From positions 1-64,000 of the forward strand of contig WRPE01000001.1 of assembly GCA_009773315.1 (NCBI GenBank): a stretch of DNA of 64,000 nucleotides, given 5' to 3'. The translations under genes and the position numbers were made by a program. Source of the stretch: Syntrophaceae bacterium. GTDB taxonomy: Bacteria > Desulfobacterota > Syntrophia > Syntrophales > Smithellaceae. Shown in pieces: positions 1-64,000 of the stretch. Positions within the stretch are counted from its first letter, which is position 1. Each line of letters opens with the position of its first letter. Below the pieces are notes generated by a model, which made no database searches, was not told where the DNA came from, and was given only the letters and a program-made list of their open reading frames with translations.

Positions 1-157
1 TATATGCCATATTTCAAATATTTTGTCAAGAAAAAATTGCTGTTTATTGAATTATTTTAATGCGTTAAATGACTTTTGACTTTTTACAGGGGCATCAAAA
101 ATAATAATTGGTGAATACCTGTAATGTCATAATTTATTGCGAGAGGAACGCTATTTC

Positions 158-186
158 TTGACAATCTACAAATAAATTACTAAGAA
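158..186 (+). promoter_or_regulatory. Candidate sigma-70 promoter of the V-ATPase operon
   Basis: A perfect -35 box (TTGACA, 158-163) is followed after 17 bp by TAAGAA (181-186), a poor -10 box. It lies just before the first gene of the ATPase operon, in very AT-rich DNA (1-188) with no other gene. The -35 match and spacing are good. The weak -10 and the short leader keep confidence moderate. Confidence 0.4.
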
Positions 187-215
187 GTTTGGCGTTGAAA
201 AAAGAAGGGGGCTAT

Positions 216-836
216 ATGGCAAAGACATTGGGAGATATTACCGGAGAATTAACTGAAAAAGTTCTGGAGCCCGCGAAGGTCGCGGCAGACCTTCTCCGCA
301 AAGATGCCCGGGCGGAAGCGGACAAGATTGTCGCAGCTGCCCAAATGGATGCTCAAAAAATCCGGGAGCAGACGAAACGGGAAATCGAAAACCTGAAAAA
401 ACAGATGGACGTCGATTTGGAAACGGCAAGCCGTAATTTTCTTATTATGGTTGAAGAGCGGCTGGCGAAGGTTGTGGTCGATCCCGTCATTGAGGCGGCG
501 GTCAAACCGATTCTTGACGACCGTCAATTTTTAGAAAAAATGATATTGGAAATTCTTGCCGGATATATTCAGCACATTGGGAAAGAGCATCACATCGAAA
601 TCCTCCTGCCGGCGGCTAAAAAATCCGAACTCGAAGCCTGGTTTATCGAAAAGTTCCGCCATAAAATGTCTCATTCTCTGGCGGTCCGATTTACGGATAA
701 AATTTCCTTCGGCTTCAAGATCGGTGTTGCAGGCTCGGGTAGTCATGTTAATTTCAGTGAAGGGCTGGTCCAGGTGTTTTCTGAATTTTGTTCACCCCGT
801 TTCCGAAAATACTTTTTCCCCCGGAAGGAGTCGTAA
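216..836 (+). CDS. atpE: V/A-type ATP synthase subunit E (peripheral stalk)
   Basis: This is subunit E of a V/A-type ATPase, part of the peripheral stalk that holds the A3B3 head against the membrane motor. The protein is about 206 residues. The first 90 form a charged, Ala/Lys/Glu-rich helix typical of the E coiled coil, and the remainder is the globular C-terminal domain. An in-frame TTG lies at 189, but the ATG at 216 has a strong Shine-Dalgarno (AGAAGGGGG, 202-211) at good spacing, so 216 is chosen. It is the first gene of a tightly packed ATPase operon, and the next gene starts six bases after its stop. Sequence similarity within E subunits is low, so operon context carries much of the call. 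Confidence 0.85.
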   Translation: MAKTLGDITGELTEKVLEPAKVAADLLRKDARAEADKIVAAAQMDAQKIREQTKREIENLKKQMDVDLETASRNFLIMVEERLAKVVVDPVIEAAVKPILDDRQFLEKMILEILAGYIQHIGKEHHIEILLPAAKKSELEAWFIEKFRHKMSHSLAVRFTDKISFGFKIGVAGSGSHVNFSEGLVQVFSEFCSPRFRKYFFPRKES

Positions 837-842
837 GAAACG

Positions 843-1565
843 ATGGGGGCTTACTATTTCCTGGCGTGCCTGCTACCGCCACTACCGTCATCCCTGGGGG
901 AAAAGCTCACTGTGCCGTTTCCCGATATCACCCGGATGGTGCGCCGCCATATCCAGCCCTCGGACGATGATCTGCTCCGGGCACAGCTTTCCATTATCGA
1001 CGCGGCCAATTGGGAAAGCATCGACCAGGGAAGGGATCATTTTCAGGAAGGCGGAACCCTGACCTATGAGGAGATGGAAACCCGGCAGAATCTGCCCGCG
1101 TTTATCAGGCAATTCCTGGCCGAAAAAGAGCGGGGAATCCGACGTCCCCATATCTATGACCGGCTTTGGGAACTCTGTTATGGAGCCCTGCTGGCCCAAG
1201 CCCAGGAAGAGGGTTGCCGCTTTCTGATCGATTACACCGTCTGGGAGATCGAACTGCGTAATTGCCTGGCGACACTGAGACTGCGGGAGAGCGAAGGAAA
1301 TATCACCGATCACACCATTATGCCGGGCATCCGGACATTCGATTTTTCAGCGCTTCTCTCCCAGTTAGATGGTCAAAAGAATCCTCTGGAAGCAGAGCGC
1401 ATTATTGAGGGCGAGCGCCTGAAACAGATTTTTCATTGCCAGGGGGCCGACCCTTTTTCTCTGGACGCCATACTGGCTTTCCTCGCCCGAGCCTTCATTT
1501 ACAGTCGCTGGGAGAGGATGCAGATTCCTTATGATATTCATAACTTTATATACAGTGGAGGTTGA
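843..1565 (+). CDS. DUF2764 family protein of the V-ATPase operon
   Basis: A 240-residue protein sits between subunits E and A. It begins with a short hydrophobic stretch (YYFLACLLPPL) that looks like the conserved DUF2764 start rather than an export signal, followed by a soluble helical body. As I recall, DUF2764 genes occupy this position in the bacterial V-ATPase operons of Chlamydia, spirochaetes and Bacteroidetes, which lack a recognisable subunit C gene. A role like subunit C, linking the rotor stalk to the membrane ring, is therefore plausible but inferred. The start ATG has AAGGAG about 12 bases upstream. Its stop codon overlaps the region just before the subunit A start. Confidence 0.75.
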   Translation: MGAYYFLACLLPPLPSSLGEKLTVPFPDITRMVRRHIQPSDDDLLRAQLSIIDAANWESIDQGRDHFQEGGTLTYEEMETRQNLPAFIRQFLAEKERGIRRPHIYDRLWELCYGALLAQAQEEGCRFLIDYTVWEIELRNCLATLRLRESEGNITDHTIMPGIRTFDFSALLSQLDGQKNPLEAERIIEGERLKQIFHCQGADPFSLDAILAFLARAFIYSRWERMQIPYDIHNFIYSGG

Positions 1566-1567
1566 AC

Positions 1568-3349
1568 GTGGGTGATCTTTCCAAAGGTCGTATCATCGCG
1601 ATAAACGGCCCCCTGGCAACCTGCGAGGTCGACCAGGGTCGCGAGGTTCTCCAGAACGAAGTGGCTTATGTGACCTGTCAGGGGGCGTCCCTTAAGGCAG
1701 AGGTGATCCGTGTTCGGGGCCGGCAGATCGATATGCAGGTTTTCGAAAGCACCACCGGTATGATCGTGGGGAATGAGGTGACATTTTCCGGAGAGCTGCT
1801 CTCGGCAACTCTGGGACCGGGCATTTTAGGCATGATCTATGACGGCCTTCAGAATCCGCTGACACATCTGGAAAATGAACAGTCTTTTTTTCTCAAGCGG
1901 GGGCAATACTTAAATTCTCTGGATGAGGAAAGGCAGTGGGACTTCACACCGTCCGTGGCTGCAGGCGCCGTTGTCAAGGCGGGCCAGTATCTGGGGAGCG
2001 TTCCCGAAGGGCTCTTTAAACACCATACGATCGTTCCGCTTGCTCTGCGCGGAACATGGGAAGTTATCGAGATCATGCCGGCAGGCCCCTACCGGGTGAG
2101 TGAGACCATTGCCGTCCTGAAAAGCACGGATGAAGGACGGGAAGCACGCGTCACACTCAAGCAGGAATGGCCGGTCAAGATGCCTGTCCGCGCCTATCAG
2201 GAGAGGCTGCTCCCCAACCGGCAAATGCTTACCCAGTGCCGTCTCATTGATATTTTCTTCCCCCTGGCCGAAGGCGGCACGGCCTGTATTCCCGGCCCTT
2301 TCGGCGCCGGTAAGACCGTTTTGCAACAGATCATTTCGCGGTATGCCGAGGCGGACGTCGTGATCATCGTAGCCTGCGGAGAGCGGGCAGGCGAAGTCGT
2401 GGAGACGATCCGGGAGTTTCCGGAACTGGAAGATCCGAAAACGGGCGGCTCTCTTATGAACCGGACCGTTATCATCTGCAATACCTCGTCCATGCCAGTG
2501 GCCGCCCGTGAGGCGTCCATTTATACGGGTATTACCATCGGAGAATATTACCGGTCTCTGGGGCTCAAGGTACTCCTCCTGGCCGACAGCACATCCCGCT
2601 GGGCTCAGGCTCTCCGTGAATCTTCGGCGCGTCTTGAGGAAATACCAGGCGAAGAGGCGTTTCCCGCTTATCTGGAAAGCCGTATCGCCGCCGTTTATGA
2701 ACGGGCCGGGTTGGTGCAGCTTTCCGACGGCGCCACCGGGTCGTTGACCGTGATCGGCAATGTTTCACCCGCCGGCGGCAATTTCGAAGAACCGGTCACG
2801 CAAAACACCCTCAAGGTTGTGGGCGCCTTCTACGGTCTTTCCCGATCACGTTCCGACCAGCGGCGTTATCCGGCCATCGATCCTCTCATCTCCTGGAGCC
2901 TCTATCTTCGGCAAATGAAGGAATCGCTGGCGGCGCGCTGCGATGGATGGGTGAAACTGGTCGAAGAGGTCCATGGGCTTCTCTATGCAGGCAGCGACGT
3001 GCACCAGATGATGCTCGTTGTCGGTGAGGAGGGCATCGGTCTTGACGACCTCATCACCTATCTGAAATCCGAGATTGTAGACGCCGTCTGCCTTCAGCAG
3101 GATTCGTTTGATGTCGTGGACCGGGCAACGTCGCTGGAACGACAGGTTGCCGATTTTCTGCTCTTGATGGATATGGTGCACCATCCGTTCACCTTTGAGA
3201 ACAAAGAAAAGGCGCGACTGGAAATGACCGCCCTGCACAACCGTTTCTTCCAGATGAAATACTGCCCGTTTAAGGGGGAATCCTATCTTAAATACCGAGG
3301 CGAGATCGAGTCCATGATAGCCGGACAAGGAGCAGAAAGCCCATGTTAA
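1568..3349 (+). CDS. atpA: V/A-type ATP synthase catalytic subunit A
   Basis: This is the catalytic subunit of the V/A-type ATPase, which hydrolyses or synthesises ATP in the A3B3 head. The protein is about 593 residues, normal for subunit A. It carries the subunit A form of the Walker A loop (GPFGAGKT, near residue 240) and the A-specific insertion domain before it (about residues 110-200). Further on are the GERAGEVVE segment and the SRWAQALRE-type sequence ([19 protein letters not shown]). GTG at 1568 is chosen because GGAGG (1557-1561) ends six bases before it. The in-frame TTG at 1562 directly abuts that ribosome site. The gene overlaps the subunit B start by seven bases, which suggests translational coupling. 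Confidence 0.96.
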
Positions 3350-4659
3350 CAGAACACTCTCACATCATCAGAATCCAGGGCGACATCATCACGGTACCCG
3401 CGAGGAACATCGGTTACGGTGAACTGGCGCAGGTCAAAAGCCGGTACGGGGTGTCTTTAGCTCAGGTGATCCGTCTCAAGGGTCACGATGTTTTCTTACA
3501 GGTATTTGCCGGGTCCCGGGGCGTTTCCACGGGTGATCAGGTCCGTTTCCTGGGACGTCCCATGCGCGTGGCTTTCGGCGACGCCCTTCTGGGGAGAATA
3601 TTCAACGGTTCCGGCGAACCTATCGACAACGGACCCGATCTGACGGCGCTGCCCAAAATTGAAATCGGCGGACCTTCGGTAAACCCTGTCCGGCGTGTTA
3701 TTCCCAGGGGATTTATTGAGACGCGTGTTCCCATGGTGGATGTTTTCAATCCCCTGGTGGAAAGCCAGAAACTGCCCATCTTTGCCGCGGCGGGCGAACC
3801 CTATAACGATCTTCTGGCTCGTATCGGCATGCGCGCCGACGCCGATGTGGTTATCCTGGGCGGCATCGGCCTCAAGTATGACGAGTATCTGAAATTCCGG
3901 CACGCCTTCGAAGAGGCGGGCGTGATCTCCCGTTCCATCATGTTTGTTCATACGGCATCCGACCCCGTCGTAGAGCGTCTGCTGGTGCCCGACATGGCGC
4001 TGGCTGTGGCCGAACAGTTCGGTGTCCGGGGGAAGCGCGTTCTGGTGCTGCTTACGGACATGACAGCGTTTGCCGATGCCTTGAAAGAAATCGCCATCTC
4101 CATGGATCAGGTTCCGTCCAACCTCGGCTATCCGGGATCGCTTTACAGCGATCTGGCGTCGCGCTACGAGAAGGCCGTGGATTTTGAGGGAGCAGGCAGC
4201 ATTACCGTTCTGGCCGTGACCTCCATGCCGGGTGACGACGTTACCCACCCGGTTCCCGATAATACGGGCTATATTACAGAAGGGCAATTCTATCTCCGTA
4301 AAGGGGTCATCGAACCTTTCGGATCTCTCTCCCGGCTCAAACAGCTCGTCATCGGCAAGGTGACCCGGGCCGATCACGGGGTGATCATGAACAGCATGAT
4401 TCGCCTTTTCGCCAAGAGTCGCGAGGTGGAACAGAAGCTGGCCATGGGGTTCGACAGAACGGAAGATGACGAACGGTATATCCGCTACGGCAAGCTCTTT
4501 TACGAACGTTTTATGGACTTGAACGTGGACATCGGCCTCAACGACGCCCTGGATTTGGGCTGGAAAACGTTGTCGGAATGCTTCCGGCCCGAAGAAGTCG
4601 GCATTAAACAGGAATTTATTGATCAGCACTGGACAAAAGATAAACTCTGCGAGATCTGA
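3343..4659 (+). CDS. atpB: V/A-type ATP synthase regulatory subunit B
   Basis: Subunit B forms the non-catalytic nucleotide-binding partner of A in the hexameric head. At 438 residues it is close to the usual 440-470. It is homologous to A (similar beta-barrel start, then AAA-like core) but has no Walker A loop: the equivalent position reads [10 protein letters not shown], as expected for B. Family stretches such as [44 protein letters not shown] and [11 protein letters not shown]-type sequence are present. The ATG lies inside the end of the A gene and the D gene follows within five bases. Confidence 0.95.
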
Positions 4660-4663
4660 AAAT

Positions 4664-5266
4664 ATGGCACAACGGATCAAACTCAATAAAGTATCGCTGC
4701 GAGAGCAAAAACAGAAAATGGCGCTCTATCAGCGCTTTCTTCCCGCGCTGGAGGCGCGCAAGCAGCAGTTTCTCATGCAATTGGCAGTTGTCCGGAAGGA
4801 TATCCGGGAGCAAGAGAGCGCCCTGGCTTCGCTTACGGCGGACATTTCTTTGTGGGCTCCTTTGGTTCGGGATATGGAGGATGTGCTGAGGCCGTTTGTC
4901 AAAATCCGTCAGGTCCGGGTTTCTATGCACAATGTGGCGGGTTTGAAGATCCCTCTTTTCCAGGAGGTCGTCTTCGAAGATCCCTCCTACAGCGCCTTTG
5001 CCACGGCTTATAGTTTCGAAATCGTCCTTAATCGTCTGCGCGAAGCAATTCGCCGGCGCGAGAGACTGAGAATTCTACTGGAACAGGAGCGGATCTTAGC
5101 GGAAGGTTTCCGCAAGACGAGCCAGCGGATCAACCTCTACGAGCAGCGGCTGATCCCCGAGTGCCGTGAAGCCTTGCGCAAAATTGCCGTTTATCTCCAG
5201 GACCAGCAGGCCGCAGCCGTGGGCGTGGCCAAGGTCGCCAAGCGCCTGTTGGAGGCAGGTTTATGA
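4664..5266 (+). CDS. atpD: V/A-type ATP synthase subunit D (central rotor shaft)
   Basis: Subunit D is the rotor shaft that turns inside the A3B3 head. The 200-residue protein is almost entirely long charged helices, matching the two-helix coiled coil of this subunit. It opens with the family-typical KLNKVSLREQKQKM-like stretch and ends with a second long helix rich in Arg, Glu and Gln. The ATG at 4664 follows the B stop by four bases. No strong ribosome site is visible, so coupling to B translation is likely. No subunit F gene, the usual partner of D, is present in this operon. Confidence 0.88.
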   Translation: MAQRIKLNKVSLREQKQKMALYQRFLPALEARKQQFLMQLAVVRKDIREQESALASLTADISLWAPLVRDMEDVLRPFVKIRQVRVSMHNVAGLKIPLFQEVVFEDPSYSAFATAYSFEIVLNRLREAIRRRERLRILLEQERILAEGFRKTSQRINLYEQRLIPECREALRKIAVYLQDQQAAAVGVAKVAKRLLEAGL

Positions 5267-5284
5267 TGGATAACAACGTTAAAC

Positions 5285-5307
5285 GCCCGTCCGGCAAAAA
5301 GACGGGC
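5285..5307 (+). other. Hairpin in the D-I spacer of the V-ATPase operon
   Basis: A perfect 7-bp GC-rich inverted repeat (GCCCGTC at 5285-5291, GACGGGC at 5301-5307) with a 9-base loop lies in the 58-base gap between subunits D and I. It is the only real spacer in the operon. No T run follows, so it is not an obvious terminator. An RNA processing or stability element that adjusts head-to-membrane subunit ratios is possible, but this is inference. Confidence 0.45.
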
Positions 5308-5324
5308 CGAGAGAGGTCTTGACC

Positions 5325-7142
5325 ATGGCGATTGCGAAAATGAACAGGATATTTCTGGTCGGCCCTTTTGTTCATAAAGAAGAAACTGTGCGTTTTCTCC
5401 AGCGTGCCGGCGTTGTTCATCTGGAACCGGTCCAACCCCTTGCCGGCGCAAATGAGAAAGAGGCCTCCGCCGCGCTGCTGCGTCTGCGCAGGGTCGGGCA
5501 GATTGAAGAGGCGGTGAGCCGCTATAGCCGCCGCGAAGAACGGCAGACTGTCGATTGTCCCGATGAGGAACTGGTTCGCTGTGCGGAAGATGCCCTGGCG
5601 GCCCTTCAGGAGATTAGCAACCGGAAACAGGTTCTCGAACGTCTGGCCGACGATCTCGCCCCCTGGGGAGATTTTGCTCCCGAAGCGTTGCGTCGTCTGG
5701 AAGAAGCCGGTGTGTATGTCCGGCGCTGGCGCATGGATCGCAAGAAAGGCGTCGAGCTGACCATTCCCGATGGAATCTTTACCGAGATGGTTTCGGTAAA
5801 GCCGACGATATTATTTTATACCATTTCTCTCGCGGGACCCGTCGATATTCCCGTTGCGTCTCCTCTGCCCATGCCGGAAATGGGTCTTTCCGCAGCCGCA
5901 AGAGAAATCGAACGGATGAAAACGGAAGAAGAATCCCTTGCCTCTCGCTTGGCCGGTATAGCTCAGAGAGCCGATGTCCTGAAGGCGCAGGTGACGTCCG
6001 CCCTCAACGAGGCGCACTATCTGGAACAGATGGGAACGCTCTACGCCGAGGATTATCTCTTCGGCCTTCAGGGTTGGATTCCTGAGGATCACATCCACGA
6101 TTTTCTCCGGGAGATCGAAAAGGGACATCTGCCGCTCCAATGTGAGATCAGAGACCCCCTGCCGGAAGAAGAGCCTCCGATCCTCCTTAAAAACAACTGG
6201 CTGATTCAGCGCATCGAACCTCTGCTAAAACTATACGGCAATCCCAAGTACCGCGATCTTGACCCGTCCTTTTTCTTTGCCCCTTTTATGATCCTGTTCT
6301 TCGGCATTTGCCTCTCCGACGTCGGCTACGGCGTGGTTGTCTTTCTGGTTGCCCACGCCATCGGGCGCAAATGGGGCGAGAAAGTGGAAGGGTTGCCGAT
6401 GATCATCAAACTTTGCAAGGCCTTTGCCGTTTCCGCCGTGATCATGGGCATCATCACCGGTTCCGTTTTCGGCTACAACTTTGAAGACCGCCGCTGGATT
6501 CTGCTCGACGTGTCTGTCGGCACCGGCAATCCCATGCTCTACTTTTATCTGGCCCTCGGTCTGGGGGTTGTGCATTTGACTCTTTCTTATCTTCTGGGAA
6601 TGGCGCAGTCGGCCGACCGGTATGTAAGGCTCCAGAAGCTTGGCCTTATTTTTGTTCTCTGGGGCGGCGTGATTATGGTCGTAAGGACGATCTTTTTCCC
6701 CGCTCCTTCTGAGATGTGGATTTTCTATGGGGGGATCGGCTTCCTCGGCCTGGGCTTGGCTTTAACTTTGCTGTTTGCCACCAACAATTCGAATTGGTTC
6801 ATACGGCTCGGCATCGGCCTCTGGAACGTCTATAGCCTTACCGGCCTTGTCGGCGATCTCCTTTCCTATGCCCGTCTCTTCGGCCTGGGTATTGCAACCG
6901 GCGCCATCGCCTCGGTGATGAACCAGCTGGCCATGATGGTGGTGGGGGCCGCGGGACCTGTTATCGGAATACCCTTTGCGGTGATGATTATCATCCTGGG
7001 GCACACGTTCAACCTTGCGCTTTCCATTCTGGGAAGCACCATCCATTCCGCCCGGCTCCATTTTGTGGAAGCCTTTAAAAGCTGCTTTGCGGGGGGAGGG
7101 ATAGAATACAAACCATTCAAAATCGAAAGGGGTAAATTATGA
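5325..7142 (+). CDS. atpI: V/A-type ATP synthase membrane subunit I (a-subunit homologue)
   Basis: Subunit I is the membrane stator that forms the ion half-channels. The roughly 605-residue protein has a soluble N-terminal half with coiled-coil stretches (about residues 1-310) that docks on the peripheral stalks. It is followed by about eight transmembrane helices from the PFMILFFGICLSDVGYG segment onward. The C-terminal LLSYARLFGLGIATGAIA segment carries the conserved Arg that faces the rotor-ring carboxylate. ATG 5325 is preferred because GAGAGG (5311-5316) lies eight bases upstream. The TTG at 5319 would be too close. Its stop overlaps the next start (ATGA). Confidence 0.94.
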   Translation: MAIAKMNRIFLVGPFVHKEETVRFLQRAGVVHLEPVQPLAGANEKEASAALLRLRRVGQIEEAVSRYSRREERQTVDCPDEELVRCAEDALAALQEISNRKQVLERLADDLAPWGDFAPEALRRLEEAGVYVRRWRMDRKKGVELTIPDGIFTEMVSVKPTILFYTISLAGPVDIPVASPLPMPEMGLSAAAREIERMKTEEESLASRLAGIAQRADVLKAQVTSALNEAHYLEQMGTLYAEDYLFGLQGWIPEDHIHDFLREIEKGHLPLQCEIRDPLPEEEPPILLKNNWLIQRIEPLLKLYGNPKYRDLDPSFFFAPFMILFFGICLSDVGYGVVVFLVAHAIGRKWGEKVEGLPMIIKLCKAFAVSAVIMGIITGSVFGYNFEDRRWILLDVSVGTGNPMLYFYLALGLGVVHLTLSYLLGMAQSADRYVRLQKLGLIFVLWGGVIMVVRTIFFPAPSEMWIFYGGIGFLGLGLALTLLFATNNSNWFIRLGIGLWNVYSLTGLVGDLLSYARLFGLGIATGAIASVMNQLAMMVVGAAGPVIGIPFAVMIIILGHTFNLALSILGSTIHSARLHFVEAFKSCFAGGGIEYKPFKIERGKL

Positions 7143-7657
7143 GTAAGAAGGGAAAATGGGTTATGGGAGTCCTGGCGGCGGTCCTTGTGACGGCGGGATT
7201 TGTCTTCCCGGCTGTAGCCGGGGCAGCAACGGCGCCGCCGGAAAACTGGGCGCCGCTCATTGCCAAAATCGTGATGGGACTGAGCCTGTCTCTGGGGCTG
7301 GCGGGTTCCGCCGTCGGTCTGTCCATAGCGTTTCAGGCCCTTCTGGGCGGCGGAACGGAAAGCTTTTATAAAAACATTGCCGTGGCCATGATGCCGTCTT
7401 CCCAGGGAATTTACGCCATTGTGGTTTTATTCTCCAACATGGACGGGTTGAACACGGACCCCTATACGGTTGCCGGAAAAGCGGCTATCGCCGGTATTGC
7501 CATGTTTTTCAGCGCCTGGTATCAGGGCGCCGTTTGCGCAGCGGGTATCCGCAGTATCCAGGAAGGCCGCAATACAATGGCCAACGCCCTGGTGGCGGGC
7601 GCCATGCCGGAAACTTACGCGGTGTTTGCGCTGGTCATGACCTTCATTATGAAATAA
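7139..7657 (+). CDS. atpK: V/A-type ATP synthase proteolipid subunit K
   Basis: This is the rotor-ring proteolipid that binds the transported ion. The 172-residue protein has a leader-like hydrophobic segment (about 8-28) followed by two helical hairpins, so it is the duplicated V-type K form. The ion carboxylate is Glu158 in the second hairpin (AMPETYAVF); the first hairpin has Gln89 (PSSQGIYAI) instead. Met85, Ser88, Gln89, Gln129 and Glu158 line up in pattern and nearly in spacing with the Na+ ligands I recall for the Enterococcus hirae NtpK ring, which suggests Na+ coupling. It is the last gene of the operon and converges on etfA with an 18-base gap. Confidence 0.93.
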   Translation: MSKKGKWVMGVLAAVLVTAGFVFPAVAGAATAPPENWAPLIAKIVMGLSLSLGLAGSAVGLSIAFQALLGGGTESFYKNIAVAMMPSSQGIYAIVVLFSNMDGLNTDPYTVAGKAAIAGIAMFFSAWYQGAVCAAGIRSIQEGRNTMANALVAGAMPETYAVFALVMTFIMK

Positions 7658-7675
7658 ACAGACCCAACGAACACA

Positions 7676-8704
7676 TTACTCCCGAATGCGTTTTTTGAGT
7701 TCTTTGATCAAGTTGTTGAGCAGATCGCTCGCGTCGGCTGCAATGGCGACGTCGGCTATTTTCATCATCGTTGCCTGAGGATTTTTATTGATCGCGACGA
7801 TGAAATTCGCTTCGCCCAGGCCGGCGGTATGCTGAATAGCCCCGCTGATGCCGAAGGAAAAAAGAATTTTGGGTTTAATGTGTTTGCCCGCCTGCCCGAC
7901 CAGTGCGTTGTGACCGGCCCATCCGGCGTAAACCACCGGCCGTGTCGCGCCGACGTCTCCGTCTAAAAGTCTGGCCAGTTCGTTGAGCTTTTTGAAATTA
8001 TTTTTATTGCCCATGCCGCGTCCGCCGCAAACAATCACCGTCGCGTTTTCAATCGTGTGCCCTTTTTGCGCCGCGCGTTCATATTCCATCACGCGAACCC
8101 GCGATACAGGTAGATTGGCCGGCAGCGACAGACGCTCCACGATGGCGGTGCGTTCATAATTGTGCGGAATTTCCTTGAAGGTACCGGGGCGCACGGTGGC
8201 CATTTGCGGACGGTGTTTTTCCGTGACGATTTCCGCCAGCATATGGCCGCCGAAAGACGGCGCGATTTGCACAAGCAGGCCTTCCGGTGCGATCTCCAGA
8301 CCGACGCAATCGGCAGACAATCCGGTTTTCAGGCGCTTGGCCAACCTGGGCGCAAATTCCCGTCCGAAATCCGTTGCGCCGATCAGGATAATGTCCGGGT
8401 CTCTTTGCCTGGCCAATTTTTCAATCAGCGCCAGGTAATTTTCCGTACTGTAGCTGGTCAGCGACGGATGGTCAATGGCCAGCACGCGATCCGCGCCGTG
8501 CGCGGTATATTCCATAATCCATTCTTCAACGTCGTGTCCGAAAACGACCGCGCAGACTTCCGCGTCAATGACACGCGCCAGATCCACCGCTTTGGAAATC
8601 AGCTGCAGCGTCACGCGGTTCTGGTAATAGTTGCGGTAGTCGCCGAATACCCAGATGCTCTTTTGTTTGTTCTTCATCGTCCGTTTGTTTTTACCTGTCT
8701 TCAC
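7676..8704 (-). CDS. etfA: Electron transfer flavoprotein alpha subunit
   Basis: EtfA binds FAD and, with EtfB, takes electrons from acyl-CoA dehydrogenases. The protein has the adenine-nucleotide-alpha-hydrolase-like N-terminal domain and the conserved C-terminal FAD domain, with VGATRPVVYAGW, VGQAGKHIKPK, GISGAIQH and VAINKNPQA stretches. At about 340 residues it is slightly long. The GTG start at 8704 overlaps the etfB stop (GTGA), implying coupling; an ATG at 8677 would remove nine residues and also fits the family. It is the third gene of an acd-etfB-etfA operon. Confidence 0.95.
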   Translation of the reverse strand: MKTGKNKRTMKNKQKSIWVFGDYRNYYQNRVTLQLISKAVDLARVIDAEVCAVVFGHDVEEWIMEYTAHGADRVLAIDHPSLTSYSTENYLALIEKLARQRDPDIILIGATDFGREFAPRLAKRLKTGLSADCVGLEIAPEGLLVQIAPSFGGHMLAEIVTEKHRPQMATVRPGTFKEIPHNYERTAIVERLSLPANLPVSRVRVMEYERAAQKGHTIENATVIVCGGRGMGNKNNFKKLNELARLLDGDVGATRPVVYAGWAGHNALVGQAGKHIKPKILFSFGISGAIQHTAGLGEANFIVAINKNPQATMMKIADVAIAADASDLLNNLIKELKKRIRE

Positions 8705-9528
8705 GGCTGCTTTTCGGCCTCTATCGATTTCCCGATAACCGCGCTGATGGTCTGCTGGTAACGGTCGAGGAATTCACCTGCGGCAATGGCCGCCGCGCCC
8801 GTGATCATCACATTTTCCTTTTGCGTTTTGCGGATAAAGACACGGCGCACTTTTGTACGTGACCCGCGCACTTCGAGATTAGCGGCTGTTATTCCCAGAG
8901 CCTCCGCATTCAGAACGGGAATGTCCGTCTCCATAAAAGCCATGTTGAGGCCGGCAAAAGATGCGTAACGCGGCTTGTATCGTTCCATGGAAATGGTGAC
9001 CAACGCCGGAAATTCCATCTCCAGCGTTTCGCGGAAATTGTCCACCAGACGTCGTACGCGCAGGATGCGCCCGGAAACGTCCAAGTGTTCGGCGTAAGCC
9101 GCCGCAGGCATGTTCAGCTCCTCGGCCAGTTGCGGACCCACCTGCGCGGTTTCGCTGTCCGACGTGTAGGCGCCGCACAAAATCAGGTCACAACCGGGAA
9201 CTTCTTTTTGAATCGCCGCCGCCAGGATGAAGGACGTGGCATACGTGTCGGAACCGGCTAAAATCGGGTCGCAGATGAAGATGCCCCGGTCCGCTCCCAT
9301 CGCCAGGGCCTCGCGCAGAACTTCTTCGGCGGCGGGCGGACCCATCGTCATAACCGTGATGGATGCGCCCCGTTTTTCCTTGATTTGCAGCGACGCTTCC
9401 ACCGCGCGCTTGCAGGCCGGATTCATCATCCCCGCCGCCAGATCACGTCTGAGCGTGCCGGTTTTTTCATCCCAGGGCAGTTCGGTGACCATCGGCACCT
9501 GTTTAATACACACCACAATATTCAGCAT
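8701..9528 (-). CDS. etfB: Electron transfer flavoprotein beta subunit
   Basis: EtfB is the AMP-binding partner of EtfA in the soluble electron carrier between acyl-CoA dehydrogenases and the membrane or other oxidoreductases. The 275-residue sequence starts with the family-typical NIVVCIKQVP and contains the CDLILCG and ETAQVGPQLAEELNMP stretches that include the recognition loop for dehydrogenases. ATG 9528 is preferred to the TTG at 9531. It starts six bases after the acyl-CoA dehydrogenase stop, so the three genes are one transcription unit. Confidence 0.95.
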   Translation of the reverse strand: MLNIVVCIKQVPMVTELPWDEKTGTLRRDLAAGMMNPACKRAVEASLQIKEKRGASITVMTMGPPAAEEVLREALAMGADRGIFICDPILAGSDTYATSFILAAAIQKEVPGCDLILCGAYTSDSETAQVGPQLAEELNMPAAAYAEHLDVSGRILRVRRLVDNFRETLEMEFPALVTISMERYKPRYASFAGLNMAFMETDIPVLNAEALGITAANLEVRGSRTKVRRVFIRKTQKENVMITGAAAIAAGEFLDRYQQTISAVIGKSIEAEKQP

Positions 9529-9534
9529 CAATAC

Positions 9535-10686
9535 TCACATCATCGGTTGAGATAGTATCGCGCGGGCGATGACCATGCGCTGGATTTCGCTCGTGCCTTC
9601 GTAAATTTCCGTAACCCTGGCATCCCGAAAGTATCGTTCCACATCATATTCCTTGCTGTAGCCGTAACCGCCGTGAATCTGGACGGCAAGCGACGTCACC
9701 TTGGACGCCACCCTGCTGCAATACAGTTTGGCCATCGACGCCTCGCAGCCGAATGCCGCCCCTGCATCCTTGCGTTCACAGGCGCGATACAAAAGTAGGC
9801 GCGCGGCCATGATTTCCGTGGCCATGTCAGCGATATAGTTTTGAATCGTTTGCTGGGAGGCGATGGGTTTTTTAAACTGCTGCCTTTCCTTGGCGTATTT
9901 GACTGCCGCTTCCATTGCGCCCTGCGCGATGCCCAGCGCCTGGGCGGCCACGCCGATCCGACCGTTATCCAGCGTCGTAAGCCCGATCTTCATGCCGTCG
10001 CCTTGTTTTCCCAGGAGGTTTTCTTCCGACACAGGACAGTCTTCAAAAAACAGAGAAGAGACGGGATTAGCCCGCATGCCGCAGAGGTCCTCGAGTTCGC
10101 CGCGCAAAAATCCCGGGAATTTACTTTCGACAATAAAAACGCTGCTTTGCAGCTTGTTGTCGGGCGACGACGTTAACGCGAAAATTAAAGCGACGTCGCA
10201 GACCCCGCCGTTCGTGACAAATATTTTTGTGCCGTTTAAAATGTAATCCGTGCCGTTTTTGACGGCTGTGGTTTCCACACTACCCGCATCGGAACCCGCG
10301 TTGGCCTCCGTCAGGCTGAATGCGCCGATCACGTTTCCTGCGGCTAATTGCGGCAGATATTTCTCTTTTTGTGAGGCATTGGCAAATTGCAAAAAAGGAT
10401 AAACGGCCACGCCGTTGTGGACGGTGACGCACAGCCCCACCGCCGCGCAGACGCGGGAGATTTCTTCCACCACAATGGCGGCGCTGATGGAATCCAGGGC
10501 CGCGCCGCCGTATTCTTTTGGAACTTGCAGGCCAAAATAATTGAGTTCCCCCATTTTAGTGATGACGTCACGGGGGAAGATCCGCTGCTGGTCAATTTCG
10601 GCGGCAATGGGCGCCAGTTCCGCTTCGGCGAAATGCCGTGCGGAATTGCGGATCAGTTTATGTTTCATACACGGGTTAAATTGCAA
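9535..10686 (-). CDS. Acyl-CoA dehydrogenase (short/medium-chain type)
   Basis: This is an FAD-dependent acyl-CoA dehydrogenase that introduces the alpha-beta double bond and passes electrons to the adjacent EtfAB. Family features are the SLTEANAGSDAGS flavin/substrate loop, FVTNGG, the ARVTEIYEGTSEIQ segment with the catalytic Glu, and a typical helical C-terminus. The start is chosen as TTG at 10686: a strong GGGGGAG site sits about six bases upstream, the resulting 383 residues match the family, and LQFNP aligns with normal N-termini. The ATG at 10668 has no ribosome site. A large inverted repeat precedes the gene. Chain-length specificity cannot be told from sequence alone. Confidence 0.93.
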   Translation of the reverse strand: MQFNPCMKHKLIRNSARHFAEAELAPIAAEIDQQRIFPRDVITKMGELNYFGLQVPKEYGGAALDSISAAIVVEEISRVCAAVGLCVTVHNGVAVYPFLQFANASQKEKYLPQLAAGNVIGAFSLTEANAGSDAGSVETTAVKNGTDYILNGTKIFVTNGGVCDVALIFALTSSPDNKLQSSVFIVESKFPGFLRGELEDLCGMRANPVSSLFFEDCPVSEENLLGKQGDGMKIGLTTLDNGRIGVAAQALGIAQGAMEAAVKYAKERQQFKKPIASQQTIQNYIADMATEIMAARLLLYRACERKDAGAAFGCEASMAKLYCSRVASKVTSLAVQIHGGYGYSKEYDVERYFRDARVTEIYEGTSEIQRMVIARAILSQPMM

Positions 10687-10700
10687 AATTCGTCTCCCCC

Positions 10701-10736
10701 TGTTGGGGCAATACGTTTCCGTTTCGTGCCCCAACA
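10701..10736 (-). promoter_or_regulatory. Perfect 10-bp inverted repeat upstream of acd-etfBA
   Basis: TGTTGGGGCA (10701-10710) and TGCCCCAACA (10727-10736) form a perfect 10-bp inverted repeat with a 16-base spacer. It starts 14 bases upstream of the dehydrogenase start codon. No T run follows on the minus strand. It could be a leader hairpin controlling translation or an operator dyad; the sequence does not decide between these. Confidence 0.5.
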
Positions 10737-10792
10737 ATTTCACTGGCCTATAGAAAAAAGATGCAGTAAAGTCAATAAAAGATTCACATTAT

Positions 10793-10915
10793 CGTAGGGG
10801 CGGGGTCTTGCCACCCTTCAGTGGTGGTTATCCCGCCCTGTTCAACCGGGGTTATTCCGCTCCGATATTGAATAAGGGGCGCAAAAGATACGGGCGCGAA
10901 GACCGCGCCCCTACG
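10793..10915. repeat. MITE-like repeat with 17-bp terminal inverted repeats
   Basis: The ends CGTAGGGGCGGGGTCTT (10793-10809) and AAGACCGCGCCCCTACG (10899-10915) are inverted repeats matching at 16 of 17 positions around a non-coding core of about 90 bases. The right end abuts the ribosome site of the next gene. Parts recur in this window: the CGTAGGGGC start at 40868, and a stretch like CTGTTCAACCGGGGTTAT in reverse at 19428-19456. This suggests a dispersed non-autonomous repeat family. No transposase is present here. Confidence 0.55.
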
Positions 10916-10928
10916 GAAGGAGATCAAT

Positions 10929-11291
10929 ATGAAGAATATTTTTATCACTTTACTTACGGCGGTTTTATTATTTTCTTTTTTACCTTCGTTGCAAGCACAG
11001 GAATACGGAAAGATTCGCGCGCTCCGTGAGAGGGCGGCTTATGTGACCAAGCAAAAGAATGATTTTATCGTCCGGGTTCTAACGTCCTACAAAATCCGTC
11101 ACGAGATCAACGAGCAGGGCGCTGTGGTCCGCATCAACATGGATAACAAATGGATGGACATAACGGCTATTGAAATTGTTCCTGTGCTCAAAGAATCCGC
11201 CGACAAAAGCCAATCGGTCGCCGCGCATGAATTGTTTTTCTTTACGGCTGATGGGATTCTGGATGTCGTATCGGCGCTGACCATCCGGTAA
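10929..11291 (+). CDS. Small exported protein, unknown function
   Basis: I do not recognise this 120-residue protein. It has a clear Sec signal peptide: Lys2, a hydrophobic core to about residue 19, and a probable cleavage after LQA (about residue 23). A soluble mixed alpha/beta domain of about 97 residues follows. The start is firm, with GGAGATCAAT directly upstream. It sits immediately after the MITE-like repeat and ends directly against the stop of the convergent gene, with no spacer. A periplasmic location is the only inference I would make. Confidence 0.65.
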   Translation: MKNIFITLLTAVLLFSFLPSLQAQEYGKIRALRERAAYVTKQKNDFIVRVLTSYKIRHEINEQGAVVRINMDNKWMDITAIEIVPVLKESADKSQSVAAHELFFFTADGILDVVSALTIR

Positions 11292-11630
11292 TCAGGCCTG
11301 GCCAACCTTGCTTTTCATGTCGGCCAGCTTGGCTTTATCCAGATAGTATTTGCCGTCGCCGGTTTTGATGACCAGCCCGTCGGCGATCAGGACGCCCAGC
11401 GCCTTAGGACGCAGATTGCTTGTTCCTACGCGGAAGAAATTCTTCCGTTCGTCCTGAAGTTTAATCGCCTTGCCTGCACTGAAAGCCCTGGCTTCTTCCA
11501 TTTCGGCGATAATTTTAAAGCACACCCGCCGCAGACCCAGGCCGGTCAAATACATGGCCGCCAGGACAAAAACGATAAAGGCGGCAATCAGTAAAATAAT
11601 TTGTAAATAAATAGACATATTATTGAGCAT
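11292..11630 (-). CDS. Small membrane-anchored protein, unknown function
   Basis: This unrecognised 112-residue protein has one N-terminal transmembrane helix (about residues 8-28). A cytoplasmic-looking charged domain of about 80 residues follows, ending in a stretch that could be a small winged-helix-like or SH3-like fold (GVLIADGLVIKTGDGKYYLD). Two in-frame ATGs are possible, at 11630 and 11618. AAGGA lies directly next to the first and 12 bases from the second, so the start is uncertain. It is convergent with the exported protein at 10929 and lies downstream of the flavin-binding gene at 11686. Confidence 0.6.
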   Translation of the reverse strand: MLNNMSIYLQIILLIAAFIVFVLAAMYLTGLGLRRVCFKIIAEMEEARAFSAGKAIKLQDERKNFFRVGTSNLRPKALGVLIADGLVIKTGDGKYYLDKAKLADMKSKVGQA

Positions 11631-11685
11631 TCCTTACTGTTTTTTTCACGATCGCGATTTCTTCCGGGGTCGGTTTGGTTAGACT

Positions 11686-12144
11686 TCAACCCGACCTCTT
11701 GCCTGACATTTTTTCAATTCTTACACCCATCACGCAAACTTTGTCCAGCGCGTCATCGGAATATGAAAATGCATTGCCACCCGCGTACTTTTTCATCAGG
11801 ATATTGAGCGCCTTTTTTTTCTCGTCGGCTCCTTCGATAAAATAAGCCTGACCGAAACCAATCACGCTTTTGTATTTCATGCTCCACGAACAGGCCAGCT
11901 CGCCACAGACGAAGTCGCCGGGAATATCCACTTCAAAACAGACCGAAGGATTTTTCCGCAGCATGTCGATTTTTTTACCTGCTTTTGCACAGTGGAAATA
12001 AAGATGGTGATTGCTCACGGCAAAATTGACCGGAACAATATAAGGACTGTCGCCTGCGGCCATTGCTATCCGGCCGACCTGCGCGGCTTGCAAAATAGCG
12101 TCAATTTCCTCGGGGTCTTTTATTTCTTTATCCGAACGGCGCAT
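11686..12144 (-). CDS. Pyridoxamine 5'-phosphate oxidase-like FMN-binding protein
   Basis: This 152-residue split-barrel flavoprotein belongs to the pyridoxamine phosphate oxidase-related (NimA-like) group. It begins with the typical MRRSDKEI...EEIDAILQAAQVGRIAMA and continues with PYIVPVNFAV, LYFHCAKAGKKIDMLRKNPSVCFEVD and a Trp/Lys/Tyr segment (CSWSMKYKSVIGFG) as in that family. Members bind FMN and reduce small molecules; the substrate is not predictable here. GGGAGG eight bases upstream supports the ATG at 12144. It is probably not the true vitamin B6 oxidase, which is longer. Confidence 0.85.
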   Translation of the reverse strand: MRRSDKEIKDPEEIDAILQAAQVGRIAMAAGDSPYIVPVNFAVSNHHLYFHCAKAGKKIDMLRKNPSVCFEVDIPGDFVCGELACSWSMKYKSVIGFGQAYFIEGADEKKKALNILMKKYAGGNAFSYSDDALDKVCVMGVRIEKMSGKRSG

Positions 12145-12340
12145 TGTATTGCCTCCCTTCCCTTTTCAACCGGGCAAAAATAATCAGTCCCGAAGAACTC
12201 TTGGCATGTTTCAGAAAGTTATGATAAAAAAACAGCACTTTTTCTGATCGACTTTTTGAGGACTGCTTCCCTGTGGTGTTTTTATCCGAACAACGGAAAA
12301 AAGTCGATGACTTTCTGATGCGGATATGAGAGAAAAAAGC

Positions 12341-13147
12341 ATGGACATCAAAAAAAATCGGGCTATCGGCGTTTTCGATTCCGGCATCGGCGGGCTTACG
12401 GTTGTGCGCGCGCTCATGGAACGCCTGCCTTTTGAAAACATCATTTATTTCGGCGATACTGCGCGGGTGCCTTACGGCATTAAATCGGTGGAAACGATCA
12501 ATCGTTACGCGATGCAGATCACGGAGTTTTTGCTGAAGAAGGATGTCAAGCTCCTGATTGTCGCCTGCAACACGATGGCGGCGGTAGCCTATCAGGCCAT
12601 CCGGGACTTATCCCCCGTGCCGGTACTGGAGGTGATTGAAGCCAGCGCAAAAATCGCCGTTGCCGAAACGCGCAGCAAGACCATCGGCGTGATCGGCACA
12701 CCCGCCACAATTAACTCGAATGCTTACTCCCGCGCCATTCACCTCTTGGATCGCGACGCAAAGGTGTTTTCGCAGGCCTGTCCCTTGTTTGTCCCGCTGG
12801 TGGAAGAGGGCTGGTTTGATCATGCAGCCACAAGACTTGTCGCCCTGGAATACTTAAAGCCGGTGATGGCCGAACACATCGATACGCTGGTGCTGGGCTG
12901 CACGCATTATCCGCTTTTAAAACCGCTCTTTCAGGATATCGTAGGGAAGCAGGTCCGGCTGATCGATTCGGCGGAAGCAATGGCGGAAATTGCCGCCGAC
13001 TTGATTAATCGGGAAAATCTGAGCAACGAAACCCGTCTGTCGCCGGATTACCTTTTTTGCGTAAGCGACGTGCCGTATCGGTTTCAAACCATTGGCGAGC
13101 GTTTCCTGGGACGGACGCTCCCGCGCGTCGAGATGGTCAGGCTTTAG
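12341..13147 (+). CDS. murI: Glutamate racemase
   Basis: This enzyme makes D-glutamate for peptidoglycan. Both catalytic Cys loops are visible: the FDSGIGGLTV start, VACNTMAA with the first catalytic Cys, and GCTHYPLL with the second. At 268 residues it has the usual length. ATG 12341 is chosen because GAGAG lies upstream at suitable distance. ATG 12326 would add five residues and is possible. The upstream 180-base gap holds an 11-bp inverted repeat (ATCGACTTTTT 12247-12257, its complement 12298-12308). The ThyX-like gene follows three bases after the stop. Confidence 0.96.
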   Translation: MDIKKNRAIGVFDSGIGGLTVVRALMERLPFENIIYFGDTARVPYGIKSVETINRYAMQITEFLLKKDVKLLIVACNTMAAVAYQAIRDLSPVPVLEVIEASAKIAVAETRSKTIGVIGTPATINSNAYSRAIHLLDRDAKVFSQACPLFVPLVEEGWFDHAATRLVALEYLKPVMAEHIDTLVLGCTHYPLLKPLFQDIVGKQVRLIDSAEAMAEIAADLINRENLSNETRLSPDYLFCVSDVPYRFQTIGERFLGRTLPRVEMVRL

Positions 13148-13150
13148 CTT

Positions 13151-14611
13151 ATGAAAATTCTTCTTGCCGGTTATAATGTCGATTACGATTTAATTTGTGA
13201 GCTCAAAGATAAAAGCGCTTTGGGGCAGGATATCACGCCGGAAACTATCTCCGCCGCCTACGCGCGCATCAGCCGCAGTCCCAAATCCGTTGACGAACTG
13301 CGCGCAGACGCCCGCACCGAAGTGGACAAAGCCCGCAAGTCCAACCGCAACATCGTTTTTGAAATGGGCCATAGCTCGGTGGCCGAGCATGCCGTCTTCA
13401 ATATCGACATCATCGGCGTTTCCCGCCTGCTGGTGGAGGAAATTGAAAAGTTTCGCCTGTGCTCTTATACAGAAAAATCGCAACGCTATGTCCTGTTTGA
13501 CAAAGACTTTGTTGTGCCCGATGAAATAGCCGAGGCGGGCCTGAAGAATTTGTTTGTCGAAACGGTTCAGATACAAAATAAATTTTACCATCAGCTCTAT
13601 GGTGAACTCCGACCGTATGTCTTTGAACAAAACAAAGAACTGGCTGGAAATCCCGCCAACAAGTCCATGCTGGAAGGCTGGGCCAAGGAAGACGCGCGAT
13701 ACGCCATATCGCTTGCCACGGAAACGCAGCTGGGCATGACAATCAACGCCCGCAATCTGGAGCTGATGCTGAGAAGGCTTTCGGCGCTGCCGCTTGCCGA
13801 GGCGCGTCTCTTCAGTGAAAAGCTCTATGCCGCAACTAAAGATATTGCGCCGTCGCTTATCCGCTACACACAGGCAACGGACTATGACCGACTGACCCGC
13901 CGAAACATACAAAAACAGGTCGAAAAGCTTTTACAGAAAAATTCTACGGTGACGGGCAAAGAAAAATCGGACGCTGTTCAGTTGATGTTCGTTACACCTG
14001 AAGCTGATACGCAAGCCGCCGCCGCGCTGCTTTTTTCTTCTTCCGGTTTGAGTTACGATCACTGTCGGTATCAGGCTGCCCGGATGAGCGCGCGTGACTT
14101 GAAAATTTTATTCAAAACCGCCTTTGAAAATATTCAGCCTTATGACGCCGTGTTGCGGGAACTTGAAAATGTTCATCTGCAATTTGAGCTGATCACAAGC
14201 GCCAGTTGCTTCGCACAACTCAAGAGGCACCGTATGGCGACCATCATTGCTCAGGATTATTCCCCGCAACTGGGTGTGACCGTTCCGCCTTCCGTGCGCG
14301 CGATCGGCAGACAAAAGGAATTTATGGACATCGTGCGCCGGTCGGAAGATGCTTATTGCCAAATTAAGCATCTTCTGCCGCTTGCGGCTGCTTATATTCT
14401 GACCAATGCTCACCGCAAAAGAGCGCTCATGAAATTAAACGCCCGGGAACTTTATCATCTGTCTCGCCTGCGGGCGGACGTGCACGCTCAGTGGGACATC
14501 CGCGAGCTCTCCGAAAAAATGCTCAAACAGGCGCGTAAAGTCATGCCTCTAACACTGATGATGGCTTGCGGCAAAGATAGTTTCCCGGCGCTTCAAAAGA
14601 AAGTATTTTAG
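13151..14611 (+). CDS. Tandem ThyX-like protein (double flavin-dependent thymidylate synthase fold)
   Basis: This 486-residue protein contains two ThyX-like domains, whereas normal ThyX is about 220-250 residues. Domain 1 (about 1-240) has GHSSVAEHAVFNIDIIGVSR and SYTEKSQRYV as in ThyX, but its RHR flavin motif has become KFR (residues 100-102); it keeps an NAR helix (TINARNLELMLRRL). Domain 2 (about 250-486) keeps RHR (359-361) and NARELYHLSRLR...AQWDIR, but lacks the following SxRY part. Thymidylate synthase activity is therefore uncertain: the halves may complement each other, or the protein may have another flavin-linked role. It is co-transcribed with murI. Confidence 0.8.
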   Translation: MKILLAGYNVDYDLICELKDKSALGQDITPETISAAYARISRSPKSVDELRADARTEVDKARKSNRNIVFEMGHSSVAEHAVFNIDIIGVSRLLVEEIEKFRLCSYTEKSQRYVLFDKDFVVPDEIAEAGLKNLFVETVQIQNKFYHQLYGELRPYVFEQNKELAGNPANKSMLEGWAKEDARYAISLATETQLGMTINARNLELMLRRLSALPLAEARLFSEKLYAATKDIAPSLIRYTQATDYDRLTRRNIQKQVEKLLQKNSTVTGKEKSDAVQLMFVTPEADTQAAAALLFSSSGLSYDHCRYQAARMSARDLKILFKTAFENIQPYDAVLRELENVHLQFELITSASCFAQLKRHRMATIIAQDYSPQLGVTVPPSVRAIGRQKEFMDIVRRSEDAYCQIKHLLPLAAAYILTNAHRKRALMKLNARELYHLSRLRADVHAQWDIRELSEKMLKQARKVMPLTLMMACGKDSFPALQKKVF

Positions 14612-14808
14612 TGTTATTCAATTTGCCTGGACATGCTTTCGCAGTTTCTATAGCATCCGCCGCCTGTTTTGCACCTTCTTCTTCCTATACGATGACCCAC
14701 AACTACGAACAATACCTGGCACAGGCCCGGCAATCACCGGATCGGATCGTAGCTTATCGCATCATCCAGATTAGCTATATGAAGAAAAATCAAATACTTC
14801 ATTTGTGA
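14611..14808 (+). pseudogene. Decayed fragment related to the NTF2-like exported gene at 56.9 kb
   Basis: An open frame of 65 codons from a GTG carries, at about 14660-14785, a segment clearly related to the middle of the protein encoded at 56883-57338. Both have ACFA, HxYEQYLA and P-x-R-x-V-x-YRI then YM, with about 22 of 41 positions identical by eye. The N-terminal helix region and the whole C-terminal third are missing, and no continuation is seen in other frames. I read it as the remnant of a duplicated or recombined copy, not a functional gene. Confidence 0.55.
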
Positions 14809-14941
14809 CAATCAATACAATCCTTCCCGGACCGTGGCCGGTGTGAGGGTATTTGTTGAACGACACGGCATATTCGCCTTTGTGGTAAGAAATATGTGAA
14901 ATGATCAAACGCCGCAGGTAATTGAACACATTTCTATTCAT
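14771..14941 (-). CDS. Possible 56-residue small ORF
   Basis: This short open frame on the minus strand overlaps the end of the decayed fragment. Its product is basic and aromatic at the start and has a GHGPGRIVLIVTNE-like core, which looks more protein-like than random sequence. There is no good ribosome site. It is the only candidate gene in the 420-base gap between 14611 and 15034. I do not recognise a family; it could equally be a remnant or chance. Confidence 0.2.
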   Translation of the reverse strand: MNRNVFNYLRRLIISHISYHKGEYAVSFNKYPHTGHGPGRIVLIVTNEVFDFSSYS

Positions 14942-15034
14942 TCCGGCTCAATCCTATTGACAGGGTCATGCCTTGGCCATATACTCCGCCACTAAATACA
15001 CCTTTTGAACTTGATACAAATCTGGAGAGGTGTC

Positions 15035-15472
15035 ATGTTGCAAATTTATCGACACGACCTAACCGTGCCGAAAGAAGCGGAAGATCAAAACGGGCATGTC
15101 AATAATATAGAATATCTTCGCTGGATGCAGGACGCCACGGTGAAGCACTCCGAAATGACCGGCTGCACACAGGCAACCAACGTCGCCGGCGCGACCTGGG
15201 TGGTGCGAACACACAAAATTGAATACCTGAAGCCTGCGTTTGCAGGTGATCATGTCGCTGTCCTGACGTGGGTCTCCAACTTCCGCCGTGTCCAGTCGCT
15301 GCGCAAATACAGAATAATTCGTCCGTCGGATAAATCTCTGCTGGCCGTGGGAGAGACGGACTGGGTTTTTGTGGATATTCAGAAAGGGACGCTGCGCTCC
15401 ATTCCCAGAGAAGTTAGGACTACATTTGAACTCCTGCCGGAAGAGAAAGAAGTGGATATTCTTGATCTCTAA
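15035..15472 (+). CDS. Acyl-CoA thioesterase, 4HBT hot-dog family
   Basis: This is a 145-residue hot-dog thioesterase that would hydrolyse acyl-CoA thioesters. The 4-hydroxybenzoyl-CoA thioesterase signature is present near the start (DQNGHVNNIEYLRWMQD), with the acidic residue and the His/Asn turn at the active site. The body has the expected five-strand pattern (TWVVRTHKIEYLKPAFAGD, then AVLTWVS). ATG 15035 has GGAGAGG four bases upstream; an earlier in-frame TTG at 15005 is rejected. The selenoprotein gene starts 21 bases downstream, so they probably share a transcript. The natural acyl substrate is unknown. Confidence 0.88.
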   Translation: MLQIYRHDLTVPKEAEDQNGHVNNIEYLRWMQDATVKHSEMTGCTQATNVAGATWVVRTHKIEYLKPAFAGDHVAVLTWVSNFRRVQSLRKYRIIRPSDKSLLAVGETDWVFVDIQKGTLRSIPREVRTTFELLPEEKEVDILDL

Positions 15473-15493
15473 TATTGAAAGGAGGTTCCCATC

Positions 15494-15958
15494 ATGGCAA
15501 GAATCGAGCTCAACATCCAGGCGCCCAATTTTACCCTGAATGATTTTACCGGCAAGCGCACGTCTCTTGCCGATTTTGCCGGACAAAAAAATGTGCTCGT
15601 GATTTTCAATAGGGGATTTTTCTGACCCTTCTGCCGAGCGCACATGGCGCAGTTGCGCCGGGATTACGATCAATTCGTAAAGTTGAATACGGAAATTATC
15701 GTTGCCGGGCCGGAGAAGGCCGAGTCATTCAGGGATTACTGGACAAAAGAAAACCTCCCGTTTGTCGGTTTGCCCGATCCCGAGCATCATGTGTTGAAGT
15801 TGTACGGCCAGGAAGTCAAGCTGTTCAAACTGGGCCGGCTACCCGCGCAGATGCTCATTGATAAATCCGGAAAAGTACGCTTCGTGCATTACGGCCATTC
15901 GATGTCGGATATTCCACCGAATGAAGAGATTCTCAAACTGATTGAAACACAGCTATGA
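15494..15958 (+). CDS. Selenocysteine-containing peroxiredoxin-like protein (AhpC/TSA family)
   Basis: This thioredoxin-fold peroxiredoxin-like protein probably reduces peroxides or disulfides. The frame runs from ATG 15494, with a strong AAAGGAGGT site, through an in-frame TGA at 15623-15625 to a stop at 15958, giving 154 residues with Sec at 44. Before the TGA is APNFTLNDFTGKRTSLADFAG...VIFNRGFF and after it PFCRAHMAQLRRDYDQF. Cys homologues read NRGFWCPFCR, so the TGA sits exactly at the first, catalytic Cys of a CxxC (here UxxC). A SECIS-like hairpin follows at 15634-15661. A plain nonsense mutation is less likely because both flanks are perfectly conserved. Confidence 0.88.
15634..15661 (+). 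promoter_or_regulatory. Bacterial SECIS-like hairpin after the Sec UGA
   Basis: Eight bases after the TGA, CCGAGCGCA (15634-15642) pairs with TGCGCCGG (15654-15661): eight base pairs with one bulged A, closing an 11-base loop (CATGGCGCAGT) that holds two adjacent G residues. Bacterial SECIS elements lie inside the gene just downstream of the UGA, with the loop roughly 16-37 bases away. Here the loop spans 18-28 bases away. SelB binding is inferred. Confidence 0.65.
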
Positions 15959-15969
15959 GAGAGGGCTTT

Positions 15970-17331
15970 TTATTTATCCACCCGGATCAGCATCGCATCG
16001 CCCTGCGCGTGTCCTGAGCAAATACCACAGACGCCGTATCCGCCGCCACGGCGTTTCAATTCATAACCCAGTGTCATGGAGATCCGGGCTCCGGTAGCTC
16101 CGATGGGGTGACCATAGGCAACCGCGCCGCCATTGATATTCACCTTTTTAAACATATCTTCTTTCGTCATTCCCAGAATGGAACGGCAGCTCACCAGCAC
16201 CACCGCGGCAAAGGCTTCATTGATTTCGATGACGTCCATCTGATCAAGCGTCAAATCATTTTGTTCCAGAATTTTCTTAATGGCCAGTCCCGGCACGGTC
16301 GCGATATCTTTGGTCGGCTGCGACACTTCAGCATAATCCACAATGGTGAAAATAGGCTTTAAACCCAGCTCATCTGCTTTCTCGCGGCTCATGAGCAGAC
16401 AGACATCACCGCCGTCATTGACGCCGGGGGCGTTCCCGGCGGTGACACTGCCCGGCTGTCCGGTTACGGTGCTCAGATGTCCGAACACCGGTGGAAGCTT
16501 TGCCAGACCTTCCAACGTTGTCTCCGGCCTTGGCCCTTCGTCTTTATCCATCACATTTACCTTTTTCCCCTGTTTGACTTCCACGGGGAAAATTTCGCAA
16601 TCGAGCTTTCCTTCGTTCATCGCGCGTACGGCGTTCATCTGGGAATTGAGCGCCCACTCGTCCTGCTCTGCCCTGGTAAAGCCGAACTCATCGGCCACTT
16701 CCGATCCGTGAATAGCCATGTGACGATCATAGAAGGCGTCCCACAAGCCGTCATACACCATCGCATCCACGACGCGGCCGTTGGGCAGGCCCATCCGGGC
16801 ACCCCAGCGCATATCCGGCAGCACAAAGGGACAGTTGCTCATGCTCTCCTGACCGCCGGCGATACAGATATCGGCGCGTCCGAGCAGAATCATCTGAAAG
16901 GCCAGATCAATGGTTTTGATGCCGGACGAGCAAACTTTATTCACGGTAATGGAAGGAACGGATTCCGGCACGCCCGCCAGAATGGTGGCCTGTCGCGCCG
17001 GTATCTGACCGCACCCGGCGGGAACCACCTGCCCCATGAAAATGTAATCCACATCCGCGGGCTTCACCTTGCCTTCTGTCCGGCGCAGAACTTCTTTGAT
17101 CGCCAGAGCGCCCAGCTCCATCGCCGAAAAATCTTTCAGCGCACCGCCGGAACGACCATAGGGCGTCCGGCAGGCTTCTACACAAACAACTTCGCGGAAT
17201 TTTTTGTGAGGATTTTTTATTTTTCGCCCCGTGGTGGTAAAGTCGGGCTTTCTTTCTCCAAACTTGGCAATCGGCGCATTTTTATAAATATCGGACTTTT
17301 TTCGGTCCAGTTTTTGCGGAACTTTCGACAT
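15970..17331 (-). CDS. Acetyl-CoA acetyltransferase (thiolase)
   Basis: This thiolase condenses or cleaves acetoacetyl/3-ketoacyl-CoA, the last step of beta-oxidation. The nucleophilic Cys is in VNKVCSSGIKTID, the His-containing NEAFAAVV and GGAVAYGHPIGATGARI blocks are present, and the second catalytic Cys is in a divergent C-terminal loop (GICSGHAQGDA instead of the usual CxGGGxG). At 453 residues it is longer than the usual 390-400 because of a basic N-terminal extension of about 50 residues. ATG 17331 is chosen for its GGGAGGA site; an open frame to 17412 has no such support. It is convergent with the selenoprotein gene. Confidence 0.92.
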   Translation of the reverse strand: MSKVPQKLDRKKSDIYKNAPIAKFGERKPDFTTTGRKIKNPHKKFREVVCVEACRTPYGRSGGALKDFSAMELGALAIKEVLRRTEGKVKPADVDYIFMGQVVPAGCGQIPARQATILAGVPESVPSITVNKVCSSGIKTIDLAFQMILLGRADICIAGGQESMSNCPFVLPDMRWGARMGLPNGRVVDAMVYDGLWDAFYDRHMAIHGSEVADEFGFTRAEQDEWALNSQMNAVRAMNEGKLDCEIFPVEVKQGKKVNVMDKDEGPRPETTLEGLAKLPPVFGHLSTVTGQPGSVTAGNAPGVNDGGDVCLLMSREKADELGLKPIFTIVDYAEVSQPTKDIATVPGLAIKKILEQNDLTLDQMDVIEINEAFAAVVLVSCRSILGMTKEDMFKKVNINGGAVAYGHPIGATGARISMTLGYELKRRGGGYGVCGICSGHAQGDAMLIRVDK

Positions 17332-17655
17332 GATGTCGTCCTCCCTCTTTATGGTAATCAATATGTATTCAGAAGCATCCTTACGATCTTTAAGGATGCG
17401 TTTTTCTTGCATATCAATTTCGTTTAGTCAACTATTTTGATCCGGCAATGTATATTAAAATGTTATGATTACAATGATCTTCTGGCGATAACCCCTGTTT
17501 TATATAGTTTGACGAACAAGAAATTATACGGTAGTCTTTAATCAATCCTACTAAATATTAGAGGGTTCAAACAAGCGATGAATGAACCGGAGAAAAAACC
17601 GGAAGAGGATGCAAAAATAATCGATCGTCAGGGCAAGTAATGGAAAGCGCTAGAT
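17332..17655. other. Divergent intergenic region with possible 20-codon ORF
   Basis: This 324-base AT-rich gap separates the divergent thiolase and TVP38 genes and should hold both promoters. I see no convincing -35/-10 pair. It contains a 20-codon plus-strand ORF (17578-17640), Glu/Lys/Asp-rich from an ATG with GAGGG 12 bases upstream. It could be a tiny protein or leader but is too short to support. No RNA gene is visible. Confidence 0.35.
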
Positions 17656-18333
17656 TTGCTGATGAACAAACGTCTTGTATTCAAATTCTTCGTCCTTTTA
17701 CTCCTCATCGTACTGGCAGTTTATCTTTTTGTTCACTTTGACCTTTTCAGATTTTTCAGAAGCAGAGAGCAACTGGTACAATTCATTAAGTCCTACCGAT
17801 ACGATGAATTGGTCTTTATTTTGCTCCAGATTGTCCAGGTTGTTGCCGCACCGATACCGGGAGAATTAACCGGTTTTATCGGCGGCTATATTTACGGCCC
17901 TTTCTGGGGAACGATTTATTCCACCATCGGTTTGACACTCGGTTCCTGGCTGGCTTTCCTGCTGGCACATTTTTTCGGCGAGCCGCTTCTGGAGAAAGTA
18001 GTCAAGAAAGAAGTCTTCGATAAATTCGACGCCTTCATGGAGCACAAAGGCATTCTGGTTTCTTTTCTGCTTTTTCTGATTCCCGGCTTTCCTAAAGATT
18101 ACCTGTGCTACATCATGGGGGTCAGCCGCATTCCGGCAATTACATTTATTATTGTTTCCACCGTCGGCCGCTTTTTCGGCACTATGATGCTGTCCATCAG
18201 CGGCAATATCGCCCGTGAAGAGCGCTACTGGCTTTTAGGTGTTGTTGTGGCTGCTGGTATTGTTGTTTTTTTTCTTGCCTACCGATATCATGAAAATATT
18301 CTTAAAGTGCTCAAGAATGACAAACCAAAGTGA
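17656..18333 (+). CDS. TVP38/TMEM64 family membrane protein (DedA-like)
   Basis: A 225-residue inner-membrane protein with about five or six hydrophobic helices belongs to the SNARE-associated/TVP38 group. The family core is visible: PGELTGFIGGYIYGPFWGTIYS, then GSWLAFLLAHFFG, and later LFLIPGFPKDYLCYIMGVSRI with the conserved Pro-Gly turn of the re-entrant loop. Members are linked to lipid flipping and membrane homeostasis, but the function here is not proven. Two starts are possible: TTG 17656, with GGAAAG nine bases upstream, or ATG 17662. A lipid-related UbiA gene follows 63 bases later. Confidence 0.85.
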   Translation: MLMNKRLVFKFFVLLLLIVLAVYLFVHFDLFRFFRSREQLVQFIKSYRYDELVFILLQIVQVVAAPIPGELTGFIGGYIYGPFWGTIYSTIGLTLGSWLAFLLAHFFGEPLLEKVVKKEVFDKFDAFMEHKGILVSFLLFLIPGFPKDYLCYIMGVSRIPAITFIIVSTVGRFFGTMMLSISGNIAREERYWLLGVVVAAGIVVFFLAYRYHENILKVLKNDKPK

Positions 18334-18396
18334 AAGGTCCTGTCTCTATTTTTCCAGAGGTATGTAGCCTTTCATAGATGACAGTGAAGGCAGGCC

Positions 18397-19374
18397 ATGA
18401 GAATTAGAATAAAGCATTCTATGATCGGTGACGCCAACCGGGGTAAAACAATGCCCACACCTGCCTGGATCGCCTGGCGGCGCGCGCTTCGCCTCTATTT
18501 TGTTCTGCCCAGCATTCTTCCGGCGCTTTTGGGCGGCGTAATAGCCTGGGCTCAGGGCTATTCGCTGAACGGGCTGCACCTTGCACTGGTCGTCATCGGG
18601 GTCACCATCAATCATTTCGGTCTTAATCTGGTGGACGATGTACTCGATTATCGTCACGCCGTCGATTTAAAAAAAGGAGATGAGAAAAATTTTTTTGCCG
18701 GCGGAAGCGGTGTCCTTCCGGAGGGTCTGCTCAAAGACACACAGATGTTGACCGTGGCCAGTCTGTGCTTTGTAACAACTGCGGCAATCGGCGCCTATCT
18801 GACTTATGCCTGCGGCTGGCCTGTTCTTGCTCTGGGGCTTTTCGGCATGGCCTCCTCCATTTTCTATACCACGCCGCCGATCCGTTTTGGTTACAGGGGG
18901 TTCGGCGAATTGGGGCTCTTGGTCAATTTCGGCCCGGTCATTGTGATGGGGTCCTATTATGTTCAGGCGCAGACACTGGCCATTGAACCGCTGATTGCTT
19001 CGCTGGTGCCGGGATTCATGATGTGGTCGATGATTATTATCAACGAGATTCCCGATTACGAAACGGATATGCGTGGCGGAAAATGGAATCTGGTCGCCCG
19101 TTTCGGGAGATTTGCGGGCGCCGTTCTCTATGGGACGGGACTGGCAATCGCTTACGGCATCCTGATCATTGCCACGCTCACTCAGGTTCTGTCACCCTTT
19201 ACTCTTATGGGATTAATCAGTCTGCCCTTCGCCGTCAAGTCCTTTGCCATCATGGGCCGTCACTTGAATGATTCTTTAGCCATGGCCCCCGCCAACCTGG
19301 CAATGATTAAAGTCCACGGCCTGACGGGCGCAGCCATGATTGTTGCCTATATTGTTGAAGTTTTTCGATATTAA
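18397..19374 (+). CDS. UbiA-family prenyltransferase (MenA-like)
   Basis: An integral membrane prenyltransferase of about 325 residues with eight or nine helices. The first Asp-rich motif is NLVDDVLDYRHAVD (about residues 74-87) and the second is DYETDMRGGKWNLVARFG. Together these chelate Mg-prenyl diphosphate, and the second resembles 1,4-dihydroxy-2-naphthoate prenyltransferases (MenA). A quinone role is reasonable but no other quinone gene is near. The first 18 residues are unusual and later ATGs (18421, 18451) could be the true start. GAAGGCAGG near 18388 gives modest support to 18397. Confidence 0.83.
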   Translation: MRIRIKHSMIGDANRGKTMPTPAWIAWRRALRLYFVLPSILPALLGGVIAWAQGYSLNGLHLALVVIGVTINHFGLNLVDDVLDYRHAVDLKKGDEKNFFAGGSGVLPEGLLKDTQMLTVASLCFVTTAAIGAYLTYACGWPVLALGLFGMASSIFYTTPPIRFGYRGFGELGLLVNFGPVIVMGSYYVQAQTLAIEPLIASLVPGFMMWSMIIINEIPDYETDMRGGKWNLVARFGRFAGAVLYGTGLAIAYGILIIATLTQVLSPFTLMGLISLPFAVKSFAIMGRHLNDSLAMAPANLAMIKVHGLTGAAMIVAYIVEVFRY

Positions 19375-19416
19375 GATCAACCACCTCGCGAGCTCGCTAC
19401 GGAGAATTGACGCTCG

Positions 19417-19456
19417 TCCCGCTTAAGCGGGATTAAACCCGGCATTGAACAAGGCT
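19417..19456. repeat. Palindrome and partial copy of the MITE-like repeat
   Basis: The 183-base gap before cfa contains a perfect 16-bp palindrome (TCCCGCTTAAGCGGGA, 19417-19432). Directly after it is a stretch that, read on the minus strand (TTGTTCAATGCCGGGTTTAA), resembles the core of the repeat at 10793-10915. It may be a degraded member of the same family. No T run follows. Confidence 0.35.
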
Positions 19457-19557
19457 GCTCATTTTCGGACCACCGGTAAATTTCGGCATTGCGGTAAATA
19501 TTCCTTTTATGCTAATTTGGCCAATAAGATTGTCCTGCCTTTATAAAGAGGTGCTCT

Positions 19558-20799
19558 ATGAAAAACGATTTCAAACCTGCTCAGAATATAACCCGCAATG
19601 AAGCGCCGACTATCTTTGATCGATCCTGCATGAATTTAGTGATCAACTTATTCAATAAAATTGAAACGGGCGGTCTCACTTTTCATCTGCCGGACGGCAG
19701 CGCGCGGCATTTCGGCGATAAGAATTCTCCCCATCAGGCACAAATCGCCATTCATGACTACCGATTTTTCAAAGACGCGGTTTTAGGCGGTGATGTTGGC
19801 TTGGGCGAGGCTTACATGAATGGTCTCTGGGATACGGATGATATTCCGTCTTTGTTCAGTGTCTTGATTAAGAACCGGCGAGCGCTGGCCAACGGGAACA
19901 TGACCACGGCATGGCTTATGCGTCAGAAAGACCGCCTTTGGCACACGCTGCGCGCCAACACACTTGGCGGGTCGCGCAAGAACATCGGCAAACACTATGA
20001 CCTGAGCAACGATTTTTTCCAGACCTTTCTGGACCCGACCATGCTGTATTCCTGCGGCCTTTACTACAGCGAAGGTGACACATGCGAAGACGCGCAACAC
20101 CACAAAATGCAGAGGGTTATCGAAAAGGCGCACCTTGAATCGTCCGATCATGTTTTGGAAATCGGCTGCGGCTGGGGCGGTTTCGCCATGGAAGCGGTGA
20201 GAAAGACAGGTTGCCGGGTCACCGGCATTACCGTCTCCGAAGAACAGTATAAACTGGCCCAGGAGCGAGTCCTGCAGGCCGGCTTGCAAGACAAAATCAC
20301 CATTCTGTTTAAGGACTATCGACGTGTCGCTGGTCTGTTTGACAAGATTGTGTCCATTGAAATGCTCGAAGCGGTCGGCCATAAATATTTGGGGACGTTC
20401 TTCACGACTTGCGATAAGCTGCTCAAACCGGCGGGAAGGCTGGTCATCCAGGTGATCACTATTCCCGATCAGAGTTATGAGGACTACCGGCGCACGACAG
20501 ACTGGATACAGAAGTATATCTTCCCCGGCGGCCATTTGCCCTCCGTAACGGCGATGTCTCAGGTCGTAACCAGAAATACCAGCCTGCTGATGGAACAGAT
20601 GGAAGATATCGGCACAAATTACGCCCGGACACTCAGGGACTGGCGAGTCTCATTCACGCGCAATCTGGATAAAATCAACGCACTGGGTTTTGATGAAGTT
20701 TTCCGGCGTAAATGGGTTTATTACCTGGCTATCTGTGAAGCCGCTTTTCGTGAACGGGCCGTCGGCGACATTCAGGTTGTCTTCCGCAAACCGGCCTGA
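19558..20799 (+). CDS. cfa: Cyclopropane-fatty-acyl-phospholipid synthase family methyltransferase
   Basis: This SAM-dependent methyltransferase adds a methylene bridge to unsaturated acyl chains of membrane phospholipids. The 413-residue length is typical. An N-terminal substrate domain is followed by the SAM motif VLEIGCGWGGFAM (about residue 200), and the Cfa landmarks GKHYDLSNDFFQTFLDP, MLYSCGLYY, IVSIEMLEAVGH and QKYIFPGGHLPS are present. AGAGGTG upstream supports the ATG. Neighbouring TVP38, UbiA and MBL genes on the same strand make a loose membrane-lipid group. Related enzymes that use other acceptors cannot be excluded. Confidence 0.92.
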   Translation: MKNDFKPAQNITRNEAPTIFDRSCMNLVINLFNKIETGGLTFHLPDGSARHFGDKNSPHQAQIAIHDYRFFKDAVLGGDVGLGEAYMNGLWDTDDIPSLFSVLIKNRRALANGNMTTAWLMRQKDRLWHTLRANTLGGSRKNIGKHYDLSNDFFQTFLDPTMLYSCGLYYSEGDTCEDAQHHKMQRVIEKAHLESSDHVLEIGCGWGGFAMEAVRKTGCRVTGITVSEEQYKLAQERVLQAGLQDKITILFKDYRRVAGLFDKIVSIEMLEAVGHKYLGTFFTTCDKLLKPAGRLVIQVITIPDQSYEDYRRTTDWIQKYIFPGGHLPSVTAMSQVVTRNTSLLMEQMEDIGTNYARTLRDWRVSFTRNLDKINALGFDEVFRRKWVYYLAICEAAFRERAVGDIQVVFRKPA

Positions 20800-20842
20800 A
20801 AGCCGGCATCTGCCGTTTCTAAGGAGAAAATGAGTTCACCTG

Positions 20843-21820
20843 ATGATCACTGAAATTTCAGATAGCTTTTACCGAATTACTCTGCCTATGCCTTTTCGTC
20901 TGCGTCATGTCCACGCCTACGCGCTCATTGACGGCGGACGTGTTGCCCTTTTTGATACGGGGATGCACATGCCCGGCGCTTTTGAAAAGCTGGAAGCGGA
21001 TTTGCAGAGTATCGGCCGTTCGATAGAAAGCATCCGTGACATTTATCTTACCCACGTGCATACTGATCACTGCGGCATGTCCGGAACCATTCAGGAAAAA
21101 TCAAAGGCCCGGATTCATCTGTCGGAAGTTGCCCATCAGGTTCATGCGCACTTCCAAAAGGCGGATTATCTTATCGCACAGGCCAGACTCTTTTATGCCA
21201 GGCACGGCATGTCCGCCCGCGATGTGGAAGCCATCGTCGAAGAGATTGAAGATATGAAGAGCCGGATTCCGCAATTTGCAGTGAATACGTTTTTTCAGAA
21301 AAATGACGTCATTCAATTCGGCAATCGTTCGTTTGAAGTCATTTTCACGCCGGGGCATGCCGCGGGGCATGTCTGTTTTTTCTTCCGGGATGAGGGCTTG
21401 CTGCTGGCCGGTGATCATGTCCTGCCCTACATCGCGCCTAGTCTCAGCCCCAATATCTACGATGAAATCTTTCAGCCGCTTAAAAGTTATCTGGAATCGC
21501 TCACCGTCATCGAAAAGCTGCCGATCAACACCATCCATCCGGGACACGGTAATTCTTTGACCAGCATCGATGAGAGAATAAGAGAAATCCGCACACATCA
21601 TGCGCTGAAAAAAGAAGTCCTGTTGAAAAGCCTCAGTAACCGGCCCAAGACAACTTACACCATCTGTAGTGAAATGATCGGCGCGGCAGCAGCCAATTGG
21701 GACGACTGGGAAAAGTTTATGGCGCTCAATGAAACCTATGTGTATCTGCAGGAACTCAAACACGACGGGTCCATTGAAGAAAACATGATGGATAGTGTCC
21801 TGTTTTATACAGCCGTTTGA
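20843..21820 (+). CDS. MBL-fold metallo-hydrolase (LACTB2/glyoxalase II-like)
   Basis: This 325-residue metallo-beta-lactamase-fold hydrolase keeps the metal ligands: HVHTDH (about residues 69-74), the second His in FTPGHAAGHV, Asp in LLAGDHVLP and the C-terminal His in IHPGHG. After the core, a helical C-terminal tail of about 80 residues resembles the winged-helix tail of LACTB2-like enzymes. The substrate is unknown, possibly a thioester or glutathione-type ester. AAGGAG at 20821-20826 is 16 bases before ATG 20843. It is better placed for an ATG at 20830 that opens a 7-codon frame overlapping this start, so translation initiation may be unusual. Confidence 0.88.
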   Translation: MITEISDSFYRITLPMPFRLRHVHAYALIDGGRVALFDTGMHMPGAFEKLEADLQSIGRSIESIRDIYLTHVHTDHCGMSGTIQEKSKARIHLSEVAHQVHAHFQKADYLIAQARLFYARHGMSARDVEAIVEEIEDMKSRIPQFAVNTFFQKNDVIQFGNRSFEVIFTPGHAAGHVCFFFRDEGLLLAGDHVLPYIAPSLSPNIYDEIFQPLKSYLESLTVIEKLPINTIHPGHGNSLTSIDERIREIRTHHALKKEVLLKSLSNRPKTTYTICSEMIGAAAANWDDWEKFMALNETYVYLQELKHDGSIEENMMDSVLFYTAV

Positions 21821-21838
21821 GTTCACATTGCGTTTTTT

Positions 21839-21871
21839 GATCTTGAATGAGTTGACCCTTCATTCAAGATC
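21839..21871 (+). terminator. Hairpin between MBL and AOR genes
   Basis: GATCTTGAATGA (21839-21850) and TCATTCAAGATC (21860-21871) are a perfect 12-bp inverted repeat with a 9-base loop, 18 bases after the MBL stop. A weak T-containing sequence follows rather than a true T run, so termination may be partial. A regulatory dyad for the AOR operon is the alternative. Confidence 0.45.
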
Positions 21872-21960
21872 TGTTAAATAGTCTCAAATAGATCCGGGGG
21901 CTAAGTTTAAGTTAAGCAACAAATAAGATTATCTTCTCGCGCAAACATACGGAGGACGTC

Positions 21961-23820
21961 ATGCAAAACGGATATGCGGGGAAATTTTTACAAGTTGATT
22001 TAACCGGCGGTGTCTGCTCCAGTTTCACTATCCAAGAAGAACGTCTGAAAAAATTCATCGGCGGAAGCTCTCTCGCGGCATCACTTTACTTAGAAAGATT
22101 TAATCTGGATGCCGATCCTCTGTCGGCTGAAAATCCGCTGATGCTGATGAACGGCCCCCTGGTGGGCAGCGGTTTCCCGGGAAGTTCGCGTTTCGCGATG
22201 GCCGCCAAATCTCCGCAGACAGGCATCTGGGGTGAAGCCGCTTGCGGCGGCAACTTCGGACCGGAATTGAAACGCGCAGGCTACGACGGCATCGTCATCA
22301 CCGGCAAAAGCCCGCATCCTGTCATCCTTTCCATCACCAACAATTCGGCCGAAATATCTTCCGCCGCCAATTGCTGGGGTAAGGATATCTACGAAACAAC
22401 CGACATACTGAAAGCCCCCGACAAGAATATCAAGGTATTGGCCATCGGCCCGGCGGGTGAAAACCGGGTCATATTTTCTGCGATTGCCAACGACAAAGCG
22501 CATTTTATCGGCCGCACGGGCCTGGGTGCGGTCATGGGTTCCAAAAACCTCAAAGCGATCACCGCCCGCGGCAATCAGGCGCCGGGAAAAGCCAATGAAG
22601 AAAAATACAAGGAAATATTTAAAGCGGCCATCGCCGAAATCAAGAATTCCGCCTTTGCCGAATCGTTGCATTTGATGGGCTCGGACGCAGCCATGGACTT
22701 GGGGATGATGACCGGCGATGTCCCAATTAAAAACTGGACGGTCGGTGAAGATTTTGAGCTATCCGCCAAGCTGAGCGGCCCGACGCTTACGGAAACCTAT
22801 CTAACCAAAGCACATGCCTGCTCCAATTGTCCGGTTGCCTGCAAAAGAGTGGTTGCCGTGAAAGACGGACCTTTCCGAACGGAAGAAGGCCCGGGGCCGG
22901 AATATGAAACCTGTTGCACATTCGGCACGATGATCATGAACCATGATCTGGCCGCGGTCATCAAAGCCAATGAGCTTTGCAACCGCTATGGCATGGATAC
23001 CATCAGCGCGGGCGCCACCATTGCCGTGGTCATGGAACTCTATGAAAAAGGGATTATCAGCTTGGAGGCGGCTGATCATCTGGATCTGGCGTGGGGAAAT
23101 ATGGAGGCGGTTATGGCGCTCTTAGGCAAAATCGCCCGCCGCGAAGGTTTTGGCGATATTCTGGCTCGCGGCTCCGTTTCCGCCGCGACACATTTCGGAG
23201 CGGGCGCGCTCGACTCAGTCGCCCACGTCAAGGGACTGGATCTTCCCATGCACGACCCAAGGGGTTTTCACGGCATGGGGCTCGCTTACATGATGTCCAA
23301 CCGCGGCGCCTGCCATTTACAACACGCGGCAATGGGTATGGAGCAGGGGATGGTGTCGTGGCCACAGCTTTTTGAAATGAAGGAAGACTACGACGGGAAG
23401 ACGTCGCAAGGCAAAGCCCAACTGGTTTTTGATTCGGAAAATTACGGTATTCTGGGCAACAGTCTTTCTCTGTGTCACTATCTGCTTTATTGTCTGAAGC
23501 CGGAAACAGTCCGTGACGCCTTTAACGCCATTACCGGTTTCAATTTCGGTTTTAAGGATCTGCTGGCGTGCGGCGCACGCGACTGGACGCTGAAGCGCGG
23601 AATCAATAATTTGCTGGGGATTACCGTCAAGGATGATGTTTTGCCGAAAAAGATTCTTACTGTTCTTACCGAAGGCGCGGCGGAAGGTTCCGTTCCGGAC
23701 ATGCAGCTTTTGCGCAATGAATACTATGCAATCCGTGGGTTAACCACCGAGGGGATTGTCAGCAAAGAAAAGCTTCTGGAGCTCGGGCTTCCGGAGTTGA
23801 AAGAAAAACTTCACCCATAA
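21961..23820 (+). CDS. aor: Aldehyde:ferredoxin oxidoreductase (tungsten enzyme family)
   Basis: AOR interconverts aldehydes and carboxylic acids using tungsten-bispyranopterin and a [4Fe-4S] cluster, with ferredoxin as the electron carrier. At 619 residues it has the normal length. The start (GYAGKFLQVDLTGG) and MAAKSPQTGIWGEAACGG and RTGLGAVMGSKNLKAI blocks are typical. The cluster ligands appear as CSNCPVACK with the fourth Cys in NSLSLCHYL. GGAGGACGTC precedes the ATG. It leads a four-gene unit with two SCP2-like proteins and an alcohol dehydrogenase, which suggests acid/aldehyde/alcohol conversion. The substrate range is not readable. Confidence 0.94.
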   Translation: MQNGYAGKFLQVDLTGGVCSSFTIQEERLKKFIGGSSLAASLYLERFNLDADPLSAENPLMLMNGPLVGSGFPGSSRFAMAAKSPQTGIWGEAACGGNFGPELKRAGYDGIVITGKSPHPVILSITNNSAEISSAANCWGKDIYETTDILKAPDKNIKVLAIGPAGENRVIFSAIANDKAHFIGRTGLGAVMGSKNLKAITARGNQAPGKANEEKYKEIFKAAIAEIKNSAFAESLHLMGSDAAMDLGMMTGDVPIKNWTVGEDFELSAKLSGPTLTETYLTKAHACSNCPVACKRVVAVKDGPFRTEEGPGPEYETCCTFGTMIMNHDLAAVIKANELCNRYGMDTISAGATIAVVMELYEKGIISLEAADHLDLAWGNMEAVMALLGKIARREGFGDILARGSVSAATHFGAGALDSVAHVKGLDLPMHDPRGFHGMGLAYMMSNRGACHLQHAAMGMEQGMVSWPQLFEMKEDYDGKTSQGKAQLVFDSENYGILGNSLSLCHYLLYCLKPETVRDAFNAITGFNFGFKDLLACGARDWTLKRGINNLLGITVKDDVLPKKILTVLTEGAAEGSVPDMQLLRNEYYAIRGLTTEGIVSKEKLLELGLPELKEKLHP

Positions 23821-23839
23821 AAATTAAAGGAGGAGGACA

Positions 23840-24265
23840 ATGGCTACACACAAAGCTTTTACTCAAGAATGGCTAGACGCTTGGAAACAGAAAATTGCCG
23901 GCTCTCAGGAGTACAAGGAAATCGCCAAAGAATGGGAAGGCAGCGTTGGTCTGATTTGTAATGCCGATCCCTCAAAAAATATCCCTAACCCCGTTTACCT
24001 TTTTACCGATTACTGGCACGGAGATGTCCGTGATTTTCTCGTCTGTGACGAGACCAAAGTGCAAACGGCAAAATTTATTATGACCGGTGATTACGCCCGC
24101 TGGAAACAAGTTGCCAAAAAAGAACTCGACGCAACAAAAGCTTTAATGCAAGGGAAATTAAAATTAAAAGGCGATCTGACTTATGTTGTGCGCAACGTTA
24201 AAACAATTAACAAGGTTATTGACCTTTTAACGGAAGTGCAAACCGTTTGGCCCGATGACGTTTGA
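23840..24265 (+). CDS. SCP2 sterol-binding domain-like protein
   Basis: This 141-residue soluble protein is one of two SCP2-like proteins around the alcohol dehydrogenase. The C-terminal half has the SCP2 pattern: a Trp-containing helix (DYARWKQVAKKELDATKALMQGKLKLKGD) in which MxGKLKxxGD is the family hallmark. Such domains bind lipids, fatty acyl chains or acyl-CoA in a hydrophobic tunnel. GGAGGAGG lies just upstream. It sits 20 bases after aor, so a carrier role for a hydrophobic aldehyde or acid is a reasonable inference. There is no signal peptide. Confidence 0.78.
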   Translation: MATHKAFTQEWLDAWKQKIAGSQEYKEIAKEWEGSVGLICNADPSKNIPNPVYLFTDYWHGDVRDFLVCDETKVQTAKFIMTGDYARWKQVAKKELDATKALMQGKLKLKGDLTYVVRNVKTINKVIDLLTEVQTVWPDDV

Positions 24266-24286
24266 TCATCCGCAGGGAAGGAGAAT

Positions 24287-25468
24287 ATGATGGCTTACGA
24301 CGACAGTTTGTCTTTTGTTTATTTTGGTCCGACAAAAATTATTTTCGGCAGCGGCTCATCCACCGGCGAGCTGGAATCCGAAATGAGTGCTCTGGGCTGC
24401 TCGCGCGCGGTGGTCGTAACCGATCAGGGCATTATCAAGGCGGGCCTCTCGGAAAAAATAATAAAGACCCTGGGCGAAAAATGCGTTGGCGTCTTCAGCG
24501 ATGTGCCTCAGGACACCGGCATTGATGTTGTCAACCGGGGCGCTGCCTTTGCCCGGGAAAAAGGCGCGGATATCATCATCAGCATCGGCGGCGGCAGTGT
24601 GATTGACACGGCCAAATGCATCTGCATTTTATTGACCGAAGGCGGGTCGCTGGCGAATTATGAAGGCATCCAGCTCTTGACTCGGCCGCAAACACCGCAC
24701 ATCGTCATCCCGACCACAGCAGGCACAGGAAGCGAAGTCACCTGGATAGCCGTGGTATATGACAAAGACAAAGGGCAAAAAATTTTAATTGTTGAATCGT
24801 ATAACGCACCACGCGCGGCTATTCTCGATCCGCAACTGACATTGGGACTGCCTCCGCTCTTGACTGCTTCCACCGGCATGGACGCCATGACCCATGCGAT
24901 AGAGGCGATGACATCCATGCAGCGGGAACCGATCGCCGACGCCATGGCCCTGCATGCCATCCGGCTTTTAAGCGACTACCTGCCGGTGTGTATAAAAGAC
25001 GGCGGTAATATTCGCGCCCGCGGGCAGGTGCAGATGGCGGCAACCATGGCGGGCTGGGCATTCGGCAACGCGATGGTGGGTCTGGTGCACGCAATGGCTC
25101 ATTCCATCGGCGCTGTCGCCCGCGTGCCGCACGGCGTCTCCTGCGGCATCATGCTGCCTTACTGCATGGATTACAATATTGGCGACGGCGAGCCGGAAAC
25201 CATTGCCATCTATGCCGCAATCGCGCAGGCTCTGGGCGTCAGCAAACGGGATGACGAGCCCGGAAGCGCGGCCATGGCGGCGGTGCAGGAGATATTTGAT
25301 TTGCTGAGGAAAATCGGTCACCCGCTGAAGCTTTCTGAACTCGGCGTCACGGAAGAAGATATTATCAAAGCGGCTGATCTGAGCATTGCCGACGGCGCTA
25401 TTGTGAACAACATCCGCTACGTGACGGGTAAGGATGAGGTCCTGGAAATTTACCGCAGGGCCTTGTAG
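24287..25468 (+). CDS. Iron-containing alcohol dehydrogenase (type III)
   Basis: This NAD(P)-dependent group III alcohol dehydrogenase of about 393 residues interconverts alcohol and aldehyde. The nucleotide site (GGGSVIDTAK), TTAGTGSEVT, and the metal ligands are visible: Asp and His in TGMDAMTHAIEA, His in GLVHAMAHSIGA and His in VPHGVSCG. AAGGAGAAT precedes two adjacent ATGs (24287 and 24290); the first is used. Between two SCP2-like genes and downstream of aor, it may reduce the aldehyde made by AOR or run in the reverse direction. Confidence 0.94.
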   Translation: MMAYDDSLSFVYFGPTKIIFGSGSSTGELESEMSALGCSRAVVVTDQGIIKAGLSEKIIKTLGEKCVGVFSDVPQDTGIDVVNRGAAFAREKGADIIISIGGGSVIDTAKCICILLTEGGSLANYEGIQLLTRPQTPHIVIPTTAGTGSEVTWIAVVYDKDKGQKILIVESYNAPRAAILDPQLTLGLPPLLTASTGMDAMTHAIEAMTSMQREPIADAMALHAIRLLSDYLPVCIKDGGNIRARGQVQMAATMAGWAFGNAMVGLVHAMAHSIGAVARVPHGVSCGIMLPYCMDYNIGDGEPETIAIYAAIAQALGVSKRDDEPGSAAMAAVQEIFDLLRKIGHPLKLSELGVTEEDIIKAADLSIADGAIVNNIRYVTGKDEVLEIYRRAL

Positions 25469-25485
25469 CTTCCGAAGGGGTCTAT

Positions 25486-25902
25486 ATGGAATTGCATATA
25501 ACCAATCATGCGGCAGAGGTTCCTTTTTCCTTCATGGTACAGGAGCTTCTGACCGGCAATATCGAAAAATCAGAGGCAAAATACGCGGTTTATAAAAAAA
25601 TGCGCGGCATCGCGGCCATCGACTTGCCGGATATTGAAGCAGCGGTGAGTCTCCATTTCGGACAGGGCACGCTGACTATCGAGCCCGGAATAAGCCCGGA
25701 CGCCGCAATCATTATCAGAACACAAGCTGCACAGGTCATGGATTTAAACGCGCTCAACATCCGCTGGGGATTGCCTTATTATTTTGATGAAGCGGGCAGA
25801 AAGGTCATCGGCCTGCTTTTCAGCGGAAAAATAAAAATCAAGGGGCTTTTATCCCACCCCGTCTTGCTTACCCGTCTCACGATTATCATGTCCGTGATGT
25901 AA
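25486..25902 (+). CDS. SCP2-like lipid-binding protein
   Basis: The second small SCP2-like protein of the unit has 138 residues. The pattern is less typical than its neighbour's but has the paired strands (AAVSLHFGQGTLTIEPG, PDAAIIIRTQAAQVMDL) and a C-terminal GKIKIKGLLSHPVLLTRL that matches the GKLKIKG hallmark. It starts 17 bases after the alcohol dehydrogenase, with AGGGG upstream, and is the last gene before a bidirectional terminator. A hydrophobic-substrate carrier role is inferred. Its divergence from the 23840 protein argues against a recent duplication. Confidence 0.68.
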   Translation: MELHITNHAAEVPFSFMVQELLTGNIEKSEAKYAVYKKMRGIAAIDLPDIEAAVSLHFGQGTLTIEPGISPDAAIIIRTQAAQVMDLNALNIRWGLPYYFDEAGRKVIGLLFSGKIKIKGLLSHPVLLTRLTIIMSVM

Positions 25903-25965
25903 CTCAAATAGCGGCTCTGATTGCTGATGCAGCAGAGGCACTATGATGAGATGGAGATCCATAAA

Positions 25966-25996
25966 AAAAGGGGTTGCGATGATCGCAACCCCTTTT
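25966..25996. terminator. Bidirectional rho-independent terminator
   Basis: A perfect 15-bp stem (25966-25980 with 25982-25996; core GGGGTTGCGAT / ATCGCAACCCC) is flanked by an A run on the left and a T run on the right. It lies between the convergent SCP2-like gene and the long acyl-CoA dehydrogenase and can serve both. Confidence 0.88.
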
Positions 25997-26033
25997 CTCC
26001 ATGAGCAGTTAATCTGATAACTGCAACGGTTAA

Positions 26034-27896
26034 CTACCAGGCAAAGGCCTCGTCAGTAATCTCGAGAGGCGATTTCTCCGCCATTTTGACCGATTCGCAA
26101 CGGGCCTTGACGGTGGTCAGGATATCATTGGCAAAGAATTTTGCGGAAGCAATTCTGCCACTGTAGAACGCGGCTTCTTTGTCACTTCTCTGCAAGCCCT
26201 TCTGCTTTCCGATGGAGGTGGCGCCATTGGCTTCGTAGATGGCGTCGAGTTTCCCCGCGGCGGTCTGGGCGGCTTCGATCAGGAAGTGGCCGACGATGAC
26301 GTCTCCGAAAATCTCCAGGAATTTACAGGCGTTCAACACGGGAAGGAGGAAATCTCCCGATTTGCCGGACTGGGCAAAGAACATGGTCAATTCGATGCAG
26401 GCATTGGAAGCTTCTTCCAAGAGCGCGGCGTATTTGGCAAGCTCCGAATTGGTTTTTGCTTTAGCGATGTTTTTCTGGATGACGCCAAAGAGATTCATGA
26501 CGTTGGCGCCCTTCCGCTGACCGAGTTTCCGGCCGACAAGGTCGAGGGCCTGAATACCATTGGTTCCCTCGTAGATGGTGGCGATCTTTTCATCACGCAT
26601 GTACTGCTCGACGGGATATTCCTGGCAGTAACCGTATCCGCCGTAGACGTCCATAGCCATTGAACAGACCAGGAGGCCTTTGTCCGTGGTGTAGGCCTTA
26701 ACGACCGGCGTCATCAGATCCAAGAAGCCTTCCCAGTTGGCTTTTTCCTCTTCGGTCTTCGCTACTTTGGACATATCCAGACAGTAAGCGGTGAAGTAAC
26801 ACAGACTCCGGAGTCCTTCAACGTGCGATTTCATCCACAAGAGCTTTCTGCGGACGTCGGGATGTTTGATAATGGCAACGGCTTTGGCATCGGGGTTTTT
26901 CATTTCCCACACGGGGACACTCTGGACACGTTCTTTGGCATAGGCTACAGCATGCTCAAAGGCGGCCGATGCGCTGACCAGACCCTGCATGCCCGTTCCA
27001 ATTCGGGCTTCATTCATCATCTGGAACATGATTTTGATACCATCGCGTTCGTTGCCCAGAAGTTCGCCGATACACTTCCCGTCTTCACCAAAATTCAGCG
27101 TGGCCGTGGCCGAGCCTTTGATACCCATCTTGTGCTCAATGCCGCCGCACTTCACGTCATTGGGTTCACCCAGGGACCCATCATCGTTGACGGTGACCTT
27201 GGGGACGATGAAAATGGAGATACCTTTCGTTCCGGCAGGATCGCCTTCGATGCGGGCCAGGACGGGGTGAATGATATTCGGGGTGAGATCGTGATCACCG
27301 GCGGAGATAAAGCATTTTGTTCCTGTGATCAGAAACTTGCCGTCAGGCAACCGTTTGGCTGTCGTCTTCAGGGCGCCGACGTCGCTGCCCGCGCCCGGCT
27401 CGGTGAGGCACATCGTTCCCGTCCATTCGCCGGAGAATGTCCGGTACATATATTTGTTTTTCTGCTCTTCGGTGCCGTAGGAGTGAATAAGACTGGCGGC
27501 TCCGTGCGTGAGGCCAGGATACATCATGAAGGCATAGTTAGCAGCGCCGAAGATTTCTACGTTGGAAAAGCCTACGGAAGCGGGGATTCCCTGACCACCG
27601 ACATCCGGTGAATCCATGGGGTTAAGCCATCCACCCTCACAGAATTTCTTGAAGGGTTCTTTGAAGCACTTGGGAACGGTGACAACGCCATCTTTGATAT
27701 GGCAACCTTCCTCGTCCCCTTCTTTGAAGGTCGGGGCAAGAACATTTACAGCCAGCTTTTCGGCCTCATTCATGATCATTAACAGGTCATCTTTGGTAAA
27801 ATCCTTAAAGGCCTCTGATTCAAACAGCTTTTCAATTCCCAGCTGTTCAAAAAGAACGAATTGCTGATCTCTTGTGTTTACCAATAAATTACTCAT
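26034..27896 (-). CDS. Acyl-CoA dehydrogenase, long (DmdC-like) type
   Basis: This FAD-dependent acyl-CoA dehydrogenase of 620 residues belongs to the long subgroup with an extra N-terminal helix and a C-terminal extension, as in DmdC-like enzymes. Core features are MCLTEPGAGSDVGALKT, ISAGDHDL, GIKGSATATLNF, EARIGTGMQGL and IYEGTNGIQALDLVGRK, the latter holding the catalytic Glu. GGGAG upstream supports ATG 27896. It follows the NDP-forming acyl-CoA synthetase on the same strand, 213 bases downstream. A palindrome in that gap may allow separate control by the TetR gene. The acyl substrate is unknown. Confidence 0.93.
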   Translation of the reverse strand: MSNLLVNTRDQQFVLFEQLGIEKLFESEAFKDFTKDDLLMIMNEAEKLAVNVLAPTFKEGDEEGCHIKDGVVTVPKCFKEPFKKFCEGGWLNPMDSPDVGGQGIPASVGFSNVEIFGAANYAFMMYPGLTHGAASLIHSYGTEEQKNKYMYRTFSGEWTGTMCLTEPGAGSDVGALKTTAKRLPDGKFLITGTKCFISAGDHDLTPNIIHPVLARIEGDPAGTKGISIFIVPKVTVNDDGSLGEPNDVKCGGIEHKMGIKGSATATLNFGEDGKCIGELLGNERDGIKIMFQMMNEARIGTGMQGLVSASAAFEHAVAYAKERVQSVPVWEMKNPDAKAVAIIKHPDVRRKLLWMKSHVEGLRSLCYFTAYCLDMSKVAKTEEEKANWEGFLDLMTPVVKAYTTDKGLLVCSMAMDVYGGYGYCQEYPVEQYMRDEKIATIYEGTNGIQALDLVGRKLGQRKGANVMNLFGVIQKNIAKAKTNSELAKYAALLEEASNACIELTMFFAQSGKSGDFLLPVLNACKFLEIFGDVIVGHFLIEAAQTAAGKLDAIYEANGATSIGKQKGLQRSDKEAAFYSGRIASAKFFANDILTTVKARCESVKMAEKSPLEITDEAFAW

Positions 27897-27931
27897 AGCA
27901 TACTCCCTTTCCGTTTTTTAATTTGTTATTT

Positions 27932-27950
27932 CAAACGTATGAAACGTTTG
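27932..27950. promoter_or_regulatory. Candidate TetR-type operator palindrome
   Basis: CAAACGT-N5-ACGTTTG (27932-27950) is a perfect 7-bp-arm palindrome about 36 bases upstream of the long acyl-CoA dehydrogenase start. Its size fits TetR-family operators, and a TetR gene heads the same gene group. A partial relative (CGTTTCA...ATGTTTG) lies upstream of the TetR gene near 31012-31030. Binding is inference. Confidence 0.4.
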
Positions 27951-28109
27951 TTCATCTCGTTGCGGCACCTGAAACAAGCATTCGATGTGGTCCTTGAGCA
28001 ACGGGACTATACTGGCATACTGACCAGAAGTCAACAAAAATAAATACACCATGCTGTTAAAATTATTATCAATTGGCGCATGATAGACCGCAAAAAATAG
28101 CGGCTGCAT

Positions 28110-30305
28110 CTATTTAAATTGCCTAGATATTTCATTTTGAAATGCGCTGTATTCTACAAGCTTGGACAGGGCGGAAACCGCCCGGGGAAGGCCCTCGTAA
28201 ACCGGGATACCGGCCTGCATCAGGATGCGCTCAAACACAGGGACCCATTCTCTGATTTCCGGAGACGGCTGATATTGACGCCAGACGACCATCAGGGGCT
28301 TTCCCTGAGTATGTTTTCGTCCTTCCGTGGCCAGGTAAGCAGCGACGGTTTCAATATAAGAACCTCCCGCCGCCTTGTCGAACAACCAGTCAAAGGGAAC
28401 GGAGATGATAAAATTATCGATTTCACCGCTTTCGGTAAGTAAATTGAGCACCTCACCCAAATAAGGCAGATGGATGAAAGCAATAACGGCGTCAATGGGA
28501 TTACGGATCATGGCGCCTGCGGGCGGGATCAACTTTCTCAGTTTTTGGATTAATTCCGTCGAAAGAGGCGGCAGCTCCAGATTCGATTTTGAACAATTGT
28601 CGGCCACAGAAACACCTATGCCGCCGCCGAATCCAATCACGGTTGTTTTTCTGCCCGGCGTTTTCCCCAGGTGATGAAATGCCAGGACGACATCGCCCAT
28701 TTCTTCCAGGGACTCCACCAGGACGGAGCCGGTTTGACGGAAAAAAGCCTTCCAGATCTTTTCGCCGCCGGCCAGGGAGCCTGTGTGGGAAGAAACGGCC
28801 CTGGCGCCCGATTCCGTGAGGCCGCCCTTGTAGATGATCACCGGCTTTCGGTGGTTGATCTCTTTCACCCGGGAGAGCAGAAGCCGTCCGTCTTTTACGC
28901 CCTCCAGATACATGGTGATGATCTTTGTTTCCTCGTCATAGTTCAGATAATCCAGAAAATCGGGACTGTCCAGAGTCAGAGCATTACCGTAACTGATGGA
29001 CTTGCTGAAATGGATGCCGTGATGGCTTGTCAGATAATTCGTAAAATCCTGGGCGTTGCCCCCGCTTTGACTGATCAGGGAAACAGGACCGCTTTCCGTA
29101 GAAGCGTCAGTCCAGGTCAGAAGCCGGGTTTTCGGGACATAGAACCCCATGCAGTTTGGGCCGACAACGCGAAGGCCGCCCTTAAGAGCAATGGATTCCA
29201 TTTCCTGCTGTAGCCGAATGCCTTCCTCTTCGCCCGTTTCCTTAAAGCCGGAGCTGAAGATATGAATATTCTTGTTGCCCGTGGCGACACATTCCTTCAA
29301 GACATCCGCGACCAGGGGGCCGGGTATGGAGATGATAACCAGATCCACAGGTTCGGGCAGGGCGGAAAGATTTGGATAAGTCTTTACACCGTCGATTTCA
29401 TCAATATTCGGATTGATGGGATAGAGCCGTCCCGAATAACCGAAATTCCGCATACAACCATACATGCCGGGAAATCCGCTTACATTCGGCCTGGCGGCGC
29501 CGATCACGGCAACGGATTGGGCATGGGTCATGACGTCCAAAGCGGCACGGATTTCCGCCGCCCGTTCTTTCGTCTCCGCTTCGTTTAGATTTCCGTTAAC
29601 AGGAGCGATATCGCTCTCATCGAGAACAACCAGGGCATCCACGGCCACCACTTTACCCTTCGAGGTAACAATCAGCGGATTGATGTCCACTTCCTTTATT
29701 TCCGGGTGCTCCAATCCCAAACGGGACAAACCCATGAGCACCTGCAATAGCTGGCTCCGGTCCGCCGGTGATTCGCCGCGGAAATTGCCCAGCAGCTTGC
29801 GGGAATTGATTTCTCCGATCATCTGACGCGCCTGCTTCTCATCAAACGGAGCGATGCGGAAAGTCGTATCGGCCAGCGCTTCGGTAAAAATACCGCCGAG
29901 GCCGAACATGATCACCGGACCGAACTGGGCATCCCGGAACAGTCCGGCAACAAATTCCCGGCTGCCTTGAATAAAAGGAGAAATGAGGCATCCTTCCCAG
30001 TCTCCGCCTGCGGATGTTTTGATGGCGTGAAAGGCCTCGCGGATTTCTTTGGCTGATTTCAGATTCGTTTTCACCAGCCCGCGTTCGGTTTTATGCGCGA
30101 GTTTTGCGCCGTGCCCCTTGACAACAACCGGAAACCCTATTTTTTGCGCGTGCAAAACGGCTTCATTCACATTTCCAACAACCTTGTCTTTAACAACCGG
30201 CACGCCATAATCATTCAACAGTTTTTTCGATTCAGCCTCCGTCATGGACAGCCGTCCTTGTGTTCTCACTCGCTGGATCAGTCTGGTTGAGCTTATCATG
30301 GTCAT
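28110..30305 (-). CDS. NDP-forming acyl-CoA synthetase (acetate--CoA ligase type), ATP-grasp first
   Basis: This ADP-forming acyl-CoA synthetase activates, or releases ATP from, carboxylic acids via an acyl-phosphate/phosphohistidine route. The 731-residue single chain has an unusual order. The ATP-grasp (beta) domain is first (about 1-230: KKLLNDYGVPV, GFPVVVKGHGAKLAHKTERG). The CoA-binding Rossmann domain follows (about 255-390: VAVIGAARPNVSGFPG, VGPNCMGFYVP), then the ligase domains with SLISQSGGNAQDF and SHTGSLAGG, the latter holding the likely phosphorylated His. Most family members have alpha before beta. GGAG nine bases upstream supports ATG 30305. Its start overlaps the TetR stop by four bases, so the two are coupled. 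Confidence 0.9.
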   Translation of the reverse strand: MTMISSTRLIQRVRTQGRLSMTEAESKKLLNDYGVPVVKDKVVGNVNEAVLHAQKIGFPVVVKGHGAKLAHKTERGLVKTNLKSAKEIREAFHAIKTSAGGDWEGCLISPFIQGSREFVAGLFRDAQFGPVIMFGLGGIFTEALADTTFRIAPFDEKQARQMIGEINSRKLLGNFRGESPADRSQLLQVLMGLSRLGLEHPEIKEVDINPLIVTSKGKVVAVDALVVLDESDIAPVNGNLNEAETKERAAEIRAALDVMTHAQSVAVIGAARPNVSGFPGMYGCMRNFGYSGRLYPINPNIDEIDGVKTYPNLSALPEPVDLVIISIPGPLVADVLKECVATGNKNIHIFSSGFKETGEEEGIRLQQEMESIALKGGLRVVGPNCMGFYVPKTRLLTWTDASTESGPVSLISQSGGNAQDFTNYLTSHHGIHFSKSISYGNALTLDSPDFLDYLNYDEETKIITMYLEGVKDGRLLLSRVKEINHRKPVIIYKGGLTESGARAVSSHTGSLAGGEKIWKAFFRQTGSVLVESLEEMGDVVLAFHHLGKTPGRKTTVIGFGGGIGVSVADNCSKSNLELPPLSTELIQKLRKLIPPAGAMIRNPIDAVIAFIHLPYLGEVLNLLTESGEIDNFIISVPFDWLFDKAAGGSYIETVAAYLATEGRKHTQGKPLMVVWRQYQPSPEIREWVPVFERILMQAGIPVYEGLPRAVSALSKLVEYSAFQNEISRQFK

Positions 30306-30988
30306 TTTTTCTTTCTCCTGCTTTTTATTGTCATGGCGTCCGCAATTAATGTTTCGGCCAAATGAAGCGTGCTTTCATTGAAATGCTTTTTTTTGTGGTC
30401 ATAAAACTTGGTATCTTCCAGCTGAATGATGCCGACCAGCGAACCCCAAATGACATCAGCCATTTCATAAACATTCACCTTCTTGATAATGCCCATCTCC
30501 ATGCCGCGGGTCAGCAATTGCCTGCACAGAATAAAGTTAATGCGACCCTTATCATTCAAGGCGCTGCGGACCTCAGGCCTTAATTCGCCCATCAGTCCTT
30601 GTTGTTGAAATAATTGAATAATCTGGAAAGTCTCCGGCAGAATTTCGTAGGCGTGATAAAAAGCTTTGAAGATTGCCGTGATCAGGCTGCGTCCGTCATG
30701 GACTTTCCCCGTCTGGAGGTTTTTCTCGACCTCCAGCAGTTGCTGCCGGATATCATCGATCAGGGGCAGCATGAGCGTAAAAAAGAGATCGTCCTTAGTC
30801 TTAAAATAAAGATAGACGGTGGGTTTGGTGACCTCCGCTTCGAGTGCGATTTCGTCCATGGTTGCCTTTAAATAGCCTTTTGAGGCAAAGACCTTTTGGG
30901 CGGCATCCATGATGCTCTGAATCCGCAGGGCCTTTTCACGGTCTCTTCGCTGCTGGCAAACTATCTTATGTTTATCCTGTGGAATCAT
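30302..30988 (-). CDS. TetR/AcrR family transcriptional regulator
   Basis: This helix-turn-helix repressor of about 228 residues has its DNA-binding domain at about 20-68 (IMDAAQKVFASKGYLKATMDEIALEAEVTKPTVYLYFKTKDDLF). A ligand-binding helical domain follows. ATG 30988 is preferred because GGGAG lies eight bases upstream; an open frame continues to 31012 without a ribosome site. It overlaps the acyl-CoA synthetase gene and probably controls that operon, with an acyl-CoA or a related compound as inducer by analogy with fatty-acid TetR regulators. The ligand is inferred. Confidence 0.9.
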   Translation of the reverse strand: MIPQDKHKIVCQQRRDREKALRIQSIMDAAQKVFASKGYLKATMDEIALEAEVTKPTVYLYFKTKDDLFFTLMLPLIDDIRQQLLEVEKNLQTGKVHDGRSLITAIFKAFYHAYEILPETFQIIQLFQQQGLMGELRPEVRSALNDKGRINFILCRQLLTRGMEMGIIKKVNVYEMADVIWGSLVGIIQLEDTKFYDHKKKHFNESTLHLAETLIADAMTIKSRRKKK

Positions 30989-31121
30989 TCCCCAAGCTCC
31001 CGCATAGGTCATCGTTTCAATTGATGTTTGTCGATCAATGCACGGCAGGACTCAACTTACTGACGGTAAAGTTGTTACCAAAAGGAAAGACATTTGTCAA
31101 TAGGCGTGAACAAACGGAAGC

Positions 31122-31149
31122 TATAATATTTTGTGTTATAATATTTTGT
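31122..31149 (+). repeat. Two 13-bp tandem copies containing TATAAT
   Basis: TATAATATTTTGT occurs at 31122-31134 and again at 31137-31149 (15-bp period) in the gap between the divergent TetR and NfeD genes. Each copy contains a perfect TATAAT. Neither has a clear -35 box at 16-18 bases, so tandem promoters or a regulator site are possible but unproven. Confidence 0.4.
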
Positions 31150-31264
31150 TGACTCTCTTTGTGATTCTCCCTATACTCCTTCTACAATCAATGGATTGTC
31201 TTATTGAATATCTCCCAACGCCAGCGGGACTTGCAACGTTAAGCCCGCGGAAAGGCTTAAAGTC

Positions 31265-31708
31265 ATGTTGGATTGGTCTTTTTCACCTGCCCTGGTCTGG
31301 GCGGTTCTTGGTCTTCTTCTTCTGATTGCGGAAGTGGCTACTCTCAGTTTCATCCTTTGCTTTATCGGTCTGGGCGCCCTGATTGTAGCGCTGACCATCT
31401 GGCTCGGAATCACCCCTTCCTTCAGCAGCCAGTTGATTGTTTTTTCGGGTTCATCCCTGCTGCTGATGTTGCTTCTGCGCAAAACGGCCAAGAAACTCTT
31501 TGCGGGACACACCGACGCACCGCCGGATTATGCGGGCCAAAAGGTGAAAGTGGTTAAAGCCATACCGGACGGCGGCGAAGGAACAATCCGGTATCGCGGC
31601 TCAGACTGGATTGCTTTTTCCGATACACCACAAACCATATCCGAAGGAACGGTCGTGCAAATCGAAACCATTGAAGGCATTCGCGTCAAGGTCAAACCTG
31701 TCGCATAA
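31265..31708 (+). CDS. NfeD-like membrane protein
   Basis: This 147-residue protein has two or three hydrophobic helices (about 8-72) followed by a C-terminal OB-fold typical of NfeD (YAGQKVKVVKAIPDGGEGTIRYRGSDWIAFSD...GTVVQIETIEGIRVKVKP). It is the short form without the N-terminal protease domain. NfeD proteins work with SPFH proteins in membrane microdomains, and the SPFH gene follows 23 bases downstream. GGAAAGG-like sequence upstream supports ATG 31265. Confidence 0.87.
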   Translation: MLDWSFSPALVWAVLGLLLLIAEVATLSFILCFIGLGALIVALTIWLGITPSFSSQLIVFSGSSLLLMLLLRKTAKKLFAGHTDAPPDYAGQKVKVVKAIPDGGEGTIRYRGSDWIAFSDTPQTISEGTVVQIETIEGIRVKVKPVA

Positions 31709-31731
31709 AAATCATAAAGGGGGGAAGTGGT

Positions 31732-32640
31732 ATGGAAATGGTTCTGATTGTTTTGGCCGTGCTGGCCGTGATTATCATCGTCAAGGGTGTTTGCATCATC
31801 CCGCAACAAAGCGCTTACGTCATTGAACGGCTGGGAAAGTTCGACCGGGTACTCCACGCGGGAATCAGTTACATCATTCCTTTTATTGATCGTATCGCCT
31901 ACCGGCATACGCTCAAGGAGCAGGCCATGGATATCCCCGAGCAGGTCTGCATCACGCGCGACAACGTCCAGGTCGGCGTGGACGGCGTGATTTTTATTCA
32001 GGTCTTCGATCCGCAAATGGCCTCCTACGGCATCAGTAATTACGTATTTTCCATCGTACAACTGGCGCAGACCACCATGAGAAGCGAAGTCGGCAAGATT
32101 GATCTGGATAAAACGTTTGAAGAAAGAACCACCATTAATTCCGCCATTGTCAACGCCATCAATGATGCCTCCCGGACATGGGGCGTTAAAATCCTACGCT
32201 ACGAAATCAAAAACATCCGGCCTCCGGATAATGTTCTGAACGCCATGGAAAAACAAATGCAGGCCGAACGGGAAAAACGCGCCGTTATTCTGCAATCGGA
32301 AGGTGAAAAGCAGTCGGCGGTCAATGTGGCCGAAGGCCAGAAACAGAAAGTCGTGCTGGAATCGGAAGCAGTGCGTCAAAAACAGATCAATGAGGCAACC
32401 GGCCAGGCCGAAGCCATCCGCGCGATAGCCAATGCTACGGCGGACGGCTTGAAAGCGGTGGCCGGGGCGGTGCAAACACAAGGCGGCATGGAAGCGGTAC
32501 AACTGCGCGTGGCGGAAAAATTGGTCGAGCAGTTCGGCCATCTGGCTAAACAGGGGAACACCCTGATTCTGCCGGCCAACTTCGGGGACATCTCATCGCT
32601 TATCGCCACAGCCATGAGTGTGGTCAAACAGACAAAATAA
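31732..32640 (+). CDS. SPFH/band 7 (stomatin-like, paraslipin) protein
   Basis: This membrane-anchored scaffold of the stomatin/prohibitin family has 302 residues, with an N-terminal hydrophobic anchor (about 3-20) and a band 7 domain (VIERLGKFDRVLHAGISYIIPFIDRI...). A long coiled coil rich in Ala, Glu and Gln follows (about 170-235: AEREKRAVILQSEGEKQSAVNVAEGQ). Such proteins form large ring or cage assemblies and affect membrane protein quality control. GGGGGGAAGTGG upstream supports the ATG. The NfeD-SPFH pair is a classic two-gene operon. Confidence 0.92.
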   Translation: MEMVLIVLAVLAVIIIVKGVCIIPQQSAYVIERLGKFDRVLHAGISYIIPFIDRIAYRHTLKEQAMDIPEQVCITRDNVQVGVDGVIFIQVFDPQMASYGISNYVFSIVQLAQTTMRSEVGKIDLDKTFEERTTINSAIVNAINDASRTWGVKILRYEIKNIRPPDNVLNAMEKQMQAEREKRAVILQSEGEKQSAVNVAEGQKQKVVLESEAVRQKQINEATGQAEAIRAIANATADGLKAVAGAVQTQGGMEAVQLRVAEKLVEQFGHLAKQGNTLILPANFGDISSLIATAMSVVKQTK

Positions 32641-32800
32641 AATTTCAATCGGCGGGACAGCGCATTGGACCTGGGGGGTCATTAAAAAAGAATTGATCGA
32701 TCCGGTGAATGATTTACCGGCGCAGTTTTCGGGTCATGACCGGACATCGGCAATGTCCCCTGTGTTTTGCGGACAACCTGTTTTTGGCCTATACGATGAG

Positions 32801-33580
32801 TTATTTGTCAAATTTTTTCATGCCCAGCCTGCGCGCGTTTTCCTTCAGCAATTCAATCAACGTACGTGCATTGGCAGAAGGGAAATTGATTAACGCCACA
32901 TAATCGCACTTGGCGATTTCGGCAATCGGTTTCCCCTGGGGATTATGAAAATTATCGATGACCATGTCGGGTTTCATCATGGCGTATTCCATCACTTTGT
33001 TCGGACTTAACTCATCCGCGTTGTAGACGCCGATGACATCAAATCCAAGCCACTTAACCAAGGGCAGCTGATGTTTCTGCACCAGGACTCTTTTTTGGCT
33101 GATTTTATTTTCTTTGGCTTGCTTTTGAATACCAGCCAATACCCGATCAAAGGCTTTTTCCCAAGCGGCTTCCCGTTTTTGTGTCTCCATTATTTCAGAC
33201 AGAAGCCTTGCTTGCTTCTTCAGGTTGTCCGGGTCATTGGTGGTAAGAACAGCAATCAGTCTTTCCTGCGGAAACCCGATAGCAATAGCGAGTTTTTTAA
33301 CAAAAGATTCATAACCGCCATAAACAAGCAAACGCGCGGAATGTAATTGTGCGATATCCGACGGCCGATAGTCATATTCAGGGGGATGTTTCAACTCGAA
33401 GGGCGCTAGTATACGAACCTCATCCGCACCGGCAGCCTCCGCTATGGCGCCTGTCCAACTGGTTGACGCAACAACAATGATTCTATCCTCTGCATTCGTC
33501 GGGCTGGTTGACAACAAAAACCCTAAGATTGTCAGAAAAAAGCACAAATTGCAGAGAGCAGGTTTTTTCAACGCATTCAT
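32801..33580 (-). CDS. Metal ABC transporter substrate-binding protein (ZnuA/cluster A-I type)
   Basis: This periplasmic metal-binding protein of 259 residues has a signal peptide (core about 10-24, likely cleavage after TNA). Three candidate His ligands lie in the positions of ZnuA-type proteins: KHPPEYDYRPSD, QKHQLP and DNFHNP; there is no His-rich loop. It starts eight bases after the permease stop with AAGGAG upstream and is the last gene of the metal-import operon. Family members carry Zn, Mn or Fe. Linkage to nikR suggests nickel or cobalt here, which would be unusual for this family and remains inference. Confidence 0.85.
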   Translation of the reverse strand: MNALKKPALCNLCFFLTILGFLLSTSPTNAEDRIIVVASTSWTGAIAEAAGADEVRILAPFELKHPPEYDYRPSDIAQLHSARLLVYGGYESFVKKLAIAIGFPQERLIAVLTTNDPDNLKKQARLLSEIMETQKREAAWEKAFDRVLAGIQKQAKENKISQKRVLVQKHQLPLVKWLGFDVIGVYNADELSPNKVMEYAMMKPDMVIDNFHNPQGKPIAEIAKCDYVALINFPSANARTLIELLKENARRLGMKKFDK

Positions 33581-33588
33581 TGATTATT

Positions 33589-34410
33589 TTATCTCCTTAT
33601 AGCCTTCATGATGTAGCCGTAAATTGCGGTCAAGCAAACCATCAGCACCGCGGCAAGCGTGATACTGGCGCCGCTCGGAAAATCATAGACCATCGAAAAA
33701 GCGACGCCTCCTACTTGTGACACAATGCCGAAAATAGCGGAAAGCAGCAACGCGCCGCGAAGACTTTTGGCTATACTGAGCGCTGCCAGGGCGGGAAGAA
33801 GAACAGCCGCGTCAATCAGCAAAACCCCGACCATGCGGATATTGACGCCAATCGCCAATCCGGTCAGCAGCAAGAGTGCATTGCGAATCCCTTTGGCCGG
33901 AACGCCCAGACTTTCGGCCAACTCCTGATTAAATAAGACCATCTGGATCTCGCGATAAAAGAGGAAGAATACGAGAATAATCAAAACGGCAAGTCCCCCG
34001 ATGACCCAGACCTCAAATGTGCTTAAGGCTAGAATGCTGCCGGAAAAAAGAGCAAAAGCGTCCATGGCCGGAACACCGGCTTTATGAAATATCAGAAAGG
34101 CAAGCCCCAGGGATCCAGTCATAAAAAGCACACCGCTGACACCGGTATCCATATTTAAAAAATCGCCTGCAGGTCCAAGCAGCAAAGACGCAATGACAAT
34201 CCCCGCCATGGCGCCTGCCAGAGGAGGAAACCCCAGAACCATAGCTATGGCCGCGCCCAGCAAAGCGATGTGCATCAAGGCAAATCTGATCGTAGTCAGA
34301 TTCAGATTTAAAATAACAACACCCAACAGAGAGAGCCCTGCTCCGGAAAGAAAGGCACCAATAAAAGCCTTTTGAAACAGCGGAATAGTTATAAAATCAA
34401 ATAAGGACAT
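33589..34410 (-). CDS. Metal ABC transporter permease (ZnuB type)
   Basis: This inner-membrane permease of the zinc/manganese ABC-3 family has 273 residues and about eight hydrophobic helices. Family features include FMTGSLGLAFL, the EIQMVLFNQELAESLGVPAKGIRN coupling segment that contacts the ATPase, and GVLLIDAAVLLPALAA. It abuts the ATPase gene with no spacer and is followed closely by the binding protein gene, so all three form one importer. Confidence 0.91.
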   Translation of the reverse strand: MSLFDFITIPLFQKAFIGAFLSGAGLSLLGVVILNLNLTTIRFALMHIALLGAAIAMVLGFPPLAGAMAGIVIASLLLGPAGDFLNMDTGVSGVLFMTGSLGLAFLIFHKAGVPAMDAFALFSGSILALSTFEVWVIGGLAVLIILVFFLFYREIQMVLFNQELAESLGVPAKGIRNALLLLTGLAIGVNIRMVGVLLIDAAVLLPALAALSIAKSLRGALLLSAIFGIVSQVGGVAFSMVYDFPSGASITLAAVLMVCLTAIYGYIMKAIRR

Positions 34411-35094
34411 TTATCGTTCTTCCAATCGGCCGTTCTTTAATAAAAGGATGCGGTCACTCATTACTTCCAGATGCTCCGGATCATGACTGATCATGATCAG
34501 AGAGAGACCATGTTTCAAACGAACGGCCTTGATCAGCTCGACAATTTCCGCCTGTGATCCATGATCCAGATAAGTGCTGGGCTCGTCCAGAAGCAAGATC
34601 GGCGCTTCACGAACCAGTGCGCGGCCAATGGATACTTTCTGCTGTTCTCCGCCGGAAAGGAGATGCACCTCCTGCCATTCCTTGTGCGACATCCCGATTT
34701 CCTGCAGAATTTCGGTTACTTTTTGACGATCCCGCAAGGACGGACGTTTGAAAAAACCAAAACCTTTGCCCCATCTCCCCATTAAAACGGCATCATGCAC
34801 GGAGACCGGCATTTTCCCGGACGTATGCAATTGCGGAACATATCCAATCTGACGTCTCATCAGCCGTCGCACACGGGAACTGTCCAGCGTTCTTCCCAGC
34901 ACAGTCATATAGCCCTCCTGCGGCGCAATCAATCCCAGAATCAGCTTGAGTAATGTTGTTTTACCTGCGCCGTTATTTCCGGCAATGCCCAGGGTTTCGC
35001 CACGCCATACCGTTAAATCGAGTTGCTGTAAAACCTGATGATGGCCATACCCGGCAACAAGTCCGTGAATTTCGACGACAGCTTCCCTTGTCAT
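34411..35094 (-). CDS. Metal ABC transporter ATPase (ZnuC type)
   Basis: This ATP-binding subunit of the importer has about 227 residues. Walker A is GNNGAGKTT, the signature is LSGGEQQ, Walker B is ILLLDEPS and the switch His is in MISHDPEHL. ATG 35094 is used because GGAGAAGAT lies directly upstream and it overlaps the methyltransferase stop (ATGA). The open frame back to 35160 is part of the preceding gene's region. It couples to the ZnuB-type permease in the same operon. Confidence 0.93.
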   Translation of the reverse strand: MTREAVVEIHGLVAGYGHHQVLQQLDLTVWRGETLGIAGNNGAGKTTLLKLILGLIAPQEGYMTVLGRTLDSSRVRRLMRRQIGYVPQLHTSGKMPVSVHDAVLMGRWGKGFGFFKRPSLRDRQKVTEILQEIGMSHKEWQEVHLLSGGEQQKVSIGRALVREAPILLLDEPSTYLDHGSQAEIVELIKAVRLKHGLSLIMISHDPEHLEVMSDRILLLKNGRLEER

Positions 35095-35711
35095 ATCTTC
35101 TCCGCAATCAGATAAAATTCCGTTGAGTCGTCGCGCCATTCTTTTACACGGAATCCACAACCGGCGATGGTTTCGGATAAAATCATCACAGGATCCAGCA
35201 GGTCCTGCCGAATCAGATCATGAGATGATGAGCCATGGATTTTGTTGATGAACTGTCTGCCCACAAAATGGTTGACGGCCAGGATGCCCCCTTTTTTCAA
35301 CACGCGTTGCAGTTGAGACAAGGCCAATGGTTTATTATGAAAATGCGGATAAACACCATTACAGAGAGCAATATCAACCGTGGAATCGTGTAGATTCAAC
35401 AAATGGACATCTCCATGCAAAATCTCCAACTTGGCGCCGAATCGGGAAGAATACTTTCCCCGCAGTTTTTCCAGCATACCTACCGATAAATCCATGGCAA
35501 TCACCCTGGCCGGATGAAAAGAAAAAATGTGCGGGACAAGCAGCCCGGTCCCTGTTCCAACATCCAATACGGTTTTCTCTGAATCAATGTTCAGTTTCCG
35601 AAGAAAGGTTAACACCAATTCCGGCTCGGGAGGCGGGCCGTGAGTGTCCCAGCTATCTGAAAACTCATCAAAAAATTCTGCCCGTGCTAAATCAACTTTT
35701 ACGTCTTGCAT
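35091..35711 (-). CDS. Class I SAM-dependent methyltransferase in the metal-import operon
   Basis: This 206-residue class I methyltransferase has the SAM-binding motif VLDVGTGTGLL (about residue 48), an acidic motif II (VIAMDLSVGML) and a post-I GDVHLL segment. It lies between the TonB receptor and the ABC genes, overlapping the ATPase start by four bases, so it is part of the import operon. Its substrate is unknown. Modification of a metal-chelating small molecule that the TonB receptor takes up is an attractive but unproven idea. Confidence 0.82.
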   Translation of the reverse strand: MQDVKVDLARAEFFDEFSDSWDTHGPPPEPELVLTFLRKLNIDSEKTVLDVGTGTGLLVPHIFSFHPARVIAMDLSVGMLEKLRGKYSSRFGAKLEILHGDVHLLNLHDSTVDIALCNGVYPHFHNKPLALSQLQRVLKKGGILAVNHFVGRQFINKIHGSSSHDLIRQDLLDPVMILSETIAGCGFRVKEWRDDSTEFYLIAEKI

Positions 35712-35732
35712 TTAAATCCACCTTATCATTTT

Positions 35733-37688
35733 TTAAAACTTGATATTAACTCCCATAAGACAGTTAATACCGGGCATGGGATAATCTTTTTTGTAAGCAT
35801 AATTGACATTGGTCAGGTTTTCTCCGGCCAGAAACACATCCCCTCGCAACTTCGGCGACGGTAGCTTGAATTCCCAGCTGATTTTGCCGTTTAAAATCCA
35901 GAATCCGTCTATTTTGGTGACACTGGCTCCCCCATAATTCAGGCTGCGATTATTGGCCACATATTGGGAATCCTGATAGGTTGTATTCAGGCTTATTTTC
36001 AAATACTGGAAAAGGCGCAGATTGCCACCGGCCGATACTGCCCACTGGGGCGCGTAAGGCAGGTTGTCCGGAGATCGTTTATAAATCCAGGTGCCTCCCG
36101 TAAACAGCGAAAGGTCCTTAATCGGTTCGACCGTCAGGGTTGCCTCCAGACCTTGCGTTTCAAAGTCTGCGATATTTTCGTAGTGAGGCGGGGCGGGGCT
36201 TGTGATCATAATCAAACGATTGCTGCCTTTATCATGGAACCATGTCAGATCGGCATGGACTTTCCGGCCAAAAAAGCGGCTGATGCCTGCTTCAAAATGA
36301 TCGACAGTTTCAGGAGCAAGGTCTTTCCAACGTGCGTTGTTACCCCAGAACATATTGGATTGGGCAACAACATAAAGCCCCGGGTAATTGATGCCTCTGC
36401 CATAGAACAGATGAATATCCGTCAAAGGATCTCTCAGGACAAGACCTGCCTGCGGAGCCCATCGGGCGCCGAAATCACTGTGGTTGTAATAACGAACACC
36501 TGCAGAGGGAATCAATGTCCATTGTTTAATCAGATTGAATTCGTGTCCAAGTGAAAGATGGGGCGACAGTATTCTAAATGTATCACGGGAAAAGTAGCTG
36601 TCAGGCCGGGACCGTTCCCGGTCGATGGTTACGGTTCCGGATGTGCAGTCCCAATCGGCTCCCGCCGTCAATGCGCCGCCTGTCCAGGGCTTGAATACCT
36701 CCCGGATCCGCATACCGTAATTATCGAAGTTGGTGATCGTATCATAATGGAAAAGACCGGCCAGATCATATTGATCCTTCCATTTTGCTTCGCCGTTGTT
36801 CCAGTAAACCTTCCAATCGCCTTTGACAACATTATATGCATGGGTCAGAGTGGCAATGGCCAGATTGTCCTGGGTTTTGAAATTGCCCTGTCTTTCCTGA
36901 GGACGATTTTCCGGCCCCGGATCGGAAGCGTTGTTATGGGTTGCGTTGGCTGTAAGAGAAATCTTCCATTTATCGGAAAGTTGATGGCCGATGTGTCCAA
37001 AGTAATTCTGAAGTTCGCCTCCCGCGTTTTCCCTATGTCCGCTGGACTGTTTGAAGCTTTGCAGTAGATAATAGTCCGTATTCTTGATTTTGCCTCCGTG
37101 CTCAACGGTTTCGATAAACGTATGATAGGATCCGCCGGCGAAATTCAAACGCGTGAAAAAACCTTCTTCCTTTTGACGCTTCGTGATGATATTCACGGCG
37201 CCGGCTGTCATGTTGCCGAAAAAGACAGGCTGAGCGCCTTTATAAATCTCGATTCTATCAGCAATGTCCACACTCATGATGTCCATGAGAGGATGCGTCC
37301 AGATACCGGCAAATTTCGGCACGCCGTCTACCAACATTTGAATTTCCGCGCCGGGACGGGAACTGCCCATGCCGCGGATGTAAATGGCTCCGCCGTCGCC
37401 GCCGCCAAAGCTTCCCACAAAATTATGGCGGGAGATAACGACGCCGGGTGTGCGCCGCAGTGCCGACGGCAGATCCTGCGCGTTTAAGTCATCAATTTGT
37501 TTCTTACTGACGATTGTGATTGGAGTCCCCGCGTTAGTTACCCGGTTTCCTTCGATAATCGGCGATGCCACGACAACCACTTCTTCCATCCGAACGGGCT
37601 CTTCTGCCTTTTGATCGGCGGCAGACACCGGATATTGAAGTAAGAGTAAAACGAATACGCACATTAACCAAAACAAATGCCGCTTCAC
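35733..37688 (-). CDS. TonB-dependent outer-membrane receptor (probable metal or metallophore)
   Basis: This outer-membrane beta-barrel receptor is driven by TonB. The 651-residue protein has a signal peptide (hydrophobic core about 5-18, cleavage after VSA), a TonB-box-like EEVVVVASP, and a plug domain (about 35-160: DLPSALRRTPGVVISRHNF, IYIRGMGSSRPGAEIQMLVDGVP, IEIYKGAQPVFFGNMTAGAVNIITK). A 22-strand barrel follows, ending in a terminal Phe. GTG 37688 is chosen because AGAAGGAGG lies directly upstream; a longer frame to 37982 is non-coding. It heads the operon and is divergent from nikR. Confidence 0.93.
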   Translation of the reverse strand: MKRHLFWLMCVFVLLLLQYPVSAADQKAEEPVRMEEVVVVASPIIEGNRVTNAGTPITIVSKKQIDDLNAQDLPSALRRTPGVVISRHNFVGSFGGGDGGAIYIRGMGSSRPGAEIQMLVDGVPKFAGIWTHPLMDIMSVDIADRIEIYKGAQPVFFGNMTAGAVNIITKRQKEEGFFTRLNFAGGSYHTFIETVEHGGKIKNTDYYLLQSFKQSSGHRENAGGELQNYFGHIGHQLSDKWKISLTANATHNNASDPGPENRPQERQGNFKTQDNLAIATLTHAYNVVKGDWKVYWNNGEAKWKDQYDLAGLFHYDTITNFDNYGMRIREVFKPWTGGALTAGADWDCTSGTVTIDRERSRPDSYFSRDTFRILSPHLSLGHEFNLIKQWTLIPSAGVRYYNHSDFGARWAPQAGLVLRDPLTDIHLFYGRGINYPGLYVVAQSNMFWGNNARWKDLAPETVDHFEAGISRFFGRKVHADLTWFHDKGSNRLIMITSPAPPHYENIADFETQGLEATLTVEPIKDLSLFTGGTWIYKRSPDNLPYAPQWAVSAGGNLRLFQYLKISLNTTYQDSQYVANNRSLNYGGASVTKIDGFWILNGKISWEFKLPSPKLRGDVFLAGENLTNVNYAYKKDYPMPGINCLMGVNIKF

Positions 37689-37730
37689 GATGATCCTCCT
37701 TCTGCACGGGAATGAATTATTCTCTATATT

Positions 37731-37767
37731 CACGATGATTACTGAGAAATCGCAAGTAATCATTGTG
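37731..37767. promoter_or_regulatory. Candidate NikR operator (dyad) between nikR and the TonB operon
   Basis: CACGATGATTAC (37731-37742) and GTAATCATTGTG (37756-37767) form a 12-bp inverted repeat with one mismatch and a 13-base spacer. Long-spaced dyads of this kind are typical of NikR operators (E. coli GTATGA-N16-TCATAC, quoted from memory). It lies 43 bases upstream of the receptor start and about 150 bases before nikR, so it could control both. Confidence 0.65.
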
Positions 37768-37913
37768 TTACGAATTGGTTTTTCGTGCCATAGAATGTAG
37801 CGACTGTCAATAAATAAAATCGTTGACTCACAGGAAGGGTTAATTGAAATATATCGCTTGACCCCTTGATGTTTTATTTTATATAAAAAGAAAAAAAACA
37901 CTCGGGGATGGTG

Positions 37914-38336
37914 ATGATGGCCTCTAAACTGGTGCGATTTGGCGTGTCGCTGGAAGAAGATCTGTTGGTTCGATTCGACCAACGGATTAAACAGCGAAAA
38001 TATACCAACCGCTCCGAAGCCATTCGCGATTTGATCCGTGAAGAGCTAATCAAGAAAGAATGGACGGAAAACAAGGAAGTGACCGGAGCGATTACGCTGG
38101 TTTATGATCATCATACAAGAAAACTGGTTACAAAAGTGCTTGATGTTCAGCATGATTATCATACCTGCATTCTGTCCAGCCAGCATATACATCTGGATCA
38201 CCACAATTGTTTTGAAATCATTGTGACAAAGGGTAAATCGAAGGAAATTGAAGAACTTTATCAGAAATTAAAATCCATCAAAAGCGTAAAACACGTGGGT
38301 TTCATGATGGCAACCAAAGGAAAGAATTTAACCTGA
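37914..38336 (+). CDS. nikR: Nickel-responsive regulator NikR
   Basis: NikR is a ribbon-helix-helix repressor that binds DNA when loaded with nickel. The 140-residue protein has the RHH domain (VRFGVSLEEDLLVRFDQRIKQRKYTNRSEAIRDLIREEL) and a C-terminal ACT-like domain. The square-planar Ni ligands are all present: His in VQHDYH, two His in QHIHLDHH and Cys in HHNCFE. GGGG ends six bases before ATG 37914; the ATG at 37908 directly abuts that site, and 37917 is also possible. The divergent metal-import operon is the obvious target. Confidence 0.93.
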   Translation: MMASKLVRFGVSLEEDLLVRFDQRIKQRKYTNRSEAIRDLIREELIKKEWTENKEVTGAITLVYDHHTRKLVTKVLDVQHDYHTCILSSQHIHLDHHNCFEIIVTKGKSKEIEELYQKLKSIKSVKHVGFMMATKGKNLT

Positions 38337-38416
38337 ATAAAAATTTTATTCTTAAGCCTGCCTTCCGTTGATAAACCATCAATATATTTATTGCAATGGC
38401 TTTTTACAATTCGCTG

Positions 38417-38444
38417 TTGTGATATTTTGTTTTTTATCTATAAT
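38417..38444 (+). promoter_or_regulatory. Candidate sigma-70 promoter of mrfAB
   Basis: TTGTGA (38417-38422), a 16-base spacer and a perfect TATAAT (38439-38444) lie 33 bases before the mrfA start in an AT-rich gap. This is the best-formed promoter in this part of the window. Confidence 0.5.
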
Positions 38445-38476
38445 GCAAATCCGAACGAAAAAAGGTAAGAAAAATT

Positions 38477-40864
38477 ATGGCCAAACTGACATTAGAAGAA
38501 TGGATCACCAGGCTTAAGAAAAACAAAAGCTTCAATGCCAGCGCGGCGGCCATTGTGGAGATACCGGCAAAGCAAGGCGATTGGGAAGACTATCCCGCGT
38601 GGGTGAATCCCCAATTGCTTTCCGTCTTACAAAAGCGTGGTATGGAGAAACTCTACAAGCATCAGGCACAGGCGGTACGCTTTATCCGTAACGGTCAGGA
38701 TGTCGTGCTGGTGACACCGACAGCCAGCGGCAAGACCCTTTGCTATAATCTTCCGGTGCTGCAAAGCATTCTCGATGAACCGGAAACGCGCGCCCTGTAT
38801 TTATTTCCGACCAAGGCGCTGGCCCAGGATCAGATGCATGAAGCGCACAGTCTGATTACCGATCTTGCAGCCGACATCAAAACATTCACCTACGACGGCG
38901 ATACACCCGACGACGCGCGCCAGGCCATCCGCAGGCAGGGGCACATTGTGATCACCAATCCCGACATGCTGCACGCGGGCATTCTGCCGCATCATACCAA
39001 GTGGCAGAAGCTCTTCATGAATTTAAAATACATCGTCATCGACGAACTGCATATTTATCGGGGCATCTTCGGCTCGCACTTTGCCAACGTCATCCGCAGG
39101 CTGGTCAGGATCTGCCGTTTCTATGGGGCCAATCCCGTGTTTGTCTGCTGTTCGGCCACAGTGGCCAATCCGCGCGAGCATGCCGAGAAAATACTGGAGC
39201 GCGAGGTTGCCTTGCTCGATAAAAGCGGCGCGCCCACGGCCGCCAAAACGTTTGTGCTTTATAATCCGCCCATCGTCAACCGCGAACTGGGCATTCGCCA
39301 GAGCGCGATGACGCCGGCGCGCAAGATCGCTTCCGATCTGATCGACAACAACATCCAGACTATCGTTTTTGCCACCAGCCGCCTCAATGTCGAAGTGTTG
39401 ACCAAATATCTCAAAGATAAATTTGTCAAAACCAAACCGAAGGACGATCATTTTGTGACCGGCTACCGCGGCGGTTATCTGCCGATTCTGCGTCGTGAAA
39501 TAGAAAGCGGTTTGCGGACGCGCGACGTGATGGGCGTGATCAGCACCAACGCCCTGGAACTGGGTATTGATATCGGCAATCTGGAAGCCTGCATCATGGC
39601 CGGCTACCCCGGCTCGATTGCCAGCACCTGGCAGCAGGCCGGACGCGCAGGAAGACGCACAGGCAGATCGCTCGCGATCCTGATTGCACGAAGCAATCCG
39701 CTCGATCAGTTCATCATGGAAAATCCCGATTACTTTTTTGCGCTCTCTCCCGAACATTGCCGCATCAATCCCGATAATCTACTGATTCTGCTGCACCACA
39801 TTAAAAGCGCGGCTTTTGAACTGCCCTTCGAAAAAGGCGAAAAATTCGGCGGTGAAAACCTGGAAGAATTTCTGGAATACCTGGAAGAAAAGGGCGTCCT
39901 GCACCGGACGGACGACCGCTGGCACTGGGCGGCGGAAAGCTATCCGGCAGACGAGGTCAGCCTGCGGGCGATCAATCCGGAAAATGTGGTTGTGGTGGAT
40001 ACCACCGACGCAGGCAACCATAAGGTCATTGCCGAAGTGGATTGGAACAGCGCATTTACCGCCGTCCATGATGAGGCCATCTACATGCTGGCTTCCGAGC
40101 AGTATCACGTGGACAAGCTCGACTTGGAACGCAAGAAAGCCTATGTTCATAAGGTAGATGCCGACTACTACACCGACGCCATGACCTACACCAATGTGCA
40201 AGTAATCGACTCTTTTGAAAACCATAGGGAGGGCGGAGCGATTGTGGAGCATGGCGAGGTGCAGGTGGTGCGCAAGGTGGTGGGCTACAAAAAAATCAAA
40301 TTCTACACGTCCGAGAATCTGGGTTATGGCGATGTGAATCTACCGGAAAAAGACATGCACACGACGAGCTACTGGTTTACGATTCCACGCGACCACCTGC
40401 GCAAACTCGATTTTACACCTGCGGAAATTATCGACGGCTTGTCGGCGCTGGCCTATACGCTGCAGCATTTATCCGCCATGTATCTTATGGCGGATACGCA
40501 TGACATTGACCGGTCGCTGGGGGATAAAAGCGGTGAATGGTTTGTCAGCCAGGGAAAAACCGGACGCGTCATCACATCGTTTAATGCGGGGAAACCGGAA
40601 ATGACGGATAATAAAACCGGATCAAGAATTGACGAATTTGACCCGACCATTTTTGTTTTTGATTCCTATCCGGGCGGCATCGGCTTTTCCGAGCTGCTTT
40701 ATCATGAGCACGCCAATCTGCTATTGGCCGCCAAAAGCCTGATTGAAAAATGCCCCTGCGCCTACGGTTGCCCGTCCTGTGTCGGGCCGACGCTGGAAGT
40801 CGGCAAAACCGCCAAGGAAATAGTGCCGAAAATTATCGAACTGATATTAAAAGGTCAACCGTGA
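38477..40864 (+). CDS. mrfA: DEAD/DEAH-box helicase MrfA (YprA family)
   Basis: This superfamily 2 helicase has 795 residues, with motif I TPTASGKTL, a DEAD-type motif II variant DELH (VIDELHIYRG), motif III SATVANP and a second RecA domain ending in QQAGRAGRR. The C-terminal third is the DUF1998-type domain with four clustered Cys (CPCAYGCPSC) that should bind zinc. This matches the mitomycin repair factor MrfA of Bacillus (YprA), which acts with the exonuclease MrfB in a UvrABC-independent repair route. The next gene is the MrfB-like nuclease, which strengthens the call. Confidence 0.9.
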   Translation: MAKLTLEEWITRLKKNKSFNASAAAIVEIPAKQGDWEDYPAWVNPQLLSVLQKRGMEKLYKHQAQAVRFIRNGQDVVLVTPTASGKTLCYNLPVLQSILDEPETRALYLFPTKALAQDQMHEAHSLITDLAADIKTFTYDGDTPDDARQAIRRQGHIVITNPDMLHAGILPHHTKWQKLFMNLKYIVIDELHIYRGIFGSHFANVIRRLVRICRFYGANPVFVCCSATVANPREHAEKILEREVALLDKSGAPTAAKTFVLYNPPIVNRELGIRQSAMTPARKIASDLIDNNIQTIVFATSRLNVEVLTKYLKDKFVKTKPKDDHFVTGYRGGYLPILRREIESGLRTRDVMGVISTNALELGIDIGNLEACIMAGYPGSIASTWQQAGRAGRRTGRSLAILIARSNPLDQFIMENPDYFFALSPEHCRINPDNLLILLHHIKSAAFELPFEKGEKFGGENLEEFLEYLEEKGVLHRTDDRWHWAAESYPADEVSLRAINPENVVVVDTTDAGNHKVIAEVDWNSAFTAVHDEAIYMLASEQYHVDKLDLERKKAYVHKVDADYYTDAMTYTNVQVIDSFENHREGGAIVEHGEVQVVRKVVGYKKIKFYTSENLGYGDVNLPEKDMHTTSYWFTIPRDHLRKLDFTPAEIIDGLSALAYTLQHLSAMYLMADTHDIDRSLGDKSGEWFVSQGKTGRVITSFNAGKPEMTDNKTGSRIDEFDPTIFVFDSYPGGIGFSELLYHEHANLLLAAKSLIEKCPCAYGCPSCVGPTLEVGKTAKEIVPKIIELILKGQP

Positions 40865-40867
40865 GGC

Positions 40868-40914
40868 GTAGGGGCACGATGCGTCATGCCCCTGCAACAC
40901 CCCCGCTGGCGGGG
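40868..40914. repeat. Two hairpins in the mrfA-mrfB spacer
   Basis: Between mrfA and mrfB, AGGGGCA (40870-40876) pairs with TGCCCCT (40887-40893), followed by CCCCGC/GCGGGG around 40901-40914. The first hairpin begins CGTAGGGGC, as does the MITE-like element at 10793. It may be a small dispersed repeat inserted between the two genes. No T run follows. Confidence 0.45.
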
Positions 40915-40932
40915 AACAAAAAATGGGCATAT

Positions 40933-42264
40933 ATGAAATCAATTGACAAACTAAAGCGACTGACCGGCGAGGACGTTGCTCCAAAAAAGGAAGATCCGGC
41001 GCAAACCGCTCCTTCGTCATCGGAAAGGCAATCGCAGCTCGATAATCTGCGTCACAGGATTGAAAACGTCCTCGCGCGCGCCCAGACCCGAAGCCATACC
41101 GCGGCTTCCGAAGCGCAGATCCGCGGCAACCAGGGACTTTGCGAAATTATTTCCGGAGAGGAAATTGAAAACGAGCATGGCCGTTTTTTTCTGGCAAGCG
41201 ATGTTGTGCGCGGTGGAAGTTCTCACGGTCACCACAACATCCGCGAAGCATTTGACTTTGACATGACAGCGGCGGCCATGCTGGCCAATAACCCCATCAT
41301 CGGCTCGTATACCTCTTCAGACGCCCTGTTTCTGGATACGGAAACCACGGGACTGGCCGGCGGCACGGGCACGATGGCATTTTTAATTGGCCTGGGCTGG
41401 TTTGAAGAAGGTCATTTTCAGGTCCGGCAGATTCTGGCGCGCGATTTTGGCGAAGAGAAAGCGGCGCTGACTTATCTTAAAGAGATTGCCGCACATAAAA
41501 ATTTTCTAGTCACCTTCAACGGCAAAGCCTTCGACGTGAATCTGCTCACCACGCGTTTTATTATGAACCGGATGCACAGCGATCTTGCCGCTCTGCCGCA
41601 TCTGGACTTACTGCATCCGTCGCGCCGCATTCTGGGGCATCGCCTGGAAAACTGCCGGCTGGTCACGCTGGAGTCGGATATCCTCGGCGTCCAGCGGGAA
41701 GGCGATATCCCCGGCTGGGAAATTCCGCAGCGCTATTTCGACTGGCTGAAGAGGCGCGATCCCCGTTTGCTTGCCGAGATCTTTGAACACAACCGTCTGG
41801 ACGTTATTTCCATGGCGACGCTCACCGCACATCTGGTCGAAATATTGACTGCGCAGGCCATGGCACAGTACACACATACCGATGATTACCTGGCCGCCGC
41901 CCGTCTTTTATTGAAACGCGCCAACGAGCAGGGCGTGCAAAAAATATTGGACATCTTTCTGGAAAAGACATGTTCTGATTTTTCTCTCCAGTCGAAAAAG
42001 AAACTGGCGCAATTATACAAACGCACCGGCAAAGTAAATGAAGCCGCGCACCTTTGGCAACAAATGGCCGCCTGTGAGCCTGTCGAGTTTTACGCCATTT
42101 CGGAACTGGCCAAGTGGCTGGAACACCACGAACGGGATTATCCTCAGGCCAAGGCACTCATTGAAAACGCATTGGCGGGAAGCAACACGTTTTCAGACGA
42201 TGAAAAAGAGTCTCTGTCACATCGTTTAAAACGGTTAAATGCCAAATTGAAGACGTCACGGTAG
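40933..42264 (+). CDS. mrfB: MrfB-like DEDD exonuclease with TPR-like tail (YprB family)
   Basis: This RNase H-fold 3'-5' exonuclease is the partner of MrfA. The 443-residue protein has the catalytic acids in FLDTETTG (Asp, Glu), FNGKAFDV (Asp) and EHNRLDVISM (His, Asp), in that order. A helical TPR-like C-terminus follows (about 310-443). ATG 40933 is chosen because MKSIDKLKRL resembles the family start; an open frame runs back to 40750 across the repeat in the spacer. No strong ribosome site is seen. The repair role is taken from the Bacillus pair, not proven here. Confidence 0.85.
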   Translation: MKSIDKLKRLTGEDVAPKKEDPAQTAPSSSERQSQLDNLRHRIENVLARAQTRSHTAASEAQIRGNQGLCEIISGEEIENEHGRFFLASDVVRGGSSHGHHNIREAFDFDMTAAAMLANNPIIGSYTSSDALFLDTETTGLAGGTGTMAFLIGLGWFEEGHFQVRQILARDFGEEKAALTYLKEIAAHKNFLVTFNGKAFDVNLLTTRFIMNRMHSDLAALPHLDLLHPSRRILGHRLENCRLVTLESDILGVQREGDIPGWEIPQRYFDWLKRRDPRLLAEIFEHNRLDVISMATLTAHLVEILTAQAMAQYTHTDDYLAAARLLLKRANEQGVQKILDIFLEKTCSDFSLQSKKKLAQLYKRTGKVNEAAHLWQQMAACEPVEFYAISELAKWLEHHERDYPQAKALIENALAGSNTFSDDEKESLSHRLKRLNAKLKTSR

Positions 42265-42293
42265 CCTTTTTCCGTACCAGTTACCCGCCCACG

Positions 42294-42335
42294 GGTGACG
42301 GTGAAACATCGCACGGCACGAAACAAACCGTCACC
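42294..42335. repeat. 9-bp inverted repeat between convergent genes
   Basis: GGTGACGGT (42294-42302) and ACCGTCACC (42327-42335) form a perfect inverted repeat with a 24-base loop in the gap between mrfB and the convergent response regulator. It lacks a T run, so a terminator role is only possible. Confidence 0.3.
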
Positions 42336-42363
42336 TCTGGGGAGTTGACTGTCACACAACGTA

Positions 42364-43746
42364 TCAGTTGCCTTCATATTTCTCCAGCTTCTTGCGCAAT
42401 GTCTTGCGGGTAATGCCCAGGCGCCGCGCCGCTTCGCTTTTATTGCCGCTGCAGTCGTGAAGCGCCTCCAGAATACTTCTTTTTTCGACCTCTTCCAGCG
42501 GCAAATTGCCTGCAGCACTTGCCGATTGGCTTGCAGCGCCGCTTTGATCCTTGCTGCTTGAGCCCCCATCATCCACCATCAGGAGCGTCAACTCGCCTCC
42601 GTCAAGATATGTGTTTCGCGACAGTACCACGGCCCGCTCAATGGCGTTCATCAACTCCCGTACGTTGCCCGGCCAGGGATATTGCACCAGCTTCTCTATG
42701 GCCTTTGGCGTAAAGCTTGTCACGTTCTTGGAATTCTTCACGGCAAATCCTCGCAGGAAATGCTGCGCCAAAAGCGGAATATCTTCCTTTCTTTCCCTCA
42801 GCGGCGGCACGGTGAGCGCCACCACATTGAGCCGGTAGAATAGATCCTCGCGGAATCGACCCTGCTGAATTTCTTTTTTCAGATCCTTATTGGAAGCGGC
42901 AATCACGCGGACATCGACTTTGAGCACTTCCGAACCACCCACGCGAGTCAGCTCCCTTTCCTGTAAAACCCGCAGGAGCTTGACCTGCATGGCCTGCGAC
43001 ATCTCGCTTACTTCATCAAGAAAAATACTGCCGCCGTCGGCCTGAAGAAACTTCCCTTCCCTTTTGCGGTCCGCTCCGGTAAACGCACCTTTTTCATGGC
43101 CAAACAACTCCGATTCCAGAAGCGTCTCGGTGAGCGCCGCGCAGTTGATTTTCACAAACGGCGCCTGCTTGCGGTTGCTGTTGGCGTGAATGGCGTTGGC
43201 GATCATTTCCTTGCCGGTGCCCGAATCTCCGGTGATCAGAATCGTGGCCTCCGTTGGGGCCACCTGTTCCACAATCTCCAGAAGCCGGACCATGGCGGAG
43301 CCCTGACCAATCATGTTTTGCCTATCGAACTTTTCGCCTAATCTCTTTTTGAGATATTCATTTTCTTTTTTCAGCAAACTGTGCTCGGTTACACGTTTAA
43401 TCACGATTTGCAGTTCGTCAAAATTCAGCGGTTTGGTCAGATAATCATAAGCCCCTTTTTTCAGCGCGCTGACGGCTGTTTCCACTGATGCGTAAGCCGT
43501 CATGATAATCACCGGGATGGCCGGATTGATCTTTTTGATTTGGTCCAGTGCCTCGATGCCCGACACTTTCATCATACGGATATCCATCAGAATCAAATCA
43601 AAGGATCGCCTGCGGACTTCTTCAATGGCTACAGCGCCGTCGTCCGCCTCGGTCACGGAATAGCCCCAGCCGCCCAGCAGTTTTTTCAGCATCATGCGAT
43701 GGGCCAGATCGTCATCCACAATTAAGATTCCCAGTCCTTTTTTCAT
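42364..43746 (-). CDS. Sigma-54-dependent response regulator (NtrC/ZraR type)
   Basis: This is an enhancer-binding activator of 460 residues. The receiver domain is at about 1-120, with the phosphorylated Asp in LILMDIRM. A central AAA+ sigma-54 domain carries GDSGTGKE (Walker A), ELFGHEKGAFTGA (the GAFTGA loop that touches sigma-54) and SIFLDEVSEM (Walker B). A Fis-type HTH is at the C-terminus (NKSEAARRLGITRKTLRKKL). It overlaps the sensor kinase gene by four bases. The divergent ZraP/Spy-like gene with a sigma-54 promoter is its likely target, so a ZraR-like envelope-stress role is inferred. Confidence 0.95.
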   Translation of the reverse strand: MKKGLGILIVDDDLAHRMMLKKLLGGWGYSVTEADDGAVAIEEVRRRSFDLILMDIRMMKVSGIEALDQIKKINPAIPVIIMTAYASVETAVSALKKGAYDYLTKPLNFDELQIVIKRVTEHSLLKKENEYLKKRLGEKFDRQNMIGQGSAMVRLLEIVEQVAPTEATILITGDSGTGKEMIANAIHANSNRKQAPFVKINCAALTETLLESELFGHEKGAFTGADRKREGKFLQADGGSIFLDEVSEMSQAMQVKLLRVLQERELTRVGGSEVLKVDVRVIAASNKDLKKEIQQGRFREDLFYRLNVVALTVPPLRERKEDIPLLAQHFLRGFAVKNSKNVTSFTPKAIEKLVQYPWPGNVRELMNAIERAVVLSRNTYLDGGELTLLMVDDGGSSSKDQSGAASQSASAAGNLPLEEVEKRSILEALHDCSGNKSEAARRLGITRKTLRKKLEKYEGN

Positions 43747-45443
43747 TTTTCCATCTTCTCCTTTGCCGATAAAGAAAAGCGCAACGTGACCTTTGTGCCG
43801 AATCCCGCTTTGCTCTCCGTTTGAATCATTCCGCCGTGCGCATCCATAATTTTTTGCGCGACCGCCAGCCCTAAACCGGTGCCCGCGGGTTTCGATGTGA
43901 AATACGGATCGTATATCCGCGGCAGGTCTTCTTCTTTGATGCCTGAACCGGTATCGGAAACCACCACGTCCATAAAACCTTGTTGTGTTGCCAACTCAAC
44001 CGACAACCGGCCGCCATCGGGCATGGCCGACAAGGCATTGAGAAAGATATTGAGCAGCACCTGCTTTATTTTGTCCGGATCAATATCCGCTTCGGGCAAA
44101 TCTTCACCCGCCCGGATGTCAATCGCAACACCATTCTTCCGGGCCTCAGCGTCCACCAGCCTGATCGTGTGCCGCACCAAATCCGTCAGGTTCGTTTGTT
44201 CTTTTTTTAATGTGAGCGGCCGGGCAAATTCAATGAGCTGGCTGATCACCCGGTTAAGTCTTTCGGTTTCCGCAATCATAATATCCGCCGTCTCTTCATC
44301 TTCTTTATTTCCGGACAGCCTTTCTCTGAAATAAACGGCAAAGCCCTTGATGGAGCTGAGCGGATTGCGAATTTCATGCGCCACGCCGGCCGCAAGCGAT
44401 CCAATGGCGTTCAGGTGACGACTGCGGGTAACTTCCTGCTCCATCTGCCTGATGGCCGTTACATTGCGGGCCAGCAGAATTTTCCCTTCGTGAACATCTT
44501 CATCGGCAAAAGCCGCTGCAACAACTTCCCAGATTTGATCTCCATCTTTCGCGGATGAAATGACGACATCCTCTTCAACCATTTGGGTTTGTTCATTGAT
44601 CTTGCCCAAAACCCGTGAAACAGTCACAGGTAAAAACAAGGATGCCTCCTGTCCGGCCACATCAAGACAGGAACCTGTAATCAGCCCCTGCGCCTGTTCA
44701 TTACACGTAACGACTTTTCCTGTTTTATCTACCGCCAAAAGCGCGATGGGCATGTTTTTCACAAGGGCTTCCGAAAAAACCGTGACCCGAGAGAGAGACG
44801 CACGCGCCAAACGATACGCCTGTGCCAGAAAGAGTGATATAATCGCCAGCGATCCGATCAGAACTAAAATTAGCGCCGTTATCATCATACGGAATGTATC
44901 TTCACGCGACGCTTTTTCGATTTTATCCATGTTAAAGCCGACGAAAATAATGAAAGAAGGAGGGCGCTCTCCCGTCGCGCGATCACCGCGCCGCGGAGAA
45001 TACTCCCGGTAAACCTCAAACGTGCCCGCGCCTTCAGGATTAGCTGTCTGCCGCCAGCGAATTTCCGTACCGGCAATTTTTTTCATATCGAGGTCCAACC
45101 CGTAAGATCTGCCGAGCATGGAAGGATCGCTGTCTGCCAGAATTTGTCCCTGCCCGTCCGTCACAATCATGTAATCAATATCCGGTTGCTGAGCAGTTTC
45201 CATGAGGAGCTTCTGAAGATAAAATGAATCCTGATCCAGACCCAATCGACCGCGCAATCCCGCTTCAAACGACTGGATCAGCGTCGCGCCTTTTTCGACA
45301 AAAAGGGTAACCGCCTGATCTTTTCTTTGCTGAAACTGCATGAAAATCATCATGCCCAGGATCACAGCTAAAACCGCAGCAGCGCTTATGGCAACCCAGA
45401 CAGAAATATCAAAGCGATTTTTTTTCTTCTTTTTTTTCTCCAT
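43743..45443 (-). CDS. Sensor histidine kinase (ZraS type)
   Basis: This membrane sensor kinase has about 566 residues. TM1 (about 15-38) and TM2 (about 185-210) flank a periplasmic sensor domain of about 140 residues. A PAS domain follows (about 225-335), then the His box (AAGVAHEIRNPLSSIKGF) and the ATPase with N box (QVLLNIFLNALSAM), G1 (VVSDTGSGI) and G2 (GTGLGLAVAQK). The start is taken at ATG 45443 with AAGAAG upstream; an ATG at 45482 would add 13 residues. Metal or envelope stress sensing is inferred from the ZraSR/ZraP arrangement; the ligand is unknown. Confidence 0.93.
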   Translation of the reverse strand: MEKKKKKKNRFDISVWVAISAAAVLAVILGMMIFMQFQQRKDQAVTLFVEKGATLIQSFEAGLRGRLGLDQDSFYLQKLLMETAQQPDIDYMIVTDGQGQILADSDPSMLGRSYGLDLDMKKIAGTEIRWRQTANPEGAGTFEVYREYSPRRGDRATGERPPSFIIFVGFNMDKIEKASREDTFRMMITALILVLIGSLAIISLFLAQAYRLARASLSRVTVFSEALVKNMPIALLAVDKTGKVVTCNEQAQGLITGSCLDVAGQEASLFLPVTVSRVLGKINEQTQMVEEDVVISSAKDGDQIWEVVAAAFADEDVHEGKILLARNVTAIRQMEQEVTRSRHLNAIGSLAAGVAHEIRNPLSSIKGFAVYFRERLSGNKEDEETADIMIAETERLNRVISQLIEFARPLTLKKEQTNLTDLVRHTIRLVDAEARKNGVAIDIRAGEDLPEADIDPDKIKQVLLNIFLNALSAMPDGGRLSVELATQQGFMDVVVSDTGSGIKEEDLPRIYDPYFTSKPAGTGLGLAVAQKIMDAHGGMIQTESKAGFGTKVTLRFSLSAKEKMEK

Positions 45444-45484
45444 ACTTCTTGCACCTATTTTTCCTGGATACAATTGGTCCATTT

Positions 45485-45504
45485 GGATACCCTGATTGGG
45501 TACC
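45485..45504. promoter_or_regulatory. Possible enhancer site for the sigma-54 activator
   Basis: TACCC-TGATT-GGGTA (45488-45502) is a short palindrome about 100 bases upstream of the sigma-54 promoter and just before the sensor kinase gene. Its position fits an activator site serving the ZraP-like gene and possibly the two-component operon itself. The arms are short, so support is limited. Confidence 0.35.
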
Positions 45505-45589
45505 TATTATCCATCTAATGACATCAAAAGGCAAATTCTATTTGCTTCGTTTTTAGTATTTTATCACAATAACAATAGCTTATGGATCA

Positions 45590-45605
45590 TGGCATAGGCC
45601 TTGCT
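45590..45605 (+). promoter_or_regulatory. Sigma-54 promoter of the ZraP/Spy-like gene
   Basis: TGGCATAGGCCTTGCT has GG at -24 and GC at -12 with the exact spacing of the consensus TGGCAC-N5-TTGCW, differing at one consensus base. It lies 50 bases upstream of the ZraP-like start codon. A sigma-54 activator is encoded next door. Confidence 0.75.
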
Positions 45606-45655
45606 CTGTAATTGCGTAACTGATCAATAAAAAATATAGAAAAAGGAGATGTACC

Positions 45656-46174
45656 ATGAGAAAATTAACTATAACATTAACAGCCGTTGCAGTGGGCTTG
45701 CTTCTGACGTCACAAGCGTTTGCCTGGGGTCCCGGACGCGGGCCTGGGGCGGGAAGAGATTGCGGATATCGCAGTGAAGCGGGCTATGAGAAATTAAATT
45801 TAACCGATGAACAAAAAACAAAAATTGAAGCAATGCGAGATGCCAATTTCAAGGCAACAAAACCCGTGCGGGAAAAAATGTTCGATAAATCTGTAGAATT
45901 ACGTCGACTCTGGCTGCAGGCCAATCCTGACAAGGACAAGATTACCGCCGCTCAAAAAGAGATTCGGGTATTGCGTGATGAAATGCAGGATAAAGCAACA
46001 ACTATGAAATTGGAAATCCGCAAGATTTTAACGCCGGAGCAGAATGAAAAACTGGCTAATTCCCGCTGGGGCAGAGGGTCCGGTTTCGGACCGCGCGGCG
46101 GCATGAGAGGTCAGGGCGAATTTGGCCCCGGCCATGGACCTGGACCCGGTTTAGGAATGGGTATGTGTCAGTAA
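45656..46174 (+). CDS. Spy/CpxP/ZraP-family periplasmic protein
   Basis: This periplasmic chaperone-like protein has 172 residues, with a signal peptide cleaved after about residue 23 (QAFA-W). A helical core with two LTxxQ-like motifs (LNLTDEQKTKI and ILTPEQNEKL) is the signature of the Spy/CpxP/ZraP group. The ends are Gly/Pro/Arg-rich repeats (GPGRGPGAGRD; GPGHGPGPGLGMG). There is a Cys near each end. AAAGGAG lies just upstream. Divergent transcription from the ZraSR-like pair and the sigma-54 promoter suggest it is induced under envelope or metal stress. Confidence 0.85.
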   Translation: MRKLTITLTAVAVGLLLTSQAFAWGPGRGPGAGRDCGYRSEAGYEKLNLTDEQKTKIEAMRDANFKATKPVREKMFDKSVELRRLWLQANPDKDKITAAQKEIRVLRDEMQDKATTMKLEIRKILTPEQNEKLANSRWGRGSGFGPRGGMRGQGEFGPGHGPGPGLGMGMCQ

Positions 46175-46195
46175 CTAAAGTTTCACCCCTCCTTG

Positions 46196-46222
46196 AAAAG
46201 GGGAGCCACAGGCTCCCCTTTT
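46196..46222 (+). terminator. Rho-independent terminator of the ZraP-like gene
   Basis: A perfect 12-bp stem (AAAAGGGGAGCC 46196-46207, GGCTCCCCTTTT 46211-46222) with a 3-base loop is followed by further T residues. It lies 22 bases after the stop codon. Confidence 0.92.
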
Positions 46223-46243
46223 TTATCCGGAATAAAAAACATT

Positions 46244-46272
46244 TTGACAATATTCAAGTTTTGCATTAATGA
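46244..46272 (+). promoter_or_regulatory. Candidate promoter of the leu operon
   Basis: A perfect TTGACA (46244-46249) is followed after 17 bases by TAATGA (46267-46272), a partial -10 box. It sits between the upstream terminator and the Leu-rich leader ORF, where a leu operon promoter is needed. Confidence 0.5.
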
Positions 46273-46312
46273 TCACAATCGATTTAATATGTTCTTTTGA
46301 AGGGTAAGATAA

Positions 46313-46432
46313 ATGTTCAGTTTTACGGCAACGACGATTATGGCAAGCGCGCTACTGACCCTGCTTCTGGGCCTCGCCTTGTTGAGCCTGTTACTTAAGG
46401 CCGTCTGCCCGTCGTTTTCAGGTCGTCACTGA
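46313..46432 (+). CDS. leuL: Leucine-rich leader peptide of the leu operon
   Basis: This 39-codon ORF has an AAGGG ribosome site upstream. Codons 14-28 include 11 Leu codons (CTA, CTG, CTT, CTC, TTG and TTA all used), ending directly before the sequence AAGGCCGT. A transcription terminator hairpin lies 24 bases after the stop and leuA 214 bases after it. This is the layout of a ribosome-mediated attenuator, with the ribosome stalling when Leu-tRNA is scarce. The product is also hydrophobic enough to be a small membrane protein, which is the alternative reading. Confidence 0.7.
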   Translation: MFSFTATTIMASALLTLLLGLALLSLLLKAVCPSFSGRH

Positions 46433-46456
46433 ACTAGTAAAACAACTGATAACCTG

Positions 46457-46491
46457 AAAGGCCGTGGGCAGCAAAACCCACGGCCTTTTTT
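46457..46491 (+). terminator. Attenuator (terminator) hairpin upstream of leuA
   Basis: AAAGGCCGTGGG (46457-46468) pairs perfectly with CCCACGGCCTTT (46477-46488), followed by a T run to 46491. The leader segment AAGGCCGT (46397-46404) can instead pair with ACGGCCTT (46480-46487) in the 3' arm, and CTGCCC (46405-46410) with GGGCAG (46466-46471). This gives a mutually exclusive antiterminator. The 154 bases from here to leuA hold no other gene. Confidence 0.78.
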
Positions 46492-46645
46492 ATGAGGCTC
46501 CAATTATGCAAACGCAGTCCCGCAGAATTGATAAGCCGAACAACTTCGCGTATGCGGGGTCCGTGACGTGAAATACTGATTATTATATTTGAGTCTCACA
46601 AGCAAAATGGAGTTAAAATTTTTATATATTTGAAAGGAGTCCTCT

Positions 46646-48196
<1,551 letters not shown>

Positions 48197-48270
48197 AAAA
48201 TAGAGTAATTACAGCTTCTCATTTTTAACTTTTTTAAAGAAGCACTTTTGTCAGTCAAGGAGTCTATGAC

Positions 48271-49530
48271 GTGGGAAATACGATAACGGAAAAAATTTTA
48301 ATGGCGCACACGGACCTCAAGGGAATCGCGCCCGGTCAATTGATTAACGCTCATGTGGATATTGCTTTAGGCAACGATATCACCGCGCCCATCGCCATCA
48401 GCGAATTCCGGGCAGCTGGTGGGAAAAAGGTTTTCGATAAGGATAAAGTAGCGCTGGTTCTGGACCATTTCACGCCGAATAAAGACATCAATTCCGCCCA
48501 GCAGTGCAAGACGGTGCGTGAGTTTGCCATGGAACACGGCATCACGCATTTCTTTGAAGGCGGGCAGGTGGGCGTGGAGCACGCGCTCCTGCCGGAAAAA
48601 GGCATCGTGCTCCCCGGCGATCTGGTCATCGGCGCGGACAGCCATACCTGCACCTATGGTGCTCTGGGCGCTTTTGCCACAGGCGTGGGCAGCACGGATC
48701 TGGCCGCAGCCATGCTCACGGGTGAATTATGGTTCAAGGTACCGTCTTCGATCAAATTTGTCGTTTATGGAAAACTCGCCAAATGGGTTTCGGGCAAGGA
48801 TTTGATTCTGAATGTCATCGGACGCATCGGCGTCGACGGCGCACTTTACCAGGCCATGGAATTCACGGGCGAGACGATCAGTAATCTGCCGATGGCCGAC
48901 CGGCTCTCCATGGCAAATATGGCCATCGAGGCCGGCGCGAAAAACGGCATCTTCGCCCCGGACGCGATTACAGAAGAATATGTCAAGCCCAGGGCAAAAC
49001 GGCCCTATAAATTCTACGCTTCCGATGCCAACGCAGTTTATGCCGACATCATCGAAATCGACGCAAGCAAACTTGAGCCGCAGGTGGCCTTCCCGCATCT
49101 GCCGTCCAATGTCAAAGGGGTGAGCCAGGCGGGCAACGTGAAAATCGACCAATCGCTGATCGGGAGCTGCACCAACGGCCGGATTGAAGACTTGCGCATC
49201 GCCGCGCAGATTTTAAAAAACCGCAAAGCCGCACCTGGCGTCCGACTGATCGTGGTTCCGGCCACACCGCTCATCTACAAGCAGGCCATGCAGGAAGGAT
49301 TGCTCGAAATCTTTATGGAAGCCGAAGCGGTTATCTCGCCGCCGTCATGCGGCGCGTGCCTGGGAGGGCACCTGGGCATTTTGGCCGAGGGCGAAAAGTC
49401 GGTGGCCACGACGAACCGCAATTTCGTAGGACGCATGGGGCATCCCAAAAGCGAAGTCTATCTGGCCAGCCCCGCCGTGGCTGCGGCTTCCGCCGTTCTG
49501 GGCCGGATTGCGTCGCCTGAAGACCTATAA
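48271..49530 (+). CDS. leuC: 3-Isopropylmalate dehydratase large subunit
   Basis: This is the iron-sulfur subunit of isopropylmalate isomerase, of the aconitase family. It has 419 residues, the short archaeal/anaerobe-type form. The [4Fe-4S] ligands are Cys in IGSCTNGR and two Cys in [31 protein letters not shown] carries active-site residues. The start is GTG 48271 with AAGGAG eight bases upstream. LeuD is encoded 27 bases downstream as its partner. Confidence 0.95.
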
Positions 49531-49557
49531 ACAAAGCCATAAAAGGATTATCTGAAA

Positions 49558-50043
49558 ATGATATTTAAAGGAAAAGTCTGGAAATTTGGAGACAACATCG
49601 ATACCGACGCGATCATCCCCGCGCGCTATCTGAACACATCCGACCCCAGGGAGTTAGCCAAACACTGCATGGAAGACGCGGATCCCGGTTTTGTCACTAA
49701 AATGAAACCAGGCGACATCATTGTCGGCGGCGAAAACTTCGGTTGCGGTTCCTCGCGGGAGCACGCGCCCATCGCCATCAAGGCAGCGGGAATCTCGTGT
49801 GTTGTCGCTAAAAGTTTCGCTCGTATTTTCTACCGCAACGCCTTCAATATGGGTCTGCCGATTTTCGAGTCCCGCGAATTTTTCGACGCGATTGCCGAAG
49901 GCCGGGAAATCACCCTGGACAGCATCCGGGGCATCATCACCCTTGGCGGCACGGATCAAAAATTCCCAATCAACCCGATACCGCCCTTTATGGAACAGCT
50001 CATCGCCGACGGCGGCCTGATGAAACATATCGCCAAGAAATGA
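49558..50043 (+). CDS. leuD: 3-Isopropylmalate dehydratase small subunit
   Basis: This is the swivel-domain subunit of isopropylmalate isomerase, 161 residues long, the short type that pairs with short LeuC. Motifs include [15 protein letters not shown] near the start and [23 protein letters not shown], the substrate-recognition loop. It ends eight bases before leuB. Confidence 0.95.
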
Positions 50044-50050
50044 GGGAAGT

Positions 50051-51145
50051 ATGACGAGCAAGGCATTTCAGATCGCTGTTTTCGCCGGAGACGGCGTCGG
50101 CCCGGAAATCATGAAAGAGGCCTTAAAGGTTTTAAAGGTCATCTCCGATAAAAATCATATTAACCTCGGACTAACAGAAGGATACATCGGCGGCAGCGCT
50201 TATGACCTCTTCGGTGTTCCGCTGCCGGATGAGAGTTTGAATCTTGCGCTCGCCAGCGATGCGGTATTGCTTGGCGCCGTGGGCGGCCCCAAATGGGAGG
50301 CACTGGATTACAGCGTCCGGCCCGAGCGGGCGCTTCTGGGCTTGCGCGAAAAGCTGGGGCTTTATGCTAATTTGCGGCCGGTGGTTGTCTTTGACGAGCT
50401 GCTGGATGCATCACCGCTCAAAAAAGAAGTGGTTCAGGGCATTGATATCATGATTTTGCGGGAGCTGACCGGCGATGTGTATTTCGGCCGGCCACGCGGT
50501 GTGACCATCGGGAAAGACGGCAAGCGAATCGGTACTAACACGATGATCTACACGGAAGAGGAAATCCGCCGCATCGCCGTGCGCGCTTTTGAGCTGGCAC
50601 GCGGACGAAGAAATAACCTTTTGTCGGTGGACAAAGCCAACGTTCTGGAAACCACGGAACTCTGGCGCACGGTCGTGACGGAAGCGGGCCGCGATTATCC
50701 CGACGTAACGCTCAAACACATGTATGTCGATAACTGCGCCATGCAGCTCATCCGCAATCCGTCGCAGTTTGACGTGATTGTGACGACCAATTTGTTCGGC
50801 GACATCTTAAGCGATGAAGCCGCGATGCTGACTGGCTCCATCGGTATGCTGCCGTCGGCAAGCCTGGGCAGGGATAAGGCATTATATGAACCGATTCACG
50901 GCTCCGCGCCGGATATCGCGGGGAAAAACATCGCCAATCCGCTGGCAATGATTCTATCGGTCGGAATGATGCTGCGTTATTCGCTGAATCGGCCTGCGGA
51001 GGCGGCTTTACTTGAAAAAGCCGTGGCGGATGTTTTAAAAGACGGCTTCCGCACTCAGGATATTTATTCAACGGGAAGCCGGCTCGTCGGCACCCAGGAT
51101 ATGGGAAATACCGTCGCCCGGAAACTTGAGACCCTAATATCCTAA
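50051..51145 (+). CDS. leuB: 3-Isopropylmalate dehydrogenase
   Basis: LeuB oxidises and decarboxylates 3-isopropylmalate with NAD+. The 364-residue sequence has the usual GDGVGPEIM start, [27 protein letters not shown], the metal-binding [27 protein letters not shown] block and [18 protein letters not shown]. It closes the leucine operon. The next gene, a methionine synthase activation domain, begins 33 bases later and may be on the same transcript. Confidence 0.96.
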
Positions 51146-51178
51146 AATAAAAATACAACCTGCACAGGACCGGCCGAC

Positions 51179-51799
51179 ATGTTCGATTCCGTCATTTTTC
51201 TGGAAAAGATAATTATCGAACCACCCGCGGCGAAAATCTATTCGCGGCTCGGCTTTAAGAAAAAGATTACCTCCCTTTCCTCCTTCCACCGCCAGGAAAC
51301 AGATCACCATATCGAAGAAGCAGCCTCAATCATCAGACTGCAAGGTTCCTTCGTGCGCCTTCCCATCCGTAAAAATGACGGGCAGGATATTTCTCTTGAC
51401 GAGCAGACAAAATTCAGCAGCGCAAAGCTTTCCGTTTTTCTTGGCGGCTGCCGGGAAGCCGTGCTTCTGGGAGCTACCGCGGGCCATCCGATTATGGAAG
51501 CGATCCGGGAAAAAACCAACCGGGGGGATTTAACAGCCGCCGTTGTCTATGACGCCACGGCCAGTGAAATGGCCGATGCCGCCCTCGACTGGATGATGAC
51601 TTATATCAACCGTCAACTAAGGCGTGAAGGCAGGCAACTTTTGTCACGGCGCTTTTCGGCTGGCTATGCAGATTTTGCGCTGGAAAATCAAAAAATAATT
51701 CATGAAAAGCTGCAACTGGCAAAAATCAACGTGAGCATCACGCCCAGCTTTATTCTCCTTCCGGAAAAATCAGTTACTGCAATCAGCGGAATCGCATGA
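51179..51799 (+). CDS. Stand-alone MetH-type reactivation domain protein
   Basis: This 206-residue protein resembles the C-terminal activation domain of B12-dependent methionine synthase, which binds SAM and restores oxidised cobalamin. The diagnostic end is SRRFSAGYADFALENQKIIHEKL...ITPSFILLPEKSVTAISGI, matching the RxSPGYG...MxPxxSVSAIxG pattern with Ala in place of one Gly. The catalytic, folate and B12 domains are absent, so it must work with a shorter MetH or another corrinoid protein encoded elsewhere. It is probably co-transcribed with leuACDB. AGGA lies upstream of the ATG. Confidence 0.75.
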   Translation: MFDSVIFLEKIIIEPPAAKIYSRLGFKKKITSLSSFHRQETDHHIEEAASIIRLQGSFVRLPIRKNDGQDISLDEQTKFSSAKLSVFLGGCREAVLLGATAGHPIMEAIREKTNRGDLTAAVVYDATASEMADAALDWMMTYINRQLRREGRQLLSRRFSAGYADFALENQKIIHEKLQLAKINVSITPSFILLPEKSVTAISGIA

Positions 51800-51969
51800 T
51801 CATTATTCAGTATGGAGATCGCAATCCCTTCGTGGTTCAGGTCTTTGGCGTCTAAATCTTAACTTTAGGAACTTGAATCCCTATTGCGTAATCTGGGTTT
51901 ATCCATTCCCCCGTTGAGAAAGGAGAATGGATTCATGTTTCCATATTTCTTTAAAGACAAACGCAGCAA

Positions 51970-53781
51970 TCACTCGCTGCCGCCCTTATACATCGATTCG
52001 ATCAAATCGCCATACTGTTTGTTAATGGATGTTCTTTTCACTTTCATGGTAGGCGTCACTTCACCGTCTTCCGTATAGAGCTTCTTATCGAGTATTGCAA
52101 ACTTCCGGATGTTCTCAACACGGGCAACCTGCTTGTTCACTTTGTCGATTTCCTGCTGAATGAGCTCAATAATCTCCGGGGCCTTCGTCATCGTAGCAAA
52201 GGTTGTGAATTGAACTTTATGGTCCTGTGCGTATTTCGTAACGTTTTCCTCATCGATAACGATGATGGCTGTGAGGTACTTTCTTTTGTCCCCGATGACC
52301 ACGGAATCATTAATGTAGGGTGAAAATTTCAGCAGGTTCTCAAGGTACTGGGGAGCGATGTTTTTACCGCCCGCCGTAATGATCAGATCCTTTTTCCGGT
52401 CGGTCAACTTGAGATATCCTTCCTCGTCAATCTCCCCCACGTCACCCGTGTGCATCCATCCGTCAACGAGAACTTCCTTCGTCAGTTCCTCGTCCTTGTA
52501 ATAACCCTTGAAAATCCCCTTGTGCTTGACGAGGATCTCGCCGTCTTCAGCAATCCTTACTTCCGTGCCGGGCAGTGCCTTTCCGACGGTTCCAACCTTA
52601 TATTCCTTTTCACTCGACATGTGTGTGATGCCTGTTGTTTCGGTCATGCCGTATCCTTCACGAATCGGAATGCCGATACTCTGGAAAAACTTCAAAACGT
52701 CAGGCGAAATCGGCGCTGCCCCGGACGCTCCGAGGCGAACCCGGTCAAAACCGAGACGTTTTTTGAGTTTTCTAAACACTATAAAGTACAATGTATGGTA
52801 GGCAAGGGCAAGGTGAACAGGTACCGAATTTCCGGTCAGCGCCCTGTCGTTATATTTTTTCCCGACTATTATGGCGATGTTATAGAGTGTTCTTTTGAGC
52901 CAGGTGGCGTCAGCCATTTTCAAAACGATCGCAGAGTAGTATTTTTCCCATATCCGCGGAACCGCATGAAACAGCGTGGGAGATACATCACGCATATCCG
53001 CCATGACGGTATCCGTGTTTTCTGTAAAATTTACAATATGCCCCTGGTACAAATGGAACATGATGTCGTATATCTGCTCGTAGACGTGGTTGAGGGGAAG
53101 AAACGATATCGTCTCATCATCAACATTGCCCTGCATGACCTTGTTAGCCGCCTCGGCGATCCAGAGATACCCCTCATGGGCAAGCATCGCTCCCTTTGGT
53201 GGTCCGGTTGTTCCTGATGTGTATATAATGCCTGCTACATCTTCGGGTTTGGCAAGCTCTGTGAGCTCTTTGAACAGATTCGGATTTTTACGATCCGCTT
53301 CCCGTCCCATTTCGAGGAGTTCATCAAAGCTCATAAACATGGGATCATTGAAATGCTTAAGACCCTCCATCTCCCAGACAATCAGTTTTCTCAGTTTCGG
53401 TGTTTTATCTTTGAACTCCAGAGCTTTATCCAGCTGCTCCTCGTCCTCGCATATGTAAACCACCGCATCGGAATGATCCACCACGTATTGGCATTCCACC
53501 GCCGGATTGGTCGTGTAGATACCGACCCAGGCACCGCCGGCACATACCGCACCGATTGCCGAATAGAGCCACTCCGGCCTGTTTTCCCCGATGATCGATA
53601 CCCGGTCACCATATTTAACGCCAAGAGCGTTCAGCCCCAGGGCGACATGTTTCACGTTTTCGAGATACTGCGCCCACGTCACGTCACGCCAGATACCGTA
53701 ATTTTTCTTTCTCATGGCGACTCGGTTTGGCTGTTTTCCCGCAATATTTAACAATGCTTTGGGCAACGTATTAATTGCCAT
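51970..53781 (-). CDS. AMP-forming long-chain acyl-CoA ligase (FadD-like)
   Basis: This adenylate-forming ligase has about 603 residues. It contains the AMP motif YTSGTTGPPKGAML, the GYGMTETTG motif and the C-terminal hinge (HTGDVGEIDEEGYLKLTDRKKDLIITAGGKNIAP), and ends with the catalytic Lys region. ATG 53781 is chosen for its AGGGGG site; the frame continues to 53814. It lies downstream of a complete Liv-type ABC transporter on the same strand, 75 bases after livF, so it probably activates the imported acid to CoA form. Acyl length cannot be read from sequence. Confidence 0.93.
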   Translation of the reverse strand: MAINTLPKALLNIAGKQPNRVAMRKKNYGIWRDVTWAQYLENVKHVALGLNALGVKYGDRVSIIGENRPEWLYSAIGAVCAGGAWVGIYTTNPAVECQYVVDHSDAVVYICEDEEQLDKALEFKDKTPKLRKLIVWEMEGLKHFNDPMFMSFDELLEMGREADRKNPNLFKELTELAKPEDVAGIIYTSGTTGPPKGAMLAHEGYLWIAEAANKVMQGNVDDETISFLPLNHVYEQIYDIMFHLYQGHIVNFTENTDTVMADMRDVSPTLFHAVPRIWEKYYSAIVLKMADATWLKRTLYNIAIIVGKKYNDRALTGNSVPVHLALAYHTLYFIVFRKLKKRLGFDRVRLGASGAAPISPDVLKFFQSIGIPIREGYGMTETTGITHMSSEKEYKVGTVGKALPGTEVRIAEDGEILVKHKGIFKGYYKDEELTKEVLVDGWMHTGDVGEIDEEGYLKLTDRKKDLIITAGGKNIAPQYLENLLKFSPYINDSVVIGDKRKYLTAIIVIDEENVTKYAQDHKVQFTTFATMTKAPEIIELIQQEIDKVNKQVARVENIRKFAILDKKLYTEDGEVTPTMKVKRTSINKQYGDLIESMYKGGSE

Positions 53782-53856
53782 TCTCTTTCCCCCTTTAAAC
53801 TTGTAAATCGACAAAAACGGTTTATAGCAATATCCTTAAGGCTATGGACACACAGA

Positions 53857-54639
53857 CTACCGAAACCGGACCTTGCGTCTGTAACGTTTGTAACCTTTTA
53901 CAGACTGCTCAGCCGCTATGCCAAGGTAAAATTCCTTAATGTCCTCATCCTCGCGAAGCACTTCTGGTTTGTCGGCCCGGACGATACGTCCGTTTTCCAG
54001 CAAATACGCAAAACTGGAATATTTTAATGCCATATTCACATTTTGCTCGACAAGAAGGATCGTCACACCGTCTTTCTCGTTGATGTCTTTGATGATCCCG
54101 AATATTTCCTTGGTCAATATCGGCGAAAGGCCCAGCGACGGCTCATCCAGCATCAGCAACTTCGGTCTGCTCATTAAAGCACGGCCAATCGCCAGCATCT
54201 GCTGTTCACCACCACTCATCAGCCCCGCCTGTTGATTCGATCTTTCCTTGAGTCTGGGGAAATGACGGAATACGTTTTCAAGATCGCTTTTTATGCCCTG
54301 ACGGTCATTTCTCGTATACGCCCCGATGGTAATATTTTCCAAAACGGAAAGTTCGGGAAAGACTTCACGTCCTTCAGGTACATAACCGATTCCCATCTTT
54401 ACAATTTCATCAGTGTCTTTTCTGTCAATGCGTTCACCCAGAAATTCAATCGTGCCTTTTTCAGGCTGTTCTTCTTTGAGATCGTAAAAAAGGCGCATGA
54501 TGGTTTTCAGAATCGTTGTTTTGCCTGCGCCGTTGGAACCCAGCAAAGCTACCACATCGCCTTGTTTTATCTGAAAGGAAATTCCGTGCAGCGCCCGGAT
54601 TAAATCGTACCATGTTTCTATATTGTTCACCTTGAGCAT
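53857..54639 (-). CDS. livF: Branched-chain amino acid-type ABC transporter ATPase LivF
   Basis: This is the LivF-type ATPase of the Liv ABC importer, 260 residues long. Walker A is GSNGAGKTT, the signature MSGGEQQ, Walker B LMLDEPSLGL. A basic tail (KGYKRYRRKVRFR) extends beyond the usual end, a feature I associate with LivF proteins found beside FadD ligases. It overlaps the livG stop by one base. The substrate is probably a carboxylate or amino acid. Confidence 0.93.
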   Translation of the reverse strand: MLKVNNIETWYDLIRALHGISFQIKQGDVVALLGSNGAGKTTILKTIMRLFYDLKEEQPEKGTIEFLGERIDRKDTDEIVKMGIGYVPEGREVFPELSVLENITIGAYTRNDRQGIKSDLENVFRHFPRLKERSNQQAGLMSGGEQQMLAIGRALMSRPKLLMLDEPSLGLSPILTKEIFGIIKDINEKDGVTILLVEQNVNMALKYSSFAYLLENGRIVRADKPEVLREDEDIKEFYLGIAAEQSVKGYKRYRRKVRFR

Positions 54640-55418
54640 CAGCCGATTTCCTCCTCTCCGAGATACGCTTTAATAACCTCGGGATGTTTCTGCACCTCCT
54701 GCGGTGTCCCCAATGTTATTTTCTGCCCCTGCTGCATTGCGAAAACGCGATCCGATATCCCCATAATCATATTCATGTCATGTTCGATCAACAGAATCGT
54801 CATATTATAGTCTTCCCGAATGTCTTTGATCCAGATGTTCAGGTCGTCTTTTTCTTCCGTGTTCATGCCCGCGGACGGTTCGTCCAGAAGCATCACCTTG
54901 GGTTCCAGCGCCAGTGCGCGACCCACTTCAACGAGCTTACGCTTCCCATAGGCAAGACTGCCGACAAAGGAATCCCGAACGGATTGAAGTTCGAGAAAAT
55001 CGATGATTTTCTCCACTTCTTCCCTGTGCTTGACTTCCTCTTTGGCGGCTTTGGACCGCTTTCCAAACATGAAGGCGCCGCCGAATAACCCCGTGTTCAT
55101 GTGCATATGCCTGCCCAGCATGAGATTATCCATGACGGTGGCATTCTTAAACAACTCAATATTCTGAAAGGTGCGGGCGATACCTTTTAGAGCGACATGG
55201 TCGGGTGTTTTTCCAACCATATTTTCTCCCTCCATCATGACCGCGCCGCTATCCGGTTTGTAGATACCGCTGATCAGGTTGAAGATGGTTGTTTTGCCCG
55301 ATCCGTTAGGACCGATAATCGAAAAGATTTCATTCTTCTCGACACTGAAGCTTATCCCGTCAACCGCCTTCAGCCCACCGAAACTGATGCTTAAATTTTC
55401 AACGCTGAAATAGCCCAT
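54639..55418 (-). CDS. livG: Branched-chain amino acid-type ABC transporter ATPase LivG
   Basis: This is the second ATPase of the importer, 259 residues long. Walker A is GPNGSGKTT, the LivG-type ARTFQNIELF segment is present, the region before Walker B reads SLAYGKRKLVEVGRALA (a variant signature), and Walker B is VMLLDEPSAGM. It starts 120 bases after the first binding-protein gene, across an intercistronic hairpin, and is translationally coupled to livF. Confidence 0.94.
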   Translation of the reverse strand: MGYFSVENLSISFGGLKAVDGISFSVEKNEIFSIIGPNGSGKTTIFNLISGIYKPDSGAVMMEGENMVGKTPDHVALKGIARTFQNIELFKNATVMDNLMLGRHMHMNTGLFGGAFMFGKRSKAAKEEVKHREEVEKIIDFLELQSVRDSFVGSLAYGKRKLVEVGRALALEPKVMLLDEPSAGMNTEEKDDLNIWIKDIREDYNMTILLIEHDMNMIMGISDRVFAMQQGQKITLGTPQEVQKHPEVIKAYLGEEEIG

Positions 55419-55492
55419 GAAATATCATTCCTTCTTTCTCAAGTTCTTTTTTCGCATGAAGACAAATCTGTCGTAAAAACCGCCTTTCGGAG

Positions 55493-55530
55493 TTTCAGGG
55501 CGCGGCATCATCAAATGCCGCACCCTGAAA
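55493..55530 (-). other. Intercistronic hairpin downstream of the binding-protein gene
   Basis: The arms at 55493-55508 and 55515-55530 (TTTCAGGGCGCGGCAT and its complement) match at 15 of 16 positions around a 6-base loop, nine bases after the livK-like stop. No T run follows. Such structures often protect the message of an abundant binding protein and lower expression of the genes behind it. Confidence 0.6.
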
Positions 55531-55538
55531 TATGATTT

Positions 55539-56741
55539 CTATCTCTTTTTAGGCAAATCGTTCTTGGTCCAATCTTGAAGCACGATAACCTCTCCTTTGG
55601 GACCGCACTGCCAGATACGGAACTCCGCCGGAGGTAAATGATTCGTGGCCGTCCATGTCACTCTCGGGCCGATACCTTGGAAGTTGTTTATATTATTTAG
55701 TTCCCTGACAAGGGCTTCCGGGCTCAAATCTCTGCCCACCTGTTTGAGAGCCTGCACCAGTGGCTCGCCCGCGGTAATGCCAGCCGCGTAAAAGATGCCC
55801 CAACGTTCGCCCGGAGCAAGCCGTTTTGCGGCATCGGCATATTCTTTCATCTTCGGTATCTTGAAATCAAGAATATCTTCCGTGAACGCGGTCGTCATCA
55901 CGCCTTCTTTGGCCCACAAACCGTCCGTGATATGGTTCATGAGGCTAAAATCGGTAAGGTTGTAGGAATGAATCCACTGCGGCCGGAAACCAATGGCCAC
56001 AGAGCTTCTCAAGGCAATAGCCGCTTGGGTGGGAGCGACATAGCCGATCACCGCCTCCACGCCTGCCGCTTTGAGCCGGGAGATCTGCGAAGACAGATCC
56101 CGTTCGATCGGCTCAACCGGAACCGCAATCGCCAGTTCCATGTTGTAGGTCTTCAGGCGCCGTTGAACTCCCGCGAGGGGGTCCAGTCCATAATCGTCGT
56201 TCTGGTATAGCATGCCGATCTTTTTAAATTTCTTCTTTTCCACGAGAAACTTCGCCATTACCGATGCGTCATCATCGTACAACGGCCAAAGAGCCCACAG
56301 CCATGGATTATGAGGAAAATTAAGATGTTCAGCGCCTGTCATAACGGAAACCAGGGGAATTTTGTTCTGAGCAAGATATCTCCTCACGGCAAGGGCAGGC
56401 GCCGTGCCAACACCGCCTACAAAGGCTAAAACCCCCTGGCGGTCAACCAGATCCCTGACGCCAGCCATGGTCTGTGAAGGGTTGTATTGGTCATCACGAA
56501 TGAATAGGCGGAGTTGTCTCCCATGAATACCACCTTGCTCATTGACTATGTCGAAAAGGAGTTTAGCACCGCGTGAAGTTGCTCCCCAGGGAGCGGCCGG
56601 TCCTGTCTGGGGTGACCATGAACCGATTCTTATTTCCTTGTCATCAAACCCCTTTTTCTGCGCTAACCCTTCGGAAGCAAACAGAAAAACGGCAAGCAAT
56701 GGAACGATCATTGTTACAAGAATTTTTTTACTGATACGCAT
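55539..56741 (-). CDS. Liv-type ABC transporter substrate-binding protein 1
   Basis: This is a periplasmic binding protein of the LivK/type I fold, 400 residues long, with a signal peptide (core about 8-24, cleavage near ASEGLAQ). The mature start (KGFDDKEIRIGSWSPQTGPAAPWG) is shared with the second binding protein at 60441. The sequences stay recognisably similar throughout but are well diverged, so they may recognise different substrates. A hairpin follows the gene. Confidence 0.92.
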   Translation of the reverse strand: MRISKKILVTMIVPLLAVFLFASEGLAQKKGFDDKEIRIGSWSPQTGPAAPWGATSRGAKLLFDIVNEQGGIHGRQLRLFIRDDQYNPSQTMAGVRDLVDRQGVLAFVGGVGTAPALAVRRYLAQNKIPLVSVMTGAEHLNFPHNPWLWALWPLYDDDASVMAKFLVEKKKFKKIGMLYQNDDYGLDPLAGVQRRLKTYNMELAIAVPVEPIERDLSSQISRLKAAGVEAVIGYVAPTQAAIALRSSVAIGFRPQWIHSYNLTDFSLMNHITDGLWAKEGVMTTAFTEDILDFKIPKMKEYADAAKRLAPGERWGIFYAAGITAGEPLVQALKQVGRDLSPEALVRELNNINNFQGIGPRVTWTATNHLPPAEFRIWQCGPKGEVIVLQDWTKNDLPKKR

Positions 56742-56882
56742 AAACCTTCCCCTTTCTAGATGTGTTATTTACTGCATTGTCTTTCCTTTGCTGTCCGATT
56801 CCGATGATCATGATCAGCGTCCAACTTGCTCTAATCACCGCACGGTCACCGAGGACTCATGAATACTCCATAAATCTGACAG

Positions 56883-57338
56883 CTAACTTTTATACCACTT
56901 GCCCCGCTCTTTAAAAAAAACAAATCCGATATTAATTTCTGACAGATCCTGCGTATCTTCCTGCAGGAACTTCAATTCCACCTCGACCTGGGCAATCTTT
57001 TCGATTGCGGGAAACTTTATTCTTTCTTCGTTATCTTGCATATAGTTCACCGAAACGATACGGTACCCGACAAGCCGGTGTGGCAGCGCTTGAACGTCCG
57101 CAAGATACTGCTCATAACTGTGCGACCGGACATACGGAGAAGACGATGCAAAACAGGCGTAAATCGCCGGATAATCGCGCCGGACTTCCGCATCAAGGAA
57201 ATTGCGGGCAGCCTCCAGCAAAGCCTTTTCCTCCGGATCGCCTGACGACCCGCAAAAACCGTTTCCGGGAATGCAAAGCACAAGCATCATGGCGATAATA
57301 AAACCAACCATCGAAGCATGCCGCATTCCTTTTTTCAC
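56883..57338 (-). CDS. Small exported protein with NTF2-like look, in the Liv operon
   Basis: This is a predicted exported protein of 151 residues, with a signal peptide (about 8-27, ending near GNGFCGSSG). The Cys is not in a strict lipobox. The soluble part starts with a helix (EEKALLEAARNFLDAEVRRDYPAIYACF) and continues as beta strands ending RGKWYKS, resembling NTF2/SnoaL-like folds. I do not know its role. GTG 57338 is chosen because GAGGGG lies six bases upstream. It lies between livH and a binding-protein gene. A decayed relative occurs at 14611-14808. Confidence 0.7.
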   Translation of the reverse strand: MKKGMRHASMVGFIIAMMLVLCIPGNGFCGSSGDPEEKALLEAARNFLDAEVRRDYPAIYACFASSSPYVRSHSYEQYLADVQALPHRLVGYRIVSVNYMQDNEERIKFPAIEKIAQVEVELKFLQEDTQDLSEINIGFVFFKERGKWYKS

Positions 57339-57362
57339 GTGGTGCCCCTCTGCCATCATGGG

Positions 57363-58238
57363 TCAAACCTTTTTCACATAGTGTTTTGCAAACAGACCGC
57401 TGGGACGAACACATAAAACCAGAACGATGACCACAAAGGCCGTGATCGGCTTCCATGACGGCCAGACATAACCAAAGAAGTTTTCAATAAGCCCCATGAT
57501 AAAGCCCCCGAGCAGCACGCCGGGAATGCTCATGAGCCCGCCCAGCACGGCGGCCGCAAAGGCGCGGAGAAAAGGCTCCATCATAAACCCGGGATCAAGA
57601 ATGGTCTTGGCGGATAAAAGCAGGGCTGTTGTCGCGCCGATGACCGAGCTGAAACCCCAGGCAAAGGCAAAGACACGGTCGGTCTTGATCCCCATAATTT
57701 TCGCGGCATGCTTGTTTTGCTGCGTCGCCCGCATGGCGGTTCCCATCTTGGTGTACTTGAAAAAAACAAACATAAAACTCACGATCACGATGGCCGTAAT
57801 GAAAACGGCCAGAGCCCACTGGCTGATAATAAATCCCGTAATAGGCTCATAGGTCACTGAGTATGAAACAGGGATGGAAAACTGTTTTTGTTCCGCTCCC
57901 CATTTCCAGCTGGCCAGACCGGCAAGCAGCATCTGCGCACCGATCGTGATCACGATGAGGCCGAGAAGCGTAGGATTCTTCGCGGGCCGCAGGAAAAAAT
58001 AATCCACCAGCACGCCCAGAAGGGCCGCAAAGGCCAGTGCCGCGATAAAGGCCATCCAGAACGGATAACCGAAAATATTCAATACATGAAAGGCGACAAA
58101 TGTCGAAAACATCGCCATCTCACCCGCGGCAAAATTGATCACGTCCGACGTCTTGTAGATAATAACGACCGCCAGCCCGAAAAGACCGTAACAGGCGCCC
58201 ATAGCCAACCCATCGATTAACAACTGTCCAAACGGCAT
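57363..58238 (-). CDS. livH: Liv-type ABC transporter permease LivH
   Basis: This permease has 291 residues and about eight hydrophobic helices. Typical LivH elements are GLAMGACYGLFGLAVVIIYKTSDVINFAAGEMAMF near the start and AVLGGLMSIPGVLLGGFIMGLIE in the C-terminal half, the latter containing the coupling loop. It lies downstream of livM in the same direction. Confidence 0.94.
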   Translation of the reverse strand: MPFGQLLIDGLAMGACYGLFGLAVVIIYKTSDVINFAAGEMAMFSTFVAFHVLNIFGYPFWMAFIAALAFAALLGVLVDYFFLRPAKNPTLLGLIVITIGAQMLLAGLASWKWGAEQKQFSIPVSYSVTYEPITGFIISQWALAVFITAIVIVSFMFVFFKYTKMGTAMRATQQNKHAAKIMGIKTDRVFAFAWGFSSVIGATTALLLSAKTILDPGFMMEPFLRAFAAAVLGGLMSIPGVLLGGFIMGLIENFFGYVWPSWKPITAFVVIVLVLCVRPSGLFAKHYVKKV

Positions 58239-58376
58239 ATCTATCTCCCCTCTTATTTGCTGCTACTTTCCTTTTCCGATTTCCGCGGACATTGCAGATC
58301 AGAAGTCCATCGTAAATATAAGGAACGTGCTTTTAACTCATTTAATTCATCATCTCCGGCCTGTTTCCGCCGATCT

Positions 58377-59450
58377 TTAGAAAGGCCATGTCTTCCAGTA
58401 TTTCTTGAGCCGGATCCATCCCCCGAACAGCCCCAGGGGCTCAAAGAGCATGATTCCGATCATAACGAGGCCCACGGCGATATAATTGAAATTGTCCATA
58501 CCGGTAATCGTCATGAACTGCTGCGAAAAGGCGACCAGCAATGCTCCCACAACAGGAACCTCATCGACATTCTTGAAGAGATCATACATCAGATAGGTGA
58601 TCAATATCGCTCCCGATATGGATCCCATCACCGAACCGAGCCCGCCTACGACAATCATAACAATAAAGATAACCGAAAGGATCAGGTTAAACGTGAAGGG
58701 ATCAAAAAACCCGAGTACAAAGGCGAAAAGCCCGCCGCCGACTCCGGCAAAAAAAGCGCTCGTGGCAAAAGCCAGGGTCTTATACATGGTCAGGTTGATG
58801 CCGATCACCTCGGCGGCAATGTCACTGTCCCGGATGGCGACAAAAGCTCTTCCTGCCTTTGTCTTCAAAATATTGATGGCTACCAGAACCATGATGATGG
58901 TGAAAATCAAAACCAGATAATACTTACTGATCATGGAGTCCAGAACATAGCTCCATCCCAGCTGGGGCACCCCGATATCTAACGCGGGGGCCACCAAACC
59001 CTGCCTCCCGCCGAAAAACTCCGTGTGCCCGATAATGTGCATGATGGCCAGACCGAAAGCAAGGGTGGCGATGGTAAGATACGGCCCCTCCAGCCTCAAC
59101 GCCGGCAAGCCTAATACAAAACCAAAAAAAGCCGCGATAAAGGCCGCGGCGATAATGGCTACAAAAAAAGGCAAACTCAGGGAGGTCATCAGAATCACGG
59201 TCCCATAGGCGCCTATCGCAAAAAATCCCGCGTGCCCCAGCGAGATCTGCCCTGTGGAACCAACGAGAATATTGAGCCCTACCGACACAATCACATAAAC
59301 CATCATCAGGCTGAATAAATACAGGTAGTAATTTGACATGTACAGCGGAAATGTGACCAGCACGGCAAGAAAAACAATCGTCCAGAAAACAATCGTACCG
59401 CTTTTGAAAAGCTCAATATCCTCGTAATACGCACGCTTCATGTTGATCAT
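58377..59450 (-). CDS. livM: Liv-type ABC transporter permease LivM
   Basis: This is the second permease of the importer, about 357 residues long, with some ten hydrophobic helices. Landmarks are VGLNILVGSTGQISLGHAGFFAIGAY, GLPALRLEGPYLTIATLAFG, and VIGINLTMYKTLAFATSAFFAGVGGGLF. ATG 59450 is used because AAGGGG lies eight bases upstream; the frame also has a GTG at 59459. The gene stands between the upstream lipoprotein gene and livH. Confidence 0.94.
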   Translation of the reverse strand: MINMKRAYYEDIELFKSGTIVFWTIVFLAVLVTFPLYMSNYYLYLFSLMMVYVIVSVGLNILVGSTGQISLGHAGFFAIGAYGTVILMTSLSLPFFVAIIAAAFIAAFFGFVLGLPALRLEGPYLTIATLAFGLAIMHIIGHTEFFGGRQGLVAPALDIGVPQLGWSYVLDSMISKYYLVLIFTIIMVLVAINILKTKAGRAFVAIRDSDIAAEVIGINLTMYKTLAFATSAFFAGVGGGLFAFVLGFFDPFTFNLILSVIFIVMIVVGGLGSVMGSISGAILITYLMYDLFKNVDEVPVVGALLVAFSQQFMTITGMDNFNYIAVGLVMIGIMLFEPLGLFGGWIRLKKYWKTWPF

Positions 59451-59526
59451 TGGAAACACCCCTTAAATGCAGATCTGAAATTTTACAAATTCTCGCAACA
59501 AGCCGGCAAACACGCATGAGCCGGCT

Positions 59527-60102
59527 TTACGGCCTTTTGTCCTGAATTTTTCCCATCATCTCCCCCAACAGGTTTTTAATTCCGTCGACGATGGAGGGAT
59601 CTTTGATGATAAGGGTTGTTTCCGAAGACTGACCTGAAAGCATGGCTGTGGCTACGACTTTATAGACGCCGGCCGGAATTGCAGGTTTTGTCAAAACAAC
59701 AAACTGGTCATATGATCCGTCTTTCTTATAGGTTCCGCTGATATTTGCGTTCAACATCCCCGTAACCTTTGCAAGCAGTCCCGCAGTGGCCGTGAATTTT
59801 CCATCGGCCTGAACCTTTCCGTCGGCGACAGTCGGTTCGACGCCTTTGGGACCATACAGTGTAACAAAAACATCATCGCCAGGGGGATAACCCGATCCTT
59901 CAAAAACAATTTTGGTTCCCAGCAATGTGGCTGCGCCGAGACTGACGGAATCTGGATTTACAATGACCTGCGGACCGGCAACGGCGGAATTAAGCGTTTT
60001 GGGAACCGTCGCGCAACCGGTAAACAGAAAAGCACCCGCCACAATGACCATCCCTGTCAAAAGCAATAATCTGGAAAAACCCTTTTTTTGCACTCTAGAC
60101 AT
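59527..60102 (-). CDS. Lipoprotein of unknown function in the Liv operon
   Basis: This probable lipoprotein has 191 residues. A hydrophobic segment ends in LFTGC (lipobox, Cys near residue 29). The mature part is made of beta strands with an Ig-like appearance (VNPDSVSLGAATLLGTKIVFEGSGYPPGDDVFVTLYGPKGV). I do not recognise a family. ATG 60102 has AGGAGG about nine bases upstream; the frame continues to 60243 without support. It sits between the second binding-protein gene and livM, so an envelope function linked to the transporter is possible. Confidence 0.72.
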   Translation of the reverse strand: MSRVQKKGFSRLLLLTGMVIVAGAFLFTGCATVPKTLNSAVAGPQVIVNPDSVSLGAATLLGTKIVFEGSGYPPGDDVFVTLYGPKGVEPTVADGKVQADGKFTATAGLLAKVTGMLNANISGTYKKDGSYDQFVVLTKPAIPAGVYKVVATAMLSGQSSETTLIIKDPSIVDGIKNLLGEMMGKIQDKRP

Positions 60103-60343
60103 TCGACATTCCTCCTTAATTGTTATTATTTTTCTGATAAAACTCTGCTTCCATCTGATTCTGATATCTCGCATGTCTATTTGATATCTATCTAATATCG
60201 CATAAGAACCTGTTTTCAGTGGGCGTGAGTATAGGGAAGCCACGCCTGTATGTCAAGGGAATATTGCCACAAAATTTGGTAGCGGGTTAAAACCCGCGAA
60301 CAATCCGGAGAAATTGGCCACTGTCAACTCAAACATAGTGCAG

Positions 60344-60392
60344 GCCCCCTGAACATAGCAGCTTATCACTTTCGCTGTTATGTTCAGGGGGC
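60344..60392. repeat. 18-bp inverted repeat downstream of the second binding-protein gene
   Basis: GCCCCCTGAACATAGCAG (60344-60361) and CTGTTATGTTCAGGGGGC (60375-60392) match at 17 of 18 positions around a 13-base loop. A T run follows only on the plus strand, although all neighbouring genes read minus. On the minus strand it would act as an mRNA 3' hairpin for the binding-protein gene rather than as a classic terminator. Confidence 0.6.
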
Positions 60393-60440
60393 GTCTTTTT
60401 AATGATTAATTTATTCCTGCTCCTATTCCTTCTATTCCTT

Positions 60441-61646
60441 CTATTTCTTCTTCTTTTTCCATGTAGCAAGATCGTTCGGCGTCCAGTCCTGCAAAAGCAC
60501 GTGAGATCCTTTGGGACCGCATTTTGCAATCTGAATGGAATCGACTCCCTGCCGCTGATCCGCAGTCCACGTAATAGGGGCTCCGATACCACCTTTCCAT
60601 TTATCAAACTTCTCAAGTTCACTGATCACAGCTTCCGTACTGAGATTTGGTCCCACACGCCTGAGTGCCTCGATCAAAGGTTCAACGTATATGATGCCAA
60701 CGCTCATAAACACACCCCACCGGTCGTTGGGGGCCAGCCGTTTTGCAGCGTTGCGGTATTTCGTTACCAGAGGATCCTTAGAATCAGGCTCCGGTGCGGC
60801 GGCTGACGTAATCACGCCTTCATACAGACCATCCGACAGTTTGTACATGAGCGGATAATCCGAAAGACCGGTATGAGAAATCCATTGAGGCTTATAGCCG
60901 ATGCTGGCGCTCGTTTTCAATGTCATAATCGCCAGCGAGGGAGCAACCCACATGAAAACGGCTTCGGCTCCGGCATTTCTGAGCCGCAGCACCTGCGATG
61001 AAACATCGGCGGTCGTCGGTTCGACCGGGATTTCCAAAACCAGTTTCATTCCAAGCGCATCGAGTCGCTGCTTGGCACCCTGCAGTCCTACTTTACCGAA
61101 AACATCGTTCTGATACAAAAACCCGATTTTCTTGATTCCCATTTTTTCCACGGCGTACTTCGTCAGCACGCTTGTCTCGTCCTGAAAGAGCGGATAGGCG
61201 TGGAATCGGTAACGGCTGGGCGGATCGTCAATGGGATTGAGCGCGGCAGTACCGGGCACAACCCACAGCACTTTATTGCGGTCCAGATACTGCTTGACGG
61301 CATGGCAGCCCGCGCCGGAAACACCGCCCGTAAAGGCGAATATCCCGCGCCGATCTACCAGTTCCCTGACCGCCGACATCGCCTGCGACGGGTTATACTG
61401 ATCGTCGCGAATAAAATAATTGAGCTTTCTGCCGTGAATTCCACCTTCTTCATTCACCAGGTCAATCAGCACGGAGGTTCCCCTCGCCACGGCGCCCCAG
61501 ACCGCCGCAGGCCCCGTCTGAGGACTGAACTGGGCAATGCGAATTTCTTTGTCGTCAAAACCAGGCTTCTGGGCAAAAGAAGCATTCACCGCGACAAAAA
61601 AAATCATGATTACAATCATTGTCGAAATACTTACCATTTTTCTCAT
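60441..61646 (-). CDS. Liv-type ABC transporter substrate-binding protein 2
   Basis: This is the first gene of the transporter operon, a 401-residue LivK-type binding protein with a signal peptide (cleavage after about NASFA). Mature residues KPGFDDKEIRIAQFSPQTGPAAVWG align with the paralogue at 55539. The C-terminus ends in a Lys run encoded by a short CTT/TTC-type repeat region (about 60425-60460), so its end may be variable. The upstream 140 bases are very AT-rich and are the likely promoter region. Confidence 0.92.
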   Translation of the reverse strand: MRKMVSISTMIVIMIFFVAVNASFAQKPGFDDKEIRIAQFSPQTGPAAVWGAVARGTSVLIDLVNEEGGIHGRKLNYFIRDDQYNPSQAMSAVRELVDRRGIFAFTGGVSGAGCHAVKQYLDRNKVLWVVPGTAALNPIDDPPSRYRFHAYPLFQDETSVLTKYAVEKMGIKKIGFLYQNDVFGKVGLQGAKQRLDALGMKLVLEIPVEPTTADVSSQVLRLRNAGAEAVFMWVAPSLAIMTLKTSASIGYKPQWISHTGLSDYPLMYKLSDGLYEGVITSAAAPEPDSKDPLVTKYRNAAKRLAPNDRWGVFMSVGIIYVEPLIEALRRVGPNLSTEAVISELEKFDKWKGGIGAPITWTADQRQGVDSIQIAKCGPKGSHVLLQDWTPNDLATWKKKKK

Positions 61647-61787
61647 ACTCTCTCCATTAACTCCTTCTTGTTGAATTTATAATAAACTAAATTTATTTAA
61701 ATTTAATTTATTTATAGGAACTTTTTTTGTGACTAATAGTCATAACATGTGGTGTTTTGTGTGTCAAGGGGATATTTGGAGGCAGAC

Positions 61788-63485
61788 TCAGTCGGGATAA
61801 TCACTCAAAAAGGCATTTTCCGCGTCGTAGGTACCGATCAGAATCAGCTCGTCATCTTTGCCGATCTGCCGCGACGGTTCCGGGTTAATGAATGTCTCGC
61901 CTTTGTGGACAACAGCCACCACCGTGCATCCCGTTTTCTCCCGGATGCCGGATCGGGCCAGTGTCTTCCCCTCAAGGGATCTGGGGGCTTGCAGGTGAAA
62001 GAAATTCAATCCTTCAGCCAGCAGCAGCGTTTCCTCATTCATCAGATAATTAAAAATGGCGTTGGCGCCGAGCGACGCGTAGGACATGACAAAATCCGCG
62101 CCGGCGCGGTGCAGCGTAGTGACGTTGCGATCTTCGCTGGAACGGCTCAGGATCTGCATATCCGACCGCAGGCTGCGCAGATACTTGGTCAGATAAATAT
62201 TCGTAGCGTCATCATGCGAGGTGATCAGCGCGGCGGGCGCCTTTTCAAACCAGGCCTTTTCCAAGGTCTGAATATCCGCCGCGTCGCCGAATACAAAGTG
62301 CGCTTCGTCCTGATTGCGGCGGCGGTTTTTTTCTATGATCAGGTATGGAATATCCGATTCTTTAAACCGGGCGGCAATGGCCTTCCCGACACGTCCGCCT
62401 CCGACGATGATGACCGGATCGCCGGCCACCTTGCAGATCTGATAGAAAGAATACACTTCGTCGTATTTCATCAGCGCGTCTTCCGTGCCGGCGAAAACCA
62501 GAACGCTGGAACGGTTGATAACCGTGTCCGGTCCCGGGACCAGAAACTTTCCCCGCTCCCAGGTACCGACCACGGTCAGGCCGAAGGTTTCCCGAAGAGA
62601 GCTCTGCGCGATGGTCTGCCCGACCAAGGGCGTTCCGATGACCGGCGCCTGGGCAATCACAAGCTGCTTATAGCGACCGATGACGTTGGATTTACAATCG
62701 CCGGCCACCGTCCAGGACGCGAGGGACCGTCCGAGAAGTTCATGGAGCTGCAAGACGCGTGAACTACCGGCCAGTTGCAGAATATCCACCGAATGCGGCG
62801 AATCCGCCGTCGTAATGATCGGCAAAAACTCATAATCCTCCCGCAGCGTCAGCGTGATGTTGGTGTTCATCTGATCGGAGTTGGTGGCCACGACCAGCGC
62901 GGCGTTTTGCACGCACAGCCTCGAATAGGTGTCTAGATCGTCGATGTTGCCCACGACCGCATGAATGTTTTTGTCATAGAGTTCAAGCGCCCGCTGATAT
63001 TCTTCCACTACCACAACGTACTCTTTTTTATAGCTTTCGAGTTTTTCAATGAGCGACGCCGTTACGGGGTCATAGTGCGTGATGATGACGTGGTTGTGCG
63101 TGTCCGACGGCAGTTCCCGCGGGGTCCGGCTTCTGGCCTGCGCGTCCATCCAGGGCGCGAAGAAGAATTTAATAAAAATAAAGGGGAGCATGATCAAAAG
63201 CAGAACCACGCCGGAGAGCAACACCAGAATGGAAAAAGCTCGTCCCATGTCGCTTATGAAAGTGATATCGCCGAAACCGAGTGTGGACATGGTCACGATG
63301 GTCCAGTAAAACCCCGTCAGCCATGAGTGCTGCTGGCCTTCCGCCGCCATAATATAGTGAAAAAGAACGCTATAGAGCGTGATGAGCGAGACAATTAAAA
63401 TCAGATACTTCACAACCAGGGCAATGTTGGCTTTTATGATCTTGCTTGCAAACACAGTGCTGATAACAGCCGGTAGAAATTTCAT
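61788..63485 (-). CDS. Potassium channel with two RCK (TrkA) domains
   Basis: This ion channel subunit has 565 residues. There are two transmembrane helices (about 22-45 and 83-108) with a pore loop between them carrying the filter TMSTLGFGD, a GFGD variant of the usual GYGD. The long cytoplasmic part holds a first RCK module (about 130-330) and a second (about 350-560, with the Rossmann start VIIVGGGRVGKAIAARF). This resembles MthK/GsuK-type gated K+ channels. A role in K+ balance or signalling is inferred. It is downstream of no obvious partner. Confidence 0.9.
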   Translation of the reverse strand: MKFLPAVISTVFASKIIKANIALVVKYLILIVSLITLYSVLFHYIMAAEGQQHSWLTGFYWTIVTMSTLGFGDITFISDMGRAFSILVLLSGVVLLLIMLPFIFIKFFFAPWMDAQARSRTPRELPSDTHNHVIITHYDPVTASLIEKLESYKKEYVVVVEEYQRALELYDKNIHAVVGNIDDLDTYSRLCVQNAALVVATNSDQMNTNITLTLREDYEFLPIITTADSPHSVDILQLAGSSRVLQLHELLGRSLASWTVAGDCKSNVIGRYKQLVIAQAPVIGTPLVGQTIAQSSLRETFGLTVVGTWERGKFLVPGPDTVINRSSVLVFAGTEDALMKYDEVYSFYQICKVAGDPVIIVGGGRVGKAIAARFKESDIPYLIIEKNRRRNQDEAHFVFGDAADIQTLEKAWFEKAPAALITSHDDATNIYLTKYLRSLRSDMQILSRSSEDRNVTTLHRAGADFVMSYASLGANAIFNYLMNEETLLLAEGLNFFHLQAPRSLEGKTLARSGIREKTGCTVVAVVHKGETFINPEPSRQIGKDDELILIGTYDAENAFLSDYPD

Positions 63486-63658
63486 AGTGCAATCGCCTTC
63501 AAAAAGTTCAGGAATTTTGAATCGGTTAAATCCGTGCCTTGGGAGGAAATATAGAAATATAACCTTGGGCGGTGAACTGGTATAGCCATAGCGGACACCT
63601 AGAAAAGCCTGATGTAGAGACTAAACTATTTGAGGATATTTTTTCATTGTACTGCGCA

Positions 63659-64000
63659 TCAGCACGCCAATGCCGTTTTCAGAGTATCCGTTTTCAGGTT
63701 GCCACCGGACATGATCATCACTACTTTTTTACCGGCCAGGCGATCCTTAATTTTGTAGGCAGCCATCAGAGAAACAGCGCCTGCGGCCTCGGCCAAATTA
63801 TGGGTGGCTGTCAGCGCCATTTTAACGCCTTCCAGTATCTCGTCTTCGGTCAGCAGGACGACATCATTGATAGTGTCCTTGAGAAGAACATAGGGCAGAT
63901 GGAATACCGTTCTGGCGGCCAGGCCGTCTGCAACCGTATGGGCATCATCGAGCGTGACAATTTCTCCCTTTTTCCATGAATTATAGAAGGATGGTGCGTT
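63659..64000 (-). CDS. Threonine dehydratase-like PLP enzyme (C-terminal part, cut by window edge)
   Basis: Only the last 113 codons are in the window, so the gene continues to the right. They show the C-terminal part of a fold II PLP enzyme: KGEIVTLDDAHTVADGLAARTV, then EILEGVKMALTATHNLAEAAGAVSLMAAYKIKDRLAGKKVVMIMSGGN, which matches serine/threonine dehydratase (threonine ammonia-lyase) with the SGGN phosphate-adjacent loop. No ACT domain follows, so it is of the catabolic or short type. The 173-base gap to the channel gene has no recognised feature. Confidence 0.82.
   Translation of the reverse strand, partial: NAPSFYNSWKKGEIVTLDDAHTVADGLAARTVFHLPYVLLKDTINDVVLLTEDEILEGVKMALTATHNLAEAAGAVSLMAAYKIKDRLAGKKVVMIMSGGNLKTDTLKTALAC

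What the first reader, a model, noticed from the sequence alone, without database searches (positions are those of the whole stretch)
15494..15958. Selenocysteine peroxiredoxin-like protein hidden by an in-frame UGA
The frame reads through TGA at 15623-15625, where Cys homologues have the first Cys of NRGFWCPFCR. Both flanks are conserved, the upstream start has an ideal ribosome site, and a SECIS-like hairpin (15634-15661) follows at the right distance. Automatic calling would give only a truncated ORF from 15644. The UxxC peroxiredoxin-like type is, as I recall, known in selenoprotein-rich anaerobes, so it may not be a new family. Its pairing with a hot-dog thioesterase is less familiar.
Basis: partly seen in the sequence, partly recalled or inferred. 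Interest (0 to 1): 0.85.

Follow-up and report, generated by a model that had tools for sequence, protein, structure and literature searches.

The report
Selenocysteine peroxiredoxin-like protein, UGA-encoded
The gene really is a selenoprotein: an in-frame UGA codes for selenocysteine in a small redox protein of a known peroxiredoxin-like family, which automatic gene calling would cut short.

Summary
Confirmed. The frame 15494-15958 (+) reads through TGA 15623-15625 to give a 154-aa peroxiredoxin-fold protein with the motif NRGFF-U-PFC. The genome carries tRNA-Sec (anticodon UCA), selA, selB and a selD that itself has an in-frame TGA. Among 148 aligned homologous loci (some duplicates) from several phyla, 147 have TGA at this codon; the exception is a decayed gene. 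Codon choice is frozen at codons +3 to +11 after the TGA, across phyla, as a SECIS element requires. One related genome has Cys paralogues at the Sec position. It belongs with the published 'Prx-like thiol:disulfide oxidoreductase' (UxxC) selenoproteins, already listed for Syntrophus aciditrophicus, so it is a new member of a known kind. The thioesterase pairing is confined to close Smithellaceae relatives. New here: the second Cys is dispensable in related subfamilies (UxxA, UxxS, CxxS), so Sec alone is the conserved redox residue, and no NCBIfam model reaches its cut-off for the window protein. Sec insertion is near certain; the catalytic role (thiol-disulfide exchange or peroxide reduction) is inferred.

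The parts
15494..15958 (+). Sec-containing peroxiredoxin-like gene (154 aa, U at residue 44, Cys at residue 47)
   Evidence: Pfam AhpC-TSA PF00578 82.4 bits, cut-off 26; TGA conserved in 147 of 148 homologous loci
15623..15625 (+). UGA codon read as selenocysteine (U44)
   Evidence: Cys (TGC) at this column in paralogues L180-L183 and TGA in their sister L184
15645..15660 (+). Apical hairpin of the bacterial SECIS: stem 15645-15650 / 15655-15660, loop AGUU 15651-15654, beginning 25 nt after the UGA
   Evidence: 86-90 of 91 distinct sequences keep each pair; pair 15647:15658 occurs as GC 61, GU 24, AU 4, UA 1; codons +8 to +11 frozen
15632..15658 (+). Codons +3 to +11 after the UGA, the main stretch of the gene under strong synonymous constraint
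   Evidence: TGC 96/96, GCG 88/89, CAG 92/92, TTG 96/96, CGY 92/93
15632..15634 (+). Cys47 codon (second residue of the UxxC motif), at the position of the peroxidatic Cys of ordinary peroxiredoxins
   Evidence: replaced by Ala, Thr or Ser in related subfamilies that keep Sec or Cys at residue 44
15480..15485 (+). Ribosome binding site AGGAGG
   Evidence: sequence
15035..15472 (+). Hot-dog acyl-CoA thioesterase (4HBT_2), probably cotranscribed, 21 nt upstream
   Evidence: PF13279 63.5 bits; immediately adjacent only in close Smithellaceae relatives
14957..14985 (+). Promoter-like site TTGACA-17-TATACT ahead of the thioesterase
   Evidence: 11 of 12 consensus matches; consensus only

Best explanation
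The locus encodes a peroxiredoxin-fold selenoprotein, probably cytosolic. During translation, UGA 15623-15625 is decoded by tRNA-Sec (UCA) delivered by SelB, which is recruited by the hairpin at 15645-15660 inside the coding sequence. The product uses Sec44, at the N-terminal (nucleophile) position of a thioredoxin/ResA-type CxxC motif, as its attacking residue, with Cys47 as resolving residue. The most likely job is reduction of disulfides or peroxides in an anaerobic syntrophic bacterium. Shown here: conserved UGA, sel genes in the genome, SECIS-type constraint, Sec/Cys exchange, predicted Prx fold. Inferred: that the protein is made, the nucleophile role and the substrate.
For: selC, selA, selB and selD are all above curated cut-offs; tRNA-SeC has anticodon tca; host selD carries its own in-frame TGA (GUACK). 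TGA is conserved in 147 of 148 homologous loci across several phyla. Synonymous freezing is concentrated at +3 to +11 and the hairpin is conserved. A UxxA subfamily has a different sequence but forms its own hairpin at a similar distance. A Sec form L184 and a Cys form L180 are sisters. AlphaFold model pLDDT 90 matches AhpE at Z 21.4, rmsd 1.9 over 149 residues. U44 aligns with the first Cys of the ResA motif.
Against: No expression, 75Se or mass-spectrometric evidence. Single-sequence folding of the SECIS region is not better than shuffles. An alternative pairing, 15640-15642 with 15654-15656, is equally conserved, so the exact SECIS fold is not settled. Loss of Cys47 in related subfamilies argues against an obligatory UxxC dithiol mechanism.
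Confidence: 0.88

Rival explanations
1. Same selenoprotein, but the chemistry is a one-Sec peroxidase or GPx/deiodinase-like reaction: Sec44 alone reacts and is recycled by an external thiol, while Cys47 is optional.
For: Sec is kept while position 47 is Ala, Thr or Ser in related subfamilies; best fold matches include the 1-Cys peroxiredoxin AhpE; weak deiodinase-family profile hits in 14 of 17 members.
Against: In the clade that holds the window protein Cys47 is kept, encoded as TGC in 96 of 96 sequences, and Cys47 occupies the ordinary peroxidatic position. TGC may, however, also be held by the SECIS.
Confidence: 0.35
2. The TGA is a real stop: two short ORFs, a pseudogene or a sequencing error.
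For: Standard ORF calling gives a truncated ORF from 15644.
Against: TGA conserved in many independent genomes with intact flanks; SECIS-type codon freezing; Sec machinery present. The one homologue with TAA at this codon also has an upstream TAG and a frameshift, that is, it is decayed.
Confidence: 0.01
3. UGA is read as another amino acid (for example Trp) by a recoded genetic code.
For: None beyond readthrough.
Against: Cys, not Trp, replaces it in paralogues; UGA serves as normal terminator of this gene and of others in the window; dedicated tRNA-Sec present.
Confidence: 0.01

Closest known systems
Prx-like thiol:disulfide oxidoreductase selenoproteins (UxxC; PF00578), e.g. in Syntrophus aciditrophicus, Desulfotalea, Geobacter (PMC1794560, PMC13188914)
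   Same: Pfam AhpC-TSA domain, UxxC motif at the Thr/Cys positions of peroxiredoxin, anaerobic Thermodesulfobacteriota. An apparent S. aciditrophicus genome (G084) has one UGA-containing protein found by these searches, an orthologue 57% identical.
   Different: The published representative (WP_010940744.1, G. sulfurreducens) could not be aligned here. A second UxxC type, FYRGHW-U-PFC, is only about 32% identical, so the published label may cover more than one lineage.
SelL (UxxU) and SelL-related redox proteins, NCBIfam NF040769
   Same: Best NCBIfam hit of the window protein and matched by all 17 aligned members.
   Different: 74 bits against a cut-off of 120; one Sec, UxxC not UxxU.
Sec-peroxiredoxin (TxxU)
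   Same: Same fold and Pfam family.
   Different: Sec is three residues earlier, at the Thr position; Cys47 is at the peroxidatic position.
ResA/TlpA thiol-disulfide oxidoreductases (CxxC)
   Same: Sec44/Cys47 align with the CxxC of ResA and Pro117 with its cis-Pro region.
   Different: No signal or membrane anchor seen in the sequence; the model is closer to AhpE/Bcp peroxiredoxins.

Membership tests
Bacterial selenoproteins | In-frame UGA conserved in homologues | tested here: met
   147 of 148 homologous loci
Bacterial selenoproteins | Sec machinery (selA, selB, selC, selD) in the genome | tested here: met
Bacterial selenoproteins | Stem-loop just downstream of UGA with a G in a small apical loop (PMC1088965) | tested here: met
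   loop AGUU; pairs conserved; frozen codons
Bacterial selenoproteins | Sec/Cys pairing in homologues | tested here: met
   L180-L183 have TGC where L184 has TGA
Bacterial selenoproteins | Sec shown in the protein | not testable with these tools
   needs mass spectrometry or 75Se
Prx-like thiol:disulfide oxidoreductase (UxxC) | PF00578 domain | tested here: met
   82.4 bits, cut-off 26
Prx-like thiol:disulfide oxidoreductase (UxxC) | UxxC motif | tested here: met
   U44-P-F-C47
Prx-like thiol:disulfide oxidoreductase (UxxC) | Orthology to the published representative WP_010940744.1 | not tested
   sequence not available here; G084, taken as S. aciditrophicus from its size, has an orthologue
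Peroxiredoxin proper | PxxxTxxC/U active site with Thr three residues before the peroxidatic Cys or Sec | tested here: not met
   Thr position holds Sec
SelL-related redox protein NF040769 | Score above curated cut-off | tested here: not met
   74.2 versus 120 bits for the window protein
SelL | UxxU diselenide motif | tested here: not met
   second position is TGC (Cys)

The most novel reading that the evidence does not exclude
The gene belongs to a cross-phylum, nearly Sec-only lineage of Prx-fold proteins in which Sec alone is the conserved redox residue: related UxxA and UxxS subfamilies, with their own SECIS hairpins in the UxxA case, dispense with the second thiol. That would make it a distinct one-Sec oxidoreductase family hidden under a 'UxxC' label and absent as such from curated NCBI models.
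Probability: 0.3. Interest if true: 0.5.

Novelty: new member of a known kind. Interest (0 to 1): 0.3.

Why it matters
It is a cleanly supported selenoprotein that gene callers would truncate, and it shows that selenium use in Smithellaceae (syntrophic anaerobes) includes a Prx-like enzyme. The wider family is almost exclusively the Sec form across several phyla and has no NCBIfam model that the window protein satisfies, so annotations of many MAGs are probably wrong at this gene. The retained Sec beside a dispensable Cys makes the catalytic question testable.

Tried and rejected
Rfam scan of the window gave no match; no bacterial SECIS family matched. Single-sequence folding gave z about 0. 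The second 'tRNA-Sec' hit in the genome (C16) lies in tRNA-Ser genes. A conserved operon partner across the family was sought: none; the thioesterase is adjacent only in close relatives, and other recurrent neighbours are lineage-specific. Other TGA-readthrough frames in the window were examined by eye: none resembled a selenoprotein; the long ones are adjacent genes. Paper searches for Smithella selenoproteins and for NCBIfam/PGAP selenoprotein papers gave nothing.

Full report
OBSERVATION. The frame 15494-15958 on the + strand translates without interruption apart from TGA at 15623-15625 (residue 44) and the final TGA. The start has AGGAGG 8 bases upstream. Under the standard code only the C-terminal 104 codons from 15644 would be called. 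The protein matches Pfam AhpC-TSA (82.4 bits, cut-off 26) and Redoxin.

MACHINERY. The genome holds tRNA-Sec at 71.7 bits (cut-off 47), confirmed by ARAGORN with anticodon tca, selA at 604 bits, selB at 363 bits and selD at 371 bits. selD itself has an in-frame TGA in GUACK, the known Sec site of SelD. The organism is a close relative of MAGs named Smithellaceae (95% protein identity).

CONSERVATION. In 99 related genomes, the clear full-length orthologues read through a TGA. In the aligned set of homologous loci with E<1e-25, 147 of 148 have TGA at exactly this codon. Some loci are the same gene fetched by two searches; 96 distinct sequences of the UxxC type were used for the codon analysis. 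Hosts include Thermodesulfobacteriota, Chloroflexota, Actinomycetota, Bacillota, Spirochaetota and KSB1-type MAGs. The exception (L065) has TAA there, an upstream TAG and a frameshift, so it is a decayed copy. A sequencing error is excluded. Bias note: one of the two scan patterns demanded a Cys codon at the Sec position, so the scan was not tilted against Cys forms; but only the best 80 of 290 candidates were seen.

SECIS. Across the 96 sequences, codon choice is ordinary before the UGA and after codon +12. At +3, +4, +5, +8, +9, +10 and +11 it is nearly or strongly fixed: TGC 96/96, GCG 88/89, CAG 92/92, TTG 96/96, CGY 92/93 (one weak flag at -22 rests on few sequences). This is what an RNA element inside the coding sequence produces. 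The best-supported hairpin is 15645-15650 with 15655-15660 and loop AGUU, starting 25 nt after the UGA. Each pair is kept in 86-90 of 91 distinct sequences, with 15647:15658 seen as GC, GU, AU and UA. The G in a small apical loop fits the bacterial SECIS description in PMC1088965. An alternative pairing (15640-15642 with 15654-15656) is nearly invariant too, so the exact fold is not settled. Single-sequence folding gives no signal. In the distant UxxA subfamily the sequence differs, yet a 6-bp hairpin CAUCUG-loop-CAGAUG occurs at the same place in 8 of 11 distinct sequences (one with a wobble pair) and other short hairpins fold there in the remaining three.

SEC/CYS PAIR AND SUBFAMILIES. Genome G181 encodes four paralogues with TGC at the Sec position, and genome G109 a TGA form that is sister to one of them. 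Position 47 is Cys in the main clade but Ala, Thr or Ser in related subfamilies. Thus Sec (or Cys) 44 is the conserved residue and Cys47 is not universal.

STRUCTURE AND MECHANISM. The AlphaFold model (pLDDT 90) is a peroxiredoxin fold: AhpE Z 21.4, rmsd 1.9, 149 residues. In sequence alignments U44 and C47 match the CxxC of ResA and Pro117 lies at its cis-Pro region. Established chemistry of thioredoxin folds then predicts that Sec44 attacks and Cys47 resolves. The UxxA and UxxS relatives suggest that a one-Sec reaction with external thiol is possible. Substrate and reductant are unknown.

NEIGHBOURHOOD. The 4HBT thioesterase 15035-15472 ends 21 nt upstream and is likely cotranscribed, with a promoter-like site at 14957-14985. 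Pairing occurs only in the closest Smithellaceae relatives, at varying distance (about 20 nt to 1.8 kb from the thioesterase end), and not in the rest of the family. It is not evidence for a shared pathway across the family.

KNOWN OR NOT. PMC1088965 describes a Prx-like selenoprotein family with UxxC in place of TxxU. PMC1794560 lists one 'Prx-like thiol:disulfide oxidoreductase' among 19 selenoproteins of Syntrophus aciditrophicus. PMC13188914 (2026) lists the family as PF00578, UxxC/UxxU, predicted with high confidence, not among the experimentally verified ones. Genome G084, of the same order, is one contig of 3,179,300 bases; from memory this is the size of the S. aciditrophicus genome, which I could not confirm. 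The only UGA-containing protein found there by these searches is the orthologue, 57% identical. I therefore file the finding as a new member of a known kind. NCBIfam's nearest model, SelL-related (NF040769), is below cut-off for the window protein.

Noticed in passing
L060-L064, L161, L165-L169 (UxxA loci): A related Sec subfamily has UxxA (GFGUPYARKHL), with no second cysteine, and a different but equivalent SECIS-like hairpin.
   Followed up: partly
L180-L184: One genome (G181) has four Cys paralogues (CxxS/CxxT) plus one Sec form; its relative G109 has a Sec form sister to a Cys form, so Sec/Cys exchange happened within this lineage.
   Followed up: partly
L065:2998-3480: A decayed orthologue with TAA in place of the Sec TGA, an upstream TAG and a frameshift.
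   Followed up: yes
window 13151-14611 (+): A 486-aa protein with two Thy1 (ThyX) matches, apparently a duplicated or fused flavin-dependent thymidylate synthase-like protein, next to a glutamate racemase-like gene (12326-13147).
   Followed up: no
L071, upstream of the selenoprotein: The thioesterase homologue has one near-complete match at -1559..-1140 and a second partial match at -187..-23 relative to the selenoprotein start, suggesting an insertion or a partial duplication.
   Followed up: no
G000:C50:7440-8366 (L069): The host selD is itself a selenoprotein gene (in-frame TGA in GUACK).
   Followed up: yes
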